In this document: in pieces, positions 1-64,000 of the stretch | Layout of the letters: the number at the start of each line of letters is the position of its first letter | How positions within the stretch are numbered: position 1 is the first letter of the stretch | Assembly (NCBI GenBank): GCA_021234155.1 | Contig: JAJEKV010000005.1 | Location: forward strand, 15,908,826 to 15,972,825 | Source of the DNA: Isoetes taiwanensis | Taxonomy: Eukaryota > Streptophyta > Lycopodiopsida > Isoetales > Isoetaceae | Direction: 5' to 3' | Length of the DNA: 64,000 bases | The notes under the pieces: model-generated | The model's input: the letters and a program-made list of their open reading frames with translations, nothing else | What the model was told of the DNA's origin: nothing | Database searches by the model: none | Program-made: the position numbers and the translations under genes

Positions 1-2027
1 AGGTATTACCAAAATAATGGTGCTTGAGAGCAAATTCCAGGGCTGTCTGAGCCTCTAGAAAGCCTCAAACTACCAATGAAGCAAAATGAAGTGATTATTA
101 GAGTTGCAGTTGAAGTGTTTTGATGTCGAACAAGTCACACCATGTCAGATCTTCGGTTTGAATTTAATAGAGCAAAATTTGAGCAGAGTAGAGCAAGATA
201 ATATCGAAGTATCAAATGCGCCAGGATCACAGAGGTCTATCTCTGAGGGGACGTGTTGATTAAATCTGTATTGCTGGCTTAAGAACTGTCCTTGGCCGAG
301 TGATTTAAGGCCAAATTAGAGCAATTCTTCCCGGATCAAGTGCCACAGAGGATCCCCAAGGTCTCGGAAAAGGTTCAGGAGGTAATTTCGGGTGAAAATT
401 GGCGGGCTTCAATCAGATTTAGGCACGAATTGGCGGGATTTAGCGCTTTCCCCATTTTTAGGGTTCTTGAAAAACTCTTAGTATATATATCCCACAGGCT
501 AAAATGGTCTTGGCAGCTCCTGTATATAAGGAACAATGCCGACGTGTTTAATAAACTTGCGTGCCACGCAGAGGGGACTCCCAGCCCGTGTCTGGCCCCC
601 ACGCCCTGCTGCCACGTGGAAATGGGAATGAAAATGGGGGTGATGTGGAAACGATGTAGAGATGATGTGGAAATAGATAGGGTAGATAGGCTAGAATAGG
701 TTTTTTATTTTTTTATGGCACGCATCCCAAGAATCCAAATTTGAAGGCCTTTACAAGGGTTTTTTCAAAATTTAAAAAAGCCAAATTAGCTCTTTTTTGC
801 TAGGCTTTCCATCTAGAGAAATTTTAGGTTGAGCTGAAACACTTCAATTTTTGCCCTTTTGACCCATGGTCAATGAATACTGCAACTTGGGGATGGTGAA
901 AAAATCATGGGAAAAAGATGGGGAAAAGGTGTAAATAGGCTATAATAGGGTTTAGGAAGATAAAATGAGGGTGAAATAGAGTTTTCTTGCCTTTTTCGGT
1001 TTTCAAGATCATTAGGGGGCAATTCTCAAATGAAGGTAGGACCAATAAAAAATGGGTATGAGAAAAGAACTCAAAGGTGGAAAAAATGGTGAAAGAAAGG
1101 TTTTTGAAGGCTCTTGGGATATAAAAAGGTGGATATAAGATGAATGGAATGAGGAAAAGATGGGTACCTCTGTAGCACTTGATTTCATCTCACATTGCTC
1201 TGCAAGAGTGTCCGGCATATACGCATATCCGAGCAACACATGCTGATCTTAGATGCTCTGCGGCACCGCTGCATCAATTGCTGGCATCGCCAATGGTTGC
1301 ACGTCTCGCATCCTACATTTTGCAAGTCTCTACCGTCAGAGAATCCCTTACAGGACAAGGGATTTGAGAGCCTACTACCAGGGTTTTTCCTCCCATGTGG
1401 GGGTTTTTTCATCCCAGTAGTAGGGACACATTGTATAGTGGCATTTGTCTTTTTGGTGTGGTTTTATCTGCTTTGTGTACTGCATGTACCGTCTCATAGG
1501 TCAAGTTTGGCCTCCGCGGACGTTAAAATATACTTCCTTCCTTCCTTCCTTCCTTCTAAAGCTCAAATCATACCTCATAGTGAAAATAAGTTTGCTCAAA
1601 ACCTAAGGGTCTTCCAAACTTCTATAGGGGTCTTCCAAACTTCAAGGCTAGAATAAGAGCAAATTTCACTTCCAAGATGGCATTCTCATGTGACCTCAAA
1701 ACTACTAATGCAACTCAAGTAAGCTCCATAAGGTTGAACTTTGGTAAAATGCCTTGTGGCTCCTTGATAAACGTGCTATAGCCTTTGCCTGGTCTTCAAA
1801 TCAAAGGGAAAATGTTAAACAAATGGGAATGTATCTAGAAAGGTGCTTTACCTCAAGGAAAAGACTAGGCTATAAAATGAGATCCCCAATGCCTTCCAAT
1901 CTTGGTCAAATGTCTTCCAAACTCTAATGGGATCATAATAGCCTGGAACTTTTCCTTAGAGGAAATATAAATGAAACAAAAGGTTTGATACATAGATGCT
2001 GGTCCATGTTGCCAAAAATGGGCAACA
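1..2027 (-). mobile_element. 3' LTR of gypsy element G1, cut by window edge
   Basis: This stretch is a direct repeat of 13,111-14,875, so the two are the LTRs of one element. The LTR begins on the minus strand at 2,027 with TGTTGCCC, immediately after a purine-rich run (CCTTTAAGGAGA) that would serve as polypurine tract. The last part of the LTR lies beyond position 1. A minus-strand TATA-like run is at 481-490. The copy differs from the 5' LTR by a roughly 360-bp insertion, a missing tandem unit, and scattered substitutions and short indels. Confidence 0.88.
1198..1556. repeat. ~360-bp insertion in the G1 3' LTR ending in (TTCC)n
   Basis: The 5' LTR copy reads straight through this site (near 14,336), so these bases are an insertion, or a deletion in the other copy. 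The segment ends in five to six TTCC units at 1,533-1,556. I see no tRNA-like A and B boxes, no protein similarity and no clear target duplication. It could be a short retroelement with a simple-sequence tail. Confidence 0.6.
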
Positions 2028-2695
2028 TCTCCTTAAAGGAAAGAATAGGCTGGTCCCCTCAGCCTAACAGATGTAAACTTAGACTGAGGATCTTCAGATA
2101 ATGCAAAAATTTACTGGTGCAGGTGACAGAATGATGTAGAATGATGAAAGAGAGTGGTATGAGTATGAGATGAACTCTGCTATGGTGGAAATGTGGCGCG
2201 GAGCATTGTAGGGAATGAAAATAAAAGAATAGAAGGCTGAAATGGTAGGTAAGGCAACTTATAGGTAGATGGAAATGGAAGAGAAAAGAATGAACCTGCA
2301 TATGACAGTAAAATCAAAGTTAGCATGAGTGCCAAGCAAGATATGGAAAATTATATATGGATAGCACTCTAGAACTCCAATGAAGAAGCAAGGTCTCATG
2401 AAGAATAAGCCAGTTTAAAAGGCAGATGAAATGTGTTGACAAATGGCCCTGTCATGACAACATAGAACTCATTAGTAGGTAATAATCAAAGTCTTATCCC
2501 CTGTGGCCACATCCCTGCAGCTAAACAGAAACAAACACTATTAAACCTCAAAGGAAATATGCAAATCAAAAGAAATTTTAAAACCTCAACTTTGAAGTTA
2601 TAAACTAACCTACTCTAAGCTAGAACAAATGTTTATATAGAAGTGAACAGGCTTAAGCAGGCATGCTGAGGCCAATATCTTTTAAGGTGTTGAAT
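2028..2695 (-). other. G1 3' interior, no coding signal
   Basis: This lies between the G1 3' LTR and the foldback insertion. It should be the untranslated stretch between integrase and the polypurine tract. I see no conserved domain on either strand. Confidence 0.55.
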
Positions 2696-2905
2696 CCAAC
2701 ATATAAAAATTAAATCCCCCAACACATAACAACCAACACATAACAACCATTGACATTAACAACCAACACATAACTACCATTGACATTAATTAACACAACC
2801 ATTGGGTCCAACACATTTAAATTAAAATCCCCCTTAAACCCCCTTTGGTTTGGGTGCATATTCACACGGGGGGTGACTCCAGGCAACGAGAGCTGTTGGA
2901 TAGGC
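2696..2905 (+). repeat. Left arm of the FB inverted repeat
   Basis: The arm is the imperfect reverse complement of 5,388-5,583. Landmarks are the AAATTAAATCCCCC block and the GGTTTGGGTGCATATTCAC block next to a run of G. It also holds a short internal repeat built on ACACATAACAACCA and CATTGACATTAA. Confidence 0.75.
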
Positions 2906-3092
2906 ATATTCACCCCTTATTCCTTAATCTACACCGTACGTAAAGTTCCTCGTTTGTGGGGTATGCAAGTACAAAATTTGCTATACTGTATAACAAGATT
3001 CGCAAAATACTATAAGATTTCAAGCGGAATACTATATGATGTTGATTTCGTACGTGCAAAATACAATTATGAGGGCTTTCTGCCAATGTCTT

Positions 3093-3354
3093 TGCTAAGA
3101 CATTGGCAGAAAGAGTCCGAGACATCTTGGCTGACGCTATCTCGTCAACACAATCTGGCTTTCTCCCTCGTCGTTGTATTCTCAACAACGTGGCTGCTGC
3201 ATATGAAGGAATATATTGGGCCCGGTTCCGGGTCATAGAAGCAGTGTATCTTAAGCTTGATTTTGCTAAAGCCTACGATAGTGTTGATTGGGCCTTCTTG
3301 AGAAGTGTCTTCTTGCACTTGGGTTTGGGGAGTCATTCACAAGGAATGTCATGA
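3093..3354 (+). pseudogene. LINE ORF2 fragment: reverse transcriptase fingers
   Basis: The translation contains SSTQSGFLPRRCILNN followed by YLKLDFAKAYDSVDWAFL. These match the plant L1 RT motifs in which a gate sequence (NQ-SAF-PGR-I-DN in functional copies) is followed by the first catalytic aspartate in KLD..KAYD. The upstream endonuclease is absent because of 5' truncation. Frame is lost after 3,354. Downstream RT traces (3,450-4,350) are scattered over three frames. Confidence 0.85.
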
Positions 3355-4561
3355 AGCTCCATACATCAGCCAGGATCTCTTTGTCCTTTTCGAGGCGAGC
3401 CATCGGATATTTTTGTAGTGGGTAGAGGAATTACGGCAGGGGTTGTCCCTTAGCACCCTTGCTTTTCACAATTGTGGCAGAAGTCTTGTCCCAGGCTCTT
3501 CTCGTGGCTACCCAAGATGGCGTTATTCAAGGCCTCCCAATGGACGATGGTTCTCAAGAGGTATGTAACCAATATGCCGATGACACTTTTTGTTCCTAAT
3601 TGCCGAGGCTGAGAATCTTCGTAATGCTAAGCTATTATTAGACACATTCTCCTTAGCATCGGGGAGTTCTTGTAGGGTGGCAAAAATGTACAGCTTTTGT
3701 GGGCGTTGGACAGTCCATCCCTCCCTCAGATTTTGGACTATCCTTGGAAGATTCTTACGCATGGCAATACCACAAAGTTGCTTGGTATCCCGGTTGGAAT
3801 TCATGTCTACGCCCGGATGCTTGGGATGAAATCATTAGTGGGTTGCAAAAGCACTTGTTTTGGTGGAATCTGACTAAAACTGTCCATGCCCGTAGAATCA
3901 CCGTGGGCTAAATGTGTTCTTAGTAATACTCATGTCTACATGGCGTCGCTTTACTAGCTCCGCAGTGTAAGATGGAGGAGATTGTGCGTATCGTCAGAAA
4001 TTTTATTTGGGGTGGAAATGAGTTAGGAGCAGTGGTCAAGGTAGCTTGGGCGAAATGCATTAGACCTAAGGCAGCTGGTGGTCTTGGTATGTTGGATTTT
4101 CACCTCCAAAGCAAGGTGATGATATCAAAGTTCATTTGGAGGATTTTCATTGGTAAGGATGATTCTCCCCGGCACGAGGTTGTTGGTGCAGTCGATTCAG
4201 CATTGTCTCCCATTTCATAAGGCCTCCATTAAGCCCCTCCTTCCTTGGGCTTTGCTTTATCATATGCATCCGTATCCTAATGCTTCTCCCTTTCTAAAGG
4301 GGTTGCTTGCGGCTTGGGACAACTTGTCGGTCTCTTTTCCATATTAATCCCGAGGCATGTCTTGATTGTCCACTCCATCTTTGGTGGATTCCTTTGCGGG
4401 ACACTCCGGAGAATGTGCCTCTAAGTGTGGTTGTTCATCCAAAGACACAACGACGATGGGTAGCGGTGGTATCAATACTATTGCAGCTTGGTATGAGTCG
4501 ATCATCTCATGTCATGGGAAGCATTTAGAACAAAGTTCTTGTTGTATGCAGATGGGACGAA

Positions 4562-5255
4562 ATGTCACGGAATCATATTGCTGCATTGTTGCCACAGGAT
4601 TCTGGTCCACAGATTGAGGTAGTCATATGGGGTTGCCATCAGGATATCCAGCCAGGGCGGTTTGTGTCTTCTGTGTATAAATTGCTTGTGCATTCTGAAA
4701 TCCTGCCTCCATCTAATAGATGGCATCTTCAGGTCCCTCAGCCACAATGGAAAAGTGTTTGGATATGGGTATGGGATAAGCTGCTTCACCCCAAAGTAGT
4801 AGTTTTGTGGTGGCAAGTGATCCATAGATGCCTCAGAGTCAACAGGTTAGTCCATAAAATGGATAATCGGTTTTCGAGCTCGCCCTTTATGCCAGCAAAG
4901 GGTTGAGAGTATTGAGCATTGTTTTTTCTTGTGTGAGAGGCTTCGGCAGGCATGGTCTTGGTTGTTGACCCTTTTTGGCACGTCTCGATCTAGCCAGCAA
5001 ATTTTGCTTGCTATCTATCCTGATGCTTGGCCCAAACAACGGAAACGAGCTTTTCATCTCGCATGCGGCTGGCTTTTATGGTCAATCTGGAAGAGAAGGA
5101 GGTTGTTTATCTTTAAGGGCATAGATACTGCAGATGAGGTTGTTCTTCAGTGGGCGCAAGATAAAATTGTTATGGCTTACAATTGTTCTTCTCTTGATCA
5201 AGAGAAGAAAGTACTGATCTGGCATACTTACCTTCAGATTCATTCTTTTGCATAG
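4562..5255 (+). pseudogene. LINE ORF2 C-terminus with zf-RVT-like region
   Basis: Two overlapping frames give WDKLLHPKVVVLWWQVIHRC and then IEHCFFLCERLRQAW. This is the pattern of the zinc-binding region at the C-terminus of plant L1 ORF2 proteins. A cysteine expected before PLC is arginine here (CGC for TGC), and a frameshift near 4,890 splits the domain. The protein ends at 5,255, about 110 bases before the poly(A). Confidence 0.8.
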
Positions 5256-5387
5256 GCAGGTGGTTGTGCTCAGTTGGATCGGTTTGTCCACTGGGGTTAT
5301 AATCCTGTCTTTGCATTTATGTTGCTCTGGTTTCTAGTTGGTGAATAAAGCTTGACGTCCTTCAAAAAAAAAAAAAATTATGAGGGC

Positions 5388-5583
5388 TCTCGCTGCCTTA
5401 CGTCACCCCCCGTGTGAATATGCACCCAAACCAAAGGGGGTTTAAGGGGGATTTTAATTTAAATGTGTTGGACCCAATGGTTGTGTTAATTAATGTCAAT
5501 GGTAGTTATGTGTTGGTTGTTAATGTCAATGGTTGTTATGTGTTGGTTGTTATGTGTTGGGGGATTTAATTTTTATATGTTGG
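5388..5583 (-). repeat. Right arm of the FB inverted repeat
   Basis: This is the partner of 2,696-2,905 and reads GTGAATATGCACCCAAACC in the plus direction. It is also present in inverted orientation at 24,640-24,840, and in diverged form on both sides of the copy at 39,480-39,935. Confidence 0.75.
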
Positions 5584-5683
5584 ATGTTAATGGTTTGTGT
5601 TGCAAAAAAAATTTTTTGGCCCCTTCGGGGCCTTAGGGACGTCACCTCCCCCCCGGGTGTGACAAAATTTTTAGAATTCAAAC

Positions 5684-5714
<31 letters not shown>

Positions 5715-6790
5715 AGAATTCATTTGAGGCTTTAATCACCTGTAGCTTTTGAATTTCATCACAATAAAACAAATAGAACATAAGTAAAAGTTACCATAAA
5801 GATAGAGCAGATTGATCCCATTATTCTGAAAGTCATAAAGTTTGCAACACCCATACACAAACATTTTTCAACTGGAATTTAACAGCAGCCTTTGGCCTCC
5901 ATGGATTCTTGTGGTGGGAAACCAAAGTGGGAAATTTTCTGCTTGTTAGCACAAGGATCTAGAAGCCTTGGAATTTGCTTAATAACTGCCTCAAAATCTA
6001 AAAATGCATGGCAATTTTTTGCAAGCTTCATTTGGAATGAGCCATAAAACAATATCCAATAGCACAATCCTGTATTAATCAGCTGGTAGGATGTGAAGGC
6101 CTACCAAACCCGGCCGAAAAATTGCTGTTTTAGCATAGATAACTACTTAACCAAACATATCTATATTATACATTATCAAAAAGATCTCGGGAGAGAGCTT
6201 CCCAACATAATAAAAATCATCTCAAACAGAGCTATGGATCAAAAGTTATGATAAGAAATGTGTTGCCCGTGGGGAAACTGCACTAAATGTTCCCTTCAAG
6301 CCCTTCATGTGCCCAACCCGGCCAAAAATTGCTGTTTTAGCATAGATAAGCAACCAAACATATCAATATTGTACATTATCAAAAAGATCTCGGAGAGAGC
6401 TTTCCAACGCAATAAAAATCATCTGAAACAGAGCTCTGGATCAAAAGTTATGATATGAAATGTGTTTAGGCGGGAGCGCACTACATGTGCCCTTCAAGCC
6501 CTTCATGCGCCCTTCAAGCCCTTCATGTGCCCATTATGCACCACATACACAAAAAGAGGGCTTTTGTTGTGAGCCATTGGTTGTTGACCATTATGCACCA
6601 CACACACAAAAAAAAGACTTTTGTTGTGAGCCATTGGTTGTTGACCATTGAAAAAAAAAGGCTAAAATCAATGGCTCAGAAATGGTGCACTCTAGATGTA
6701 CGCATTAGTACATCCATTTGAATACATCACGAAATCATAGGAAAACCTTAGTGAAAAGCGTACAAAAACACAAAGAAAACCCCCTGTTAT
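5584..6790. repeat. FB outer segment with internal duplications
   Basis: The segment starts with a GGCCCCTTCGGGGCC palindrome at 5,618-5,632 and a poly(A) run at 5,682-5,711. A block of about 180 bp is repeated at 6,110-6,300 and 6,310-6,465 (landmark TGCTGTTTTAGCATAGATAA). A short unit containing GAGCCATTGGTTGTTGACCA is repeated at about 6,530-6,650. Equivalent blocks are in the inverted copy at 23,850-24,560. There are no coding domains. Small reading frames here come from the repeats. Confidence 0.6.
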
Positions 6791-6794
6791 TATG

Positions 6795-8824
6795 CTACAT
6801 ATTAGGGTTTGGCAACTCTAAACCTGTACCAAGATCTGTCAATCTATAAGATGAGAAGCCAGCCTCTCCTAAAATCTGATAGGGACCCTCCCAGGGGTTT
6901 TCAAACTTGGAAAGCTTTCCTTCATCTGCAGCATTCCACTTCAAAACTAATTCCATAGGTGCAAACTTATCTTGTAGTTTGTGAGCAGCCTTGAAAGCTG
7001 CTGCACTCTTAGCCTTCTTCAGCAAGTTGTAATTCTCTGCAACAAACCTTTCTTCATCCAATTTTAATAGAACTTCATACCTGTGCTTCAAGGCTTCAGA
7101 AAACTCCAACTCAAGCTTGAGTGCCGTCCTTAAAGAGGGTATCTCTAACTCGACTGGAATGACAGCCTCTACTCCATATACTAAACTAAAAGGTGAGGCA
7201 TTAGTAGCTGCTTTAGAGGTAATTCTATGAGCCCAAAGAGCATCATATAATTTCAAGTGCCAATCCCTTTGGTTTTGGCAAATTGTTTTCTGCAAAATAC
7301 CCTTAAGCACTTTGTTAGTAGACTCAGCTTGGCCATTTCCTTGAGGATAATAGGCTGAGCTTTTCACATGCTTGATCTTGAGGCTTGAAACAAGAAAATT
7401 AATCACCTCATTAATAAAAGTAGAGCCTCTATCAGTCAAAATTTTAAAGGGAATGCCAAACCTAGAGCAAATATTCTCATGCAAAAATCTGGCAGTAGTA
7501 TGGGCATTTGCTTTCCTTAAGGGTGCTGCTTCTGACCACTTAGTGAACAGGTCTGTAGCTACAACAATGTATTCATGTTTGAAATTGAGGATGGAGGATT
7601 GATAGGGCCAACATAGTCCAATCCCCAAACTTGAAATGGACCAGGGGAGACAATTTCTGTAAGAGGAGCAGGATGCAAGATTCTTTTGCTAAAGATCTGG
7701 CATTGATGACAAGTCTTTATAACATCATAACAATCTTTAAATAAATGAGGCCAAAAGTAACCAGACCTCAATATTTTCTTGGCAGTTGTGTCTGCTGCAA
7801 AATGACCACCACAAACACCTTTGTGATTTTCAGCAAGTACCAGGGCAGCTTCATCTTCATCAACACATCTTAAGAGTACACCATCCCTGTTTACCTTGCA
7901 CAAAATGTCACCAACCAAGGAGTAAGTCAAACATTTTAACTTAAACTTGTAAGCTTGGCTTTTTGAAAATTCAGAAGGTATCACTTGATACTGAAGGAAC
8001 CTCCTAATAGGTTGTTGCCAATCTTGAGCTTGTATAGTTGACAAGTCCTGCTCATTTACAACAAGGTTAGTCATTTCTTCTTCTTGTACAACCTCCTCAT
8101 GTTCAAAGTAGGCAGCAGGTAAGTATAAACTCGGATTGTTCAATACATGAATGACCTTTACCTTTAAATCATAAGATTGGAGCCTACAAGCCCATCTATG
8201 AAGCTTGGGTTTTTCTAATTTCTTACCATACAAAAAAGGCATGGGGTTCTGCTGCATGTAGATAGTGGCTTGGGATTTTTGTAGAAGATGTCCATGTCTC
8301 TCTATCAAAAAGATGAGAGCAACAGCACTCCTTTCTACCTTAGCATACTTCTCTTCAGTTTGAGACCATTGTTTGCTTGCAAAAGCAATGGGGTGCCTAT
8401 CCTGCAAAATGGCAACTCCAGCAGCTTTTTTAGTAATGGTTATATAAACTTTAAATGGTAATGAAAGGTCTGGAGTTTTTAAAAGTGTAGAATGGCAAAT
8501 AGCCTCTATGATCTGCAAAAAAGCCTTTTCACACTCATCAGTCCAAACAACAGGCCTATATATACATTCTCTTTTACTAACTTGGCCTATTCTAGTCAAT
8601 TTAGAGATGGGACTAATAAGGTGAGAGAAATTAGGCACATACACCCTTAAGAAAGAAGTCATTCCCATAAATCCCTTGACCTCTTTAATTGTCCTGGGTG
8701 TTTGAAGCTTTTTTAGAGCTATGATCTTCTCTTGACTACTTGAAGGCCTTGATGCCAAAAGATGCGGATTTAAAACCTCATGACCTAAAATGAACATTTG
8801 GCCTTTAGATGCCAAAAGATGCAC
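6795..8824 (-). pseudogene. G1 pol: RT connection, RNase H and integrase
   Basis: Reading from 8,824 downwards: RT thumb/connection (LKKLQTPRTIKEVKGFMG); the gypsy RNase H region (PFKVYITITKKAAGVAILQ and FASKQWSQTEEKYAKVE); the integrase zinc finger with its CHQCQ pair; then the integrase core. The three acidic core residues are recognisable in GLDYVGPI, TDRGSTFIN and GNGQAESTNK. A one-base frameshift near 7,600 separates the first acidic residue from the rest. The frame ends at 6,795 next to the FB insertion, and no chromodomain is visible. Dead copy. Confidence 0.9.
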
Positions 8825-8849
8825 TTCTTTGGATTTAGATTAACTCGAT

Positions 8850-9347
8850 CTTTTTTTAGCATTTTCAAAAAAATTGGCTAAAGTGTAAATATCCTTTTTA
8901 GTTAGCTTTTCTCGACTCTGCACCAACCCCGGAGCTCTTTAGCCAAACGCTAATATGAACATTTGTATCATAGACCTAGGCATAAATCATCAAGATAGAC
9001 CAGAGTTTAGTTTCTAGAATTGCTTTCATTATTTTAGAATGTTTTCACAAAGTCATGCTTGCAAAATATTTTCCGCGATATCCATAGCTCTCTAAACCAA
9101 TGAAAGTTTTGGGAAATGTAGCTAAAGTTATTCGGCTAATAAGAAATATCGCGATTAGTAATTTATTCCCCGAGGGGGCATTCATTAATCCAAAAGGCAT
9201 CCTTTTCATTGCATAAGTTCCCCATGGGTAATGAAGGATGTCTTTGGCTGATCCTCCTTTTGATGCTAATCGATTAAAACCCGAGAGAAACCATCCAAAA
9301 ATGAGTACATAGACTTGCCGACCCTTTGCATAAAGAATTTCTTCCAA
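8850..9347 (-). pseudogene. G1 pol: RT palm, frameshifted
   Basis: Conserved RT pieces are present but scattered over frames: HYPWGTYAMKRMPFGLMNAP at about 9,155-9,230, and the catalytic YLDD at 8,986-8,997 in VYLDDLCLGL. The region between them is full of indels. It joins the N-terminal RT part (from 9,879) to the thumb at 8,824. Confidence 0.8.
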
Positions 9348-9879
9348 AAGGCAAAGGGTAACAATCTTTAATAGTAGCTTTATTTAGATCTCTATAATCC
9401 ACACATATTCTTAGAGAACCATTCTTTTTTAGAACTGGAACAATACAAGAAACCCAAGAAGGGTTCACAATGTCAACTATCAAACCTGACTCCTGCATTT
9501 TGAATAATTCCTGCTTGATAAGATCTAAAAGTGAGGAATTAATCCTTCTCAATCTTTGCATAACAGGTTTAGTATCTTCACGAACTTTTATCTCAAACTC
9601 ACAAATGCTTCTATCAACCCCTTTCAACTCTGAATATTCCCATGCAAAAACATCCACCCAATCTTCAAAGTACTTAACCATTTTACCTTTGCATTCTTCT
9701 TCATATAGATCTCCCATTTGCAAAGTTCTGGACATACCTCCCTTATGCACTTCAAGCTCTTTGTGTGATTTCTCTTGTGCTAGGTTGATGGTCAAGATAG
9801 GATGAAATTGAGAGAGCTCATCTTCATCTAGAACATCTTCCTTGATAGCTCCCTCAGATAGATACTCTAAGAGTGTCTT
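9274..9879 (-). pseudogene. G1 pol: linker and N-terminal RT
   Basis: After the upstream RNase H domain comes an acidic linker, then a standard gypsy RT start: KPVMQRLRRINSSLLDLIKQ, SWVSCIVPVLKKNGSLRICV, DYRDLNKATIKDCYPLP. The frame breaks at about 9,300 just before the palm. The order RNase H then RT on one frame is directly visible, because one open frame (10,125 to 9,274) carries the end of the first and the start of the second. Confidence 0.88.
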
Positions 9880-10312
9880 CCTGCACAAAGAATCAGCCTC
9901 AAAGTTTTTTGACCTTGGAATATGATAAATCTCCCAATGATCAAAAAAAGTTAGCAATTCTCGAGCTTGTGTGTTCAGATCCTCCATATCTTGATGCTTT
10001 ATTTGGTATTCTCCCAAAATCTGTTTGCAAACGAGTTGTGAGTCTCCATAGATAACAATATAGGAAATATTCATGAACCTTGCTTCTGTAGGCTGCAATG
10101 ATGAGGGCCCTATACTCTGCTGCATTAGAAGAAATATTAGGATGAATCCTCCCTATCTTAGTCATCGACTTAAGATCTGCATCCTTGAGAATAGCGTGGG
10201 AAGAAGCAATCCCTAATTTTTTAGACATACCTCCATCAAACCAAAGGTAGGCCTTGTTTTCTTTTGGATCAGAGAACTCTACATGAGCAAAGTTGATAAC
10301 TTCTTCACTCAT
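9880..10312 (-). pseudogene. G1 extra RNase H domain upstream of RT
   Basis: Two overlapping frames joined by a frameshift near 10,090 give an RNase HI-type domain. The acidic positions expected for D-E-D-D catalysis are seen in LWFDGGMSKK, NAAEYRALIIAA, IYGDSQLV and NFEADSL. This is separate from the gypsy RNase H downstream of the RT. Plant Tat-lineage elements are known to carry a second, archaeal-type RNase H. The placement I know for it is after the RT-RNase H, not before the RT. Confidence 0.85.
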
Positions 10313-10354
10313 ATCAACATCTAGACCTAAACTGTAAACTCCTAGCTCCTCTTC

Positions 10355-10745
10355 CTACAATATATCCACATCTATGAACCTAATATTAGCAGAGGGGTCA
10401 GTTTTGTTTACCAATTTAATGGAAGTTGCTCCATTTGAAATAGTGCAAATGCCTTCAGACCATATAGGCCTAGCATCTACTGTTTTCATCCACCTTCTTC
10501 CCAATAATAAATCATGGATGTTAGCATGGTTAACATTCTCAAAATCAACAACCACAAATGTAGCTAAAACAATGATTCCTCCTCATGTATTAACAGACAC
10601 ATTCCTCACCACTCCTTTTGGTACTACCTTAGCATTGGAAAAGGATTTTAGAACAATAGAAGTATTGTCTTCTACCTTGAGATTCAGTGTTTTCATAACA
10701 TGATAAGGCATGACATTTAGAGAAGAACCTCCATCCAAAGCAAGA
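10355..10745 (-). pseudogene. G1 aspartic protease region
   Basis: The minus strand encodes LDGGSSLNVMPYHVMK at about 10,690-10,740 and DLLLGRRWMKTVDA downstream. This matches the retropepsin active site in its DGG form, seen in Athila/Tat elements, followed by the conserved hydrophobic-LG segment. At least one stop lies between them near 10,580. The domain sits between gag and the extra RNase H, as expected for pro. Confidence 0.78.
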
Positions 10746-11179
10746 CCTTATCTAAATGGGAAGTACCTATAGTAGCACTACAAGTAAAAGCACACGGATC
10801 TTCATTGCTGGGTAAGACTACGAAATGTTGTTGCAAGTCTCTGCAGCAATTTCTTCAACATTTTGGGTATTCTTGATAAACTTTTTCCTCTGTATGATGG
10901 TGCAATCCTCAATAGAGTTAGTAAGTCTACACAAAACCTTGGAGTTTTTCATAAGCAATTCAAATTCATCAAGCTCGAAATCTTTACGCTTTTATACCTT
11001 TGAGCGGGGGAGGAGCTATATTTTGGGGATTTGGCTGAAATGTTACCTTAGGAGCTGTAATTGGTGGAACGAGAACTTGCGAGAGGTACTGAATGGAGCC
11101 TAGCGTGTTTGCACAACCATAACATCTTGTTCTTCTTACTCTTCTACACGGTCTCAATAAAACTAACATTTGACACTGT
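10746..11179 (-). other. G1 gag-pro linker, degraded
   Basis: This is the stretch between the gag zinc knuckles and protease. Short acidic and proline-rich frames are visible, but no domain. It is probably the remains of the continuous gag-pro frame. Confidence 0.5.
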
Positions 11180-11473
11180 TTACCTTTTCTTGGTTTGCAA
11201 GGTAATTCTTGACACACTTGAGAACTTCTCCTCATGACCTATCTCTTTACAAAAAGAACAAACAGGACATTCTCTACCAAAATGGCCCCTTTTGTGGCAT
11301 TTAGGACAAGATCTTGCAAAGCAATTTTCAGCCCTATGATAGGGTTTACCACAGTTTGTGCATTCAGGTATGGTAGAGCTAGAAGAAAGAGCATTGTTAC
11401 TATTTTTTAACTCCATGAGTTGTTTGGTAACTTCTAGAAGAGCTTCAGATATCTTACTTATCTCAGATTTCAT
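11180..11473 (-). pseudogene. G1 gag C-terminus: triple CCHC zinc knuckle
   Basis: The frame contains three consecutive knuckle-like units, CTNCGKPYHRAENC, CPKCHKRGHFGREC and CSFCKEIGHE, the last incomplete after a frameshift. These nucleocapsid fingers bind the element RNA. The piece follows the gag core (12,309-11,491) after a stop and frameshift. Confidence 0.85.
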
Positions 11474-11490
11474 TTACAAACCTCGAGGGT

Positions 11491-12309
11491 CTAACTCTTC
11501 AGCTTTTGGCTTCTTCTTTTCCTTCGAATCGCATACCACGAGGGACAAACATTAGCATAATGTAACTCCCTGCTCAAGATCATGATGAGGAGGGTAGAAT
11601 GGATCTCGACTTCTTCATCGGGCAAATAGCTTAGCATTTCTACTAAATCTACAAATTTCTTTACAAATGTCTTATGGATAGAATCTAGCTCACCAAACTT
11701 TTGAAGTTTTAATAACTTCCTATAGATCTTAGGCCTGGACATCAAACCTCTGATAAAGGAAGCAACCAGATGCAAAGTTGGGTGGGAAACATGGTTCCTA
11801 TTACACACCAGCAAATAAGAGTTAAATTTTTCCACATACTGTTTCACACTTTCACCAGATTTAATAGAAAAGGAATTGAGCTCAAAAACAAGATCCTGGG
11901 GTGAAGTAGTCTTACCAAACCTTGACAGAAATCTTTGTTCCAATTCATCCCACTTAGTACCTATTGACAGTTCAAAATCCAACCAGGACCTGGCCTCATC
12001 ACCTTTCATGCATTTGGCAAACTCAGCAAACCTGGTACCTTTCTTCTTTCCATGCTCCTCATAATATTCTTCAAAAGTCTTCAAGAAATGGTTAGCATTC
12101 ATGGAAGAATCATAACAAGGGGAAGAAACAGGTACAGTAAGCTCAAAATGATAAGGAGCTTGTGGAGGAAAAGACAAAGTAGAAACATTTGTAACATTTG
12201 TTGTGGAACTGGTAGCCACTTTCATGCTTACCCCTACTAAATCTGGTTGACCTGTTACCTCAGATGGTCCAGCAGGCTCAGCAGGCTTTCTTGGTGCCAT
12301 GGAGTTCAA
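11491..12309 (-). pseudogene. G1 gag capsid-like protein
   Basis: The 272-codon frame starts near 12,309, with an ATG at 12,300, directly downstream of the PBS. Its first 80 residues are low-complexity. The rest matches the retrotransposon gag domain: NHFLKTFEEYYEEHG, DEARSWLDFELSIGTKWDEL, ELNSFSIKSGESVKQYVEKF, FIRGLMSRPKIYRKLL. The frame is unbroken until about 11,560 and then ends before the zinc knuckles. The start just below the PBS fixes element orientation as minus. Confidence 0.88.
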
Positions 12310-12322
12310 CTTCCAGGTGAAT

Positions 12323-12340
12323 ATCTCGGTAGAACCTCCA
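12323..12340 (-). other. G1 primer binding site candidate
   Basis: Minus-strand TGGAGGTTCTACCGAGAT follows the LTR end (...GGCTAACA) after three bases. It starts with the TGG that pairs with a tRNA CCA end. It is not the initiator-Met type. The tRNA is not identified. Confidence 0.6.
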
Positions 12341-12343
12341 AAA

Positions 12344-14875
12344 TGTTAGCCTAAAACCTGGAACTTTTAGTCTAACCTCAAAGGAAGTGTAAACAAAGTG
12401 GTTAGAACCTCCAGATCACTTAGGGTGATCAATCCTTGTTATGTGAAACAAGAAAAGTCATTTTGAAGTGCTGGTTTTTTCAAAATCACTAGAGTCCCTG
12501 AAACTGAAAAAACTGTCAGAGCAAAATCTGGCCTTGCAGACACACCTTGTGGGATTTTTGAGATCTGATTGGTGGTATAGATGGTCAACAAGCAGAGGAA
12601 ACTTGTGGTGAAAATTTGATTGGATTTGAATAAAGGAAGGTCAAGCAAATCTAGGTCAAAGTCGGGTCAAAAAGTTGGCCAGTGCCAACACAGAGAGCCA
12701 AAAATTTGCAGATGGAGTCTGATAGGGAATTTTGGGTTGGGATCTGTGCAGACAACTTCAGAATAGCCTCTAGATCACGTGCATAAGGTTTAACTAGCAA
12801 AAAGATGTTTTAATTTTGTTGTAAGTAGCCAAAGCTTCAAGAAAAAGACAAACTCTGTAACAGTTATGAAGAAAAATCTTTTTATATGTTTTCTCTGGAT
12901 GTATAGGCTTCTAGGCTTTTTATGAGGATGAAATGCAACTACCTGAAGGGGATATAACTTGGAGCAAATATTTTGGCTTTGTATTTAGTTTTTAGCTTTA
13001 ACAAACAATGCAAGGTTATAAAGGATGAATGAATAATGATGACAATAATTTTCCAGGCAAAGACTATGTATTATAGCAAGATGATACCGAAAAATCTAAT
13101 AGTATCAGAAGGTATTACCAAAATAATGGTGCTTGAGAGCAAATTCCAGGGCTGTCTGAGCCTCTAGAAAGCCTCAAACTACCAATGAAGCAAAATGAAG
13201 TGATTATTAGAGTTGCAGTTGAAGTGTTTTGATGTCGAACAAGTCACGCCATGTCGATCTTCGGGCCAACGAGAATAGAGAGCAAAATTTGAGCAGAGTA
13301 GAGCAAGATAATATCGAAGTATCAAATGCGCCAGGGTCACAGAGGTCTATCTCTGAGGGGACGTGTTGATTAAATCTGTATTGCTGGCTTAAGAACTGTC
13401 CTTCCCTAAAAGCTAGCTCGGCCGAGTGATTTAAGGCCAAATTAGAGCAATTCTTCCCGAATCAAGTGCCACAGAGGATCCCCAAGGTCTCGGAAAAGGT
13501 TCAGGAGGTAATTTCGGGTGAAAATTGGCGGCTTCAATCGATTTAGGCACCTAATTGGCGGATTTAGCAGCTTTCCCCATTTTTAGGGTTAAGTCGAAAA
13601 AATCTTGACCGCTATATATCCCACAAGGCTAAAATGGTCTTGGCAGCTCCCGTATATAAGGAACAATGCCGGCGTGTTTAATAAACTTGCGTTACCGTAG
13701 GGGACTCCCGGCCAGAATGTCGCCCCCCACCCTCTACCGCCACGTGGAAATGGGAATGAAAATGGGGTGATGTGGAAACGATGTAGAGATGATGTGGAAA
13801 TAGATAGGGTAGATAGGCTAGAATAGGTTTTTTATTTTTTTGTGGCACGCATCCCAAGAGTCCAAATTTGAAGGCCTTTACAAGGGTTTTTTCAAAATTT
13901 AAAAAAGCCAAATTAGCTCTTTTTTGCTAGGCTTTCCATCTAGAGAAATTTTAGGTTGAGCTGAAACACTTCAATTTTTGCCCTTTTGACCCATGGTCAA
14001 TGAATACTGCAACTTGGGGATGGTGAAAAAATCATGGGAAAAAGATGGGGAAAAGGTGTAAATAGGCTATAATAGGGTTTAGGAAGATAAAATGAGGGTG
14101 AAAATAGAGTTTTCTTGCCTTTTTCGGTTTTCAAGATCATTAGGGGGCAATTCTCAAATGAAGGTAGGACCAATAAAAAATGGGTAGTGGAATGATGAGA
14201 AAAGGACTCAAAGGTGGAAAATGGTGAAAGAAAGGTTTTTGAAGGCTCTTGGGATGGATATAAGATGAATGGAATGAGGAAAAGATGGGTACCTCTGTAG
14301 CACTTGATTTCATCTCACATTGTTTCCAAAGCTCAAATCATACCTCATAGTGAAAATAAGTTTGCTCAAAACCTAAGGGTCTTCCAAACTTCTATAGGGG
14401 TCTTCCAAACTTCAAGGCTCATAGTGAAAATAAGTTTGCTCAAAACCTAAGGGTCTTCCAAACTTCTATAGGGGTCTTCCAAACTTCAAGGCTAGAATAA
14501 GAGCAAATTTCACTTCCAAGATGGCATTCTCATGTGTGTGACCTCAAAACTACTAATGCAACTCAAGTAAGCTCCATAAGGTTGAACTTTGGTAAAATGC
14601 CTTATGGCTCCTTGATAAACGTGCTATAGCCTTTGCCTGGTCTTCAAATCAAAGGGAACATGTTAAACAAATGGGAATGTGTCTAGAAAGGTGCTTTACC
14701 TCAAGGAAAAGACTAGGCTATAAAATGAGATCCCCAATGCCTTCCAATCTTGGTCAAATGTCTTCCAAACTCTAATGGGATCACAATAGCCTGGAACTTT
14801 TTCTTAGAGGAAATATAAATGAAACAAAAGGTTTAATACATAGATGCTGGTCCATGTTGCCAAAAATGGGCAACA
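12344..14875 (-). mobile_element. 5' LTR of gypsy element G1 (2.5 kb)
   Basis: The LTR runs from TGTTGCCC (minus strand, 14,875) to GGCTAACA (12,344), so its ends form the usual TGTT/AACA inverted pair. The part from 13,111 to 14,875 repeats at 1-2,027. Beyond 14,875 the sequence changes abruptly to the RT of another gypsy element, which marks the insertion site (first flanking bases GACCT). Its partner target duplication must lie left of the window. Confidence 0.9.
14344..14491. repeat. 74-bp tandem duplication in the G1 5' LTR
   Basis: Two adjacent near-identical 74-bp units begin with CTCATAGTG at 14,344 and 14,418. The other LTR has one copy (near 1,573-1,650). Each unit has an inner repeat, GGGTCTTCCAAACTTC twice. 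Confidence 0.9.
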
Positions 14876-15827
14876 GACCTAAAAAACTCCTCACTTCTGC
14901 CACATTCTTTGGAGCTGGCCAATCAACTACTGCTTCGATCTTTGTGGGGTCGGTGGAGATCCCTTCTGCTGATATCACGTGGCCCAAGTACTCCACTCTT
15001 TCAGTAGCAAAGTGGCATTTGGAGAGCTTCCCATACAACCGATGCCGTCTCAACTTTTCCAATACTCTTCTCAAATGCTGACAATGATATTCAATGGACT
15101 TGCTGTAGACTAGAATGTCGTCGAAGAAAACAATGACAAACTCATCTAAGAACTCCCTGAAGATGTCGTTCATGAGACGCATGAAAGTTGCCGGGGCGTT
15201 CGATAAGCCAAAGGGCATTACGGTAAACTCAAAGTGCCCATACCGCGTTCTGAAGGCGGTCTTATGGATATCTTCTTCTTTTATCCTTATTTGATGGTAC
15301 CCTGACCTTAAGTCAATCTTAGAGAAAACTTTCGCTCCTTGGAGCTGGTCCATCAAATCATCTGCCCTTGGCAGAGCATACTTATTCTTTATCGTCTGCT
15401 TGTTAAGCTGGCGATAATCTATGCACATTCTTAAGCTCCCGTCTTTCTTCTTCACGAAGAGTATGGGTGCTCCAAAAGGAGATGCACTTGCTCTAATAAA
15501 TCCAAGGTCAAGCAATTCCTGCAGCTGCTTCTTAAGCTCAATCAACTCCGGGGTGCTCATCCTATAAGGTGCCTTGCTGGTAGGCTTAGCATCTGGAGCT
15601 AGTGTGATTTCACACTCTATACCCCTATAAGGTGGTAGCTGACGGATTTGATCCAAAAATACATCATTGAACTCTCTAATGAGCCTTGCTACTTGCTTAG
15701 CCAACTGATTCCCACTTAAGTCACTTCCCTTCTCTTTAGCTGGTTCAATTGCCTCTAACCTCAGGATATAATCCACCTTATTTCTTTCTATACTTTTCCT
15801 TAGCTTCTTCAAAGAAATACACTGCAT
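14876..15827 (-). pseudogene. G2 reverse transcriptase, cut by G1 insertion
   Basis: An open gypsy RT with all core motifs: [63 protein letters not shown], and the catalytic [11 protein letters not shown] with both aspartates intact. It continues through [10 protein letters not shown] and VRSFLG and then stops where G1 begins. RNase H and integrase of G2 must lie on the far side of G1, outside the window. The sequence resembles chromovirus (Del/Tekay-type) RTs, but the lineage is my reading of motifs only. Confidence 0.92.
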
Positions 15828-15853
15828 GGGAGAAGCTACCTTCTTACCTTTTA

Positions 15854-16162
15854 CTATGAATCTGGTGCCGTCGGTGCCGTCATGGAAATCTCATTGCGGT
15901 CGCAGTCAATCATCGCTTTAGCTGGCTTTAGGAACTCCATTCCTACTATAAGGTCATACCTTCCAATATCCATGACCTCTGCCCCCATCGGCCACTTGCT
16001 TCCACTAAGGTCTATATCAAACGTGATCCTCCTCCCCTTAGTGTGGCGAATGACACCATTTGCCATGCTAACTAGCCTCGGCTTAGACTTCAAAACTTTA
16101 TTCTTCATTAGGGCAGCCAGCCTAGGAGAGGCAAAGTTATGAGAGCTACCTGTATCTATCAA
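15854..16162 (-). pseudogene. G2 aspartic protease
   Basis: LIDTGSSHNFASPRL carries the retropepsin active-site DTG, followed by the flap region and MDIGRYDLIVGMEFL, the conserved ILG-type segment before the C-terminus. It is offset by one frame from the gag end (16,165), and a stop at 15,854 separates it from RT. It would process the Gag-Pol polyprotein in an active element. Confidence 0.88.
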
Positions 16163-16164
16163 GA

Positions 16165-17436
16165 CTAGGATGGACTGCTATCTATGATTCCCTCAGCCGC
16201 AATGACTGTGGATTGATTTTCAACATCATCTGACTCAATAGCTACACAAATGTTGCACTCACCCTCTATGAAGCCTTGGGCTTCCTGCTGGTCGTCTTCT
16301 TCGTTGTCTCCTTCGGTTGGCAAATTCCAATCTGCAAGTTCTGCCAAAGCTGCCTGCATGACGAATGGACAATCGTGTATTCAGTGCCCTGGCTGGAAAT
16401 ACCTAAAACATAGCTTCTTCTCGATATATTCCTGCCTCTTTTCCTTGGGCATGCTGTCTAGAAGGCGCTTCAGCGAACCGCCCCTTGCTCCATTTTGTGG
16501 CTTACGATCCCCAAAGGCCTTTCCCTGAACTTTCCTTTGCTGGTGCCCTCCGGTTGGCGTAGTTGCCGATTGCTTATTCTGATACTGCCCTTGGTACTGT
16601 CCTGCTGATTTACCTTTGAAGGCGAACTGTTTCTCCCTTGGGGTTGCTGGTGCTTCTTCCAAACTTATAGCTTTATCCTCGGCTTCCACTGTCTTTGGGT
16701 TGATTGCTCGGACTAGCCTTTTGATATTGCTGTTCAATCCCTCAATGTATCCGTCAACCGCTTGCCTTTCAGAAATTCCGGGAACATGGAGCCTGAGCCG
16801 CATGAATTCCTCTGTGTACTTGGCTACTGACAAGGTACCTTGGTTCAACCTGTAGAATTGCTGGATCTGCCTGCTAGTATGTGATCTTGGCACATAATGT
16901 TTGCGAAAGGCCTTGCTGAAGATCTTGAATCTGCAACTGTTTCTTTTCAGCTTATTGGACTTCGCATAGCCTTTCCACCAAATTCTGGCTGCTCCTATTA
17001 AGTTTGCTGTAGCAACCTTCCCTATATCTTTGTCCTTCATGCCATAAGAATTGCCAAACTCTTCCATCTCATCAAGCCAAGCTTCCGCCTCCATGCCTGA
17101 CCTGTCTTTCCCTGAAAACTGACCCAACTTCCTAGTCTTTCATACATTGCTCATAGCGCTGTCAACTTTCTTCTGATAGTCATCTGTCCTCCTTGCCCTG
17201 GCTCTTATCTGTGATGTATTGGACTCACTCTCTGAGCTAGAACTGTCTTGGCTACCAGAAGTGTCTGATGAACTGGAGCTGGATGGTGTTGGGGTCCTTC
17301 GGTTTCTCCTTTTTCTCTTTCTGTCCCAGACATTTCCCTGATTGCCTTCCCCTTCTGGTTGTGGAACCTCCTCAATGCCTTGCTGAGGTAGTGGTGGAGG
17401 AGGTGGTGGTGCAGGTCCATGTTCTTGGGCGTTCAT
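16165..17436 (-). pseudogene. G2 gag with two nonsense codons
   Basis: One frame runs from ATG at 17,436 to 16,165, interrupted by TGA near 17,140 and TGA near 16,380. It has a proline-rich and serine-rich N-terminus, then a retrotransposon gag domain (EAWLDEMEEFGNSYGM, NLIGAARIWWKGYAKSN, YRLNQGTLSVAKYTEEF). A nucleocapsid finger follows, reading CFRYFQPGH then stop then IHDC. Restoring C for Y and W for the stop would give a perfect CX2CX4HX4C, and both differences are G-to-A changes on the coding strand. Confidence 0.87.
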
Positions 17437-17844
17437 CAATGGGCCCAGTGAATCAGCTGGTGCATCTGGTTCCTCATTTGGGTGAGCTTGGCATTGACTG
17501 TCTCCACCGTCAATTCTTCGTTATTGTCATCTTGTTCACGCCCAAATAAGTTTCTAGGTACCCATTGGTGATGTCGGCCCTGGCCTTGAGACCCTGAGCC
17601 GGTGTTCTTGGCTGCAAGTATTAGTCATCAATACTGTTACTTTAGTTATATATTGTTCATCCTTATTTACAAGTGAATTATTGTTGAGCATAAAAGAAAT
17701 CATGCCAAAATTGCACTTATAAATTAAAGACAATTTATAGTCATTAATATATAAAAGTTACACATTAATATAAAATACATGCTAGCATATAGCAGTGAAG
17801 ACATTCAATACAATTTAGAAGATGATTAAAATAGAATTTGTCTA
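17437..17844 (-). other. Spacer upstream of G2 gag
   Basis: This lies between the ORF-X stop (17,845) and the gag ATG. The half nearer gag is mixed composition and the half near 17,600-17,820 is AT-rich. I see no domain or clear promoter. Confidence 0.5.
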
Positions 17845-19341
17845 TCATCGATGGCCCTTTGTCAACTTGAAGAAATTCTTGACGTCCCTAAGCCGAAGGC
17901 CTTTGCCGAGGTTGCGCAAGATGTTCCTGGTTGATCCTCCTTCGAGTGCTCGGGCCATTTCCGGTGTCGGGAGTTCTGGTGTGGTTGCCGCTACTACTGA
18001 CAATGTTGCGTCCCTGAGGTGGCCTCTAGTGAAGTCGAGGCAGTAGAGCGCCACGGATATCTTGAAGAGAACGATGTGATCCGCATGGCTGTATATCTTG
18101 GAGTGATGTCCGAAGCCAGAGAGTGCTATGAGAAGCGCCACGGACTCTTCCCCTCTTGGGCTGAACTCCTTGTGAAAGACTATCATCTGCCCTTGACTGA
18201 GGACTGAGAGGTAGTAGCGGAGCGCCTTACCCTTGCCTATGCTTTGTGATCCTGTGCCCTTCCTTTGAGCTGCCCCGCCGTAGACATCTACTGCCAAGTG
18301 GTCTTCATGATCTCTCCACATGGTAGTTGCGTTCTCCAGGTTGATGCTGCTGGATGCTTCCCGCATGCTCCTGGAACGAACTGTCCGGCTAGAGCTTGGG
18401 CCTCTTCCTGGTTTGTACAACCTGCTTTATATTTCTTGGAACTCCTCCTCTGGGATGATGGGTTCCTGTTGTCGATAGATCTCCCTTATCTACTGATAAG
18501 CTGCTATATCTGACATTGTCTCCCTGGCGTAGGAGTGCCGCTCTGCTAACTCCCTTGGAATTTCCTGGTAGGAGTAGTCGATGAGGTCGGTGTTCTGCTC
18601 CTTTGCCATCAAGCCTAATAGCTCGTCGATCCTAAGCCCTTCTTCTTGGCAGTAAGGTAGGTTGAGGATGTCGTTTGCCAAGATGTATTCCTCTCCGTCG
18701 ATGACTATTGGTGATAAGGTTGTGATGCCGATTGGTGGCTCATAGGCTCGCCTGATGTCGTTATCATGCCTGGCTATGTGCCTCTCGATCCTCATTGCCT
18801 CTCTGCTTTCCCAATCCGGGTTTTCTTCCCCTAGCTGCTCGTAGTCTTGCTCGATCTGTAGTGTTGGTGTCCCTGATGTCCTGCCATGGTACTCGTACTC
18901 CGAGGAGTCTAGCTCAAGGATGTGGCTTTGGTCCCTTTGAGTGTTGAGTGGTGCTAGGTCTAAAGGCTGAATGGAAGGTTCTCCCACCCTATTGACTGAC
19001 TTATACTTATCTATGCCTATTATGCCTGCAGGTCATGTAGTCGGGCATGGTTCTAGTCCTACCCCACAGCTGGTTCTTGCCCTTGGATCCTCCCATCTCT
19101 CTTCCTAAAGCTTGGCTAAGTATCTCTAGGGATACCCAATTTCCTCCCCTAGGGGGTAAGCTAACTTCGCAGGGTAGGATCTGTTGATCATATTGGCAAA
19201 TGATATCAGTATAGAAGGGTGTTCTGGTCAATGTTGCATGAAGATCAAACAAATGGTGAACACCTGGAAGACTTGATCAGCAGGGAAGTCATGGATGTGG
19301 TTGGCAGCATCATACCATCTAACAAAGTTGCTAGGCGCCAT
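17845..19341 (-). pseudogene. ORF-X: unrecognised extra protein of G2
   Basis: From ATG at 19,341 (MAPSNFVRWYDAANHIHDFP) to a stop at 17,845 the minus strand reads as one protein of about 490 residues if two frameshifts (near 19,240 and 19,010) and two stops (TAG near 18,497, TAA near 18,440) are bridged. The middle is acidic and well-behaved (HGRTSGTPTLQIEQDYEQ, NLPYCQEEGLRIDELLGLM). The last third is basic-hydrophobic and ends NILRNLGKGLRLRDVKNFFK. I recognise no domain. A TATA box lies 94 bases upstream. It lies between PBS and gag, in the same strand as G2, where Ogre-type elements can have an extra ORF. Real coding ancestry is likely; function unknown. Confidence 0.6.
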
Positions 19342-19436
19342 TGAGCAGAGGTGGGCTTGCAAGGATCACTGAAAAGTTGGGAAATCGCCTAAGATGCTAG
19401 GAGCAGTTCTGATGAAGGGAAAATGGCAAATGAGGC

Positions 19437-19446
19437 CCTTTTTATA
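19437..19446 (-). promoter_or_regulatory. TATA box upstream of ORF-X
   Basis: Minus-strand CTATAAAAAGGGCC is a near-perfect plant TATA box. Its position, about 95 bases before the ORF-X ATG, fits transcription starting about 30 bases downstream and a short leader. It is internal to G2, so ORF-X may have had its own promoter. Confidence 0.55.
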
Positions 19447-19610
19447 GACTATGGTGGTTTCGTGCACAAGGGTTCTTGATGGGAGAGACTTTTGTTCTAA
19501 GGCTATGGGTCTCCAAATGAACTACCATGAAGTGCAAATTTAAGCAAAACAAAGCAACAAACATTGTTGGGTCTAATTTGGCTAATCTAGGTCAAAAAGG
19601 GTCGACCCGA

Positions 19611-19875
19611 GTGAATCCGCACGAAATCAGTCTGCATTGCGAACGCAGGGTCGATTGGCGCAGTCTCACCCGGTTGGGCTGATTTGGCTCATAACTTAGC
19701 ATTTCTAGGAGTTGCAAGATACTAATATGCCTAATTGGATCAATTCTATCCTAGCTAGCAACTTATTTCAAGCAAAATGATCATCTAGAAGTGGAATTTC
19801 AAGGCAACCGGGTGAATCCGCGCGAAATGGGTCTGCATTGCGAACGCAGGGTCGATTGGCACGGTCTTACCCAGG
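19611..19875. repeat. Two ~64-bp direct repeats between ORF-X and H3-like frame
   Basis: The units at 19,611-19,674 and 19,812-19,875 share GTGAATCCGC and the 20-mer CTGCATTGCGAACGCAGGGT. That string holds a small hairpin (CTGC...GCAG, TGCG-AA-CGCA). They lie about 200 bp apart in otherwise non-coding sequence. Confidence 0.85.
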
Positions 19876-20110
19876 TCACTGAATTTTTGCCAATCTTCGA
19901 TGATTTTTGCTGAAATCTTGTTATAACCCGGGTTCCTAGGTAATTTCTAAACAATTTACAAAGAATTCTACTACAATTTAGCTTAATTAATTACATTTTC
20001 AAAGCATAGTACAACCCGATTTATAGAGTAAGAGAACTTATATGTATTAAAAAAAACCAATTTACACTGAAAAAAACTTTATTTTTAACAAAATTACAAA
20101 ACTTGAGGTC

Positions 20111-21264
20111 CTAGGGCCTCTCTTTGCGGATCCTCCGCGCCAAATGCAGGTCTTTGGGCATAACAGTTACCCGCTTGGCGTGGATGGTGCAAAGGTTCCC
20201 CTCCTCAAAGAGCTGGATCAGCTCTGCTTCTGCGGCTTCTTGCAGGGCCCGGGTGGGTAGAGGGGTGACCCTATAATCAGTCCGGAACTCTTGCATTACT
20301 TCGCGAAGGAGGCGTTCGAAGGGCGCCTTCCTTATCAGGAGATTAGTACACTGCTAAAGGTGTCTAATCTCCCGAAACACCCGCGCGTGCCGAGAGTTAG
20401 GCCCATGATGTTTCTTCTTGGGCTTCTCCGGTCGTGTAGGTGGTGGCTTCGGCTGACTCTTTGGCCGCCCTCCTTCCACGAACTTCTCTACATTCTGCTT
20501 ACAGTACCAATCATTATACCTCGTCCAGCGACAGAGGTACTCCTGGTACACCTTCATTTTGCGCTTGAATTCGCGATCCTGCTTGAGCGCGAATTCACGC
20601 TCACCCACCTTCTGTTTCTTAACTACCTTGGGTGGCTTGGGCCACTTCGGGTAGGGTGGGCGTGCGTTGGGGTCTGAGGTTTTCCCAACGTCTTGCTCCT
20701 CCTCCTCCTCTGCATTCTCCTCCTCTTCTTCCTCCTCCTTCGCCTCTTCGTCCTCGAGGGGTCGAGATTCTTCAATCGTGACTGTCCCACGAGGCCTATC
20801 CCTCCTCGTCTTCGTCCTCCTCTCCTTCTTGAGTAGCTCTCTCTGTCGCTTCTTCCTGGCCGTCGTTTCTTCGGGCCACTCCGCTACTTTATCCTTCCCC
20901 TTCTTCTTCTTGCTAGAAGAAGCTGTTGCCTGCTGGTCCGGATGGGCCTGGGTCTGATGCTGCTGCTGCTGCCCGGTCTCCTCCTCCCGGCGCTCTTCCT
21001 CCTGGTGCTCCACCTCCTGGTCGGATAGGGGCCCAAGGTGGTGGGTTTCGTCAGTGCGCTGGGTCTCCATGGATGATGAGCTACTCTGTGGCTCCTCCTG
21101 TGATGCGTGGAAGGTCTCGCCGGTAGAGGACGACGCCTCGTCTCTGGCTTCGGCCGTAGGTGCATTGGGATTTGCTTGCCATGGCCACCTGCTGCTGCTG
21201 CTGCCACCATCGAAGGTGTCCGCCTTGGGCTAGTCTTCCTGTAGGTCTGCTTGGTTCGTGCCAT
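20111..21264 (-). pseudogene. Histone H3-like protein with long charged insert, in G2
   Basis: ATG at 21,264 begins MARTKQTYRKTSP, close to the canonical H3 tail. After a frameshift near 21,225 an open frame gives about 270 residues of low-complexity, strongly charged sequence (poly-Glu, Lys/Arg-rich, proline-rich). Then KKKHHGPNSRHARVFREIRH corresponds to the H3 segment leading into the alpha-N helix. A TAG and a one-base frameshift near 20,350 interrupt it. The rest is an unbroken histone fold: [64 protein letters not shown], stop at 20,111. Loop 1 has the length of ordinary H3, not the longer CENH3 loop. It lies between the PBS and gag of a gypsy element. It is broken here, so not functional as read. 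Confidence 0.85.
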
Positions 21265-21353
21265 ATCTTTCGGTGTGAGAAACTGGTGACGTAAGGCTGA
21301 TCAAGAGAGATAAGGTGGCAGGCAAGGTTTGGGGGAAAATGAGGTGGCAAGAA

Positions 21354-21365
21354 GATATTTAAAAA
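21354..21365 (-). promoter_or_regulatory. TATA-like element upstream of the H3-like frame
   Basis: The minus strand reads TTTTTAAATATC about 90 bases upstream of the ATG at 21,264. It is an imperfect TATA match. Spacing is similar to that of ORF-X and its TATA box. Confidence 0.35.
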
Positions 21366-21780
21366 GGAAGGTGCTCTAGGGAATATTCCCCTATCATTAA
21401 TGGGTTCAATAATTAGCCCCCCTTATTAATTTCTCCAATATACTTAATTATTAGTACATACTTAGTACAGTATTATATTTTCCTAATGGTTTGAAGTGTT
21501 AATTATGAATTTGCGCCATTTTTCACCCAGGTCTCGGATTGGCATGATTCTTCGACCCATATTAGGTGAAATTTGATGCTGATCCATAATTTCCACTCCA
21601 ATTTTACTAGAATGTTAATTCGACTCATTCTTTTTCCTCATCTAACAACTTAGCCTATTCTTACGGACCCACTACCTAGGAGAAAACTTTTTCCCCTATT
21701 TTCGAGGTTCCATGGTGGAAATTTTCATTTCACACCCTATCAGACCTGTTAGACTACTTTCAAGGATATGGTCAGTGCTA
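21366..21780. other. G2 leader, no feature seen
   Basis: AT-rich sequence between the PBS region and the H3-like promoter. I see no reading frame or repeat of note. Confidence 0.5.
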
Positions 21781-21800
21781 GTTCTTGGTCAACCAAGAAC
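21781..21800. other. Stem-loop beside the G2 PBS
   Basis: GTTCTTGGTCAACCAAGAAC has 9-bp perfect arms around a 2-base loop. It lies three bases downstream of the PBS in element orientation. Confidence 0.8.
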
Positions 21801-21803
21801 ATC

Positions 21804-21815
21804 GCTCTGATACCA
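21804..21815 (-). other. G2 primer binding site, initiator tRNA-Met type
   Basis: Minus-strand TGGTATCAGAGC is the standard plant PBS complementary to the 3' end of initiator tRNA-Met. It sits one base from the LTR end, which fixes both the LTR boundary and the element orientation. Gag starts about 4.4 kb downstream, unusually far. Confidence 0.95.
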
Positions 21816-21816
21816 T

Positions 21817-23459
21817 TGTGACACTTCCTACTAAATATACGGCCCCCAGCCGTACACTCCGTAGGAAATCCCCCATCTGGTCCTCCGACCGCACGGGCCC
21901 TTCGTCTATCCCGCACTCTGGGAACCCCGTAGTGCGAGAAAGGGACAGGAAGGTGTCTTGCGCGCCCTTCCCCTATGGGCTCCTATCACAACGGAAGCAT
22001 AAACATCGTCAGAACTAGCAATAGCAATACATCATGCTACCTCGAAGGGTAGCTCATCCACATATCCATAGCTACAAAGAACATAATCATATGCCATAAA
22101 ACATGAGAGCTCCTACCCGTGGCTCCGACTCATAAGGAGGTAGACTGACTGGATAGGCCTCAAGATAGAGCAGACCGAATCATAACAATGGCGGGGCTGG
22201 CTATAGACAATGGCTAGGGTTGACCACTCCATCCGTCCCTCCTGTGCATACTTTGCAGATGAGCTAGATCAAGCTCTGGCATGACTCTAGCCTTCCGGAT
22301 ACGCAATCCCATGGCATCACCCATCGGGACTACTCCAGGTTGCATCTCCCTGGTCCGTAGAGGCAGGAAGGGTTGCATCCCCCCTTCCCGGGGTCTAGAG
22401 ACTCCACGGGCAGGTAGAGAATCGTGGCGACACACGATTCGTACCCGACTTACCCCCCAAAACAAGAGCCAAGCCAACACTTGCAACTCTTGAGAGGCAG
22501 GGCGACACCTTTGCCTCAGGAGGTGTCGGACCCATGCCCGGCCCACACGAAGTGACCGAACATAAGCCTAGCCCACTATGGGATCCTCCGTAGCCCCCGC
22601 TCGGCAGGGATCCTCCCTCCGCATTGTCTCGAGCCCCGTTGTATAGTGCTGAGTCACATCATAGCCTCCATAGCCCGGTGGGTTCCTATGCACAGGCCGC
22701 ATAATAATGGGAACTAAGGGGTCTAAACTAGGAGCATACTACTAAGTAAGGCTACTAGGTCTCTACCCCCCTTCCCAATACAAGAGGAGCAAATATGATC
22801 AACCATCATCACATCACATCATGGTAACATCATAAGAACATCTTAACCTAATCATACATATCTAACTTACAGTTAGGATTCCTTGATTAGGGTTCAAGAT
22901 GTTCGACAAGGGTTCTAGGATGGCTCTACTCTAGATACAACATACAGACCCATCTGGAGTGCTAACTTCCAGATGAACTACCATGACTCTACTCCACCTA
23001 CCTGCTCCAGAAGCACTTCCTCCCATCCCTGGCATCTCCATTGCTCCTTGACGTGGTCGAAGTCGTGCTCCCTCTATGATCATGCACACACTTCGGGGGC
23101 TGCTGCACCAGGCTATGCTACGACAAACGATGCTCGAAACGGGGGTTTCGAGCGCGTAGATGAGTGTTCAGGTGCTAGAGTCAGGAAAAGGGGTCTAGGG
23201 TTAGGGTTTGAGCCAATATAGGTTAGGGTCCACATGGGATGCCACGTGGCACCAATAGGATGGGGCCGTGTGGCGGCTGCCCAATAGGATAAGGCCATGT
23301 GGAAATGGGCCTTATCCTAAGGTTATCTAAGTTAATCAATTAACTTGGATATGTGCCCCTTGCCACTTCTAAGGTATACAAGGCTACATGGGTAGACTTG
23401 TATAGTGACGGTTCCAAGAATATACGTATTTATGGCGTATATTCCCCTGGAACGTCACA
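21817..23459 (-). mobile_element. 5' LTR of gypsy element G2 (1.64 kb)
   Basis: Boundaries come from the PBS on one side and from resumption of the copia reading frame on the other. The ends are TGTGACACTTCC and GGAACGTCACA, an inverted pair. Diverged relatives in the same orientation are at about 43,410-44,330 and 47,190-47,920 (shared landmarks GACAATGGCTAGGGT and the CGGGACTACTC region). The matching 3' LTR is outside the window. Confidence 0.9.
23405..23458. repeat. 54-bp near-palindrome at the outer end of the G2 LTR
   Basis: Outer arms GTGACG/CGTCAC, middle TTCCA/TGGAA and inner GAATATACG/CGTATATTC pair around a 9-base loop. It forms the first bases of the LTR in element orientation. 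Confidence 0.85.
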
Positions 23460-23721
23460 TAGGCTATGATGAGAGTTCAAAAGGATATAAGTTGTATGAA
23501 CCTGTCAAAAGAAAAATTATACTAAGCAGGGATGTTACTTTTGACGAGCATACACTTTATAAATACAGAGAAATGGAAAAACAAAAGGACATAGTGAATC
23601 CGAAGGGCAATGAAGGTACACAGTCAGTTAGTTTTGATGAGGATAAAGCTGAAAATATTACTGGAATAGAGCAGACTGAAATCATAGCGGATAGAGAGCA
23701 AGAAAATGAGCAGAATGAATA
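23460..23721 (+). pseudogene. Copia integrase C-terminus and linker
   Basis: The frame reads GYDESSKGYKLYEPVKRKII and LSRDVTFDEHTLY, the conserved C-terminal end of Ty1/copia integrases, then an acidic linker. Everything 5' of it was displaced by the G2 insertion at 23,459/23,460. At 23,721 the frame is interrupted by the FB element and resumes at about 25,006. Confidence 0.88.
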
Positions 23722-25005
23722 TGTAGCATAATAACGGGGGGTTTTCTTTGTGTTTTTGTACGCTTTTCACTAAGGTTTTCCTATGATTTCGTGATGTATT
23801 CAAATGGATGTACTAATGCGTACATCTAGAGTGCACCATTTCTGAGCCATTGATTTTAGCCTTTTTTTTTTCAATGGTCAACAACCAATGGCTCACAACA
23901 AAAGCCCTTCTTTTGTGCGTGTGGTGCATAATGGGCACATGAAGGGCCATTGATTTTAGCCTTTTTTTCCAATGGTCAACAACCAATGGCTCACAACAAA
24001 AGCCCTCTTTTTGTGTGTGTGGTGCATAATGGGCACATGAAGGGCTTGAAGTGCAGTTTCCCCGCCGGCAACACATTTCTTATCATAACTTTTGATCCAA
24101 AGCTCTGTTTGAGATGATTTTTATTGCGTTGGAAAGCTCTCTCCGAGATCTTTTTGATAGTGTATGATATGGATATGTTTGGTTAAGTTATCTATGCTAA
24201 AACAGAAATTTTTTCCGCCCAATGAAGCTTGCAAAAAATTACCATGCATTTTTAGATTTTGAGGCGGTTATTAAGCAAATTCCAAGGCTTCTTGATCCTT
24301 GTGCTAACAAGCAGAAAAGTTTCCCACTTTGGTTTCTCACCACAAGAATCCATGGAGGCCAAAGGCTGCTGTTAAATTCCAGTTGAAAAATGTTTGTGTA
24401 TGGGTGTTGCAAACTCTATGACTTTGGATCAATCTGCTCTATCTTTATGGTAACTTTTACTTATGTTCTATTTGTTTTATTGTGATCAAATTCAAAAGCT
24501 ACAGGTGATGAAAGCCTCAAATGAATTCTAGTTTTTTTCTGGTTTAAATTCTAAAATTTTTTTTTCACATCAAGGGTGGCGTCCCTAAGGCCCCGAAGGG
24601 GCCAAAAAAAATTTTTTGTGGCACAAACCATTAACATTCAACGTATAAAAATTAAATCCCCCAACACATAACAACCAACACATAACAACCATTGACATTA
24701 ACAACCAACACATAACTACCATTGACATTAATTAACACAACCGTTGGGTCCAACACATTTAAATTAAAATCCCCCTTAAACCCCCTTTGGTTTGGGTGCA
24801 TATTCACAGGGGGGGTGACGTAGGGCAGCGAGAGCCCTCATAATTGTATTTTGCACGTACGAAATCAACACTATATAGTATTCCGCTTGAAATCTTATAG
24901 TATTTTGCGAATCTTGTTATACATTATAGCAAATTGTATACTTGCATACCCCACAAATGAGGAACTTTACGTACGATGTAGATTAAGGAATAAGGGGTGT
25001 AGGAA
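23722..25005 (+). mobile_element. Foldback element FB copy 2, in the copia frame
   Basis: It starts TATGTAGCATAATAACGGGG and ends near GGGGTGTAGGA. The copia sequence AATGAA occurs on both sides, a candidate 6-bp target duplication, and removing the insert rejoins the frame as EQNEMNEGTQ. It contains two ~95-bp tandem units (23,855-24,035), the GGCCCCTTCGGGGCC block and one arm plus core of the inverted repeat. The second arm present in copy 1 is missing. It is inverted relative to copy 1. No coding capacity. Confidence 0.75.
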
Positions 25006-26743
25006 ATGAAATGAATGAGGGAACTCAGGTCAATGTGGAGCATGGCAATGGTATTGCAAAACCTAGGAAAAGACAAACAGAAGCAAAAAAACTCAGAAAT
25101 GATTTGCAAATAGATGCAAATAAATATGGCAGAAATGTTGAAGGGAAAAGCAAGAGGCTTGCTGAGGAACCTACATCAGAGCCAGAATTGGAACAAATAT
25201 TGGCTATTTTAGAGCCAAATGTACCCTCTTCATATGAAGAGTCAGAAGAATTGTATGCTTTTCAGAGAACTCAAACATATGAGCTAGTTAAGAGGCCCTA
25301 TGGGAAAAATATTGTTAAAAAGTAAATGGATATTTAGACTTAAACCTGACTCTGATGGAAAGGGGCAGAAATATAAAGCTAGATTGGTAGCAAAATGATT
25401 TTCTCAAAAGAAAAGGACTAGATTATGATGAGACCTTTTCTCCAATAGTTAAATTAGCAAGCTTGAGGATGCTATTAGCAGTAGCAAATGCAAAGAATCT
25501 TGACATACATCACAAGGATGTAAGCACTGCCTTTCTAAATGCAAAATTGGATGAAGAAATTTTTATGGAGCAGCCACAAGGATTTGAAGAGGGAAACAAT
25601 TTGGTTTGGAAATTAAATAAGGCGGTCTATGGTCTTAAACAAGCACCTAGACAATGGTACATTTGTATGGATGAATATCTAAGAACAGGTGGGTTTCACA
25701 AATTGCAAAGTGATGGAAATATCTATATTCTTAGACAAGGCAGCAAATATTGCATCATTACACTATATGTGGATGATTGCATTATGATTTCTAACTCCAT
25801 GGAATGTTTGAATTACAGCAAAAATATGTTGAAGCACAAGTTTAAAATGACTGATTTAGGAGAGTTAAAAAGATTCTTGGGAATTGAAGTATACAGGAAC
25901 AGGGAAAGCAGGAAAATTATACTCACACAGACATCAAAAATTCAGAGTATTTTAGAAAGGTTTGGAATGAGTGACTGTAAAGCAGTCAATACTCCTTTGG
26001 TACCTGGACATGCCATATCTGAGGACATGTGTCCCAAAAATATTTTAGAAATAAAAGAAATGGAGGAGATACCATATAGAGAATTATTGGGTTGCTTACT
26101 ATATGTTAGCAATTGTACACGCCCAGATATTGCCTTTTCTGTCAGTTTGTTAAGTAGGTACACAAGCAACCCAGGCAAACAACATTGGATAGCAGCAAAA
26201 AGGATCTTGAGATTTCTTAAAGGAACTCAAGATCAAGGCATAAGTTATTCAAACAATGATCTAATCCTTAAAGGATATTGTGATGTTGATTGGGGCTCTG
26301 ATTTAGACAGCAGGAAGTCAACATCTGGATTCTCATTAATGCTTGGTGGAGCAGCCATAATTTGGAAGTCTAAAAAACAATCTTGTACTGCTATGTCTTC
26401 AGCTGAAGCTGAATATGTAGCTACCACTCTTGCTGCTAAAGAGATCGTTTGGGCCAGGAGATTACTCAATGAGTTGGGCATAATGCAAGAAAGTGCCACC
26501 ATTTTATTACGTGACAGCCAAAGTTGTATAGCCATTACTAGAAATCCTGTTTTACATCAAAGGACCAAACACATTGAATTGCATATACATTTTATCAGGG
26601 AAATGGTTGAAAAGAAATAGGTTTCAGTTGAATTCATAGGCACTCAAGATCAAGCTGCAGATATTCTCACAAAAGCTCTCACATATATCAAGTTCAGAAA
26701 ATTCAAAGAATTGCTTGGTGTTACAGGACTTGATCATTGTTGA
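25006..26743 (+). pseudogene. Copia reverse transcriptase and RNase H
   Basis: After a linker (to 25,325) the RVT_2 domain starts WIFRLKPDSDGKGQKYKARL. It has a stop where VAKGFSQ is expected and a one-base shift near 25,410. From 25,463 it is open: HHKDVSTAFLNAKLDEEIFM, NKAVYGLKQAPRQWY and the catalytic LYVDDCIMIS, intact. RNase H follows (GYCDVDWGSDLDSRKSTSGF, SSAEAEYVATTLAAKE, HQRTKHIELHIHFIRE). A TAG at 26,618 precedes the final GTQDQAADILTKAL and a stop at about 26,743. No other host frame overlaps it. Confidence 0.93.
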
Positions 26744-26797
26744 CAGATATGTGTCATTCTGTTAACCAATTTCAGAGAACATTATCTGATGGGGGAA

Positions 26798-27356
26798 TGT
26801 TGCATAATGGTCAGAAAATATTCTCTGATATTATTGTGACCTCTAATAGATAGATCCTATGCTAGGTTGTTATACCTAAGTTATTAGAGGCGCATACACA
26901 ATTAAGAATCATATGTGCATAGCTGATAGAAGTATTGTAAACTATTGGTTCATGGGTTAAGGTTATTATTAACCATTATACCTATGGGAAAGATTATTTC
27001 TTTTAATATCAGCATATGAGATCGAAACAGATGGTTCAAATAGCTCGGTGGTGGCAAAACCATCGGAGCTTTGGATCTCGGTTGCTTAACCGCCGGATCC
27101 TGTTTTACCATATATCATAAGCCAAGATCCATCTCTTAGTGAGCCGGATCTAGCAGAACAATGTCGAATGAGTAAGGTTATTTGTGCTACAGTGTTTGAG
27201 CCATTCCCATTGCTACAGTAATATTCGACATTGAGTTTAATGGTCTTTTGTTTTATTATCAATAAGGAAGTTGAGACTTAAGCTATTGAATCAAGTTGAT
27301 ACTTATTAGACTAGATCAAGTTGTTTATCTTGTTGAATTTACTTGATCTAACAACA
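26798..27356 (+). mobile_element. Copia 3' LTR (559 bp)
   Basis: It directly follows a polypurine tract (GATGGGGGAA, 26,788-26,797). It runs from TGTTGCATAATGG to CTAACAACA, with inverted ends TGTTG/CAACA. The 5' LTR was lost with the 5' half of the element. The flank is TGGAT. Confidence 0.88.
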
Positions 27357-28050
27357 TGGATACGTGATGCTCGTGTTATGCATGCCTATCCTATTGACCC
27401 AAGTATAGCAGTAGGCGCAAAATTATATAATATAGGCACCTCGTGCAAATTTCTTGATGGAGCAAAGGTGCATTTAGAGGCATAATCACTACAGATGGCG
27501 CCATGGCCCTGTTGCCATGTGGTTTCCTTCTTGGCCAAATAGCCCCATGGCGCCATCTGCCATCTGCTCCATTGTCGTCGAAAGGGCCTGGTGCCGTATG
27601 TTCCTCTTCTTGGCCGTGGCGCAATTTCGTAAGTTCTGACCAATTGGCCATATCCTAGTGACCTTAAGGCACCCTTGCCATTTCGGTCCATCTTGTCCAA
27701 ATGGCCCCATCTGCTCGAATTGTTGGACGAAAGGACTTGGTGCCTATTGTTCCTCTTCTTGGCCAACGCCATTTGGTGCAAATTCTGACTAGCCAGCCAT
27801 ATCTTGGTGACCATAAGGCACCCTCCCTGCCATTTCGATTCAAATGGCGCCATTTGGACTAAATGTGTTTGTAATAGGTAGACATGTGTGAGGAAGTGAT
27901 GCCATAGCACCATTTAGACCAAATGTGCTCGTAATAAGTAGACCTATGTGAGGATGGTGCCATTTCCGGAAATATATTGCCCAAATTTCCCATTCTTGTA
28001 CTAAATGGCGCCATTTTTGCTTGTTTCCTAGATGTTTTTCTCATAATTCG
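27357..28050. repeat. Imperfect tandem repeats flanking the copia LTR
   Basis: Two adjacent 60-bp units begin at 27,849 and 27,909 (landmark GTAATARGTAGAC). A larger unit with period near 150 bp appears at 27,645 and 27,796 (CATATC..GGTGACC.TAAGGCACCC). The word GGCGCCATTT or GCGCCATGG recurs. The minus-strand frames across this region are repeat-driven. No gene. Confidence 0.75.
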
Positions 28051-28801
28051 TATGTTCTAAAAAAATTTTATTATTGCTAAGGGCCACATTTTGAATAGAA
28101 CCACTCTTCATGGCAGGGATATAGATCCTTTAAATGTAGCAATAGAGGTCACAGAGTCTGTGGTCCCATCGCCTGAACTTCCAGTCCCATGCAGAGGGGC
28201 AGATAACATTGATGAAGCAAGAGGCACATATAGCTTTATAAATTCATTAAAGATCCTAATAACCCCTAAAAATTGGCACACGGGGAAGGATTTGTGTGAG
28301 AACCTTTGGTGTTGTGTTGAAGTCCACTTGCAAAATATTGATGAACAAGCTCTTCATATTTGAAGCTCTTGGCATGCCACTCTCTTACGGCATCGTTGGA
28401 AAGTTAAAGTATTTTGCTCTTCCATAAAATTGCAATGGAGATATGAAATTAGAAGTCTATGACACGAACAAATGTGGTAGAATTCTCTAAACCTATTCAT
28501 AAGATAGAATTTTGGTTCTTGAATATCTTAATCTTTATATTATAATGTTTTGTAATGGACCACGCCCTAATTTGAAGGGCTAAGATCGTCTGAGCCACAG
28601 ATCAGACGGCAGCCATTAGCTCTTGGTTGGACGTCCACGATTAATTCAAAAAGAAAAGGCCGAAGCTTCGATAGAACTATGCAGCCTTTGTTCTAGGGTT
28701 TGCTAATCTCATGTGCCGCATACAAGCCTCACGATTTTTTGCAGAATCAGGACCAGCATTACAGGGAATCAGAAAAGCGGCATCAGGAAAGCGGCATCAG
28801 G
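28051..28801. other. Anonymous stretch
   Basis: A GATCGTCTGAGCCACAGATCAGACGG inverted pair around 28,585-28,610 and CTAGGGTTTGC at about 28,693 resemble a plant promoter and 5' end. I cannot follow a coding sequence from there. Confidence 0.35.
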
Positions 28802-29065
28802 ACCAGTATTACAGGGAAGATATCATCGGGAGCTCTTAAGCCTCCAACTCAATGTGGTGGTAAGTTTTCCAGTTTTTTCTCTGGCTTTGATCTTTAGATT
28901 TATTACCAGAAGCGACTATTCAAAAGACTCTCGCCATTTCGAATTTTATTGTGTTCGAGCTTGAACACCAGCATTATAGGGAAATATCATCGGGGCTCTT
29001 AAGGTGAGGTAAGTTTTCTTTTTCTTTTGATCTTTAGATTTATTATCGGTTTACGTATTCAAAAG
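28802..29065 (+). repeat. Duplicated splice-like segment
   Basis: 28,802-28,926 and 28,967-29,065 are copies of one unit. Each has ATATCATCGGG and GCTCTTAAG, a donor-like GGTAAGTTTTC, then TTTGATCTTTAGATTTATTA and TATTCAAAAG. The downstream stretch to 29,850 shows no domain. Confidence 0.7.
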
Positions 29066-29858
29066 TCATTTTAAGTTCTTGAACACAATAGCTAATCCAA
29101 TCCAATGAGCTGGGGTTTCTATGTATGTTTTGGTTATCCCATAACAGTATCCGGAAGATATAATTTTGATGAAGTGTGGATCATGATAACATTATTAATC
29201 TGAAGGTATAAGGTGAGGATTGTCCTGGCTAAGAATGCCTTTTTATTATCCTTGATTTTAATGATTATTTTCCCTTGCAGTTCCTGACGGATGAGAAAAC
29301 CAAGCACGAATAAGATCTAGCAAAGCAAAGTATTTTGCACGATTAGGCAAAATACTCAGTAGTTTTATTATTCAATATTCAGTAGTTTTAATTGTGGAGC
29401 AATGAAACAGCTTCTGACAGGCCTTCATTTTTGCCACATTAATCAAGAACGTTTTGAGGCGATCAGAACGTTGTATTCACTAGAAGGGTTATTACATTGT
29501 GCTATAGGTGATCAGAATGTGAATACATGTGCTCTCTGAAGAACTAAGTTATATTTAACTTTAGTTTTCTGGAGACCTCCAAAATTGCTTATGGGTTCTT
29601 GACATTTGGTCGGTAGGATGCCTTTTGCCAAGCTTCTTCAGGAAAAACCTCTCCTATAGCTATGTGCAATAAGGTATTGTATGAATGACTTGCAGGAAGG
29701 TATTGTATGGATGACTTTGACGTAAAAAGAAGCGTCTGAAGCATCCTTAAAATGCAGTAGTAGGTGCAAATTATGTAGTGTGCAATGCAGTTCCATTTGT
29801 GCTTTGACAGTTTGCATTTATACTTATTGTTAATGATACAATAGCAGGCTATCTATAT

Positions 29859-29992
29859 ATCTAGCATTATAGCAGGGGGTTTTTCTTGTGTTTTGTACGT
29901 TTTACATGGTTTTCTATGGTTTAACCGTTGTATTCATTTGCATGTACTAAGCGGTATTTCTAGGGGTCATGTTCTTTAGAGCCATTGATTTC
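29859..29992 (+). repeat. FB end fragment (copy 3)
   Basis: ATCTAGCATTATAGCAGGGGG and the following 110 bases match the outer end of FB at 23,722-23,860, diverged but collinear (TTGTACG, GTATTCA, GAGCCATTGATTT landmarks). Homology is lost after 29,992. Confidence 0.7.
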
Positions 29993-31300
29993 CAAAGAGA
30001 GCCAAATCGTAGTTCAAAGTATTTCCCTTGCATGTTTCCTTTTTTGTGAATATGTGATATTAATAATGTTATTATTTAAAGTTTCGTTATGGATAATAAT
30101 AGCCCGTGACGGAATCTATCCAATAGCGGCGAGAGGCAGTCTACCGGATTTTGATTTGATCAACATGGCGCATCAACAAGACCCATCTTTTTCACAATCC
30201 ACCTTGAGAATAATATTTGAATGTTTACTCAAATAGAGTTGCTCGAGCCTGTTTACTTTAGGTGAAGTTTTAGAATTAAAACTTTCGATTTCTTATGGAG
30301 CTCTGTTTACGACTCTTGCTATTCCATTTGGCTTCCGGATCTTGGGCCAAGGTTTCCCCATCAGGGTTTTGTGATTGAAGCTGAGATCTTGGAGCCAAGG
30401 TTTCCTATCGGGTTTGTGATTGCTGAAGCTTCGGATCTTGGGCAAACCTTTCTTATGAGTTTGGGCCTTATTGTCTCCCATATAGCATACTATCTTTACA
30501 AAGCGGGTTTTAGTGAACATGGCACAGCGAGCGAAGGTATCGATGGTGAAATTTCTGGCGAAGCGAGATATTCCTCATAATAAATATTTTCCAAATTTGA
30601 TTGAATTTAGAGCAAGGTTTCTTATTCACAGGAAGATAATAAAGGATGTTTAACCCGATTAAGATCACGCCATGTCTGAGATCGAAGGTAGAGATGGGGT
30701 GGTGCTTTTAAAATAAACGTTCCCTTGTTGTAAAGCCTTTTCTTAATTTCGCGGACTCACAAATCACTTGCCTCAAGGCAAGCATTGGATGCCGGATGGC
30801 AGGAGTATTACAAAAACTTTGGTAGAGGAATTTATTATCTTCCGGAACACGGGGACTGTTCGAAAGTCAATATTCAAGAACTGGCCAAATATTGGCGGGT
30901 ATCGATTGGGCTTCTTTTCCTATTATCAAGTCACATTGGCTGGGCGAAGTTACCACAGCCGATCATTTCACGCCATCTTTGGAGATATTGGAAACATCGG
31001 TGCTGGTTTAGCCGGTTAGTTTAAGATTTTGGTCATGTTATATCATGCTCTTCAAAATTATGCCGCGTGCAATCTTCACCGAGTCGTATGCTCCATTACG
31101 CATGATGGTATAGCAGCTGATGTGCTAAGAATTAAATTATATCAAACAGTAAGAGGAAAATTACTTGATCGCGTACATGTTCATGCTTTATACTACAACG
31201 GGGCTATCTTACGGCCGTTTGATCTTAATCCGAGGATGCGATCGTGAGCATGTGCCCGAGGATGTTAAGGTAAACGCCTTCTTTAAACCAGAAGTCTGCG
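29993..31300. other. Anonymous stretch
   Basis: Several short plus-strand frames (60-83 codons) exist, but none carries a recognised domain or a splice-connected model. An approximate repeat near 30,345-30,440 (TTGGGCCAAGGTTTCC / TTGGAGCCAAGGTTTCC / TTGGGCAAACCTTTC) suggests local duplication. Confidence 0.4.
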
Positions 31301-34300
31301 ATTAAAAGGTTGGTATTGTTGGATCCTCACGAAGTCATTATGGTAGCTGGTTTGGCATTTAAAAAGAAAATAGCGAGAATAAGCGAAAGAAAGAGCGGGG
31401 AGAAGCACCATACCGGTAAACCAAATATTTATTCTGGAGCCAATGTCCGGGTGTTAGCACAAAAATAAAAGTAGAATCCATTAAGTATCGTGAAACTTAC
31501 ATGATCCATGCATATATCTTTCTTTGCTTGTTCCGGTCTGTTGGGGAAAATTAGTAGCGCTATTTAATCCGAATTGAAGGGGTTAACACAAGGATGTTAT
31601 GTCATGGATCGCTTATAAAGGCGGTATAACTTGTAAGACGAGAACACACCATTTGTGTGTGTGTACAATTTTTAGGATCCTTATAATGGAGAATTTGAAG
31701 ATGTTGAACTTTTGAACACTTGTTGAAAGCAAAAATGCAAAACAGGGTAATTAAAATTATCGAGTATGCGGCGCTTCGAGGTGGAAGCGAAAAAGGGGAA
31801 AATTCCTGAGTAATGACTACGTGTTGTAAAAGGTTTTAGCCTCCCATGGGATTCTAGAATGGGACTTCGCGTAAAAACCAACAAACCCGCCCGAAGATAA
31901 AGATAAAGACTAGGCATGCGTTATCTGGCATACAATGTAATGGCGGAAACTAGGGAGAGAGGGATAGCGACCTTCGGAACTTAATATCGGACCACCTAAA
32001 AGAAATGCAAAGGCAAAGATAAAAGAGGGTAATGAAACAACTTCTCGCCAGGATAAAAAACCCATGCCCCGGGTTTGCGAGGAAAACTAATGAGAAATGG
32101 TAAGCCAACAACCTTGAATGTGTTACTGGAGAGCGAGAAAGCGAGAGTTAATTGTGAGCGCAAAATAGAAACCACGACCCAATAAGCGACCCGAATATTG
32201 TCCATGGAGAGAACCGAAGGAGAGGGTGATGGCGAACAAAAATGAAGCGGGACTAGCGGGGCGGCGGTGGAATCCGCGAAATGCACCAGCAGAGCTCACA
32301 AAAGAACGCAGAGTAGTCCGAGGAAAACAAATAGCACAAGGTTTTCAAGAATCTGCAAAGCAATACCAACAAAACTCCCAAAAGAACGCATTAGTCGAGG
32401 AGAAACAAATAGCACAAAATTTTTGCCGAAAGTCAGAAAGTAAGCGGAGAAGAACATATGAAAAGATAGCATCACCGGTAGATTGAGAACCATTATGTAA
32501 AAATATGCATCACCCGCCGGTGGAATCGCGACATAAAACATCACCGGTGATTGAGAACCATTATGTAAAAATATGCATCACTTTCGGTGGAATAAGCGAC
32601 ATCCGCGACGAATTGGAGAATTTCTTCGATGCAAGGAGGTGATGCGACGAAGAACATAAAAAGAATAGCAACTTGCTCACGGATGGAGAACAACAAAGGG
32701 TGAACAACAAAAATACAGATGAAAGACTCATGCGCCGCCCGCGTCGGTGGAAACCGAGGAAGAGAATAACGAGGAAGGCAGATAAACAGAATTCGGCGAG
32801 GAAGGGCCTAATATAGATCTCCGCTGAGAATGGCGATCGTGAAACGGTCCGATGGGATGGGAAGGATATGAACACAAAACCGGCCGGAGCTACCAAAGGA
32901 CTTCCTCAACTATAAACTGGAGTAACTGCGAAACCTCTAACCAAGCGATAGCAGAAGAACAAAACTCCCCATACCACTAAAAGCGATCGGATAAGGATAA
33001 AGGATCACCGGAGAGAAGGCGAAAAAAGAAGGCAAAACAGAAGCCGGTATGAGATGATAGGAACGGTAGAAATTAAATAGCGAGACGATGCTTGGAGACA
33101 TCTGAAGATAGCGGCGGGGAGAAACAAAGCCGGGATCGAAGAATTCGAAGTTCAAAGAAACTACGCGTTAATGACGAGAACCGGCAAAGCTGGCGGTACC
33201 GATGGAGAAAGCGAAAATTTGAAAGAAGAAGCGGCGCTACTTCGGACGATGGAAATTAATAACGAAAAGAGACATTAAAACAATGAAAATACGATAAGCC
33301 GAATCTAAGGGGAAGCGCCGGTGGATAACATCAATGGCGGTAACTGAAAAAGGAAAGGACATTAAACAATGAAAAGGACGCCGCCAGGTAAGCCAGTCGA
33401 AGGAAGCACCACGGCATGCTGAGCGGCTTAACAAAGGCGGACCGTCGCTGAACGTTAATAAATTTACGGTACACTATGATACTTAGATACGCTCTACGGA
33501 CTTATGTAAAGTGGATATTAATATGACCAGACTCCTGGTTGGGGCCAAAGTTTATGAATGTAGCTCTGGTTGAAGTGAAATTTGGGATATAGCTATGATA
33601 TTCCTTGGGAACCTGTGGCCAATATATCTAGATGGAGATAAGTCAACAAAGGAACCTCAACATGGAACCTCAAAAAGAATAAACAATATGATAAATAAGA
33701 AGGAAAAATAACAAATGCTTGAGGGAATAAGGCAAAGAGAGCATAGATATAAAGATCGGACGAAAACTTATGGTGAGTTAATTAAATTCGCCCCTGCGTA
33801 AGCAGTGAAACGGAAGACGCCCGGCCATCGCGCCAAAGTGAGGGCAAAAAAGAATCGAGATCGCAAAAAGCGGCAAAAGGAAATCTGGCCAAGGCAGACG
33901 AGAAAGGAAAAAGCGGGATCACGGAAGTGAAGAATTTCAAAAGTACATCTTTGAGGCGAGAAAAATTACCGGGGCGCGAGCCCGGCGAGGGTAGCGAGCC
34001 AAAAGAATTAAAAGGTAAAATGAAGCGGGAGAGGAAGTTGAAAATTTGGCGATAAAAGGAAATTAGCGATACGGCGACGAGAACCGAAACCGCGAAAGCC
34101 CGGTAGGTAGAGGCGAAGCGGAGGAGAAAAGGCTGGAAGTACGCGTAGGCGGCATCAACTCGGTGACCTGAGAAAAAAGGAAGGACATTAGAAATTAAAA
34201 ACAATGGAGAAAGCAGCTCTGAGAGGCCAGCGAAGAAAAATTAAGCCCATAAAACAAAGTCCTCCACGATGTCGTCCGAAAGAAGACACCCAATGACGTG

Positions 34301-37300
34301 AGAAAGGATAGCGGCGAGAAAAAAGAAAACAAAATATTATCACGGACAAAATTAAAAATGCAGGTAGCAGAATAAAGGCTCCAAGGAGAAAATAAGATAA
34401 AGAAAACTTATCCTAAGAAGTGTAAGCATACGCCCGGGTATGCGCGGGAAAAATGAAAACCGGGAAATGCGTAAATAAAATGGGAAAACAACCACGAGAA
34501 AAACAAGCGAGATGCATAAATTGTTGAATAAAATAGGCCCACATACAATCCAGCTAGAGATCAAAATTTCCTGAGAATGTGGTCAAAGACAAAAAGCAAT
34601 AAGCTGAAGAAGAAGAAACTCACCTTGTAAGTAATGGCAGAAGAAATGCATAAATGTAAAACGGACAAGGGTCTGGCGAGGCTGAAATCAAGAAATAAAT
34701 AAACGACATGGAAGTGGCGACATGGACGCATGCGGGGAATAAAAGAAATGAAACCACGATATCGCAATTTACCACCGCCGAAGATACGGAAAATATACAC
34801 AACCAAGTTAAAGGGCAGATTACAAAATCCCTGGTTACGCTCGACATCCAAGAGAAAGAAACTGGAGAATTCGAAAAGGAAAAATCAGAAACCGGCGGGG
34901 CGATAAAATTGCTCCAGATCCCGGTAGGCATGTAAATAGTTACATGCTCGATCAAAAAGAAAACACAATTGCAAAGAGAAAAATCGAAACCTATGAGGAA
35001 AATGAAAATTTTAAGATCATCGACATGCGCAGAAACCTCCTGACAGCTAAAACTAAAATGGAAAAAGAGCGGATGAAAAAGATGCCAGCCAATCGAGAAA
35101 CCCGTACCGAATCTCTAAGCGGCATCAGCATCCGATAGAAAGCGGAAGTGCAAAGGAAAAATCGGAAACAACCATAGGGAAAACACAAAATTGGTAAGAT
35201 CGGTGCGATAAAATGAGCACAGGCGACAAAGGCGAAAAGGTAAAGGAACCGTAGGGATAAAGAGGGCATAAAGGCAAAAGCTTCGGAGTATTCGAGGGCG
35301 GTCGTATCGCCCGGAATTACAACTTTCGTAGGGCATTGCCATTATTCCGGATGCACAATGCGACCGGATCGCGATGTATAAAAGGTGAGTGAAGCTGATC
35401 CAGCCATCTCCGGAGGTGCAAAGGGTGCACCTAATGGGCCGAACCAAGGACCGTCAAAGTGCAAATTAAACTAAAAAGGCGAGGAGCCATCTATGGCAGG
35501 GAAAAATGCCTCAAAAATAACACCACGATAAGCGCCAAAGCATCAACCCATCAGTATCCAATGGTGCAAAACCAAGGATCAAACCCAAATGATGTATAAT
35601 GATAAGATAAAGCTAACAATTAAATGCAGAATGGAAAACCGACGCGGTCGATGCAAAAGTGATATCGAGGGGACATGCATAGAAGAGATGCAAGAAACAT
35701 TAAGGCGTATTGATCAAAGCGAAGGAAACCATAGAAATATCACGAGCGTGAAGTATAAGAGCAGCAACTAATATCCACGATGAAAATAATTATTCAAGAC
35801 AAAGTGCAACTGGCAAATGTAATTGTAGAATAAATCTCCGGGCAATCAAAAGAATGAAACCATGAAATCTGACATATAAAATAGAAAAACAACCCGCATT
35901 TAGAAACAACATAAACCTGAGAAAGAAACTAAAGTAAAAATACGGGCGAACATAAACGAAGTCGCCGGAATAACCGGACAAGCTGACGGAAAGAGTCGCG
36001 GTGCATCAAAAACAAGAATGAAACCACAAATTGCAAAAAATAAAACCCAACAACTATAGGAAACTAGAATGAAAAAGATAATACCACGAGATAAGCATTA
36101 TACCACGAGCCAAAGTGTGGTGCATCACGCATAAGATACAAACACAAGTGCAAAGATAAAACCCAAACCCACCATGGAAAATCTAAACGAGGAAAAGATG
36201 CCACATGTAACCACATGGGAACCACATTATAAAAATAACATACAAAAGAGATGCATTAGCCGGATAACAACAAGCTGCGGCCTACCATGGAAATGGGAGA
36301 TGCATGAATGTAAAAGGCGAGATGCAACCCGGGAAGATGGGTGGCCACAAATCTATAGGCAATAAAAGATAAACCAAGAGGAATCACGACGATAGAGATT
36401 ATGAAAACAAGACAACATCCCAAATTAGCGACCGCAAGGGAGGCGAAAGCGAGGAGATTAAAAAGTGAACTGGGAAACGTAAACAAAGAGAAAAGCGGTC
36501 GCGAGGGAGGCATAGACCCATTTAAAATAGTATGGTTACGCCGAGATCCCGCGATAAAACACAAGTCACCGAAAAATCCGAAAAACAACCATGAAAAAGC
36601 CTCAAATTCAAAGGATAATGTCCGCATATATAAAACTAAGATGTCCATCAGAAACTTGGAAAAGATGCGTAAAGGGATAACATGGGAGGGGAAAACCACC
36701 CTAAAACAAAAGCTGGTACCTCATGTTCTAAGTGATTATGAATAAGACATGAGAAAAACATAATCGAAACCCCGCGCGGGAAAAGAAAGGTTTTAAAGCA
36801 CCATAATGTTCGGTATGCTAAAAAAGGAAAACAACGTTCGATAAACAACATTGCAAAGGGGAAAGAGGTACAACATAGGCAACAAGCGACTTGGACAAAT
36901 CATAAAGAAAAATCAAACCCGATAAGGCATAAAAAGTAAGTATAGCGTCGAAAATACATAAAATATCAAAACAATCATGTGAGATGGATGCCAATACATG
37001 AGTGAAACCGGTTGTCGGCCAGCGGAAAAAAGAAGTAAAAAGCAATAGAAGGAAGATAGATAAACCCGTTTGCAAAACCTACATGATAAGCAGCAATACG
37101 CGGTAAACATGATAAACAACAATAACGAAGTATGAACCCTTATAAAATAAGCCTGGAGAGAAGCCGAAATAAATCCACGCGATTGTGTTGAAGTTTATGA
37201 TCAAAAGCGGGGAAAAACAAAACAATTATGCGATTTCATATTATTCAAGAGATGGCACCAACACCTTTACATGCCAGCACAAACCAAAAGCTCACGGCTC

Positions 37301-38700
37301 TATGCAGTAAAATTTGCGAGACGGAGGCAAAGTTATTTGTGGAAAGGAGCTGAGGCAAAACTCAAGAGCAACCCGAGAGGAAGGCAGGAGGAAGAAAGCG
37401 GAAGATGGCCACAAGCAACATGCAAGCGGTGAATGGAAAGCGAGCTGGAGAAAGCATGCAGAGCGAATAGGCGGCCAAAATCGGCAAAAATGCTTGAGCT
37501 GATCGAGAATACAACGGAAGATTAGTGAGGCCAGACAAAACATACCATAGGAGGCGGGGCCGTCGGATTAAATACGCCTGACAATATGAAGGAAGGAATA
37601 CCCGACCCAGGGAACACGAGGATTCAAAGGGGTGAATGAAGCGAAAACCAGTATACTACGCAATGAAGGCGACCGACTCGATTCGACCAAATGGGAAGCG
37701 AATCCACGATGGGATGATCGAGATCAAGGCAATATAGACGAGCAAAGGCATGTTGGTGGTGGAAAGCGGGATCGAAAAGAAGCGGGAATCTTCAGCATAC
37801 GGCAAAGGGCAGATAGAATGGGCGAAAAGGTCAGTGAGGCTAGTTCAGACAGTGAGGAAACTTGAATGGCGAGAGAGTGGCCCGGAAGCCTTGAGGGCAC
37901 GAAAACTAAGGAATAAAAGAACTAAGCAGGAAATGGAACCGGGATCGAGCAAGCTCCGCCTTGATAAGCGGATTAAGAGAGAAGTGAAATCAACTAGAAT
38001 GAAGATGAAGAGGCCCGGACCCTTGGAATGAAACAAAGGCGGCAGAAACAACTTTCCAAAAGCTTGAAGAAGAATGAAGGGAAAACAAAGGAAAAGAAGG
38101 TAAGCATGCACAACACAAGCCGGCTGCCCCAATACGAAAATTGCCCACACTTAAGAAAAACACAAAGTAGGCCGAAATAATCCAACCAATCAGCGAGGAG
38201 ATCAACCAATACCCGGAAAGCGAACCGAACAAAATGCAAAACATCAATCTAGAGGGCAATACCAGCCATCTTGCAGCGTCTTGACCATCCAATCGAACAT
38301 GCAACCCATCTTGGCCCGTCTTGTGACCATCGAATAGCCTATGCACGAGAAAACTCAACATGTGAATGACCCGAGGAGGAGAAGAGCCATCACGATTACC
38401 AAAGAGAACAATAGAAACAAAAAGAATCCGTTATTGATCCACGAGAAGGAAAGCGATAGAACAAAACTATAGAATATCACAGGCGCTATGAAAAAGAAGG
38501 AAGCGTACCTCCCAAAGAAGGATGAGCAAACTTCGCTAGGAAGGTGCGGTGGCGAGGAGGTGGAGAGGCGGTAGAGAAACCCGGTGAAGAAATCCGTTGG
38601 TCGAAGGGCCATTGAAGCCCGCGAGAGGAGAAGAAAGAGGCTGCTGTGAAGACACATGCAAACTACCCATGAAAATAAAGGAAAATCAATTATATCATTT
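31300..38700. repeat. 7-kb purine-rich tract, no gene
   Basis: The plus strand is strongly A and G rich throughout, so the minus strand yields many Phe/Leu/Ser-rich frames of 60-147 codons. None has a domain. Degenerate words recur (ACCACGAGATAAGC, GAGATGCAT, AAACAACCATGA) without a clear period. Composition changes sharply near 39,200. This could be an old, diverged satellite or a purine-biased transposon interior. Confidence 0.5.
32295..32600. repeat. Two short tandem duplications in the purine-rich tract
   Basis: About 52 bp repeats at 32,295 and 32,376 (AAAAGAACGCA and ACAAATAGCACAA shared). About 65-72 bp repeats at 32,466 and 32,538 (ATTGAGAACCATTATGTAAA and ATATGCATCAC shared). Confidence 0.85.
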
Positions 38701-39470
38701 GGACTAAAAATACAATGCTACTTAGATATTTACATTTGGTGTACTGTAGAAAGCTTATCAGGATTAAAAACCCGCCCTTCGGGTTTGAGGAAAAACCCTA
38801 GTGATAAACCTTGACAGGGGCTTAGACAAGCATAGAAGCCGGAAATAGAACTCCCCAAAACCCACGAGAATGGAGAGAAATTAAAACAAAATGCCATTTC
38901 GCCAACCTGTACGCACATCACCAACACCACAAAAACAAAACAAAACAAACCTCCCAGTGGAGGGAGGGCTGATTCTGCTTTAGCGTGCCACTTGACAAAT
39001 ATAATAAACAAAGAAGGGGGTGGGTTCAAAGAAAGAGAATGCTGAGGAGAAGGCGCCGATGAAGTCGATGCGGCAGCGCCTAAAATAGCCCGAACTCCCA
39101 GCAGCGAATGGACATGCGCCCGCTCGCATGCATGCAAAAGAAACATACATGCTTCGTCCCATTCTAGAATAAGCGTCCGATGTCTCGGATGCGATGGGAT
39201 GCAGTAAACCGCTTCTGCAGCGGAGAAAAGCAGCGGAGATTTAAGCTGTTTTGTTCATTACTAATAAATTCTATTATTACATGCTACCTCATATATTAAT
39301 ATTCATATATTGGTATGATATTATGTCTAATTCTATGTAATATTTTTCGTTTTATAATTTGAGCACCTCTAGTTTGATAGATTTATGAGGCTATGATACA
39401 TCATCCATCATTAGAGTATTAGGTAATGTCTATATCTACATCCTTACCACCATCCTTAAGGCCGAAAGAA
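38701..39470. other. Anonymous stretch
   Basis: A mixed-composition stretch with a minus-strand frame of 138 codons (39,146-38,730) that has no recognised domain. A segment with AAAAACCCGCCCTTCGGG near 38,770 resembles one near 32,055. Confidence 0.4.
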
Positions 39471-39479
39471 CGCAAAACA

Positions 39480-39935
39480 CAGTTAACATAAACCATTAAC
39501 ACACAGCTTTGTTTACAACATATTACCACAAACCATTGTATTTAACACATTTAAATTAAAATCCTCCCCTCCGGTTTGGGTGCATATTCTACGGGGGTTC
39601 GTGAAATATATATTCCTACCACGGGGATTCACATTAGAAATGACGAGAGCTAAGAAAATTTACAATACACTGTACAAATTAACACCATTGAGTACATTCT
39701 CTAGGCATATAATGTTGCAAGCTTTTGTATATAGTATGCAAAACTTGTACATGCATACCCCACAAGAAGGGATCGCTGTATGGGTCTAGATCTTGGAATA
39801 AAGGGCAAATATGCCCATTCGTGACTCTCGTTGGAATAGCCAGGTGTGGACGCACCCAAACAAAGGGGTTTAAAAGGGATTTTAATTTAAATGTGTTAAA
39901 ATCTAATAGTTTAATATTTCAACTAGTAATAGTAG
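39480..39935. mobile_element. FB core element, complete inverted repeat (copy 4)
   Basis: Both arms are present without a LINE. The left arm is at about 39,535-39,600 (TTTAAATTAAAATCC, GGTTTGGGTGCATATTC) and the right arm at about 39,845-39,900 (GACGCACCCAAAC, GGGATTTTAATTTAAATGTG). The core between them contains TACATGCATACCCCACAAG, as in copy 1. It is strongly diverged and shows that arms plus core are the ancestral unit. Confidence 0.75.
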
Positions 39936-40822
39936 TTATGAAATAGCATCCATCATGTGGAAGTGTGACATGGGTAGAAACTTCAAGATGTCATGGGTTA
40001 ACATTCATTTGACCAAATGAATTGTGTCTCTAGCAGAAATCAAGTTGTATTGTTTGCTTTAGGATCGCTATACTTTGGTTAGATCAATGAGGTTTTTTTT
40101 TTTCCCCAATAGGACCTTTTTGGACTTCCTAATGATAGTAAACATTTAGGGGTATCTAGCATTTTCTTATGTTTCTTAATTAGTTTTCAAAGGCTGAGAA
40201 TGCAAAGAGGGATATCAAGCATCTTCTTATGTTTCTTATCTGGGTTCTGCCTGCCCAAAGACATGTGGGATGCATAATGCATCTTCTTCATGGGTTATGC
40301 AGAATGCAAAGATGCAAAGGACATTGGGCGGCATTAAGTATGCTCTTTGCTTATAAATGTTTAAAGCATCAAGTCAAAACACCCTTTGTAGAAATTTTTG
40401 AATTCAAAGGCCATCAGGTGGAATGTGGTGTGGTTGAATCAAAATTAAAGTACGTTATTCATTATGATCTTGAAGGCCCGATGAGCTGTTGCTTTCACTT
40501 AAGCCATAAAATTAACGGATAATGCCATATTCATATGCTCTACTTGACACAAGCATGCCATCAAGCCATAGAGGCGATGCTGAGATGTGCCATATTCCGC
40601 TGTAGCCTCCTAACAACACAAGCATGCCATCCATTTTAAAGTCAAACTAGAATAGCCAGATAGAAATAAGAAATTTGATGGGTTGACAACCATTGAATCA
40701 TATTTAGGTTTTCGCGACGCTGATGGGGTCAAAACATGGCTATTTGACCTCATCAACTTCATTTCTTGAGGGGCGGCCATTTATATGGGATATTTTCCAT
40801 GGGATCGTTTCCAATTGTTTAT

Positions 40823-41106
40823 AAGAGCAATGTCAATGATTGTTTGGGACATTATTAGATATCAACACGGGGTAGCTAAAATGTTGGGGATAATGTCAAT
40901 GATTCTTTTTGGACATTATTAGACATCGCTTACACATTTGGAGTTGTAGTGCTTGCATAATTCAACTGTTTGCATAGGAGCATTGTCAATGATTGTTTAA
41001 GGACATTATTAGATATGAACAAAGGGGGCAACTAAAATGTGGGGATAATGTCAACAATTATTTAAGGTTTAGTAGATAATAACTTACACATTTAGAGTTG
41101 TAGTGC
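40823..41106. repeat. Two ~150-bp tandem units
   Basis: Units start at 40,823 and 40,976 and share CAATGATTGTTT, GACATTATTAGATAT, GGGGATAATGTCAA and GAGTTGTAGTGC. The flanks 39,936-40,822 and 41,107-41,930 show nothing I can name. Confidence 0.85.
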
Positions 41107-41930
41107 CTTATAACACATACATGCAGAAAATAATAATCTAAAGTAAAAGCATACATAAAACTTTGTTGAGGTCACAACTATAGCGATTTAAGAACAAAAT
41201 TCCACAAAGCAGCATTTCAAGGGGATGTGGAAGTACTATTGTCTGTGAAAACTCAATGAACTGTTCAATTCATGGGGCCAGTGTAGGATACTACTGTATA
41301 AATTCCTTGTAGCCTTTGGTCATGAGATATTAAAATTACATATGCGGTGAGAAGACATGGAAGAGTGGGAATTACATATAACACTTTGAAGGGCAATATG
41401 CTATCATGTATTAAAGATTAGCGTGAGCAAATCCAAGGCGATGTTTTCCAAAGTAAAGATGCCGGGGATTACCATCTCTGAGGTTATCTTAATACACTTG
41501 ACAGTGGGCACCATTACCCTCAGAATAGAAGAGAGAAATTGAAGCTATATGAGATATGATACACAACATGACAGCTCATAGACATAGCCACTTGCAATCA
41601 ATACAGTGCCCAAAATGATCCAATGGCCCAAAAAGTTACTCTATGTAATGCACAACTTCCCAAAATGATCCACGAGAAGTTACACTATATGCAAATGCAC
41701 TAAGTTTCAAACATTTATAAGTTTCCAAATTATGCCCGGCAACATTTAGTATATTAATGAATATCGTTTACTTCTATTCTCTGTGCACATTATCTGTCGG
41801 CCAAGAGACTTCCATATTATAATAGATAAATGGACTATTTGCTCTGACATGGCTCTTAGGGATGTCTTAATCCTTCTTATAATTGAATAACCCAAAGGGC
41901 TAAAGATTATCTAATTTTGTTTGCCATTTA

Positions 41931-41993
41931 GAGAGAGAGGGAGGGAGGGAGGAGGAGGGAGGGAGAGGGAGAGAGAGGGAGAGAGGAGGAGGG
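41931..41993. repeat. GA-rich microsatellite
   Basis: A run of GAGG, GGGA and GAGAGA units 63 bp long. The minus-strand reading frame over it is an artefact. Confidence 0.95.
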
Positions 41994-42609
41994 ATTACAT
42001 TGGCCACATCTTGACTTAGAGAGGTGAGAGAAGAATCTGAGAGGTGAGAGATTATGAGAATGGGTGAGAGTGGAAAAACCCAACTCTCACCTTGAGAATG
42101 AAATTCACTTGCGGCCCTTAGGGCGTTTCCAGTAACCACTAACAACAACCCCTAAAATTATATGGCTGAAAATCATCACCAAAAACTTTACCTCATTCAG
42201 TGCAGGGCTTGTTTTCCTGTTTCTTAGTCTTCAATGTCATAAAAATCTTGAATTCCCACTAATTCTAACATCCGCCTTGTTGATTTCCAGTCTAGAGGTA
42301 TTTCTAGCTTATTGTGCAATCATATTAATTCAGATTGAATAAGGCTGCTTACATTGATATCAAATTACATTAGAGCAGAGATATTGTTTCTTAGTTTGCT
42401 TGGCAGATTACGTATCTTAAAGTCCAATGTCTAAGGCAAATAGATCTGCCTGACAAATGTGAGCTTCCCCTTTGTGCCTCCTTGCATTGAGAAAATGGCT
42501 CAAGGGGACTCAAAAAGTGAGGCTGATTTTAATGAAAGTGGACTTGGAGACAAATTTTGAGCTAATACAATAACAACAAAAGAGCCAAAGGAAGATGAGT
42601 TCTCAGTGA

Positions 42610-42978
42610 AAATCCAAGCACACTTGGTGTGTAAGTGAATCTTCTCAGCAGAATGAATTCAATGGCTCTTGTTGTTCAAGAAAAGAAAATCCCAAGGAAA
42701 TTGACACAAAGAATAGGAAGACTCAGTCCAATGGGCCAGTCGAGGGTGTTTCCATCTTCACGAACCTCACGAATGAGATGAAATTGGTTACTAATGGTGA
42801 TGCAGATCTTTCAGCTACACAATGGAGAGAAATTCTAGTGAAATTACAACCAATTATTGGTGGATTAGTGGAAATAGAATGGCCGAAGAACAAATGGGAT
42901 AAACTTGAGGCAAATTCAAAGGATGAGAAAAGAACTACGGTCATATGGGTTGAGCCTTCAAATTGCTTGATGGTATGA
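42610..42978 (+). pseudogene. Unrecognised frame in duplicated unit A
   Basis: A 123-codon open stretch reads LVTNGDADLSATQWREILVK and LQPIIGGLVEIEWPKNKWDK. A preceding frame with ATG at 42,495 (MAQGDSKSEADF) may be its displaced N-terminus. The copy at about 46,530-46,760 is frameshifted. Conservation of the reading in both units suggests a former gene or element gag, but I recognise no domain. Confidence 0.4.
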
Positions 42979-43409
42979 AAGAATGGGAAAGTCAAGTATG
43001 GAGTGACATCAAAAACCCCATTCGGTAGGGATGATGGGAACTTTGAGATAGAAGCTTTTGAGGTAGCATATTTGCACACTTTTTGGCAGTTTCTATGAAG
43101 CATTTAGGGTCTGATCTTTGCTTTTTGATGATCCTTTTGAAAGTCGCGAAGACACTCCCAATGTCAATGTTAACATAGATAATTTAGGAAGCCCAAGAAT
43201 GCATGAAATGCCAAACAATCGAACTCCAATAGGTAACCACAGTTCCTCAGCCCGGATCTGCTGACATGCAATCCAACCTAGAGTATGTGGAAAGCCTAAT
43301 GGAAGAAGAGCGGCCCGGTTGTAGATTATTAAGAGATGTTGTAGCTCGAGGAGTCTATCGATGCTCCCATCATTATAAATCTGAGAATTCCCCTCCCATG
43401 GCTACATCA

Positions 43410-44330
43410 CCATGGTAAGAAGCCCTGTCATACTTTCGGACCACTTGGGACCGGGCCGAGGCTACGGAGGTGTATTAGTCCCGTCCTCTGGCAGAATCTA
43501 TACCATGAGGAAGCATACATATAAGTGAGCATACAATAATCATGCAAAAATAATATACCATCCACGAAGGGTGGCCCATCATCCATAATAACGAGAAGTA
43601 ACTTCACTTAGCAAGAGGCACTACCGGTCTCAGGACTCAAAGGGATCAATGCAGGCTAGTGGGGGCCTCAAGATATCCAACAGATGGAAGCATAACATGG
43701 CATTGGTGGCATAAGACAATGGCTAGGGTGAGCTCCCACTCCATCAGCCCCTCCTGTGCACACACTTTCTAGATAAGGTGAATCATGCTACTTGACGTGC
43801 TTGTAGCCCTCGAGCCTTGATCCCAAGGGAATCACCCCTCACGGGACTACTCAGGGTTATCTCCCGTCCGGGAGTAAGAGGCAGGTCGAGGCGTCTCCTC
43901 CCGAGCATGATGGATCCCCTAGGTGTGTTAGAGAACACGTGCAGCATCAGCTGACCCATATCCGTGCGACTTACTCCCCTAAATATAAGGCTGGCTCCTT
44001 GACCCGTTCGGGAGAGCTTGAGGCGTCCATATAGGCATCCCTCGGCTTAGAGAGTGTCAGGCCCATGCACAAACCTATACCACGGTGTCGGCTATAAGCC
44101 TAGCACACTATATAAATGATCACATGAAATTGCGCTAAACAAGACCCCATCACGATTCTTACATCCCTTTTACCGTTATCGGTGCCGAAGACCACACCAT
44201 ATACATCCAAGCCCGAGTTGGCTCTTGTGCATAGGCGCATTTATTGGGTATTAAAGGGATCTAGCTAGAGACATCTCTGCTAAGAGAGGCTTTAGGTCTC
44301 CACCCTTCCCTTAATTCCCAATACATGGAA
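43410..44330 (-). repeat. G2-family LTR remnant, unit A
   Basis: It matches 21,950-22,780 in the same direction: AAGCATAACAT, GACAATGGCTAGGGT, CCCCTCCTGTGCA, GGGACTACTC, CGACTTACTCCC and the TAAGCCTAGC...ACTAT run. It is probably an LTR of a G2/G3-type gypsy element. Confidence 0.75.
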
Positions 44331-44548
44331 GAAGCGGAAAGAAAGAGCATAATATCATCTAAATATCGAGAACAACATACAAAGAGGGAATTTAATCATT
44401 TCCATCTATTCAAGATGTGTCAGCAGAATAAGAAGCTATCTAATGACTAACCCGACCTCTGCTGGGTAGTTGTCGGAAGGCATCCATATTCGAGGCTTTT
44501 TTTATTGAAGGGCGTTAGTCTATTCACCATCACATCATGAGTATAGTT

Positions 44549-45180
44549 TTTTTTTTTTTTTTTTTGAAGGTAAAATTTATTGTATTGATCGGATAGGAAA
44601 AATTACAATACAATGCAAAAGATCCCTCATGGATCCGGATATAGTTCACCGATACAAATGATCATACGGATCAAGAATATGTAACTAAAGAGTACACATC
44701 GCCTCTCTCAACCTCTTCTTACGTCTAACCAGTACTACGAGTATTAGCATCTTCCCAATTAAACAGAATACTATAGGAGCCAAATGCCCATTTCCACAAG
44801 ATCTGAAAAGCGAGGGTCTTAGATGCTCCAAGAAAACCTCTTGCGAGAAATAGAAATGAAAGAAAAGAGATGTGGAGTAACACGAACAATCTCCACTTGC
44901 TTGCTGAGGAAAACCGATATGCTTCGATATGAACAAATTCAATATTTGAGATTAAAGTAAGATCTTTGCATTGGCCGGGATGCTCGGTCGGCGAACTGTA
45001 TAGGCTAAGGCACACTGACCGATACGAACTCTCTCTAATTAGAAACAACGATATGTCACGAATGCTTGATATGGAAAGAATCTTCCTGCTTGGACACACT
45101 CAAATCCCTAGCTTCGGCGTCTTTCGAATATTACAACATCTTGTTTTAAAGCTGGCAGAAATTTAAGATCAAAATTTTCT
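44549..45180 (-). pseudogene. LINE 3' end, unit A
   Basis: A poly(T) run at 44,549-44,567 is the poly(A) tail of a minus-strand LINE. The next bases read (minus) ATACAATAAATTTTACCTTC, typical of plant LINE 3' ends. The minus-strand frame at 44,725-45,099 ends ILWKWAFGSYSILFNWEDAN, which looks like an ORF2 C-terminus. The same tail is in unit B at 47,961, so the LINE inserted before the duplication. Confidence 0.7.
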
Positions 45181-45794
45181 GCTCCTTTCAAGAAAACATC
45201 CTAAGATCTTTAAAGCTATGAAAAGAGCAAGAGGAGAAAAACCAAATAGATAGAAGATCCAACTAAAAGGTGCCAAGCAGGACCCAAAGCTGCTCTCTTT
45301 ATGAATTAGAGCTTCAATTTTGCTCCACCTTATAGACTCTGCCCTTTTCGGTGTGATTGTCTTAACAAATCATCATTCTTAAAAGATTGAGAGAAAAATG
45401 CCCGCGTTAGTGGCTTACGAGCGAATCCACAAGACCGCCCTTGAAATTTGCCGAGGAATCAAATCCAACCAATTTCTTTGTGAGAGAGAAAATCTTACGG
45501 CATCGGCAAACCCACTAGCACCGGATCATAGTATCACCTGGTTTTGCAAGAAGGGTCTGCTTGATACCCGAGAGAAAGAGAGGATAGGAGGCTGACCTCC
45601 TTCCCTATTGTTGCGCACTTCTTGGGCAGTAATGAGCACCAAGTCATTTTCAGCACCCCATCATGAGTACGGTAGCTACATCATTACGACATATCACATG
45701 GAAGCCAATCCACTACCTAGCGCGATACCTTATGGTAGGGCTGCTTTGCATGTGATTATCCCCAGTACATATAAGCGAGGTTTAAAGGTCCTAC

Positions 45795-45934
45795 CGGGGG
45801 TAGGTTGATCGCCGCGAACGCGTGACCTGCGGGGCAATGGATTTTAAGGTCCCATTACTAGACCCGATATTGGCCAGAGTTTGAACCCTGGCCGCAAAGG
45901 CGTGGCGGTTTAAGGTCCCTGCCACTAGACCATG
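45795..45934 (-). repeat. Tandem tRNA-like units (SINE-like)
   Basis: On the minus strand, 45,934-45,870 reads GGTCTAGTGGCAGGG (A-box-like) and, about 33 bases on, AGGGTTCAAACTCTGG (B-box-like), with tRNA-style spacing. A second, diverged unit follows at 45,866-45,795 (TCTAGTAATGGGACCTT). Related pieces occur at about 49,060-49,130 and 49,240-49,320. A tRNA-derived SINE or tRNA pseudogene pair is likely; no intact cloverleaf was established. Confidence 0.5.
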
Positions 45935-46104
45935 CCGAAGGTCCATGGCACAAAGGCTTGTTGGTAGGTGTTAGCAAAAGCGGGTTTAAGGCTGGCAGGC
46001 TGCTTTGCTCCTCTTCACTCTCAATTGAATTTGGGAGGAATTGGGGGTAGGATTCCATGGCCTTTTTGTACTTCGTTCAGTTACATGTGTGCTATTAGAG
46101 CAGA

Positions 46105-49100
46105 GATATTATTGTTTTCTTGGTTGCTTAGCTTGAATTACAGCATGTAAGAGTCCAATGTCTAAGGCAACTAGATGCACTTGCTTTACCCGACAAGTAG
46201 CAAACCCTTTGTGCCTCCTTGCATTGAGAAATGGCTCAAGGAGGACTCAAAAATAGCCGAGCGATTTTAATAAGAAAGTGGACTTGAGACAAATTGAGGC
46301 CTAATTCTAACAACAAAGAGCCAAGAGGAAAGAATGTAGCGAGTTCTCGGCGAAAATCAAGCATCACACTTGCCCGGTGTTAATGAAGTGGAATCTTCTC
46401 TGACTAGATAATTCAATGGCTCTTGTTGTTCAAGAAAAGAAAATCCCAAAACAAAAATTGACACAAAGAATAGGGAAGACTCGATTGATAGACCCGGTCG
46501 AGGGTGTTTCCATCTTCTGAACCTCGAGATGAGATGAAATTGGTTACTAATGGTAGTGCGAGATTTTTATAATACACAATGTGGAAATTCTAGTGAAATT
46601 ACAACCAATTATTGGTGGATTAGAGGTAAAATCAGGGCAATTGAAGAAGAACAAATGGGATAAACTTGGGCAAAATTCAAGGATGAGAGAAAGAGGCTTC
46701 TAGTCATATGGGTTGAGTCTTCAAGAAGTTGGCGTGGTATGTGAAAAGGAGAATGGAAAGTCAAGTATGGAGTGACATCAGATAACCCCATTCGAGGGGA
46801 GCTGGGGATGATAGAACTTTGAGATAGAAACTTTTGAGGTAGCGCATATTTGCACACTTTTTTGGCAGTTTCTATGAAACCCGTTGGATCGATCTTTGCT
46901 TTTGATGATCCTTTTTTGAAATACTGAAGACACTCCCAATGTCGAAATGTTAACATATGATAATTTAGGAATCCAAGAATGCCTTGAGAAATGCCAAACA
47001 AATGAACTCCAGCGAGGTAACAACAGTTTCCTCCAGCCCCGGATCTACTTTGACATGCAATCAGCACAGGTATGTGGAAAGCCTAATGGAAGAAGGCTGG
47101 CGGATTACTTGATTGATGAAGACATTGTGGCGCTCGAGTCTATATGATGCTCCCATGGTATAAATACGGGGTGATTCCCCTCCCCGCTTGGCGACTACAT
47201 CACACACCATGGTAAGGCCCTCTGTCATACTTTCCGGCCCGCAGGATACAGCCAAGTGTCCATGCGCTGCCATTGCGCACCAGTGCAGGCAGGCGAGGAA
47301 CAGCGGAGGTGTCATTACGTCCCACGTCCTCTATAGGAAATCCTATACATGGAAGCATATATAAGATTTAGCATACAGCAATCATGCAAAATAATATATA
47401 CCACCCGCGAAGAATTTGGCCCATCCATCATCATCCGCAGGAAAGACAATACATCCATAATAACGCGAAATAACACCATAGCAAAAGGCACCACCGGTCT
47501 GAGACTCCAAGGGATCAAGCGATGTAGTGGAGGGGCCTCAAGATATCAGCAGTGGAAGCATAACATGGCATTGGGCATAAGACAATGGCTAGGGTAGTCC
47601 ACTCCATGCTGCCCCTCACAGTACTTTTTTCTAGATAATTTGAATCATGCTATGGTAGCATGGCCCTCTAGAGAGCGCCAATCCCCCAAGGGAATCACCC
47701 TCGCTGGGACTACTCACACGATTTACATCACCCGAGTCCGATGGCGCGAATTGACGTCTCACTCCCAGAGCATGGCCGGATCCCCTAGGTGTGTTAGAGA
47801 ACCGTGCATCAGCGACCCCGCATACGTGCGACTTACTCCCTAAATATAAAGGGTGAAAACCACGGCCTTGGATTCGACAGAACATCATATAGGCACCTCC
47901 CTCGGAGCTTAAGTGTCGGTGAGGCCATAGTCACGGAAGACATCCATGGCCTTTCGAGGCTTTTTTTTTTTTTTATTGGGGGCGTTGTCTATTCACCCAT
48001 CACATCATGAGTGATTTTAAGGTAAGAAGTTATTGTGTGTGTCCGAGATAGGAAAAATTACAATACAATGCAAAAGATCCCTCATGGATGAGATATAGTT
48101 CATTACAAATGATCCCTTACGGATGTCCGAGAAAACTAATATGCGTAACTAAAGAAGAGTACACATAGGCCTCTCTCAAGCTCTTCATACGTCACAACTT
48201 AGAATTTTCTGAGTATTAGCATCTTCCCAATTAAGCCTTGAGAATACTATAGGAGCCAAATGCCCATTTTTCCACAAGATCTGGCTTGAGGTCTTGAATG
48301 CTCCAAGAAAACCTCTTGCGAAATAGAAATGAAAAGAAAAGAGATGTAGGTAACTGCTTGAACAATCTCTCACTTAGCACCGAGAGAAACAAATATGCTT
48401 CAAACTATGAACAAATTCAACTGACTTTACACAGCCAAATATGAGATTAAAGAGTAAGATCTTTGCATTAGCCGGGATGCTCGGTCCCGAACACCGTATA
48501 GGCTAGACACCGCGGCCCGACCACGATTTCTACAATTACGGCTCATGATATACGGTCTTGATGTGGGGCGTCTTCTGGACACACTCAAATCCCCTGGCTT
48601 CGGCGATCTCGAATAATCTAACATCTTGTTTTCGCGCGTAGAATTTAAGATTAGAATTTACTACGCTCGCTGAAAAGCAGCCACAAGATCTTTCCGCTAT
48701 CATCATTCATATCATTGGTAGCTTACGGCCGCCGCAGAAGCTGGTTGAGAATCAAATCGTATTTCTTTGTGAGAAGAAAATCTTTTTTGGCGCCTTCGGC
48801 AAACCCCACTAACTTACCGGATCGCAGTATGTCGGTTTTGCAAGAATTACTGCGGCGATCTGGAGGATAGGAGGCTGACCTCCTTCCTGTTGTTGTCACC
48901 CTAGCCTTGGCCGGGCGTGAAACGCCAAGAATCCATTTTCAGCCCCCATCATGATCACGGTAGCTACATCATTGACATATCACATGGAAGCCAATCCATA
49001 TCTAGCATGATACCTTGTAATTTGGGGCTGCATCAATGCTCGAAAATTACCCATATAGGCGGGGTTTAAGGTCCTACCACGGGGCCGGTTGATCTCATGC

Positions 49101-49320
49101 GAGACCCGTGACCTCGAGGGGCAATGGATTCTACATCACATTGACGCATATCACATGGAAGCCAATCCGCACTACCTAGCAGCGATACCTTATGGTAGGA
49201 GCTGCTTTGCATGTGATTATCGAGGTACATATAGAGTTTAAAGGTCCCTACGAGGACGAGTTGATCGCCTGCAGACCCGTGATGACCTCGGGGCAATGGA
49301 TTTTAAGGTCCCCAAAGTAC
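46105..49320. repeat. Large direct repeat, unit B
   Basis: Collinear with unit A, including the unknown frame (46,530-47,100), the LTR segment (about 47,190-47,920), the LINE tail (poly(T) at 47,960-47,975, body to about 48,640) and the tRNA-like end (49,060-49,130). A further partial copy of the tRNA-like end follows at 49,135-49,320. Unit B has many more small indels than expected from unit A. Confidence 0.85.
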
Positions 49321-49339
49321 ATCAATCACGATTAATACG

Positions 49340-50400
49340 TGATGCGACATGGCGAGGAAATGTGCCATTTTAGAAAGTTTATGCGACCACCACCATTAAG
49401 GCATCAAAACCCTCTTAGTAATGCGCGGGAAGCCCGCGATGAAATCCATGGTAATAACTTCCCATTTTCGTTGGGACACTTCGAGGGTTGCAATTCACAG
49501 GATCACATGGCTACTGCGCCTTTGTTTGTTAGCCAGTCGGCATTGCTTTATATACTTGTCAATGTGCTTCTTCATTCTGGCCGAGGAAATAGGTGGAGCC
49601 GTTTTGAGTATATCTTCATAAAGAAGCACGCATGCCCAGCTATTGGATTGTTATGTGTATCATGGAGAATGAGCTTCACAGAACTCAGGGCGTCACCGAG
49701 GAACACACAACTTGTCCTTACCAATAAAAAGGTTCAGCTTCCTTCTTATAATGGCCGGAAGGTCTCCCTCTCCTTATCCGTTCTGACTTCTTTTTGATAC
49801 ACTTTGCCATATCTCGAGTGCAGGTCTCTGGGGAAGGAGCTTCTTTGAATACGCTTCCCAAACTCATTGGGGGAAGTGTGGAAATAGCATTACAATGCGT
49901 TAGAGTGACAAATGGATGCCTAGAAGTGAAACTAGCGACATTATGCTTGCAGGCTTATAAATAACCTCAAAATCATATTCCTCAAGGAATTCCATCCACC
50001 ATCTTTGTCTCCAAATTGAGATGGGGTTCGCGTGAGAAAGATGTATTGGAGGCTTTGATGATCAATATCCAAGCTGGAATCACCTTCCAAGTAAATAGTG
50101 CACTCCAAATGTACAGAGAGGAGAGCACGCGCTGCTTGTGAGCAACTCTTGATCATGGGTGGGGTATCTTGTCATTTATAGCGTCATTCATCTTTTAGAG
50201 TCATAGCATGCTTACGACCTTCTTGTATTAAGACTCACTTCATTGCTTGGAATTTACTAGCATCTGTGGCAACTCACTATCCTTTTGAGGATCTGGCATT
50301 GTAAAACGGGGAGCTATTGTCAAAAGCATCCTTTAATGCTTGAGAGTCACATTACCTTGTCTTTCCAATGTGTGCATCAATCCCCTAACCGCTATCATGC
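49340..50400 (-). pseudogene. G3 integrase and RNase H remnants
   Basis: Minus-strand translation near 49,490-49,400 gives SQRKWEVITMDFIAGFPR, a gypsy integrase core start with the first catalytic aspartate. Around 49,940-50,160 is the RNase H region, whose minus strand reads RRWWMEFLEEYDFE. Both are typical of Del/Tekay-type gypsies. Frameshifts occur every few dozen bases. Confidence 0.75.
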
Positions 50401-50539
50401 TTGAGTAGTCGGTTAAAGGTCTGGCCGAGAGCTTGTAAAGTCCTTGGCATGAAAGCTATGGACCCACCTCCCGGACACATTGTGAAGTTGGAATTGGCCA
50501 TTCCTTGGCTGCTTCAATTTTAGGGTGGGTGGCTATTCC

Positions 50540-51350
50540 ATGTCTTGACACAATATGTCTAGGTATCGAAAACCTTGATGGTAGCAAAGCAGTTGGAGAA
50601 TTTGGCATATAGTTGGTGGCATCTCAATTTACTGTAGGGCCAGCAGGATGCGTTCATGATCACTTCAAAGTCTTCTGTATATGAGGGATGATGAAGGAAT
50701 ATAATGACAAAATCATCCAGGTACTCGCGGAGAAGACATCATTCATTGGTCTCATGAAAGTGGCGGGCATTAGGTAGGGCCAAGCGGCATCACCGTGAAC
50801 TACGTAATGCCCATAGCAGCGTCGAGGCGGACTTATGGATGTTATCCTCCTTAATCCCATATCTAGTGATGCAAATGAAGGTCAATCTTTTGTAAAATAC
50901 TTAGCCCCTTGCAATTGATCCATGAGATCATGCACTTGTGATAAAGCATACCCGATTCTTAATAGTATGCTTGTTTGAAGCTGAGTATTGTCGATGCACA
51001 CATTCTTAGGGTGCCATGCTTTTACGAACAAAAGAGTATGGGGCTCCAAAAGGGGAAACAGGCTAAATATGAAAGAGCCCTAATTTGGGGAGTTTTGCAA
51101 GCTGCTAGCCGCAGCTCACAGTCCAATTAGGGAATACTCATCCGATATGGGGCCTTCTTGGTAGGCTTAGTGCACAGTTCCAAAGGTGATTTCACATTTC
51201 CACCCCTCTAAAGATGGTAGCAGGTAAGGTTTCGCCGGGGAAAAGATCATGTATGGTATTCAGAAGGTTCTACGGCTATGTCAGGGGCAGGCATCAAGAA
51301 CTTCATCTGTTTGGACTTAGCTTCAGCGGAAACAGAAGTGAATCATGCCG
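50540..51350 (-). pseudogene. G3 reverse transcriptase remnant
   Basis: It is collinear with the G2 RT at 14,980-15,600. Nucleotide landmarks are CATGAAAGT(T/G)GC, GCGGACTTATGGATGTTATC, GATCCATGAGATCATGCAC and CCTTCTTGGTAGGCTTAG. It is too broken to give a catalytic motif in frame. Confidence 0.8.
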
Positions 51351-51399
51351 ATGATCACACCGCAGGCTTTAAAGAGAGCCTATGCAAATAATGAAATAC

Positions 51400-53640
51400 A
51401 TTGCATAATGGGAATAATAGAAACACTTACACTTTATAGTGACTCGGGCTCCATTTCGCATTAAAGGTAACCCCTCTCATTTCTCGCAGTCAATGTTGGC
51501 CTTGGCGGTAACCCGAGGAATTCCATCCCCTGATGAAATTATAGCGTCAATATCCATTATTTACGCTCCTAGAGCAACAAGTGCTCTAGTAGGCAGATAT
51601 TCTTGGAATTGATAAATGGGAGCCCGCGGGTGTCTTAGGTATAGCCCCCACTTGCCAGCGTAGCGGGCCGTGGCTTAGACTGAGGTGATGCATGGGAAAC
51701 TACGCCCATTCTAGGAGATGCAAAGTTATGCGTGCTGCTCGATTAATCCCATAATAATGGCCTTGAAAGGGTTTACAAGCCTATACAGCCCAGGCCCAGT
51801 AGACGCCTTGGCCAGGATGGCTGGTAGTTGGCTTGACTGTTTCAGTAGGCGGCATAGATATGAGAGTCACTGTTGCTATATGAGTGATAGCGTCATCCTC
51901 GGCCGCATTGTCAGGATGGTTTGGGTCCACTTCGCGTCTTCCCAGAGAAATCCGCATATCCGCCCCGGCTGCACTATCTATGTAATGTAAGGGCATTCTG
52001 CTTGTATACGGTGCCCGAGGCGGGGAAACACCAATATAAGCCTATCCTTATGTATGTAGGCATTCCTGCGGGCCTCATAGGGATAGCTTGGAGGATATCT
52101 CGAAGCTCTGCGGTGTTAGTATAGACTTCTGCAGTACGGTGAAACTTTCTTCGATCTTCGATACCCACAGTAGAAGCGGGGAGACCACAGACTAGAGTGA
52201 GCGCGCCCATACCTCTGAGATTGTGTAACCCTTGTGCAGTGAGCGAAGAGGGTGGGAATTGGTTGTGGTATTTGGGAGTGTCTTCTTCACAAGGCTAGAA
52301 TTAGCCTGCAGCCTGCTAGCGGTCTTGGGGTCTATTGCTTGAACCATTTTTCCTTAAGGTAGGGGATAAGCCCACTCTTTATACCCCCTTCAGCTGCCCT
52401 ACGCTCATTTATCCACAGGGACGTATAAAGCGTAATCTCATGAACTTCGTCCATATAAAGGCCGGGCCCGGTCATGTTTTCACATTCTAAGCTGATGCGG
52501 ATCTGTTGGCAACAAAATGGGCCACTGGGCACATAGTGTGACGAAGGCTTTTAAAGACTTTATAAGCGGCATCTTCGCTCGCTTGAAGGGCCATGGGGCG
52601 GGCATATCCTTTTCCATGTCCAGATGCAGCGATCTACCAATATCGCACCCGATCATTAGTATGACTTACAGGAACTCATTTCATCTAGCCATGATTATCA
52701 TTATTCAGGACTACAGTTTTCGAAAATTGTGCGGCTTAGGTTCTTTCAAATCTTTAGTGATGGCGAATCCTTTGTTTTACATTTTGATAATCCTTTTTTT
52801 GTTGGCCTTGAGTATGAATTGACCTTGTCCTGGAGAATTGAGGAAGAGTCGAGAGGCTTCGGAGGTAGCATCAAAGATAGTAGAGGCGTGCCCTCTTACC
52901 GGTCAGGCTTCTGTGGCCGAACGCAGTGTAGGTCTTGGCCCGTGTGGCTACTTGAGATTCCTATGGAGGCGAGGTCTGGTCCGTACTCCTACGTAGCATT
53001 TGAGAGGTGGGTTATTTCTTGGGAGTACATAGGCACACGGAGCTTCGGTAGGCCCGACACTTCATGATAGTGAGCTCTTGCTCTACGAGGTGTGGAAACG
53101 GTCCGGTTACACTTGGTGTGCTTGACTAAGATGCAGGAGGGTAGGGATGGGACGTTGGGGCCCAAAGAGGGGCTGCACGGAAGGTATGGCTCAATTGGCT
53201 AAGGGGTCATAGGGTTTGTCAAAGCTGGCGGGTGCACGAATGGGTTCTTGATTTTGGTCTCCCTAGCCATGCGCTTAATTTTTAGTCATCTTGGCTTTAC
53301 TAGTAAATGGCGAAGAAGGACAAATTGCGAATACCACCGTGAACCAAGGGATGTCTGCCCGCGAAAGGAGCACGCATGGGCCCAGTGCAGTGTTCTGCAA
53401 ACCTTAGGATCAAACTTCGAAGGGGCAAAAATGGTGGCAGTCTTGGTACATTCTTGGGGTTGTGGAATGCTTGTGGCCCGGTCCCAAGCTTCTAGAAACA
53501 CAGTACACGCGTGAACTTGGCCCACCCCAAGTTAGCCGAAAACCTTCTTTGAAGATGGGAGGTGGAGACTAAGGGCTATGCTTCTCCTGCTGCTTGAAAG
53601 GCTGGCGCCGAAGCGCCTAGATGCTGGGCATTAAGTGAAA
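51400..53640 (-). pseudogene. G3 protease and gag remnants
   Basis: At 51,440-51,740 a decayed copy of the protease (compare G2 15,854-16,162) is visible. Gag-like sequence then continues to about 53,600, recognisable mainly by collinearity with G2 16,400-17,430. Plus-strand frames here (for example 52,517-52,822) are shadows. I see no LTR at the right end; the element seems truncated there. Confidence 0.55.
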
Positions 53641-53747
53641 CTTAAAATTGTACAGAGGGATATACATTGACCAAGAGCATCTCAATAATTTATTTAAATA
53701 TGTCGTGAAATTTGTCAAAACATAAAGGTATTTTATAGTTTTTCCCA

Positions 53748-54280
53748 TTTATTAATCTCTGAGTGTTCAATCAGAAAATGTAGATAAATCAACAGCGGAT
53801 TCCCCTATTCTTCACTTGCTTCAATAGGTTGTCGGTGTGAAGTTAAGGAATTAAGGGATATGCTTATCATGATACAATATACAATACTGTAAAGTTCGAC
53901 TCTCATTGGTACATGGCATAGATTCTTCCTATTACAACATGATTATATATAGGTGTCTGTTTGCTGACAGGCAATAAACTTTACAGGCTAGGTTTAAATC
54001 AAATTAGTACACATCAATTTTGATTACATTGATATAAACATTCTGCTGTTAACACCTTATACCACCTTTACTGACAAAACATTCTTTGTTCAGAAATTAT
54101 GAATACTTTTGTAGCACCAGGATGTTGGCATCATAATACTCTTTTATTAATCTCCGGATGTTCAATCAGAAAACGTAGATAAATCACAGCTGATCCCCCT
54201 ATTCTTCACTTGCTTCTGTAGGTTGTCAGTGTGAAGTTCGGGAATGAACAGATATGGTTATCATGATACAATACTGTAAC
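53748..54280. repeat. ~140-bp direct repeat downstream of the RING gene
   Basis: 53,748-53,892 and 54,143-54,280 share TTCAATCAGAAAA, GTAGATAAATCA, CCCCTATTCTTCACTTGCTT, GTGTGAAGTT and ATCATGATACAAT. They lie beyond the likely polyadenylation site of the gene. Confidence 0.88.
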
Positions 54281-54406
54281 AATACCCTTTTCCAATGCAT
54301 ATTGTTTGCATGAAAAAAATGTATCGATAATTAAGCAACTGAATGCTGGCCTGACTTGGTTTATAGTCTTTAACAATGAAGTGTATACCGCTGGCAGAAC
54401 TTGGCT

Positions 54407-54412
54407 TTTATT
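54407..54412 (-). terminator. Polyadenylation signal candidate of the RING gene
   Basis: Minus-strand AATAAA about 140 bases past the stop codon, in an AT-rich setting. Confidence 0.5.
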
Positions 54413-54550
54413 CCTTTATATTTATAAAATGCAGCCAATGCAAACCACTATTTGAATGGATACCTTTCCTGCCTTTAGCCATGAGTTATATAACCTTTCA
54501 AGGTGACCACGTTGCGCTGGATGCGTTGTATTGAGCATGGCATTGGTATC

Positions 54551-56664
54551 CTAAAATACTTGAATGCAGAGGCTTGTTGAACCGTCACCATATGATCTAA
54601 GGTCAGTAGACTTCACAATCGCACGACATAATGGGCATGTCCTTTCTCTTTCAAACCTAATAGCAGACCCAGCTAACAATTAAAACACTTCTAGTTCTTG
54701 CTATATAAACGTAAACGCAAAACAAATAATTTATCATACCATTCAGAGACACAATCTTCACAAAATAAATGTTTACAACGCAGCAATATTGGCGCATGCA
54801 TTTTTTCTTGACAAATTGCACATAAATCTCCAGCAGCAAGAACCTAAAAGAGAGAGGCACCAACATGAAGTGCTTTCAACGGCATGGCAAGGAACAATAC
54901 CTAACTGAAATCACTATTACTCTAAAAATATATTTAAGAGAAATGGACAGAAAATAAATGCAAGAATCAGCCACATACTATGTACAAGTTACACTATACC
55001 TCCTCTGAAGTGGCATACGCACCATACTGCACTTCCCTACAAGAAAGTACACGTAGCGATGCAATAAACATCTGGACCTGAATGAACAGTGGAACCAAGT
55101 ATAGAATTAGAACTTGAGCAACCCAAATAAACGGGAAATTCAAATTGAAATTCTTTGCAGATCTGCAATTTTGCACTCTTGCGGCCTTAAAATGATGCAT
55201 TAATAATGTGACAATGTTTTTACACTTAATAAACAAATAGTTAGTGACATCCAAGAACAAAGGTTTACCTTCTCAAACACAGATGTCAGTTTGAAAGTAA
55301 GGTATAATCCTGTTGTCAAAGAAGAGAAGAAGTTGCCATACTCTTTATTCAGGAAAAAGCGGTACCATACTGGTCCAGGTATAATCGCCCGATAAAGCAA
55401 TGAGATATACTCAACAAATGTCAATAATTGCGCCTGTCTCAGGAAACCATCAGGTCTTTAAAGTCAGTTCAACAACAATCAATCTTTAGAAATGTGCTAC
55501 CAACCTGGCGACGGAAGTTACGACCTCGAAAGTTCTTGTATGACAAAAGTAAACCGCATTTAGCAACCATTGCTGCCTGTCTTGCCATTGTATCTACATT
55601 AACATTTATAAATGTCTTAAGAGGGTTACATCTGAAAGTAGCATGGAAAGTTGATCTGTACCATTTAAAACAATCATAAAAATAGCCTCCCAAAATTTAG
55701 GTATTTTGTTTGGTGGAAGCCAAAGAAGGGGTCGCCATATAGCAGCAGCACTATACCACCAATAAACTCCTGCAATGTGGCACATCAGGATAGACCCAAT
55801 AGCTATGATTATGATTCTTTTCCTTTCTCCCTGCATCACAATAGTGCTCTCTTAATTAGAATGATGCATGAAAGAAAAGAACCATATATAGTAATTGTAA
55901 AAAGTACTACCTATCAATCTTATTCTCAAATGCAGGACGCTTTCTGTGAAAGCATGCTATCTTTTTTAATGATAATTGAGATAACCGCTTGAAATAGAAA
56001 ACACAGTACCTTCAGGGCTGTTTGCTTCTTTATAAAATCATTAGCTTTAATCATTACCGCAGTGACCCAAAACGTAATAAAGAGGCCTACAAACAAACCA
56101 GAGATTTATAAGAATAAGTACACTGCTAGATGGTCAAATCCATTGATTGTTGATTAAAGTACCTTGTAAATGCTGTCTTATGAATACCAGCAAAAGCAGA
56201 ATTGTAAAAGGCAAGACCTGCTCCAACCATCTCCCAATAGGCTGAAAATCATACCGTTGTGCTGTCGTCGCCCTATTATCAGTTCTATTATTCTGAGAAC
56301 TCTCGGCATTGTCATCAATCTCAGAAGACCTTGGCGAAAATGGCCTTGATCCATGTTCAACTGAAGGCACATGGATAGATTGAATGAAATTCCCAGATGA
56401 CTGTACGTTAGAATCGTTTTCAGGTACTCTGTCAGTTCCCTGATCATGATCCCCAATTATCCTTATGGCAACTTCTGCCCCAGTGCCAGTAAGCCCGTCG
56501 TTTTGTACAATAGCTACGGAGCTGGTGTCTAAACCTGAGTGATGAGATCTTCCTCTAACTAATCCTGATAACTCCAACAATGCCGATAGAGGTGCTGGAA
56601 GCAAGTTAATTGAAATTGTTCGGTACCTGTTTTGCATGTCGGATGTGGACCCCAGGTTTTCCAT
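54551..56664 (-). CDS. RNFT1/2-type RING membrane E3 ubiquitin ligase, 8 exons
   Basis: Exons in transcript order: 56,664-56,163; 56,086-56,010; 55,830-55,662; 55,593-55,505; 55,433-55,269; 55,077-55,000; 54,843-54,740; 54,656-54,551. All seven introns (68-191 bp) are GT-AG and all joins keep frame, giving 429 residues. Residues 1-145 are polar and Ser/Asn-rich. Several hydrophobic segments follow (about 146-180, 196-220 and 228-250, with more to 330). A C3HC4 RING is at 368-405 (C368, C371, C383, H385, C388, C391, C402, C405). The block [10 protein letters not shown] and the ending FGDGSTS-type tail (here [14 protein letters not shown]) match the plant family that includes Arabidopsis At5g01960. 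Animal RNFT1 is an ER-membrane E3 linked to protein quality control, so an ER role is an inference. The frame stays open 5' of this ATG to 56,758, so an upstream coding exon is possible. Confidence 0.93.
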
Positions 56665-57246
56665 GTCTGAGACAACTCCTATATGATGTAAATGAGCTGA
56701 TACTAGGCTACCAGAATAGATTAACTTCTCAATGCATGCATCATTTGCATAGCTAAAGATGTGGACAGTATAGAATATCGTTGGTTAAGGTAGGCTTCCA
56801 CTACTCAATCTTCAAAAACAGATGAATTCACTGAAATTTAAACACTGAATCCACTAACCTTGCCTTAGGTTTGAAATAAATACAGTCATCAACATAAAAG
56901 AACTGCAGATGGGCACAAAAAAGCTCCAGGCAAGTCGCATTACGAACAAAGTGGGTCAAAATCGGATCAAAGAGAAATCAAAAGGGCAAGCCAGGCAGAA
57001 TTGAAAGAGGACAATATTCTGACGTCTTCATCCAAACGCGTAGCGTTGGATAGACGCGGCAAACATGGTCCATCTGCAGGACTAACCTAATCCGGCAATC
57101 GCCCAGTAAACAAAACTTAGAAACGGAAACGAAGAAGAATGTTCCTCCTTACGTGTGGTGGACGGTCTAAATCCAGCGTAATATTGTGACAGTAAATCTG
57201 GACCGTCTTTATGATCGAAGGCAAACAGAGTGCCTTTTATTACTCT
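56665..57246 (-). promoter_or_regulatory. 5' leader region of the RING gene
   Basis: Contains the stretch open in frame with exon 1 (56,665-56,758), preceded by an acceptor-like TTTAG at about 56,751-56,755. The leader may therefore be spliced. The segment 57,030-57,215 has ordinary plant leader composition. Exact exon limits are not resolved. Confidence 0.45.
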
Positions 57247-57255
57247 GTTTTATAC
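57247..57255 (-). promoter_or_regulatory. TATA box of the RING gene
   Basis: Minus-strand GTATAAAAC lies in an AT-rich stretch about 590 bases upstream of the ATG. A transcript start about 30 bases downstream would fall near 57,220. Confidence 0.5.
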
Positions 57256-60200
57256 AAAATTGAATCTATTTTGAGTTTAATTTTGTGTTGCATAAACTTC
57301 CACGTTTTTAGTTTTGTATTTGGAATTAGGTGAATTACGTGCAGGCGGCGCTGTTGGGGGGATTTGAGGAGCTTGTTGCCATTTAGATATACTGCGACCA
57401 TTGCATATGCGGAAATGGAATGGAGCGAATTTCCGCGTGGCCAATTTGGGGTGCATGACCTTGTGGCTTGTTGCCGATGAGGATGGGAAGAGCCAGTAAC
57501 TTTGTATGTCGCAGAGGATATGCTTTGGGGCGATTGGAGGTAGGAATATGGAATTTCTTAGCTGGAATGGTTAAATTTGTTCTCTTGTTTTTGTTTGAAT
57601 TTGGTGCAAGCCTTGATGATAGCGGCATGTGTTTGTCGAGTGGGACAGTGCGATAGATTAGTTAATAATATTACATGCATTGGTTTAAACTTGTCATCAG
57701 CGGTGCATGCAAATGCATTGCCCATCTATTTAGCTTTGTAGGCCAGTGTGGCGGTCAAAAAATTAGGCCTCGATTTCAAACTTTTGAGATCCAGTTGTAG
57801 CCAGTCAAAAGAAATTGACCTCGATTTCAAGCTTTTTGAATCCCATGTGTCCAGCTTTTTATACGTAGCTTTGAAAGAAGCGGCCAAGATTACTTTCTGA
57901 AAGTTTTGGAGATTTCCTTCTTGTTATGGCTGGCATGGCTATGGATATTAAGTAGAAGCGGCAAGATTGAGAGTGAAGGTACATAAATTATTTCTGCCAA
58001 AGGTTATTACGGAGGAGGTAGAGTGTGTCGCGATCTGAGAGGAGGTTGGATGGGGGCAATTAAAGTCAACTGTCTTGGCCAGCGAGGCGTTGGGCGGTAT
58101 CTGGCGGATTGAGGAATAGGAGACGAGATGCGAATTCAGTCGGTTAAGTCTTTACTGCGAAATTTGGATGTTCAGCGTGCTAATTAGTAGACCCGGGGTA
58201 GATATGGCCAGTGGTGATAGCGGGTTGCCTCCGGGCCGGCTAGCGTGATGGGCGTGGGTGGGCAGGGCGACTTAGTGAGTAAGATCGCCCGCGAGGTCTA
58301 TGAAGATCCCGCGTGACCCATTTGTGTTTCCACAAAGGCTACTTGATGAAATCCCAGGTGTAGAGCGTGGTGGGGTGGAAGGGGAAGATGCGCTCTTTAG
58401 CGGTAGTGAGTGGGGCGGAAGGGTGGACGTGGAAGGGGAGACAAGTTAGAATTTGTAGAGCCCATTCTTGATCTTTGTCTCGGGGAAAAGCATGTAAAGA
58501 AAGGCTGGGGGGGGAATCACATATATCCTGAGGGGTGGAAGCGGGGCGAAGGGAGGAAGGGAAGAGGGGCTGACTAGTATGTTTGAAGAGCACCTTGGTG
58601 TGGACATTGGAGGGAAATTTGGCGAAGAGGTTGTCAGAATTACCTTGGATTCTAGATGCCATGGGTGACTATTGTGTTTGGAGAACGAGGATGTGCCCAT
58701 TGCATTTATGGCGTGTAGTAGATTTTATGACGAGTGCAAAGCGGTGTTGTAGCGCGAAGGGGCTCTTCTTAAGATCATTTGCATGTAAACATTAGGATCA
58801 AAAATTTCCTTGGTTGGAACCATAAGCGGTTGAGGGGCAATGATTTTTGTTGAGGCTTTGGCGGGAAGGCCCAGGCTCCATTCATTTTGAAAGTTGGTTG
58901 GCTATTGTTTAAAGGACACAGGTGGCTTGCATTTAAGGTGCATTTACACAATGTAATGCATTGGCAGATAAAGGTTGGGAAGGAGTTATATATCGCTATA
59001 TAGCCTTTGGAGATGTGAAGAATTTAGTCTTTGCATTAATAGGAACATCATGGCGAGCCTATCATTATATGTTATACCATAGTGGCGAGGTTTGGTGCAT
59101 CATTTATCCATTGATAAATGTATATTCCGGTAGCAAGTTTAGGCTAAGCGAGTTCGTGGGTTTTGCCAAAATACTTCGGCCTCACATTATCTTTAGAAGC
59201 GGGTCAACAGCATGGAGGATAATGCTGCACACGAGAGATCTAAACACAAAGATGTAAGAATGGATTGTTTTGGGACTCAGCGGGGATTGTGCGGTTGAGA
59301 AGATTGGGAGAAAAGAAGGAAATGTATGTGGGATAAGCCGGGGACGTTCCGATGGTGGAGAGGAGGGAGGATGGGCAATAATGAGATGGATGGATTTATG
59401 CGGATATAGTAGGATTGGAAGCCCTATGGGAGATTCCTGGCGATGATTGTGATTTCATTAGATTCATTATGCATGATTGGACCTTTGATGTTGCTTGAGT
59501 ATTGCTAATTGGTATCTTCTTGATGAATGGGTGCAATTGATGGGCCAGATGTAAAGGGTGATTGTTTTAAGCGGCAATCTCGATGAAAGCGATAATGGAA
59601 TCGGTCGCGGGTGGAGTGTGGAGATGGAGGGCGGATAACATTGTTACACATTTGCAAGGCGGCAATCAATTAAGGAGGTTTGTGAAGTTGTATGGCTTCA
59701 AAGCACTTACGAAGATGTGGATGAATTCAAGCAAGTGTGGATCTTGTTGAGAGGCATGGAGTGAGCTCCATATCTTGGAAAGGTGGTTTATTGCGCCCAC
59801 ATCTAAAATCTGCATAGAGGCCTCCCTCTTGAAAGCCGTGAGCTAGATGCTCTTAAGCCTTGATTATGATCCTTCCATTTGGATGCTCGAAAAGGAAAGA
59901 GAAACGCGTTGGGGAGTGGAGGCTCTTAGAAGCTTGACGCCTTGTGATAGTGCTTTTTGGTGTGAGAATGTATTATATTGCAATGTAAATACGTGTGAGA
60001 TGTTAATGTGGATATTTGTTCTTGAATATAACGATGTGTATAGGTTGTACATGTAATGAAGGATGGAAATAAATATTTCTATGGTTCGTTTTAACCTTAG
60101 GAAGTGGCAAAGTGTTTTCTTGTGTAAAAAACCTTGACCCTCGATTTGGCATGATCTTGAGAATATTCTCGAAATCAATGGCTCACATGAAACCATCGAT

Positions 60201-62100
60201 AAAAAACCCATAAACCATGAAATAGAGATTTTGTGTTGCATTAACAACTCAATAAAATATTAAATTTGATCAAAAAGAAGAAAAGTAAACATTTACGTCG
60301 TGCCAACGCCAAAATCAAGCTTATGTCTGGAGGTTCTGCAATTTATCCTCAAATCGCTCCAAAATCCTTATTCTTGCCTTGAGAATCAGGAAGAATCATC
60401 GCCCCATTGCTCCTCTTTCTCAAATCCGCTGAATCGACCCTTATGTTCTCGTAAGGAAGAAGGTTGAAAATGCCAGATCCTGAAAGCCCTCTCAAGATAT
60501 TTATGATCTGCAAAGTGCAAGGACTCCTACATTTACGTTTTAGATGGCAAAGAAGGGCTCCTCTTTTTAAGGTCTGCGATGTTGGGATGGCACGCTACTT
60601 AGCGGGGATAATGTCGATCAACAGCCGTAATGTTGAGCCCACTTAACCGTCCAATTGGTATATCCGACGATACAATTAGAAATATTCTTCCAGCCCACCC
60701 AACAAGGGTTTGCCCTTGGTGCTCAAAAATATCTATAAGCTCTCTCTTAGTCATTACATGCTCCCAAAATTTTTTATCTCTGTGCTATCTGACGAGACAA
60801 TTTTTTATCGCAAGTATATCATGAGATAATGAGAGACACTTATCTCTACCGTTGTCACAACGAGGCGGATTAAAGTGAAAAAAAAAACATCTTGGGATTT
60901 CCTAGCTAACACTTTTAGGGATCTCTCTCTTTTCAGGATCCCACATTTCTGGTTCTTGCTGCGCTAAAACACTCGCCATCATGCTTTGCGGGAGAAACGC
61001 CGGTGCACACAGCTCCTGAGAGCAGGACCACAGGCAGCCGGAGGGAGCAGGGAATAGCCAGACGGATGGAGCCCAGTGCCTGAGAATAAAGGCAGACGGA
61101 TGGACATTTCTTCTAATTTTCTCTTCTTAGGGACAATTTAGGCGGGGGTTTTGTCTATCCATTTCTGTAAGTCAACCTTTGGGCTTCAAAATCGTTTTTT
61201 ACTCCAAAAGCGCCCAATTTTTTCTCTTCAATGTGATTTTTGGAAGCCCAAATTTGTTCTTGAAAGCCCAAATCTGTTCTAGTACCAAATCCCGAACAAA
61301 CCAAAATCTGAAATCTATAATCCAAGGCAGGGGAATTAGTGAAATATTTCCATTGAAATAGAGACCACAAGAATCGGAAAGCATCTCCTCAGCATTGAAT
61401 CAGGAATAGAGGCTATGGATTCTTTTTTATGATAGTCGTATCATTCCTATAAATTTTATGTATGTCGGTTCACGGAAAGAATTAAAATAAAAACCACGAA
61501 CGAGAAAAGATTATTCTAAAGAAGAATCAGCAGGAGTTACATTCCCAAAATACACACATTTTGCGGCCCGGGGAGAAAGCGGCCCGATCCACCGATAGGC
61601 TACAGCCATGCCGTCGACTTCATAACCCAAATGATATTTCTTGGAAAGGATCATGATTGAGTTGGGAACAAAGGAGCCCCGGAAGAAAAGAAGCTTGAGG
61701 GGTTTCTTGTGGAAAATACAGTGCAGGCGGGGAAGGTATGTATGCTAATCATTGGAGAAAAGGGGAAGGAATAGAATTGAGTTTGTTGGTGCGGGAGAGA
61801 AGCCACAAGCGGTACGATTCCTTAAAAAATCTGTTAAAACATAAGACATGGATAGGCGTGAATCGAGGAATAGAGCCCCCGGAAAAAATGGATGGAGCGA
61901 GGAGCTAGAAGAGTTTGATGCCATAAGCAGTACTCTCTGGAAGAAGAAGGCATATCGAGAGGAGTTCGACGCCATAGTCTTTTTCATTTAAGAAGAAAAC
62001 ATACTTGAGAACCAAAAAACTTTCCACGAGGCCCCAAAAAACTTTCCACGACTTAGAAACCAAAATGGAAACTTAATGGGTTATGTATAATGGAAGCCCT
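57256..62100. other. Anonymous sequence upstream of the RING gene
   Basis: No recognised domain on either strand. A pair of about 55-bp direct repeats is at 57,743-57,800 and 57,801-57,854 (CCTCGATTTCAA shared). Plus-strand frames at 58,961-59,257 and 59,847-60,056 have no recognisable domain. The part 57,900-60,000 looks frameshift-rich like the other degraded repeats. Confidence 0.4.
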
Positions 62101-62215
62101 AGGTGATTAGGGCAAATTTATCTCTCGGTGTGGTCAACAAAACCCACTCTCACCCCATCTCTCCCACTTCTCCCATCTCGTATTGTCTCTGCGCCAATCT
62201 CTAAAGTGTGGCCAA

Positions 62216-62220
<5 letters not shown>

Positions 62221-62267
<47 letters not shown>
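62221..62267. repeat. (CT)23 microsatellite
   Basis: An uninterrupted CT run of 47 bp. The Ser-Leu frames across it are artefacts. Confidence 0.98.
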
Positions 62268-62271
<4 letters not shown>

Positions 62272-62559
62272 ATGAGTGTGGGGCTCAAGCAGCACACTCA
62301 GGCAAGTCAGATCCCATCTCAGCCCGGGCCATCCCGGTCCAATGGCTCCTTTCTAAGAACAAAGGAAAGGCCCGGATCACGTCCTTGAGCATCGACCAGC
62401 AGAGATGTTTGGTCTCTGGTAACGAGGACGATGCGGAGAAGGGTCTTGAGCAACTGCGCAGCCCACATGGAACATCACCTCAGACAATGGAGTGGGTACT
62501 TTAGCGACCAGCTCGGTAGGGCACCCGATCCCTCCCGCGGATAGGCATGGCCACAGTTG

Positions 62560-64000
62560 TATCTGAAGGATGTTAACATGGAAGCGGTGATTTACTTAGA
62601 TGGCATCTTGACGGAACCCAGCGAGAATGGGGGCCTCGTGATGCAATCCTCACGGCATTGTTCAATAAAGCTTGTTGCGAGAGAAGGCTTCCCTGCTGAT
62701 GGACCACTAAGCGAGTAGTGCCCATATACAAAGCGGGGACCCTCAATGCTAGGCCAACTTCTGCGTCTGTGGTCAGCTCTCTCTTTGCAAAGCGTTGGTG
62801 GCATCCCTTGGCGGCCCGGTGACAATATGAAGCGGAGAGTCTGAGAGAGCTCTTACCAGGCGAGGGTTTAGGCCCGGACATTCCACCATTGATCATGTCG
62901 CTACTCTGGCACATTGATTTGAGGGATGGCGAGGTCAGCTAGCCCGAACGCAATGCGTTGTTTAGAGTCGATTTTGCAAAAGTTGACATAGTACCCGCGG
63001 CAAGCTCTACAGGACGGTGTATTTGGGACCCCCACGGACTACTTGAGAATCTGCGATGCATATATAGGTTGTCGCGAGGCATGCTCGGTAGGTATCATCA
63101 AGCGGCCGGTGAAATTGTCAGTAGAGTAGCATTAGATCGCGTCCGGTTGCCCTCTTCCCCACATATTTGGCTATACATTTGATGCGGTTGGAAGGTGGCT
63201 CTCACGAGCATGGAAGGCGGCGGGCCTTTATCTGTGCATCACAATCAGGCAACTCATATATCGTGATATCAACCTCATGGCTACTCGGAATACGGCGTCA
63301 TCTGGATACTCTTGACACTTTTGCCAAGATTCCAGCGGCATGGAGTTAACTTGGCCAAAACGCTAGTTGCATGCGATCGTAAATCCGGCCGGGGCTTCCA
63401 CCTTCACTTACGGGGGCAAGAGGTAGAGGTGGCTCAGGCCTATAAGTACTTGGGGATTGAGTTCTCAACTATCACTTGTTGGGATAAATGTCGGATTGCG
63501 GGTCCTGGCCCGGGTTGGAAAGCACTATATGCCATGCGGAACAATGACCCTGCAAAGGCGAGTTATGCGCTGGGGCCTGATCACATTTGTTTAGGGCCTT
63601 GGTTGGTAGGTCCTTTTGTATGGGGGCGGAGGAAGTGTAGAATTAAGGTGATATCCCTCGGCACACGGAATGACCTCGGCGGTGCGAGAGGGCCTTCTGC
63701 TTACCCGGGCCACAGGGGTGAAGTTCACGGTTAATTACCGGATCCTACTCTCAGGGAGGCCGGGCTTTCTACCCCTTCCCAGTGACATCATTGGAGCGCC
63801 ATATCGTTTGCTTCCAAAGGTGGAGTCGCTATGGGCGATGCTCGCTGCCCCATCTTGGCACAGCGCGGTGATGGGTCCCCAATGCACTGAAATCCTGCTT
63901 TGGAAAGACAAAAATGACTCGATGGTTCTCCGGCGTGCCGGGGCAAACGAGATCGCGTCCGGTGGACAAAAGAAAGATCGCGAGGCGCTGGCTGTACCTA
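62560..64000 (+). pseudogene. Non-LTR retrotransposon RT, heavily frameshifted
   Basis: Plus-strand pieces in successive frames give GFRPGHSTIDHVATLAH (62,864-62,917, the RT gate motif), LIYRDINLMAT (63,253-63,285, in place of a YADD box), NLAKTLVACDRKSGRGF and AYKYLGIEFST (63,346-63,470), and WKALYAMRNN near 63,515. This order is diagnostic of a LINE reverse transcriptase. It is a different LINE type from 3,078-5,374. It runs off the right edge. No ATG or 5' end is visible. Confidence 0.8.

What the first reader, a model, noticed from the sequence alone, without database searches (positions are those of the whole stretch)
20111..21264. Histone H3 with a giant charged insert carried inside a gypsy retrotransposon
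Seen: an H3 tail start (MARTKQTYRK), about 270 charged residues, then a full-length H3 fold ([14 protein letters not shown] to RRIRKERP) on the minus strand, between the initiator-Met PBS (21,804) and gag (17,436) of element G2. Known: retrotransposons can capture host genes, and plant chromoviruses target chromatin through integrase chromodomains. I know of no retroelement family that encodes a core histone. Inference: the element may use its own H3 to mark or bind chromatin, or it may be a passive capture. The tail and fold diverge from canonical H3 much more than host H3 genes do, which suggests long residence or an H3 variant ancestor.
Basis: partly seen in the sequence, partly recalled or inferred. 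Interest (0 to 1): 0.92.

Follow-up and report, generated by a model that had tools for sequence, protein, structure and literature searches.

The report
Plant retrotransposon lineage encoding histone H3
A family of plant jumping genes (Ty3/gypsy chromoviruses) carries its own version of histone H3, a protein that packages DNA, fused to an unknown or charged N-terminal part; the histone part sits at the same place in the copies examined and is kept almost unchanged by selection, so it probably does a job for the element.

Summary
The H3 is real (PF00125 E=8.8e-26) and belongs to the retroelement. In this copy its frame is broken: the MARTKQT start and the charged insert lie in different frames, and a stop separates insert from fold. 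It is not a one-off. The window's own 1.66-Gb assembly gave 8,705 raw histone candidates; of 150 scored, 15 match H3 from profile position 2 (canonical host H3), 135 start later. I examined 20 of the 135, chosen by score and long frames. Each of the 20 has further G2-like parts beside H3, always in the window's order: LTR/primer site, H3 gene (ORF-A), unknown ORF-B, gag, RT; single parts are missing in some. One copy read to its integrase has a chromodomain. Among copies the fold has median dN/dS 0.049, like RT (0.065), so it is selected as protein. H3 captured by fungal hAT DNA transposons is published (PMC3538342, PMC6710886); my searches found none in a retroelement. Most likely ORF-A is a nucleosome-entering H3 fusion acting on the element's own chromatin. 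That function is untested.

The parts
21817..23459 (-). 5' LTR of G2 (TGTGAC...GTCACA), inserted next to a copia element
   Evidence: sequence; 69% identity over 691 bp to the LTR region of copy L032; LTR-PBS junction resembles that of 14 copies. Outer end inferred from termini only
21804..21815 (-). primer-binding site TGGTATCAGAGC (iMet; motif recalled)
   Evidence: exact TGGTATCAGAG upstream of H3 in 14 of 20 copies
20884..21264 (-). frame that begins with the H3 tail start MARTKQTYRKTS; different from the insert frame
20357..21229 (-). charged insert frame (291 codons), ends in FREIRHL, partial H3 alpha-N
   Evidence: no significant Pfam family
20354..20356 (-). in-frame TAG between insert and fold
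20111..20353 (-). histone H3 fold (80 codons + stop)
   Evidence: PF00125 E=8.8e-26; PDB H3; Foldseek: the 50 rows shown are nucleosome or H3-chaperone entries, best E=4.2e-6, rmsd about 6 A
17848..19341 (-). ORF-B, conserved unknown protein, broken here (pieces 19365-19231, 19276-19010, 19032-18493, 18426-17848)
   Evidence: the last two pieces match 15 of 20 copies by tblastn; no significant Pfam family
16384..17436 (-). gag, one in-frame stop at 17142-17140 and one at the zinc-knuckle-like end (16383-16381)
   Evidence: PF03732 E=2.6e-16; zinc-knuckle reading by eye
15857..16177 (-). protease-like frame (LIDTGSSHNFASPRL), out of frame with gag and RT
   Evidence: identified by motif from memory, not by a search
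14876..15890 (-). reverse transcriptase, cut off by the nested element G1
   Evidence: PF00078 E=1.4e-39; Ty3 RT 4ol8 E=6.1e-66

Best explanation
The window holds a decayed copy of a chromovirus (Ty3/gypsy) lineage that encodes its own histone H3 as the C-terminal domain of a roughly 410-460-aa protein (ORF-A), placed between the PBS and an unknown ORF-B ahead of gag-pol. SHOWN: conserved gene order in independent insertions; long open ORF-A frames; purifying selection on the fold as strong as on RT; retention of residues recalled as H3-H4, H3-H3' and DNA contacts; a chromodomain in the integrase of the one copy scanned for it. INFERRED: ORF-A pairs with host H4 and enters nucleosomes, so that its replaced tail (N-domain in the examined copies, charged insert in the window's subfamily) decorates the element's chromatin. 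It then either keeps silencing marks off the element, since an ARKST tail motif was not seen in the 110 residues before the fold, or serves as a dock for the element's integrase. I think anti-silencing somewhat more likely than docking. Odds of steps: protein function 0.9, nucleosome entry 0.6, anti-silencing 0.35, integration docking 0.25.
For: Of 20 examined copies, gag-like hits in 17, RT in 14, ORF-B pieces by tblastn in 15, exact PBS upstream in 14; the one copy without gag and RT hits (L033) has PBS and an ORF-B frame. Separate insertions: first 200 bases of the 20 stretches share no match in any pair. Frame through the fold of 400 aa or more in 15 of 20. Median dN/dS: fold 0.049 (54 of 190 pairs with 0.02<dS<1), RT 0.065 (28 of 28 pairs, 8 copies), ORF-A N-part 0.18 (19 of 105 pairs, 15 copies). 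11 of 336 key-residue cells changed, 10 of them at K64, the other at R63. Chromodomain PF00385 E=6.3e-8 in L032. In the window, break density is similar in the H3 gene (2 in 1.15 kb) and gag-RT (4 in 2.56 kb).
Against: No expression, protein or chromatin data. The 20 copies come from the best-scoring histone hits and most were picked for long frames, so intactness and constraint are biased upward, and members without H3 were not sought. Five of 20 have shorter frames (139-352 aa). The window's own subfamily (MARTKQT start, no recognisable N-domain) is known from this one broken copy; the genome search for more did not complete. Its fold is no closer to the other copies (58-65%) than to host H3 (65%), so a separate capture in that subfamily is not excluded. 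dN/dS is pairwise Nei-Gojobori without a tree, and most fold pairs (136 of 190) were outside the dS range used. Seven of 20 copies keep an RKS motif before the fold, which weakens a simple 'no K9' story. L032 has no ORF-B left and L048 lacks its 3' part.
Confidence: 0.72

Rival explanations
1. Passive capture: an H3 gene hitch-hikes in the element with no function, amplified by copying.
For: LTR elements do pick up host genes; the window copy is broken.
Against: Fold dN/dS 0.049 across copies; 15 of 20 with frames of 400 aa or more (a sample picked partly for frame length); multi-step changes in the window fold (10 versus 2.5 expected) with 16 of 16 key sites kept.
Confidence: 0.06
2. The H3 fold is kept not for nucleosomes but as a DNA/RNA-binding or particle-assembly module, for example compacting cDNA in the virus-like particle, with the N-domain and ORF-B as partners.
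For: ORF-A is upstream of gag in the same element and has a long charged or Q/N-rich linker; N-domain and ORF-B show no known domain.
Against: Residues used in H3-H3' and H3-H4 contacts (C110, H113, R116, D123, L126; roles recalled) are kept in all 21 sequences compared, not expected if only DNA binding mattered.
Confidence: 0.15
3. Integrase dock: the element marks its own or sister insertions with its H3 and its chromodomain integrase reads that H3.
For: L032 has both an integrase chromodomain and an H3; ARKSG or PRKSG motifs lie 53-60 residues before the fold in 6 of 20 copies and KRKST in a seventh.
Against: 13 of 20 copies, L032 among them, lack an RKS motif in the 110 residues before the fold.
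Confidence: 0.2
4. Nested insertion: H3 entered this copy as a separate later insertion (DNA transposon or retrocopy).
For: H3 unit is GC-richer (57%) than its flanks (38-39%).
Against: No TIR+TSD pair around it (0 hits, also 0 in each of 10 shuffles, so this test has little power); same position in 20 other insertions.
Confidence: 0.02

Closest known systems
H3L-carrying hAT DNA transposons of fungi (Pyrenophora tritici-repentis PMC3538342; Pseudocercospora fijiensis and relatives PMC6710886)
   Same: A mobile element carries and amplifies an H3 gene; the Pyrenophora element also has an ORF of unknown function
   Different: Class II hAT elements of fungi; in P. fijiensis the copies are RIP-inactivated. 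Here: class I chromovirus in a plant-like genome, H3 fused to other sequence, purifying selection across diverged subfamilies
Phalaenopsis Ty3/gypsy elements with an AlkB m6A-demethylase ORF (PMC9289625)
   Same: Plant gypsy lineage with an acquired host domain in an extra ORF, kept by the lineage
   Different: Different domain. Its screen of 121 angiosperm genomes names no histone domain in the main text (supplement not seen)
Plant chromoviruses (Ty3/gypsy with integrase chromodomain; lineage features recalled)
   Same: gag, RT, RNase H, integrase, chromodomain, iMet PBS
   Different: Two extra conserved genes, H3 fusion and ORF-B, ahead of gag
Marseillevirus / Medusavirus viral histones (recalled, no call)
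   Same: Selfish element encodes core histone folds
   Different: dsDNA viruses with histone sets or fused doublets; here a single H3 in a retroelement

Membership tests
Core histone H3 | H3 histone fold matching PF00125 over the fold | tested here: met
   window 8.8e-26; three copies scanned 1e-41 to 1e-43
Core histone H3 | canonical N-terminal tail ([28 protein letters not shown]) contiguous with the fold | tested here: not met
   tail replaced or interrupted in the window and in the 15 long-frame copies
Core histone H3 | forms nucleosomes with H4 | not testable with these tools
   only residue retention, 11 of 336 cells changed
Centromeric H3 (CENH3) | extended loop 1 between alpha-1 and alpha-2 (feature recalled) | tested here: not met
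   window fold aligns to H3 without a gap; the 20 copies align over 94-95 residues of H3 as single segments without length change
Ty3/gypsy chromovirus | Ty3-type RT and gag | tested here: met
Ty3/gypsy chromovirus | integrase C-terminal chromodomain | tested here: met
   L032 PF00385 E=6.3e-8, 32.9 bits against cut-off 25.1, the one copy scanned; in the window copy integrase lies outside the window
Ty3/gypsy chromovirus | paired LTRs and target-site duplication | tested here: inconclusive
   window 3' LTR lies off-window; 5' LTR similarity to L032 in 17 of the other 19 copies
Fungal hAT-H3L transduplication | hAT transposase and TIRs around H3 | tested here: not met
   no TIR+TSD around H3 in window; gag, RT and LTR instead. 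hAT transposase itself was not searched for

The most novel reading that the evidence does not exclude
A retrotransposon lineage builds nucleosomes with its own H3 fusion: the element-encoded H3 enters chromatin of element copies and either makes it refractory to silencing or creates a private mark read by the element's own chromodomain integrase, so mobile element and histone co-evolve as one system.
Probability: 0.35. Interest if true: 0.97.

Novelty: new variant of a known kind. Interest (0 to 1): 0.92.

Why it matters
Core histones are usually host property. A chromovirus lineage, probably of high copy number, that keeps an H3 fusion under purifying selection would be a direct handle on how elements fight or exploit chromatin silencing, and gives natural chimeric H3s for testing what tail and fold can tolerate. 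It also warns that histone gene counts in large plant genomes can be inflated by transposons: 135 of the 150 best-scored PF00125 hits here do not match the start of the H3 profile, and the 20 of them that I examined are element-borne.

Tried and rejected
Nested DNA transposon carrying H3: no TIR+TSD. CENH3 capture: loop-1 length is canonical. Leader duplication around H3: 3 of 1000 shuffles reached the score, and so did 1 of 106 control stretches; left as a hint. Structure of an ORF-B piece alone: pLDDT 34, useless. Structure of the H3 fold: pLDDT 72; Foldseek rows shown are H3-containing entries but rmsd about 6 A. Gag in the protein database: 145 candidates, none at E<=0.001. IMG/VR contigs searched with P0059, the H3 fold and gag: none confirmed. 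GTDB contigs searched with the long-tailed database H3s (A2), not with the window: none. Tree of 198 H3 folds: window on a long branch (0.82), place unresolved, quick method only. CpG depletion by region: uninformative.

Errors made and corrected: one search read minus-strand loci on the wrong strand (superseded). One search had an off-by-one in host alignment and residue numbers (redone). One search's ORF-B set held one gag-pol frame (L032); without it dN/dS is 0.206 (11 of 55 pairs, 11 copies), and that set still holds L048, whose frame runs from ORF-B into protease-like sequence.

Full report
Observation. On the minus strand, 20353-20114 encodes an H3 fold (PF00125 E=8.8e-26; best PDB H3 chain E=3.5e-28). 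MARTKQTYRK begins at 21264. The charged frame 21229-20357 is in another frame, and a TAG at 20356-20354 divides it from the fold. So this copy cannot make the protein as one chain. Gag-PR-RT of the same element also carries breaks: two stops and two frame changes in 2.56 kb, against two breaks in 1.15 kb for the H3 gene. H3 seems to have decayed together with the element, not before it (inference from similar densities; the numbers are small).

Is the H3 part protein-constrained? The window fold differs from a plant H3 (P0041) at 29 of 80 positions. Of 3,000 neutral simulations to that divergence, 1 kept 16 of 16 key residues and 1 had as many multi-step changes (10 observed, 2.5 expected). 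Absence of stops alone is not telling (28% of simulations have none), and substitution similarity is only marginal (mean BLOSUM P=0.054, positive-score changes P=0.23). The key-site list is from memory and was not drawn up blind.

Element. LTR 23459-21817, PBS 21815-21804, H3, ORF-B pieces, gag, PR-like frame, RT to about 14876, where a second gypsy element (G1, LTR-like repeats 1-2027 and 13110-14875) interrupts. The 3' half of G2 is therefore not in the window. G2 itself lies next to a copia element.

Genome. The genome search answered once: the assembly has 1.658 Gb in 1,110 contigs; 8,705 first-look candidates for PF00125, 150 scored, all over the cut-off. The candidates may include other histones and fragments. 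Fifteen match from profile position 2; their folds (L001-L015) are canonical H3 in four variants. The other 135 start at profile positions 4-25; by my count of the table 130 of 135 have no stop inside the match and 36 lie in open frames of 400-494 aa.

Twenty of those 135 were fetched with about 10 kb each, chosen by score and most for long frames. Each has at least one other part of a G2-like element beside the H3 fold: gag in 17, RT in 14, ORF-B pieces by tblastn in 15, exact PBS upstream in 14. L033, without gag or RT hits, has PBS and an ORF-B frame. Where present the parts stand in the window's order. LTR similarity to L032 was found in 17 of the other 19 (in L038 only a displaced 363-bp piece; none in L041 and L044) and in the window (69% over 691 bp). 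The first 200 bases of the 20 stretches share no similarity in any pair, so they are separate insertions. PBS to ORF-A start is 613-779 bases in 10 measured copies, about 550 in the window.

ORF-A. In 15 of 20 the frame through the fold is 400 aa or longer; the other five are 139-352 aa (L041 is among the 15 but its first Met is late). The long frames read: short start (MPRFKLT..., MANTKSA..., MEEVKQVYKRK..., possibly eroded forms of MARTKQT..., inference), an N-domain alignable across subfamilies (8 copies, 32-79% identity to the first; no Pfam family in three copies scanned), a charged or Q/N-rich linker, an H3-tail remnant and the fold (PF00125 1e-41 to 1e-43 in those three). The window's insert found no tblastn match in the 20 copies.

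Selection. Median pairwise dN/dS: fold 0.049 (54 of 190 pairs with 0.02<dS<1), RT 0.065 (28 of 28 pairs, 8 copies), ORF-A N-part 0.18 (19 of 105 pairs, 15 copies), ORF-B 0.21 (11 of 55 pairs, 11 copies). Folds are 84-89% identical to host H3, with saturated synonymous sites (pS 0.91). The window fold is 65% to host and 58-65% to the copies. Of 336 key-residue cells 11 differ: 10 at K64 and one at R63.

Chromovirus. L032 continues through RNase H, integrase zinc and core-like domains (rve scores below its cut-off) to a chromodomain (PF00385, E=6.3e-8, above its cut-off). So one copy has both an H3 and a domain class that elsewhere reads H3 tails. Seven of 20 copies have an RKS motif within 110 residues before the fold, L032 not among them; no ARKST was seen there.

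Mechanism. I favour a nucleosome-entering H3 fusion whose replaced tail changes the chromatin of element copies (anti-silencing, or docking of the integrase). The fold's contact residues support nucleosome entry; nothing here shows it. Particle-level roles remain possible.

Literature. Searches (all in PMC open full text, listings seen) led to H3 captured by hAT DNA transposons in fungi (PMC3538342, passages seen; PMC6710886, abstract and passages seen) and to no retroelement with a histone. PMC9289625 (abstract, section 12 and passages seen) screened LTR elements of 121 angiosperms and names no histone domain in the main text. One further search failed twice. Subscription papers and preprints are not in that library, so an existing report could have been missed.

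Host. The host H3 sequences, the iMet PBS motif and the element types suggest a land plant (inference); no tool named the species.

Noticed in passing
window 17848-19341 (minus) and loci L031-L050: ORF-B, a conserved protein of about 450-500 aa (e.g. MARPTLQQWYLDGEHWDPAVPFDLLH...) between H3 and gag, no Pfam family in two copies scanned, dN/dS about 0.2. Its role is unknown.
   Followed up: partly
proteins P0042, P0054, P0059, P0065, P0069, P0076, P0091 (database hits): Other H3 proteins, several apparently multi-copy (P0059: 41 member sequences), with an AKTK start, 259-319 residues before the fold and EIRHYQKK; 7 of the 240 fetched proteins. Architecture like the window's, source organism unknown. 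Possibly a second mobile long-tailed H3 family.
   Followed up: partly
L032, L048: Copies with deletions: L032 keeps H3, gag and RT but no ORF-B; L048 keeps H3, part of ORF-B and RT but no gag hit. L032 could show whether ORF-B is dispensable.
   Followed up: no
window 19607-19671 and 19808-19872: 201-bp spaced direct repeat (89%) in the AT-rich stretch between H3 and ORF-B, upstream of a TATA-like CTATAAAAAGG at about 19445; may be an internal promoter region.
   Followed up: partly
window 1-2027 and 13110-14875: LTR-like repeats of a second gypsy element (G1; gag PF03732, RNase H, RVT_3, integrase zinc domain) nested in G2.
   Followed up: partly
window 23718-24999, 5369-6803 and 2694-3080: Repeat with two copies of about 1.1-1.4 kb in opposite orientation and a shorter third piece, 82-98% alike.
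   Followed up: no
window 56134-56664 (minus): 176-aa open frame that by eye looks like part of a host gene with a membrane segment; not tested.
   Followed up: no
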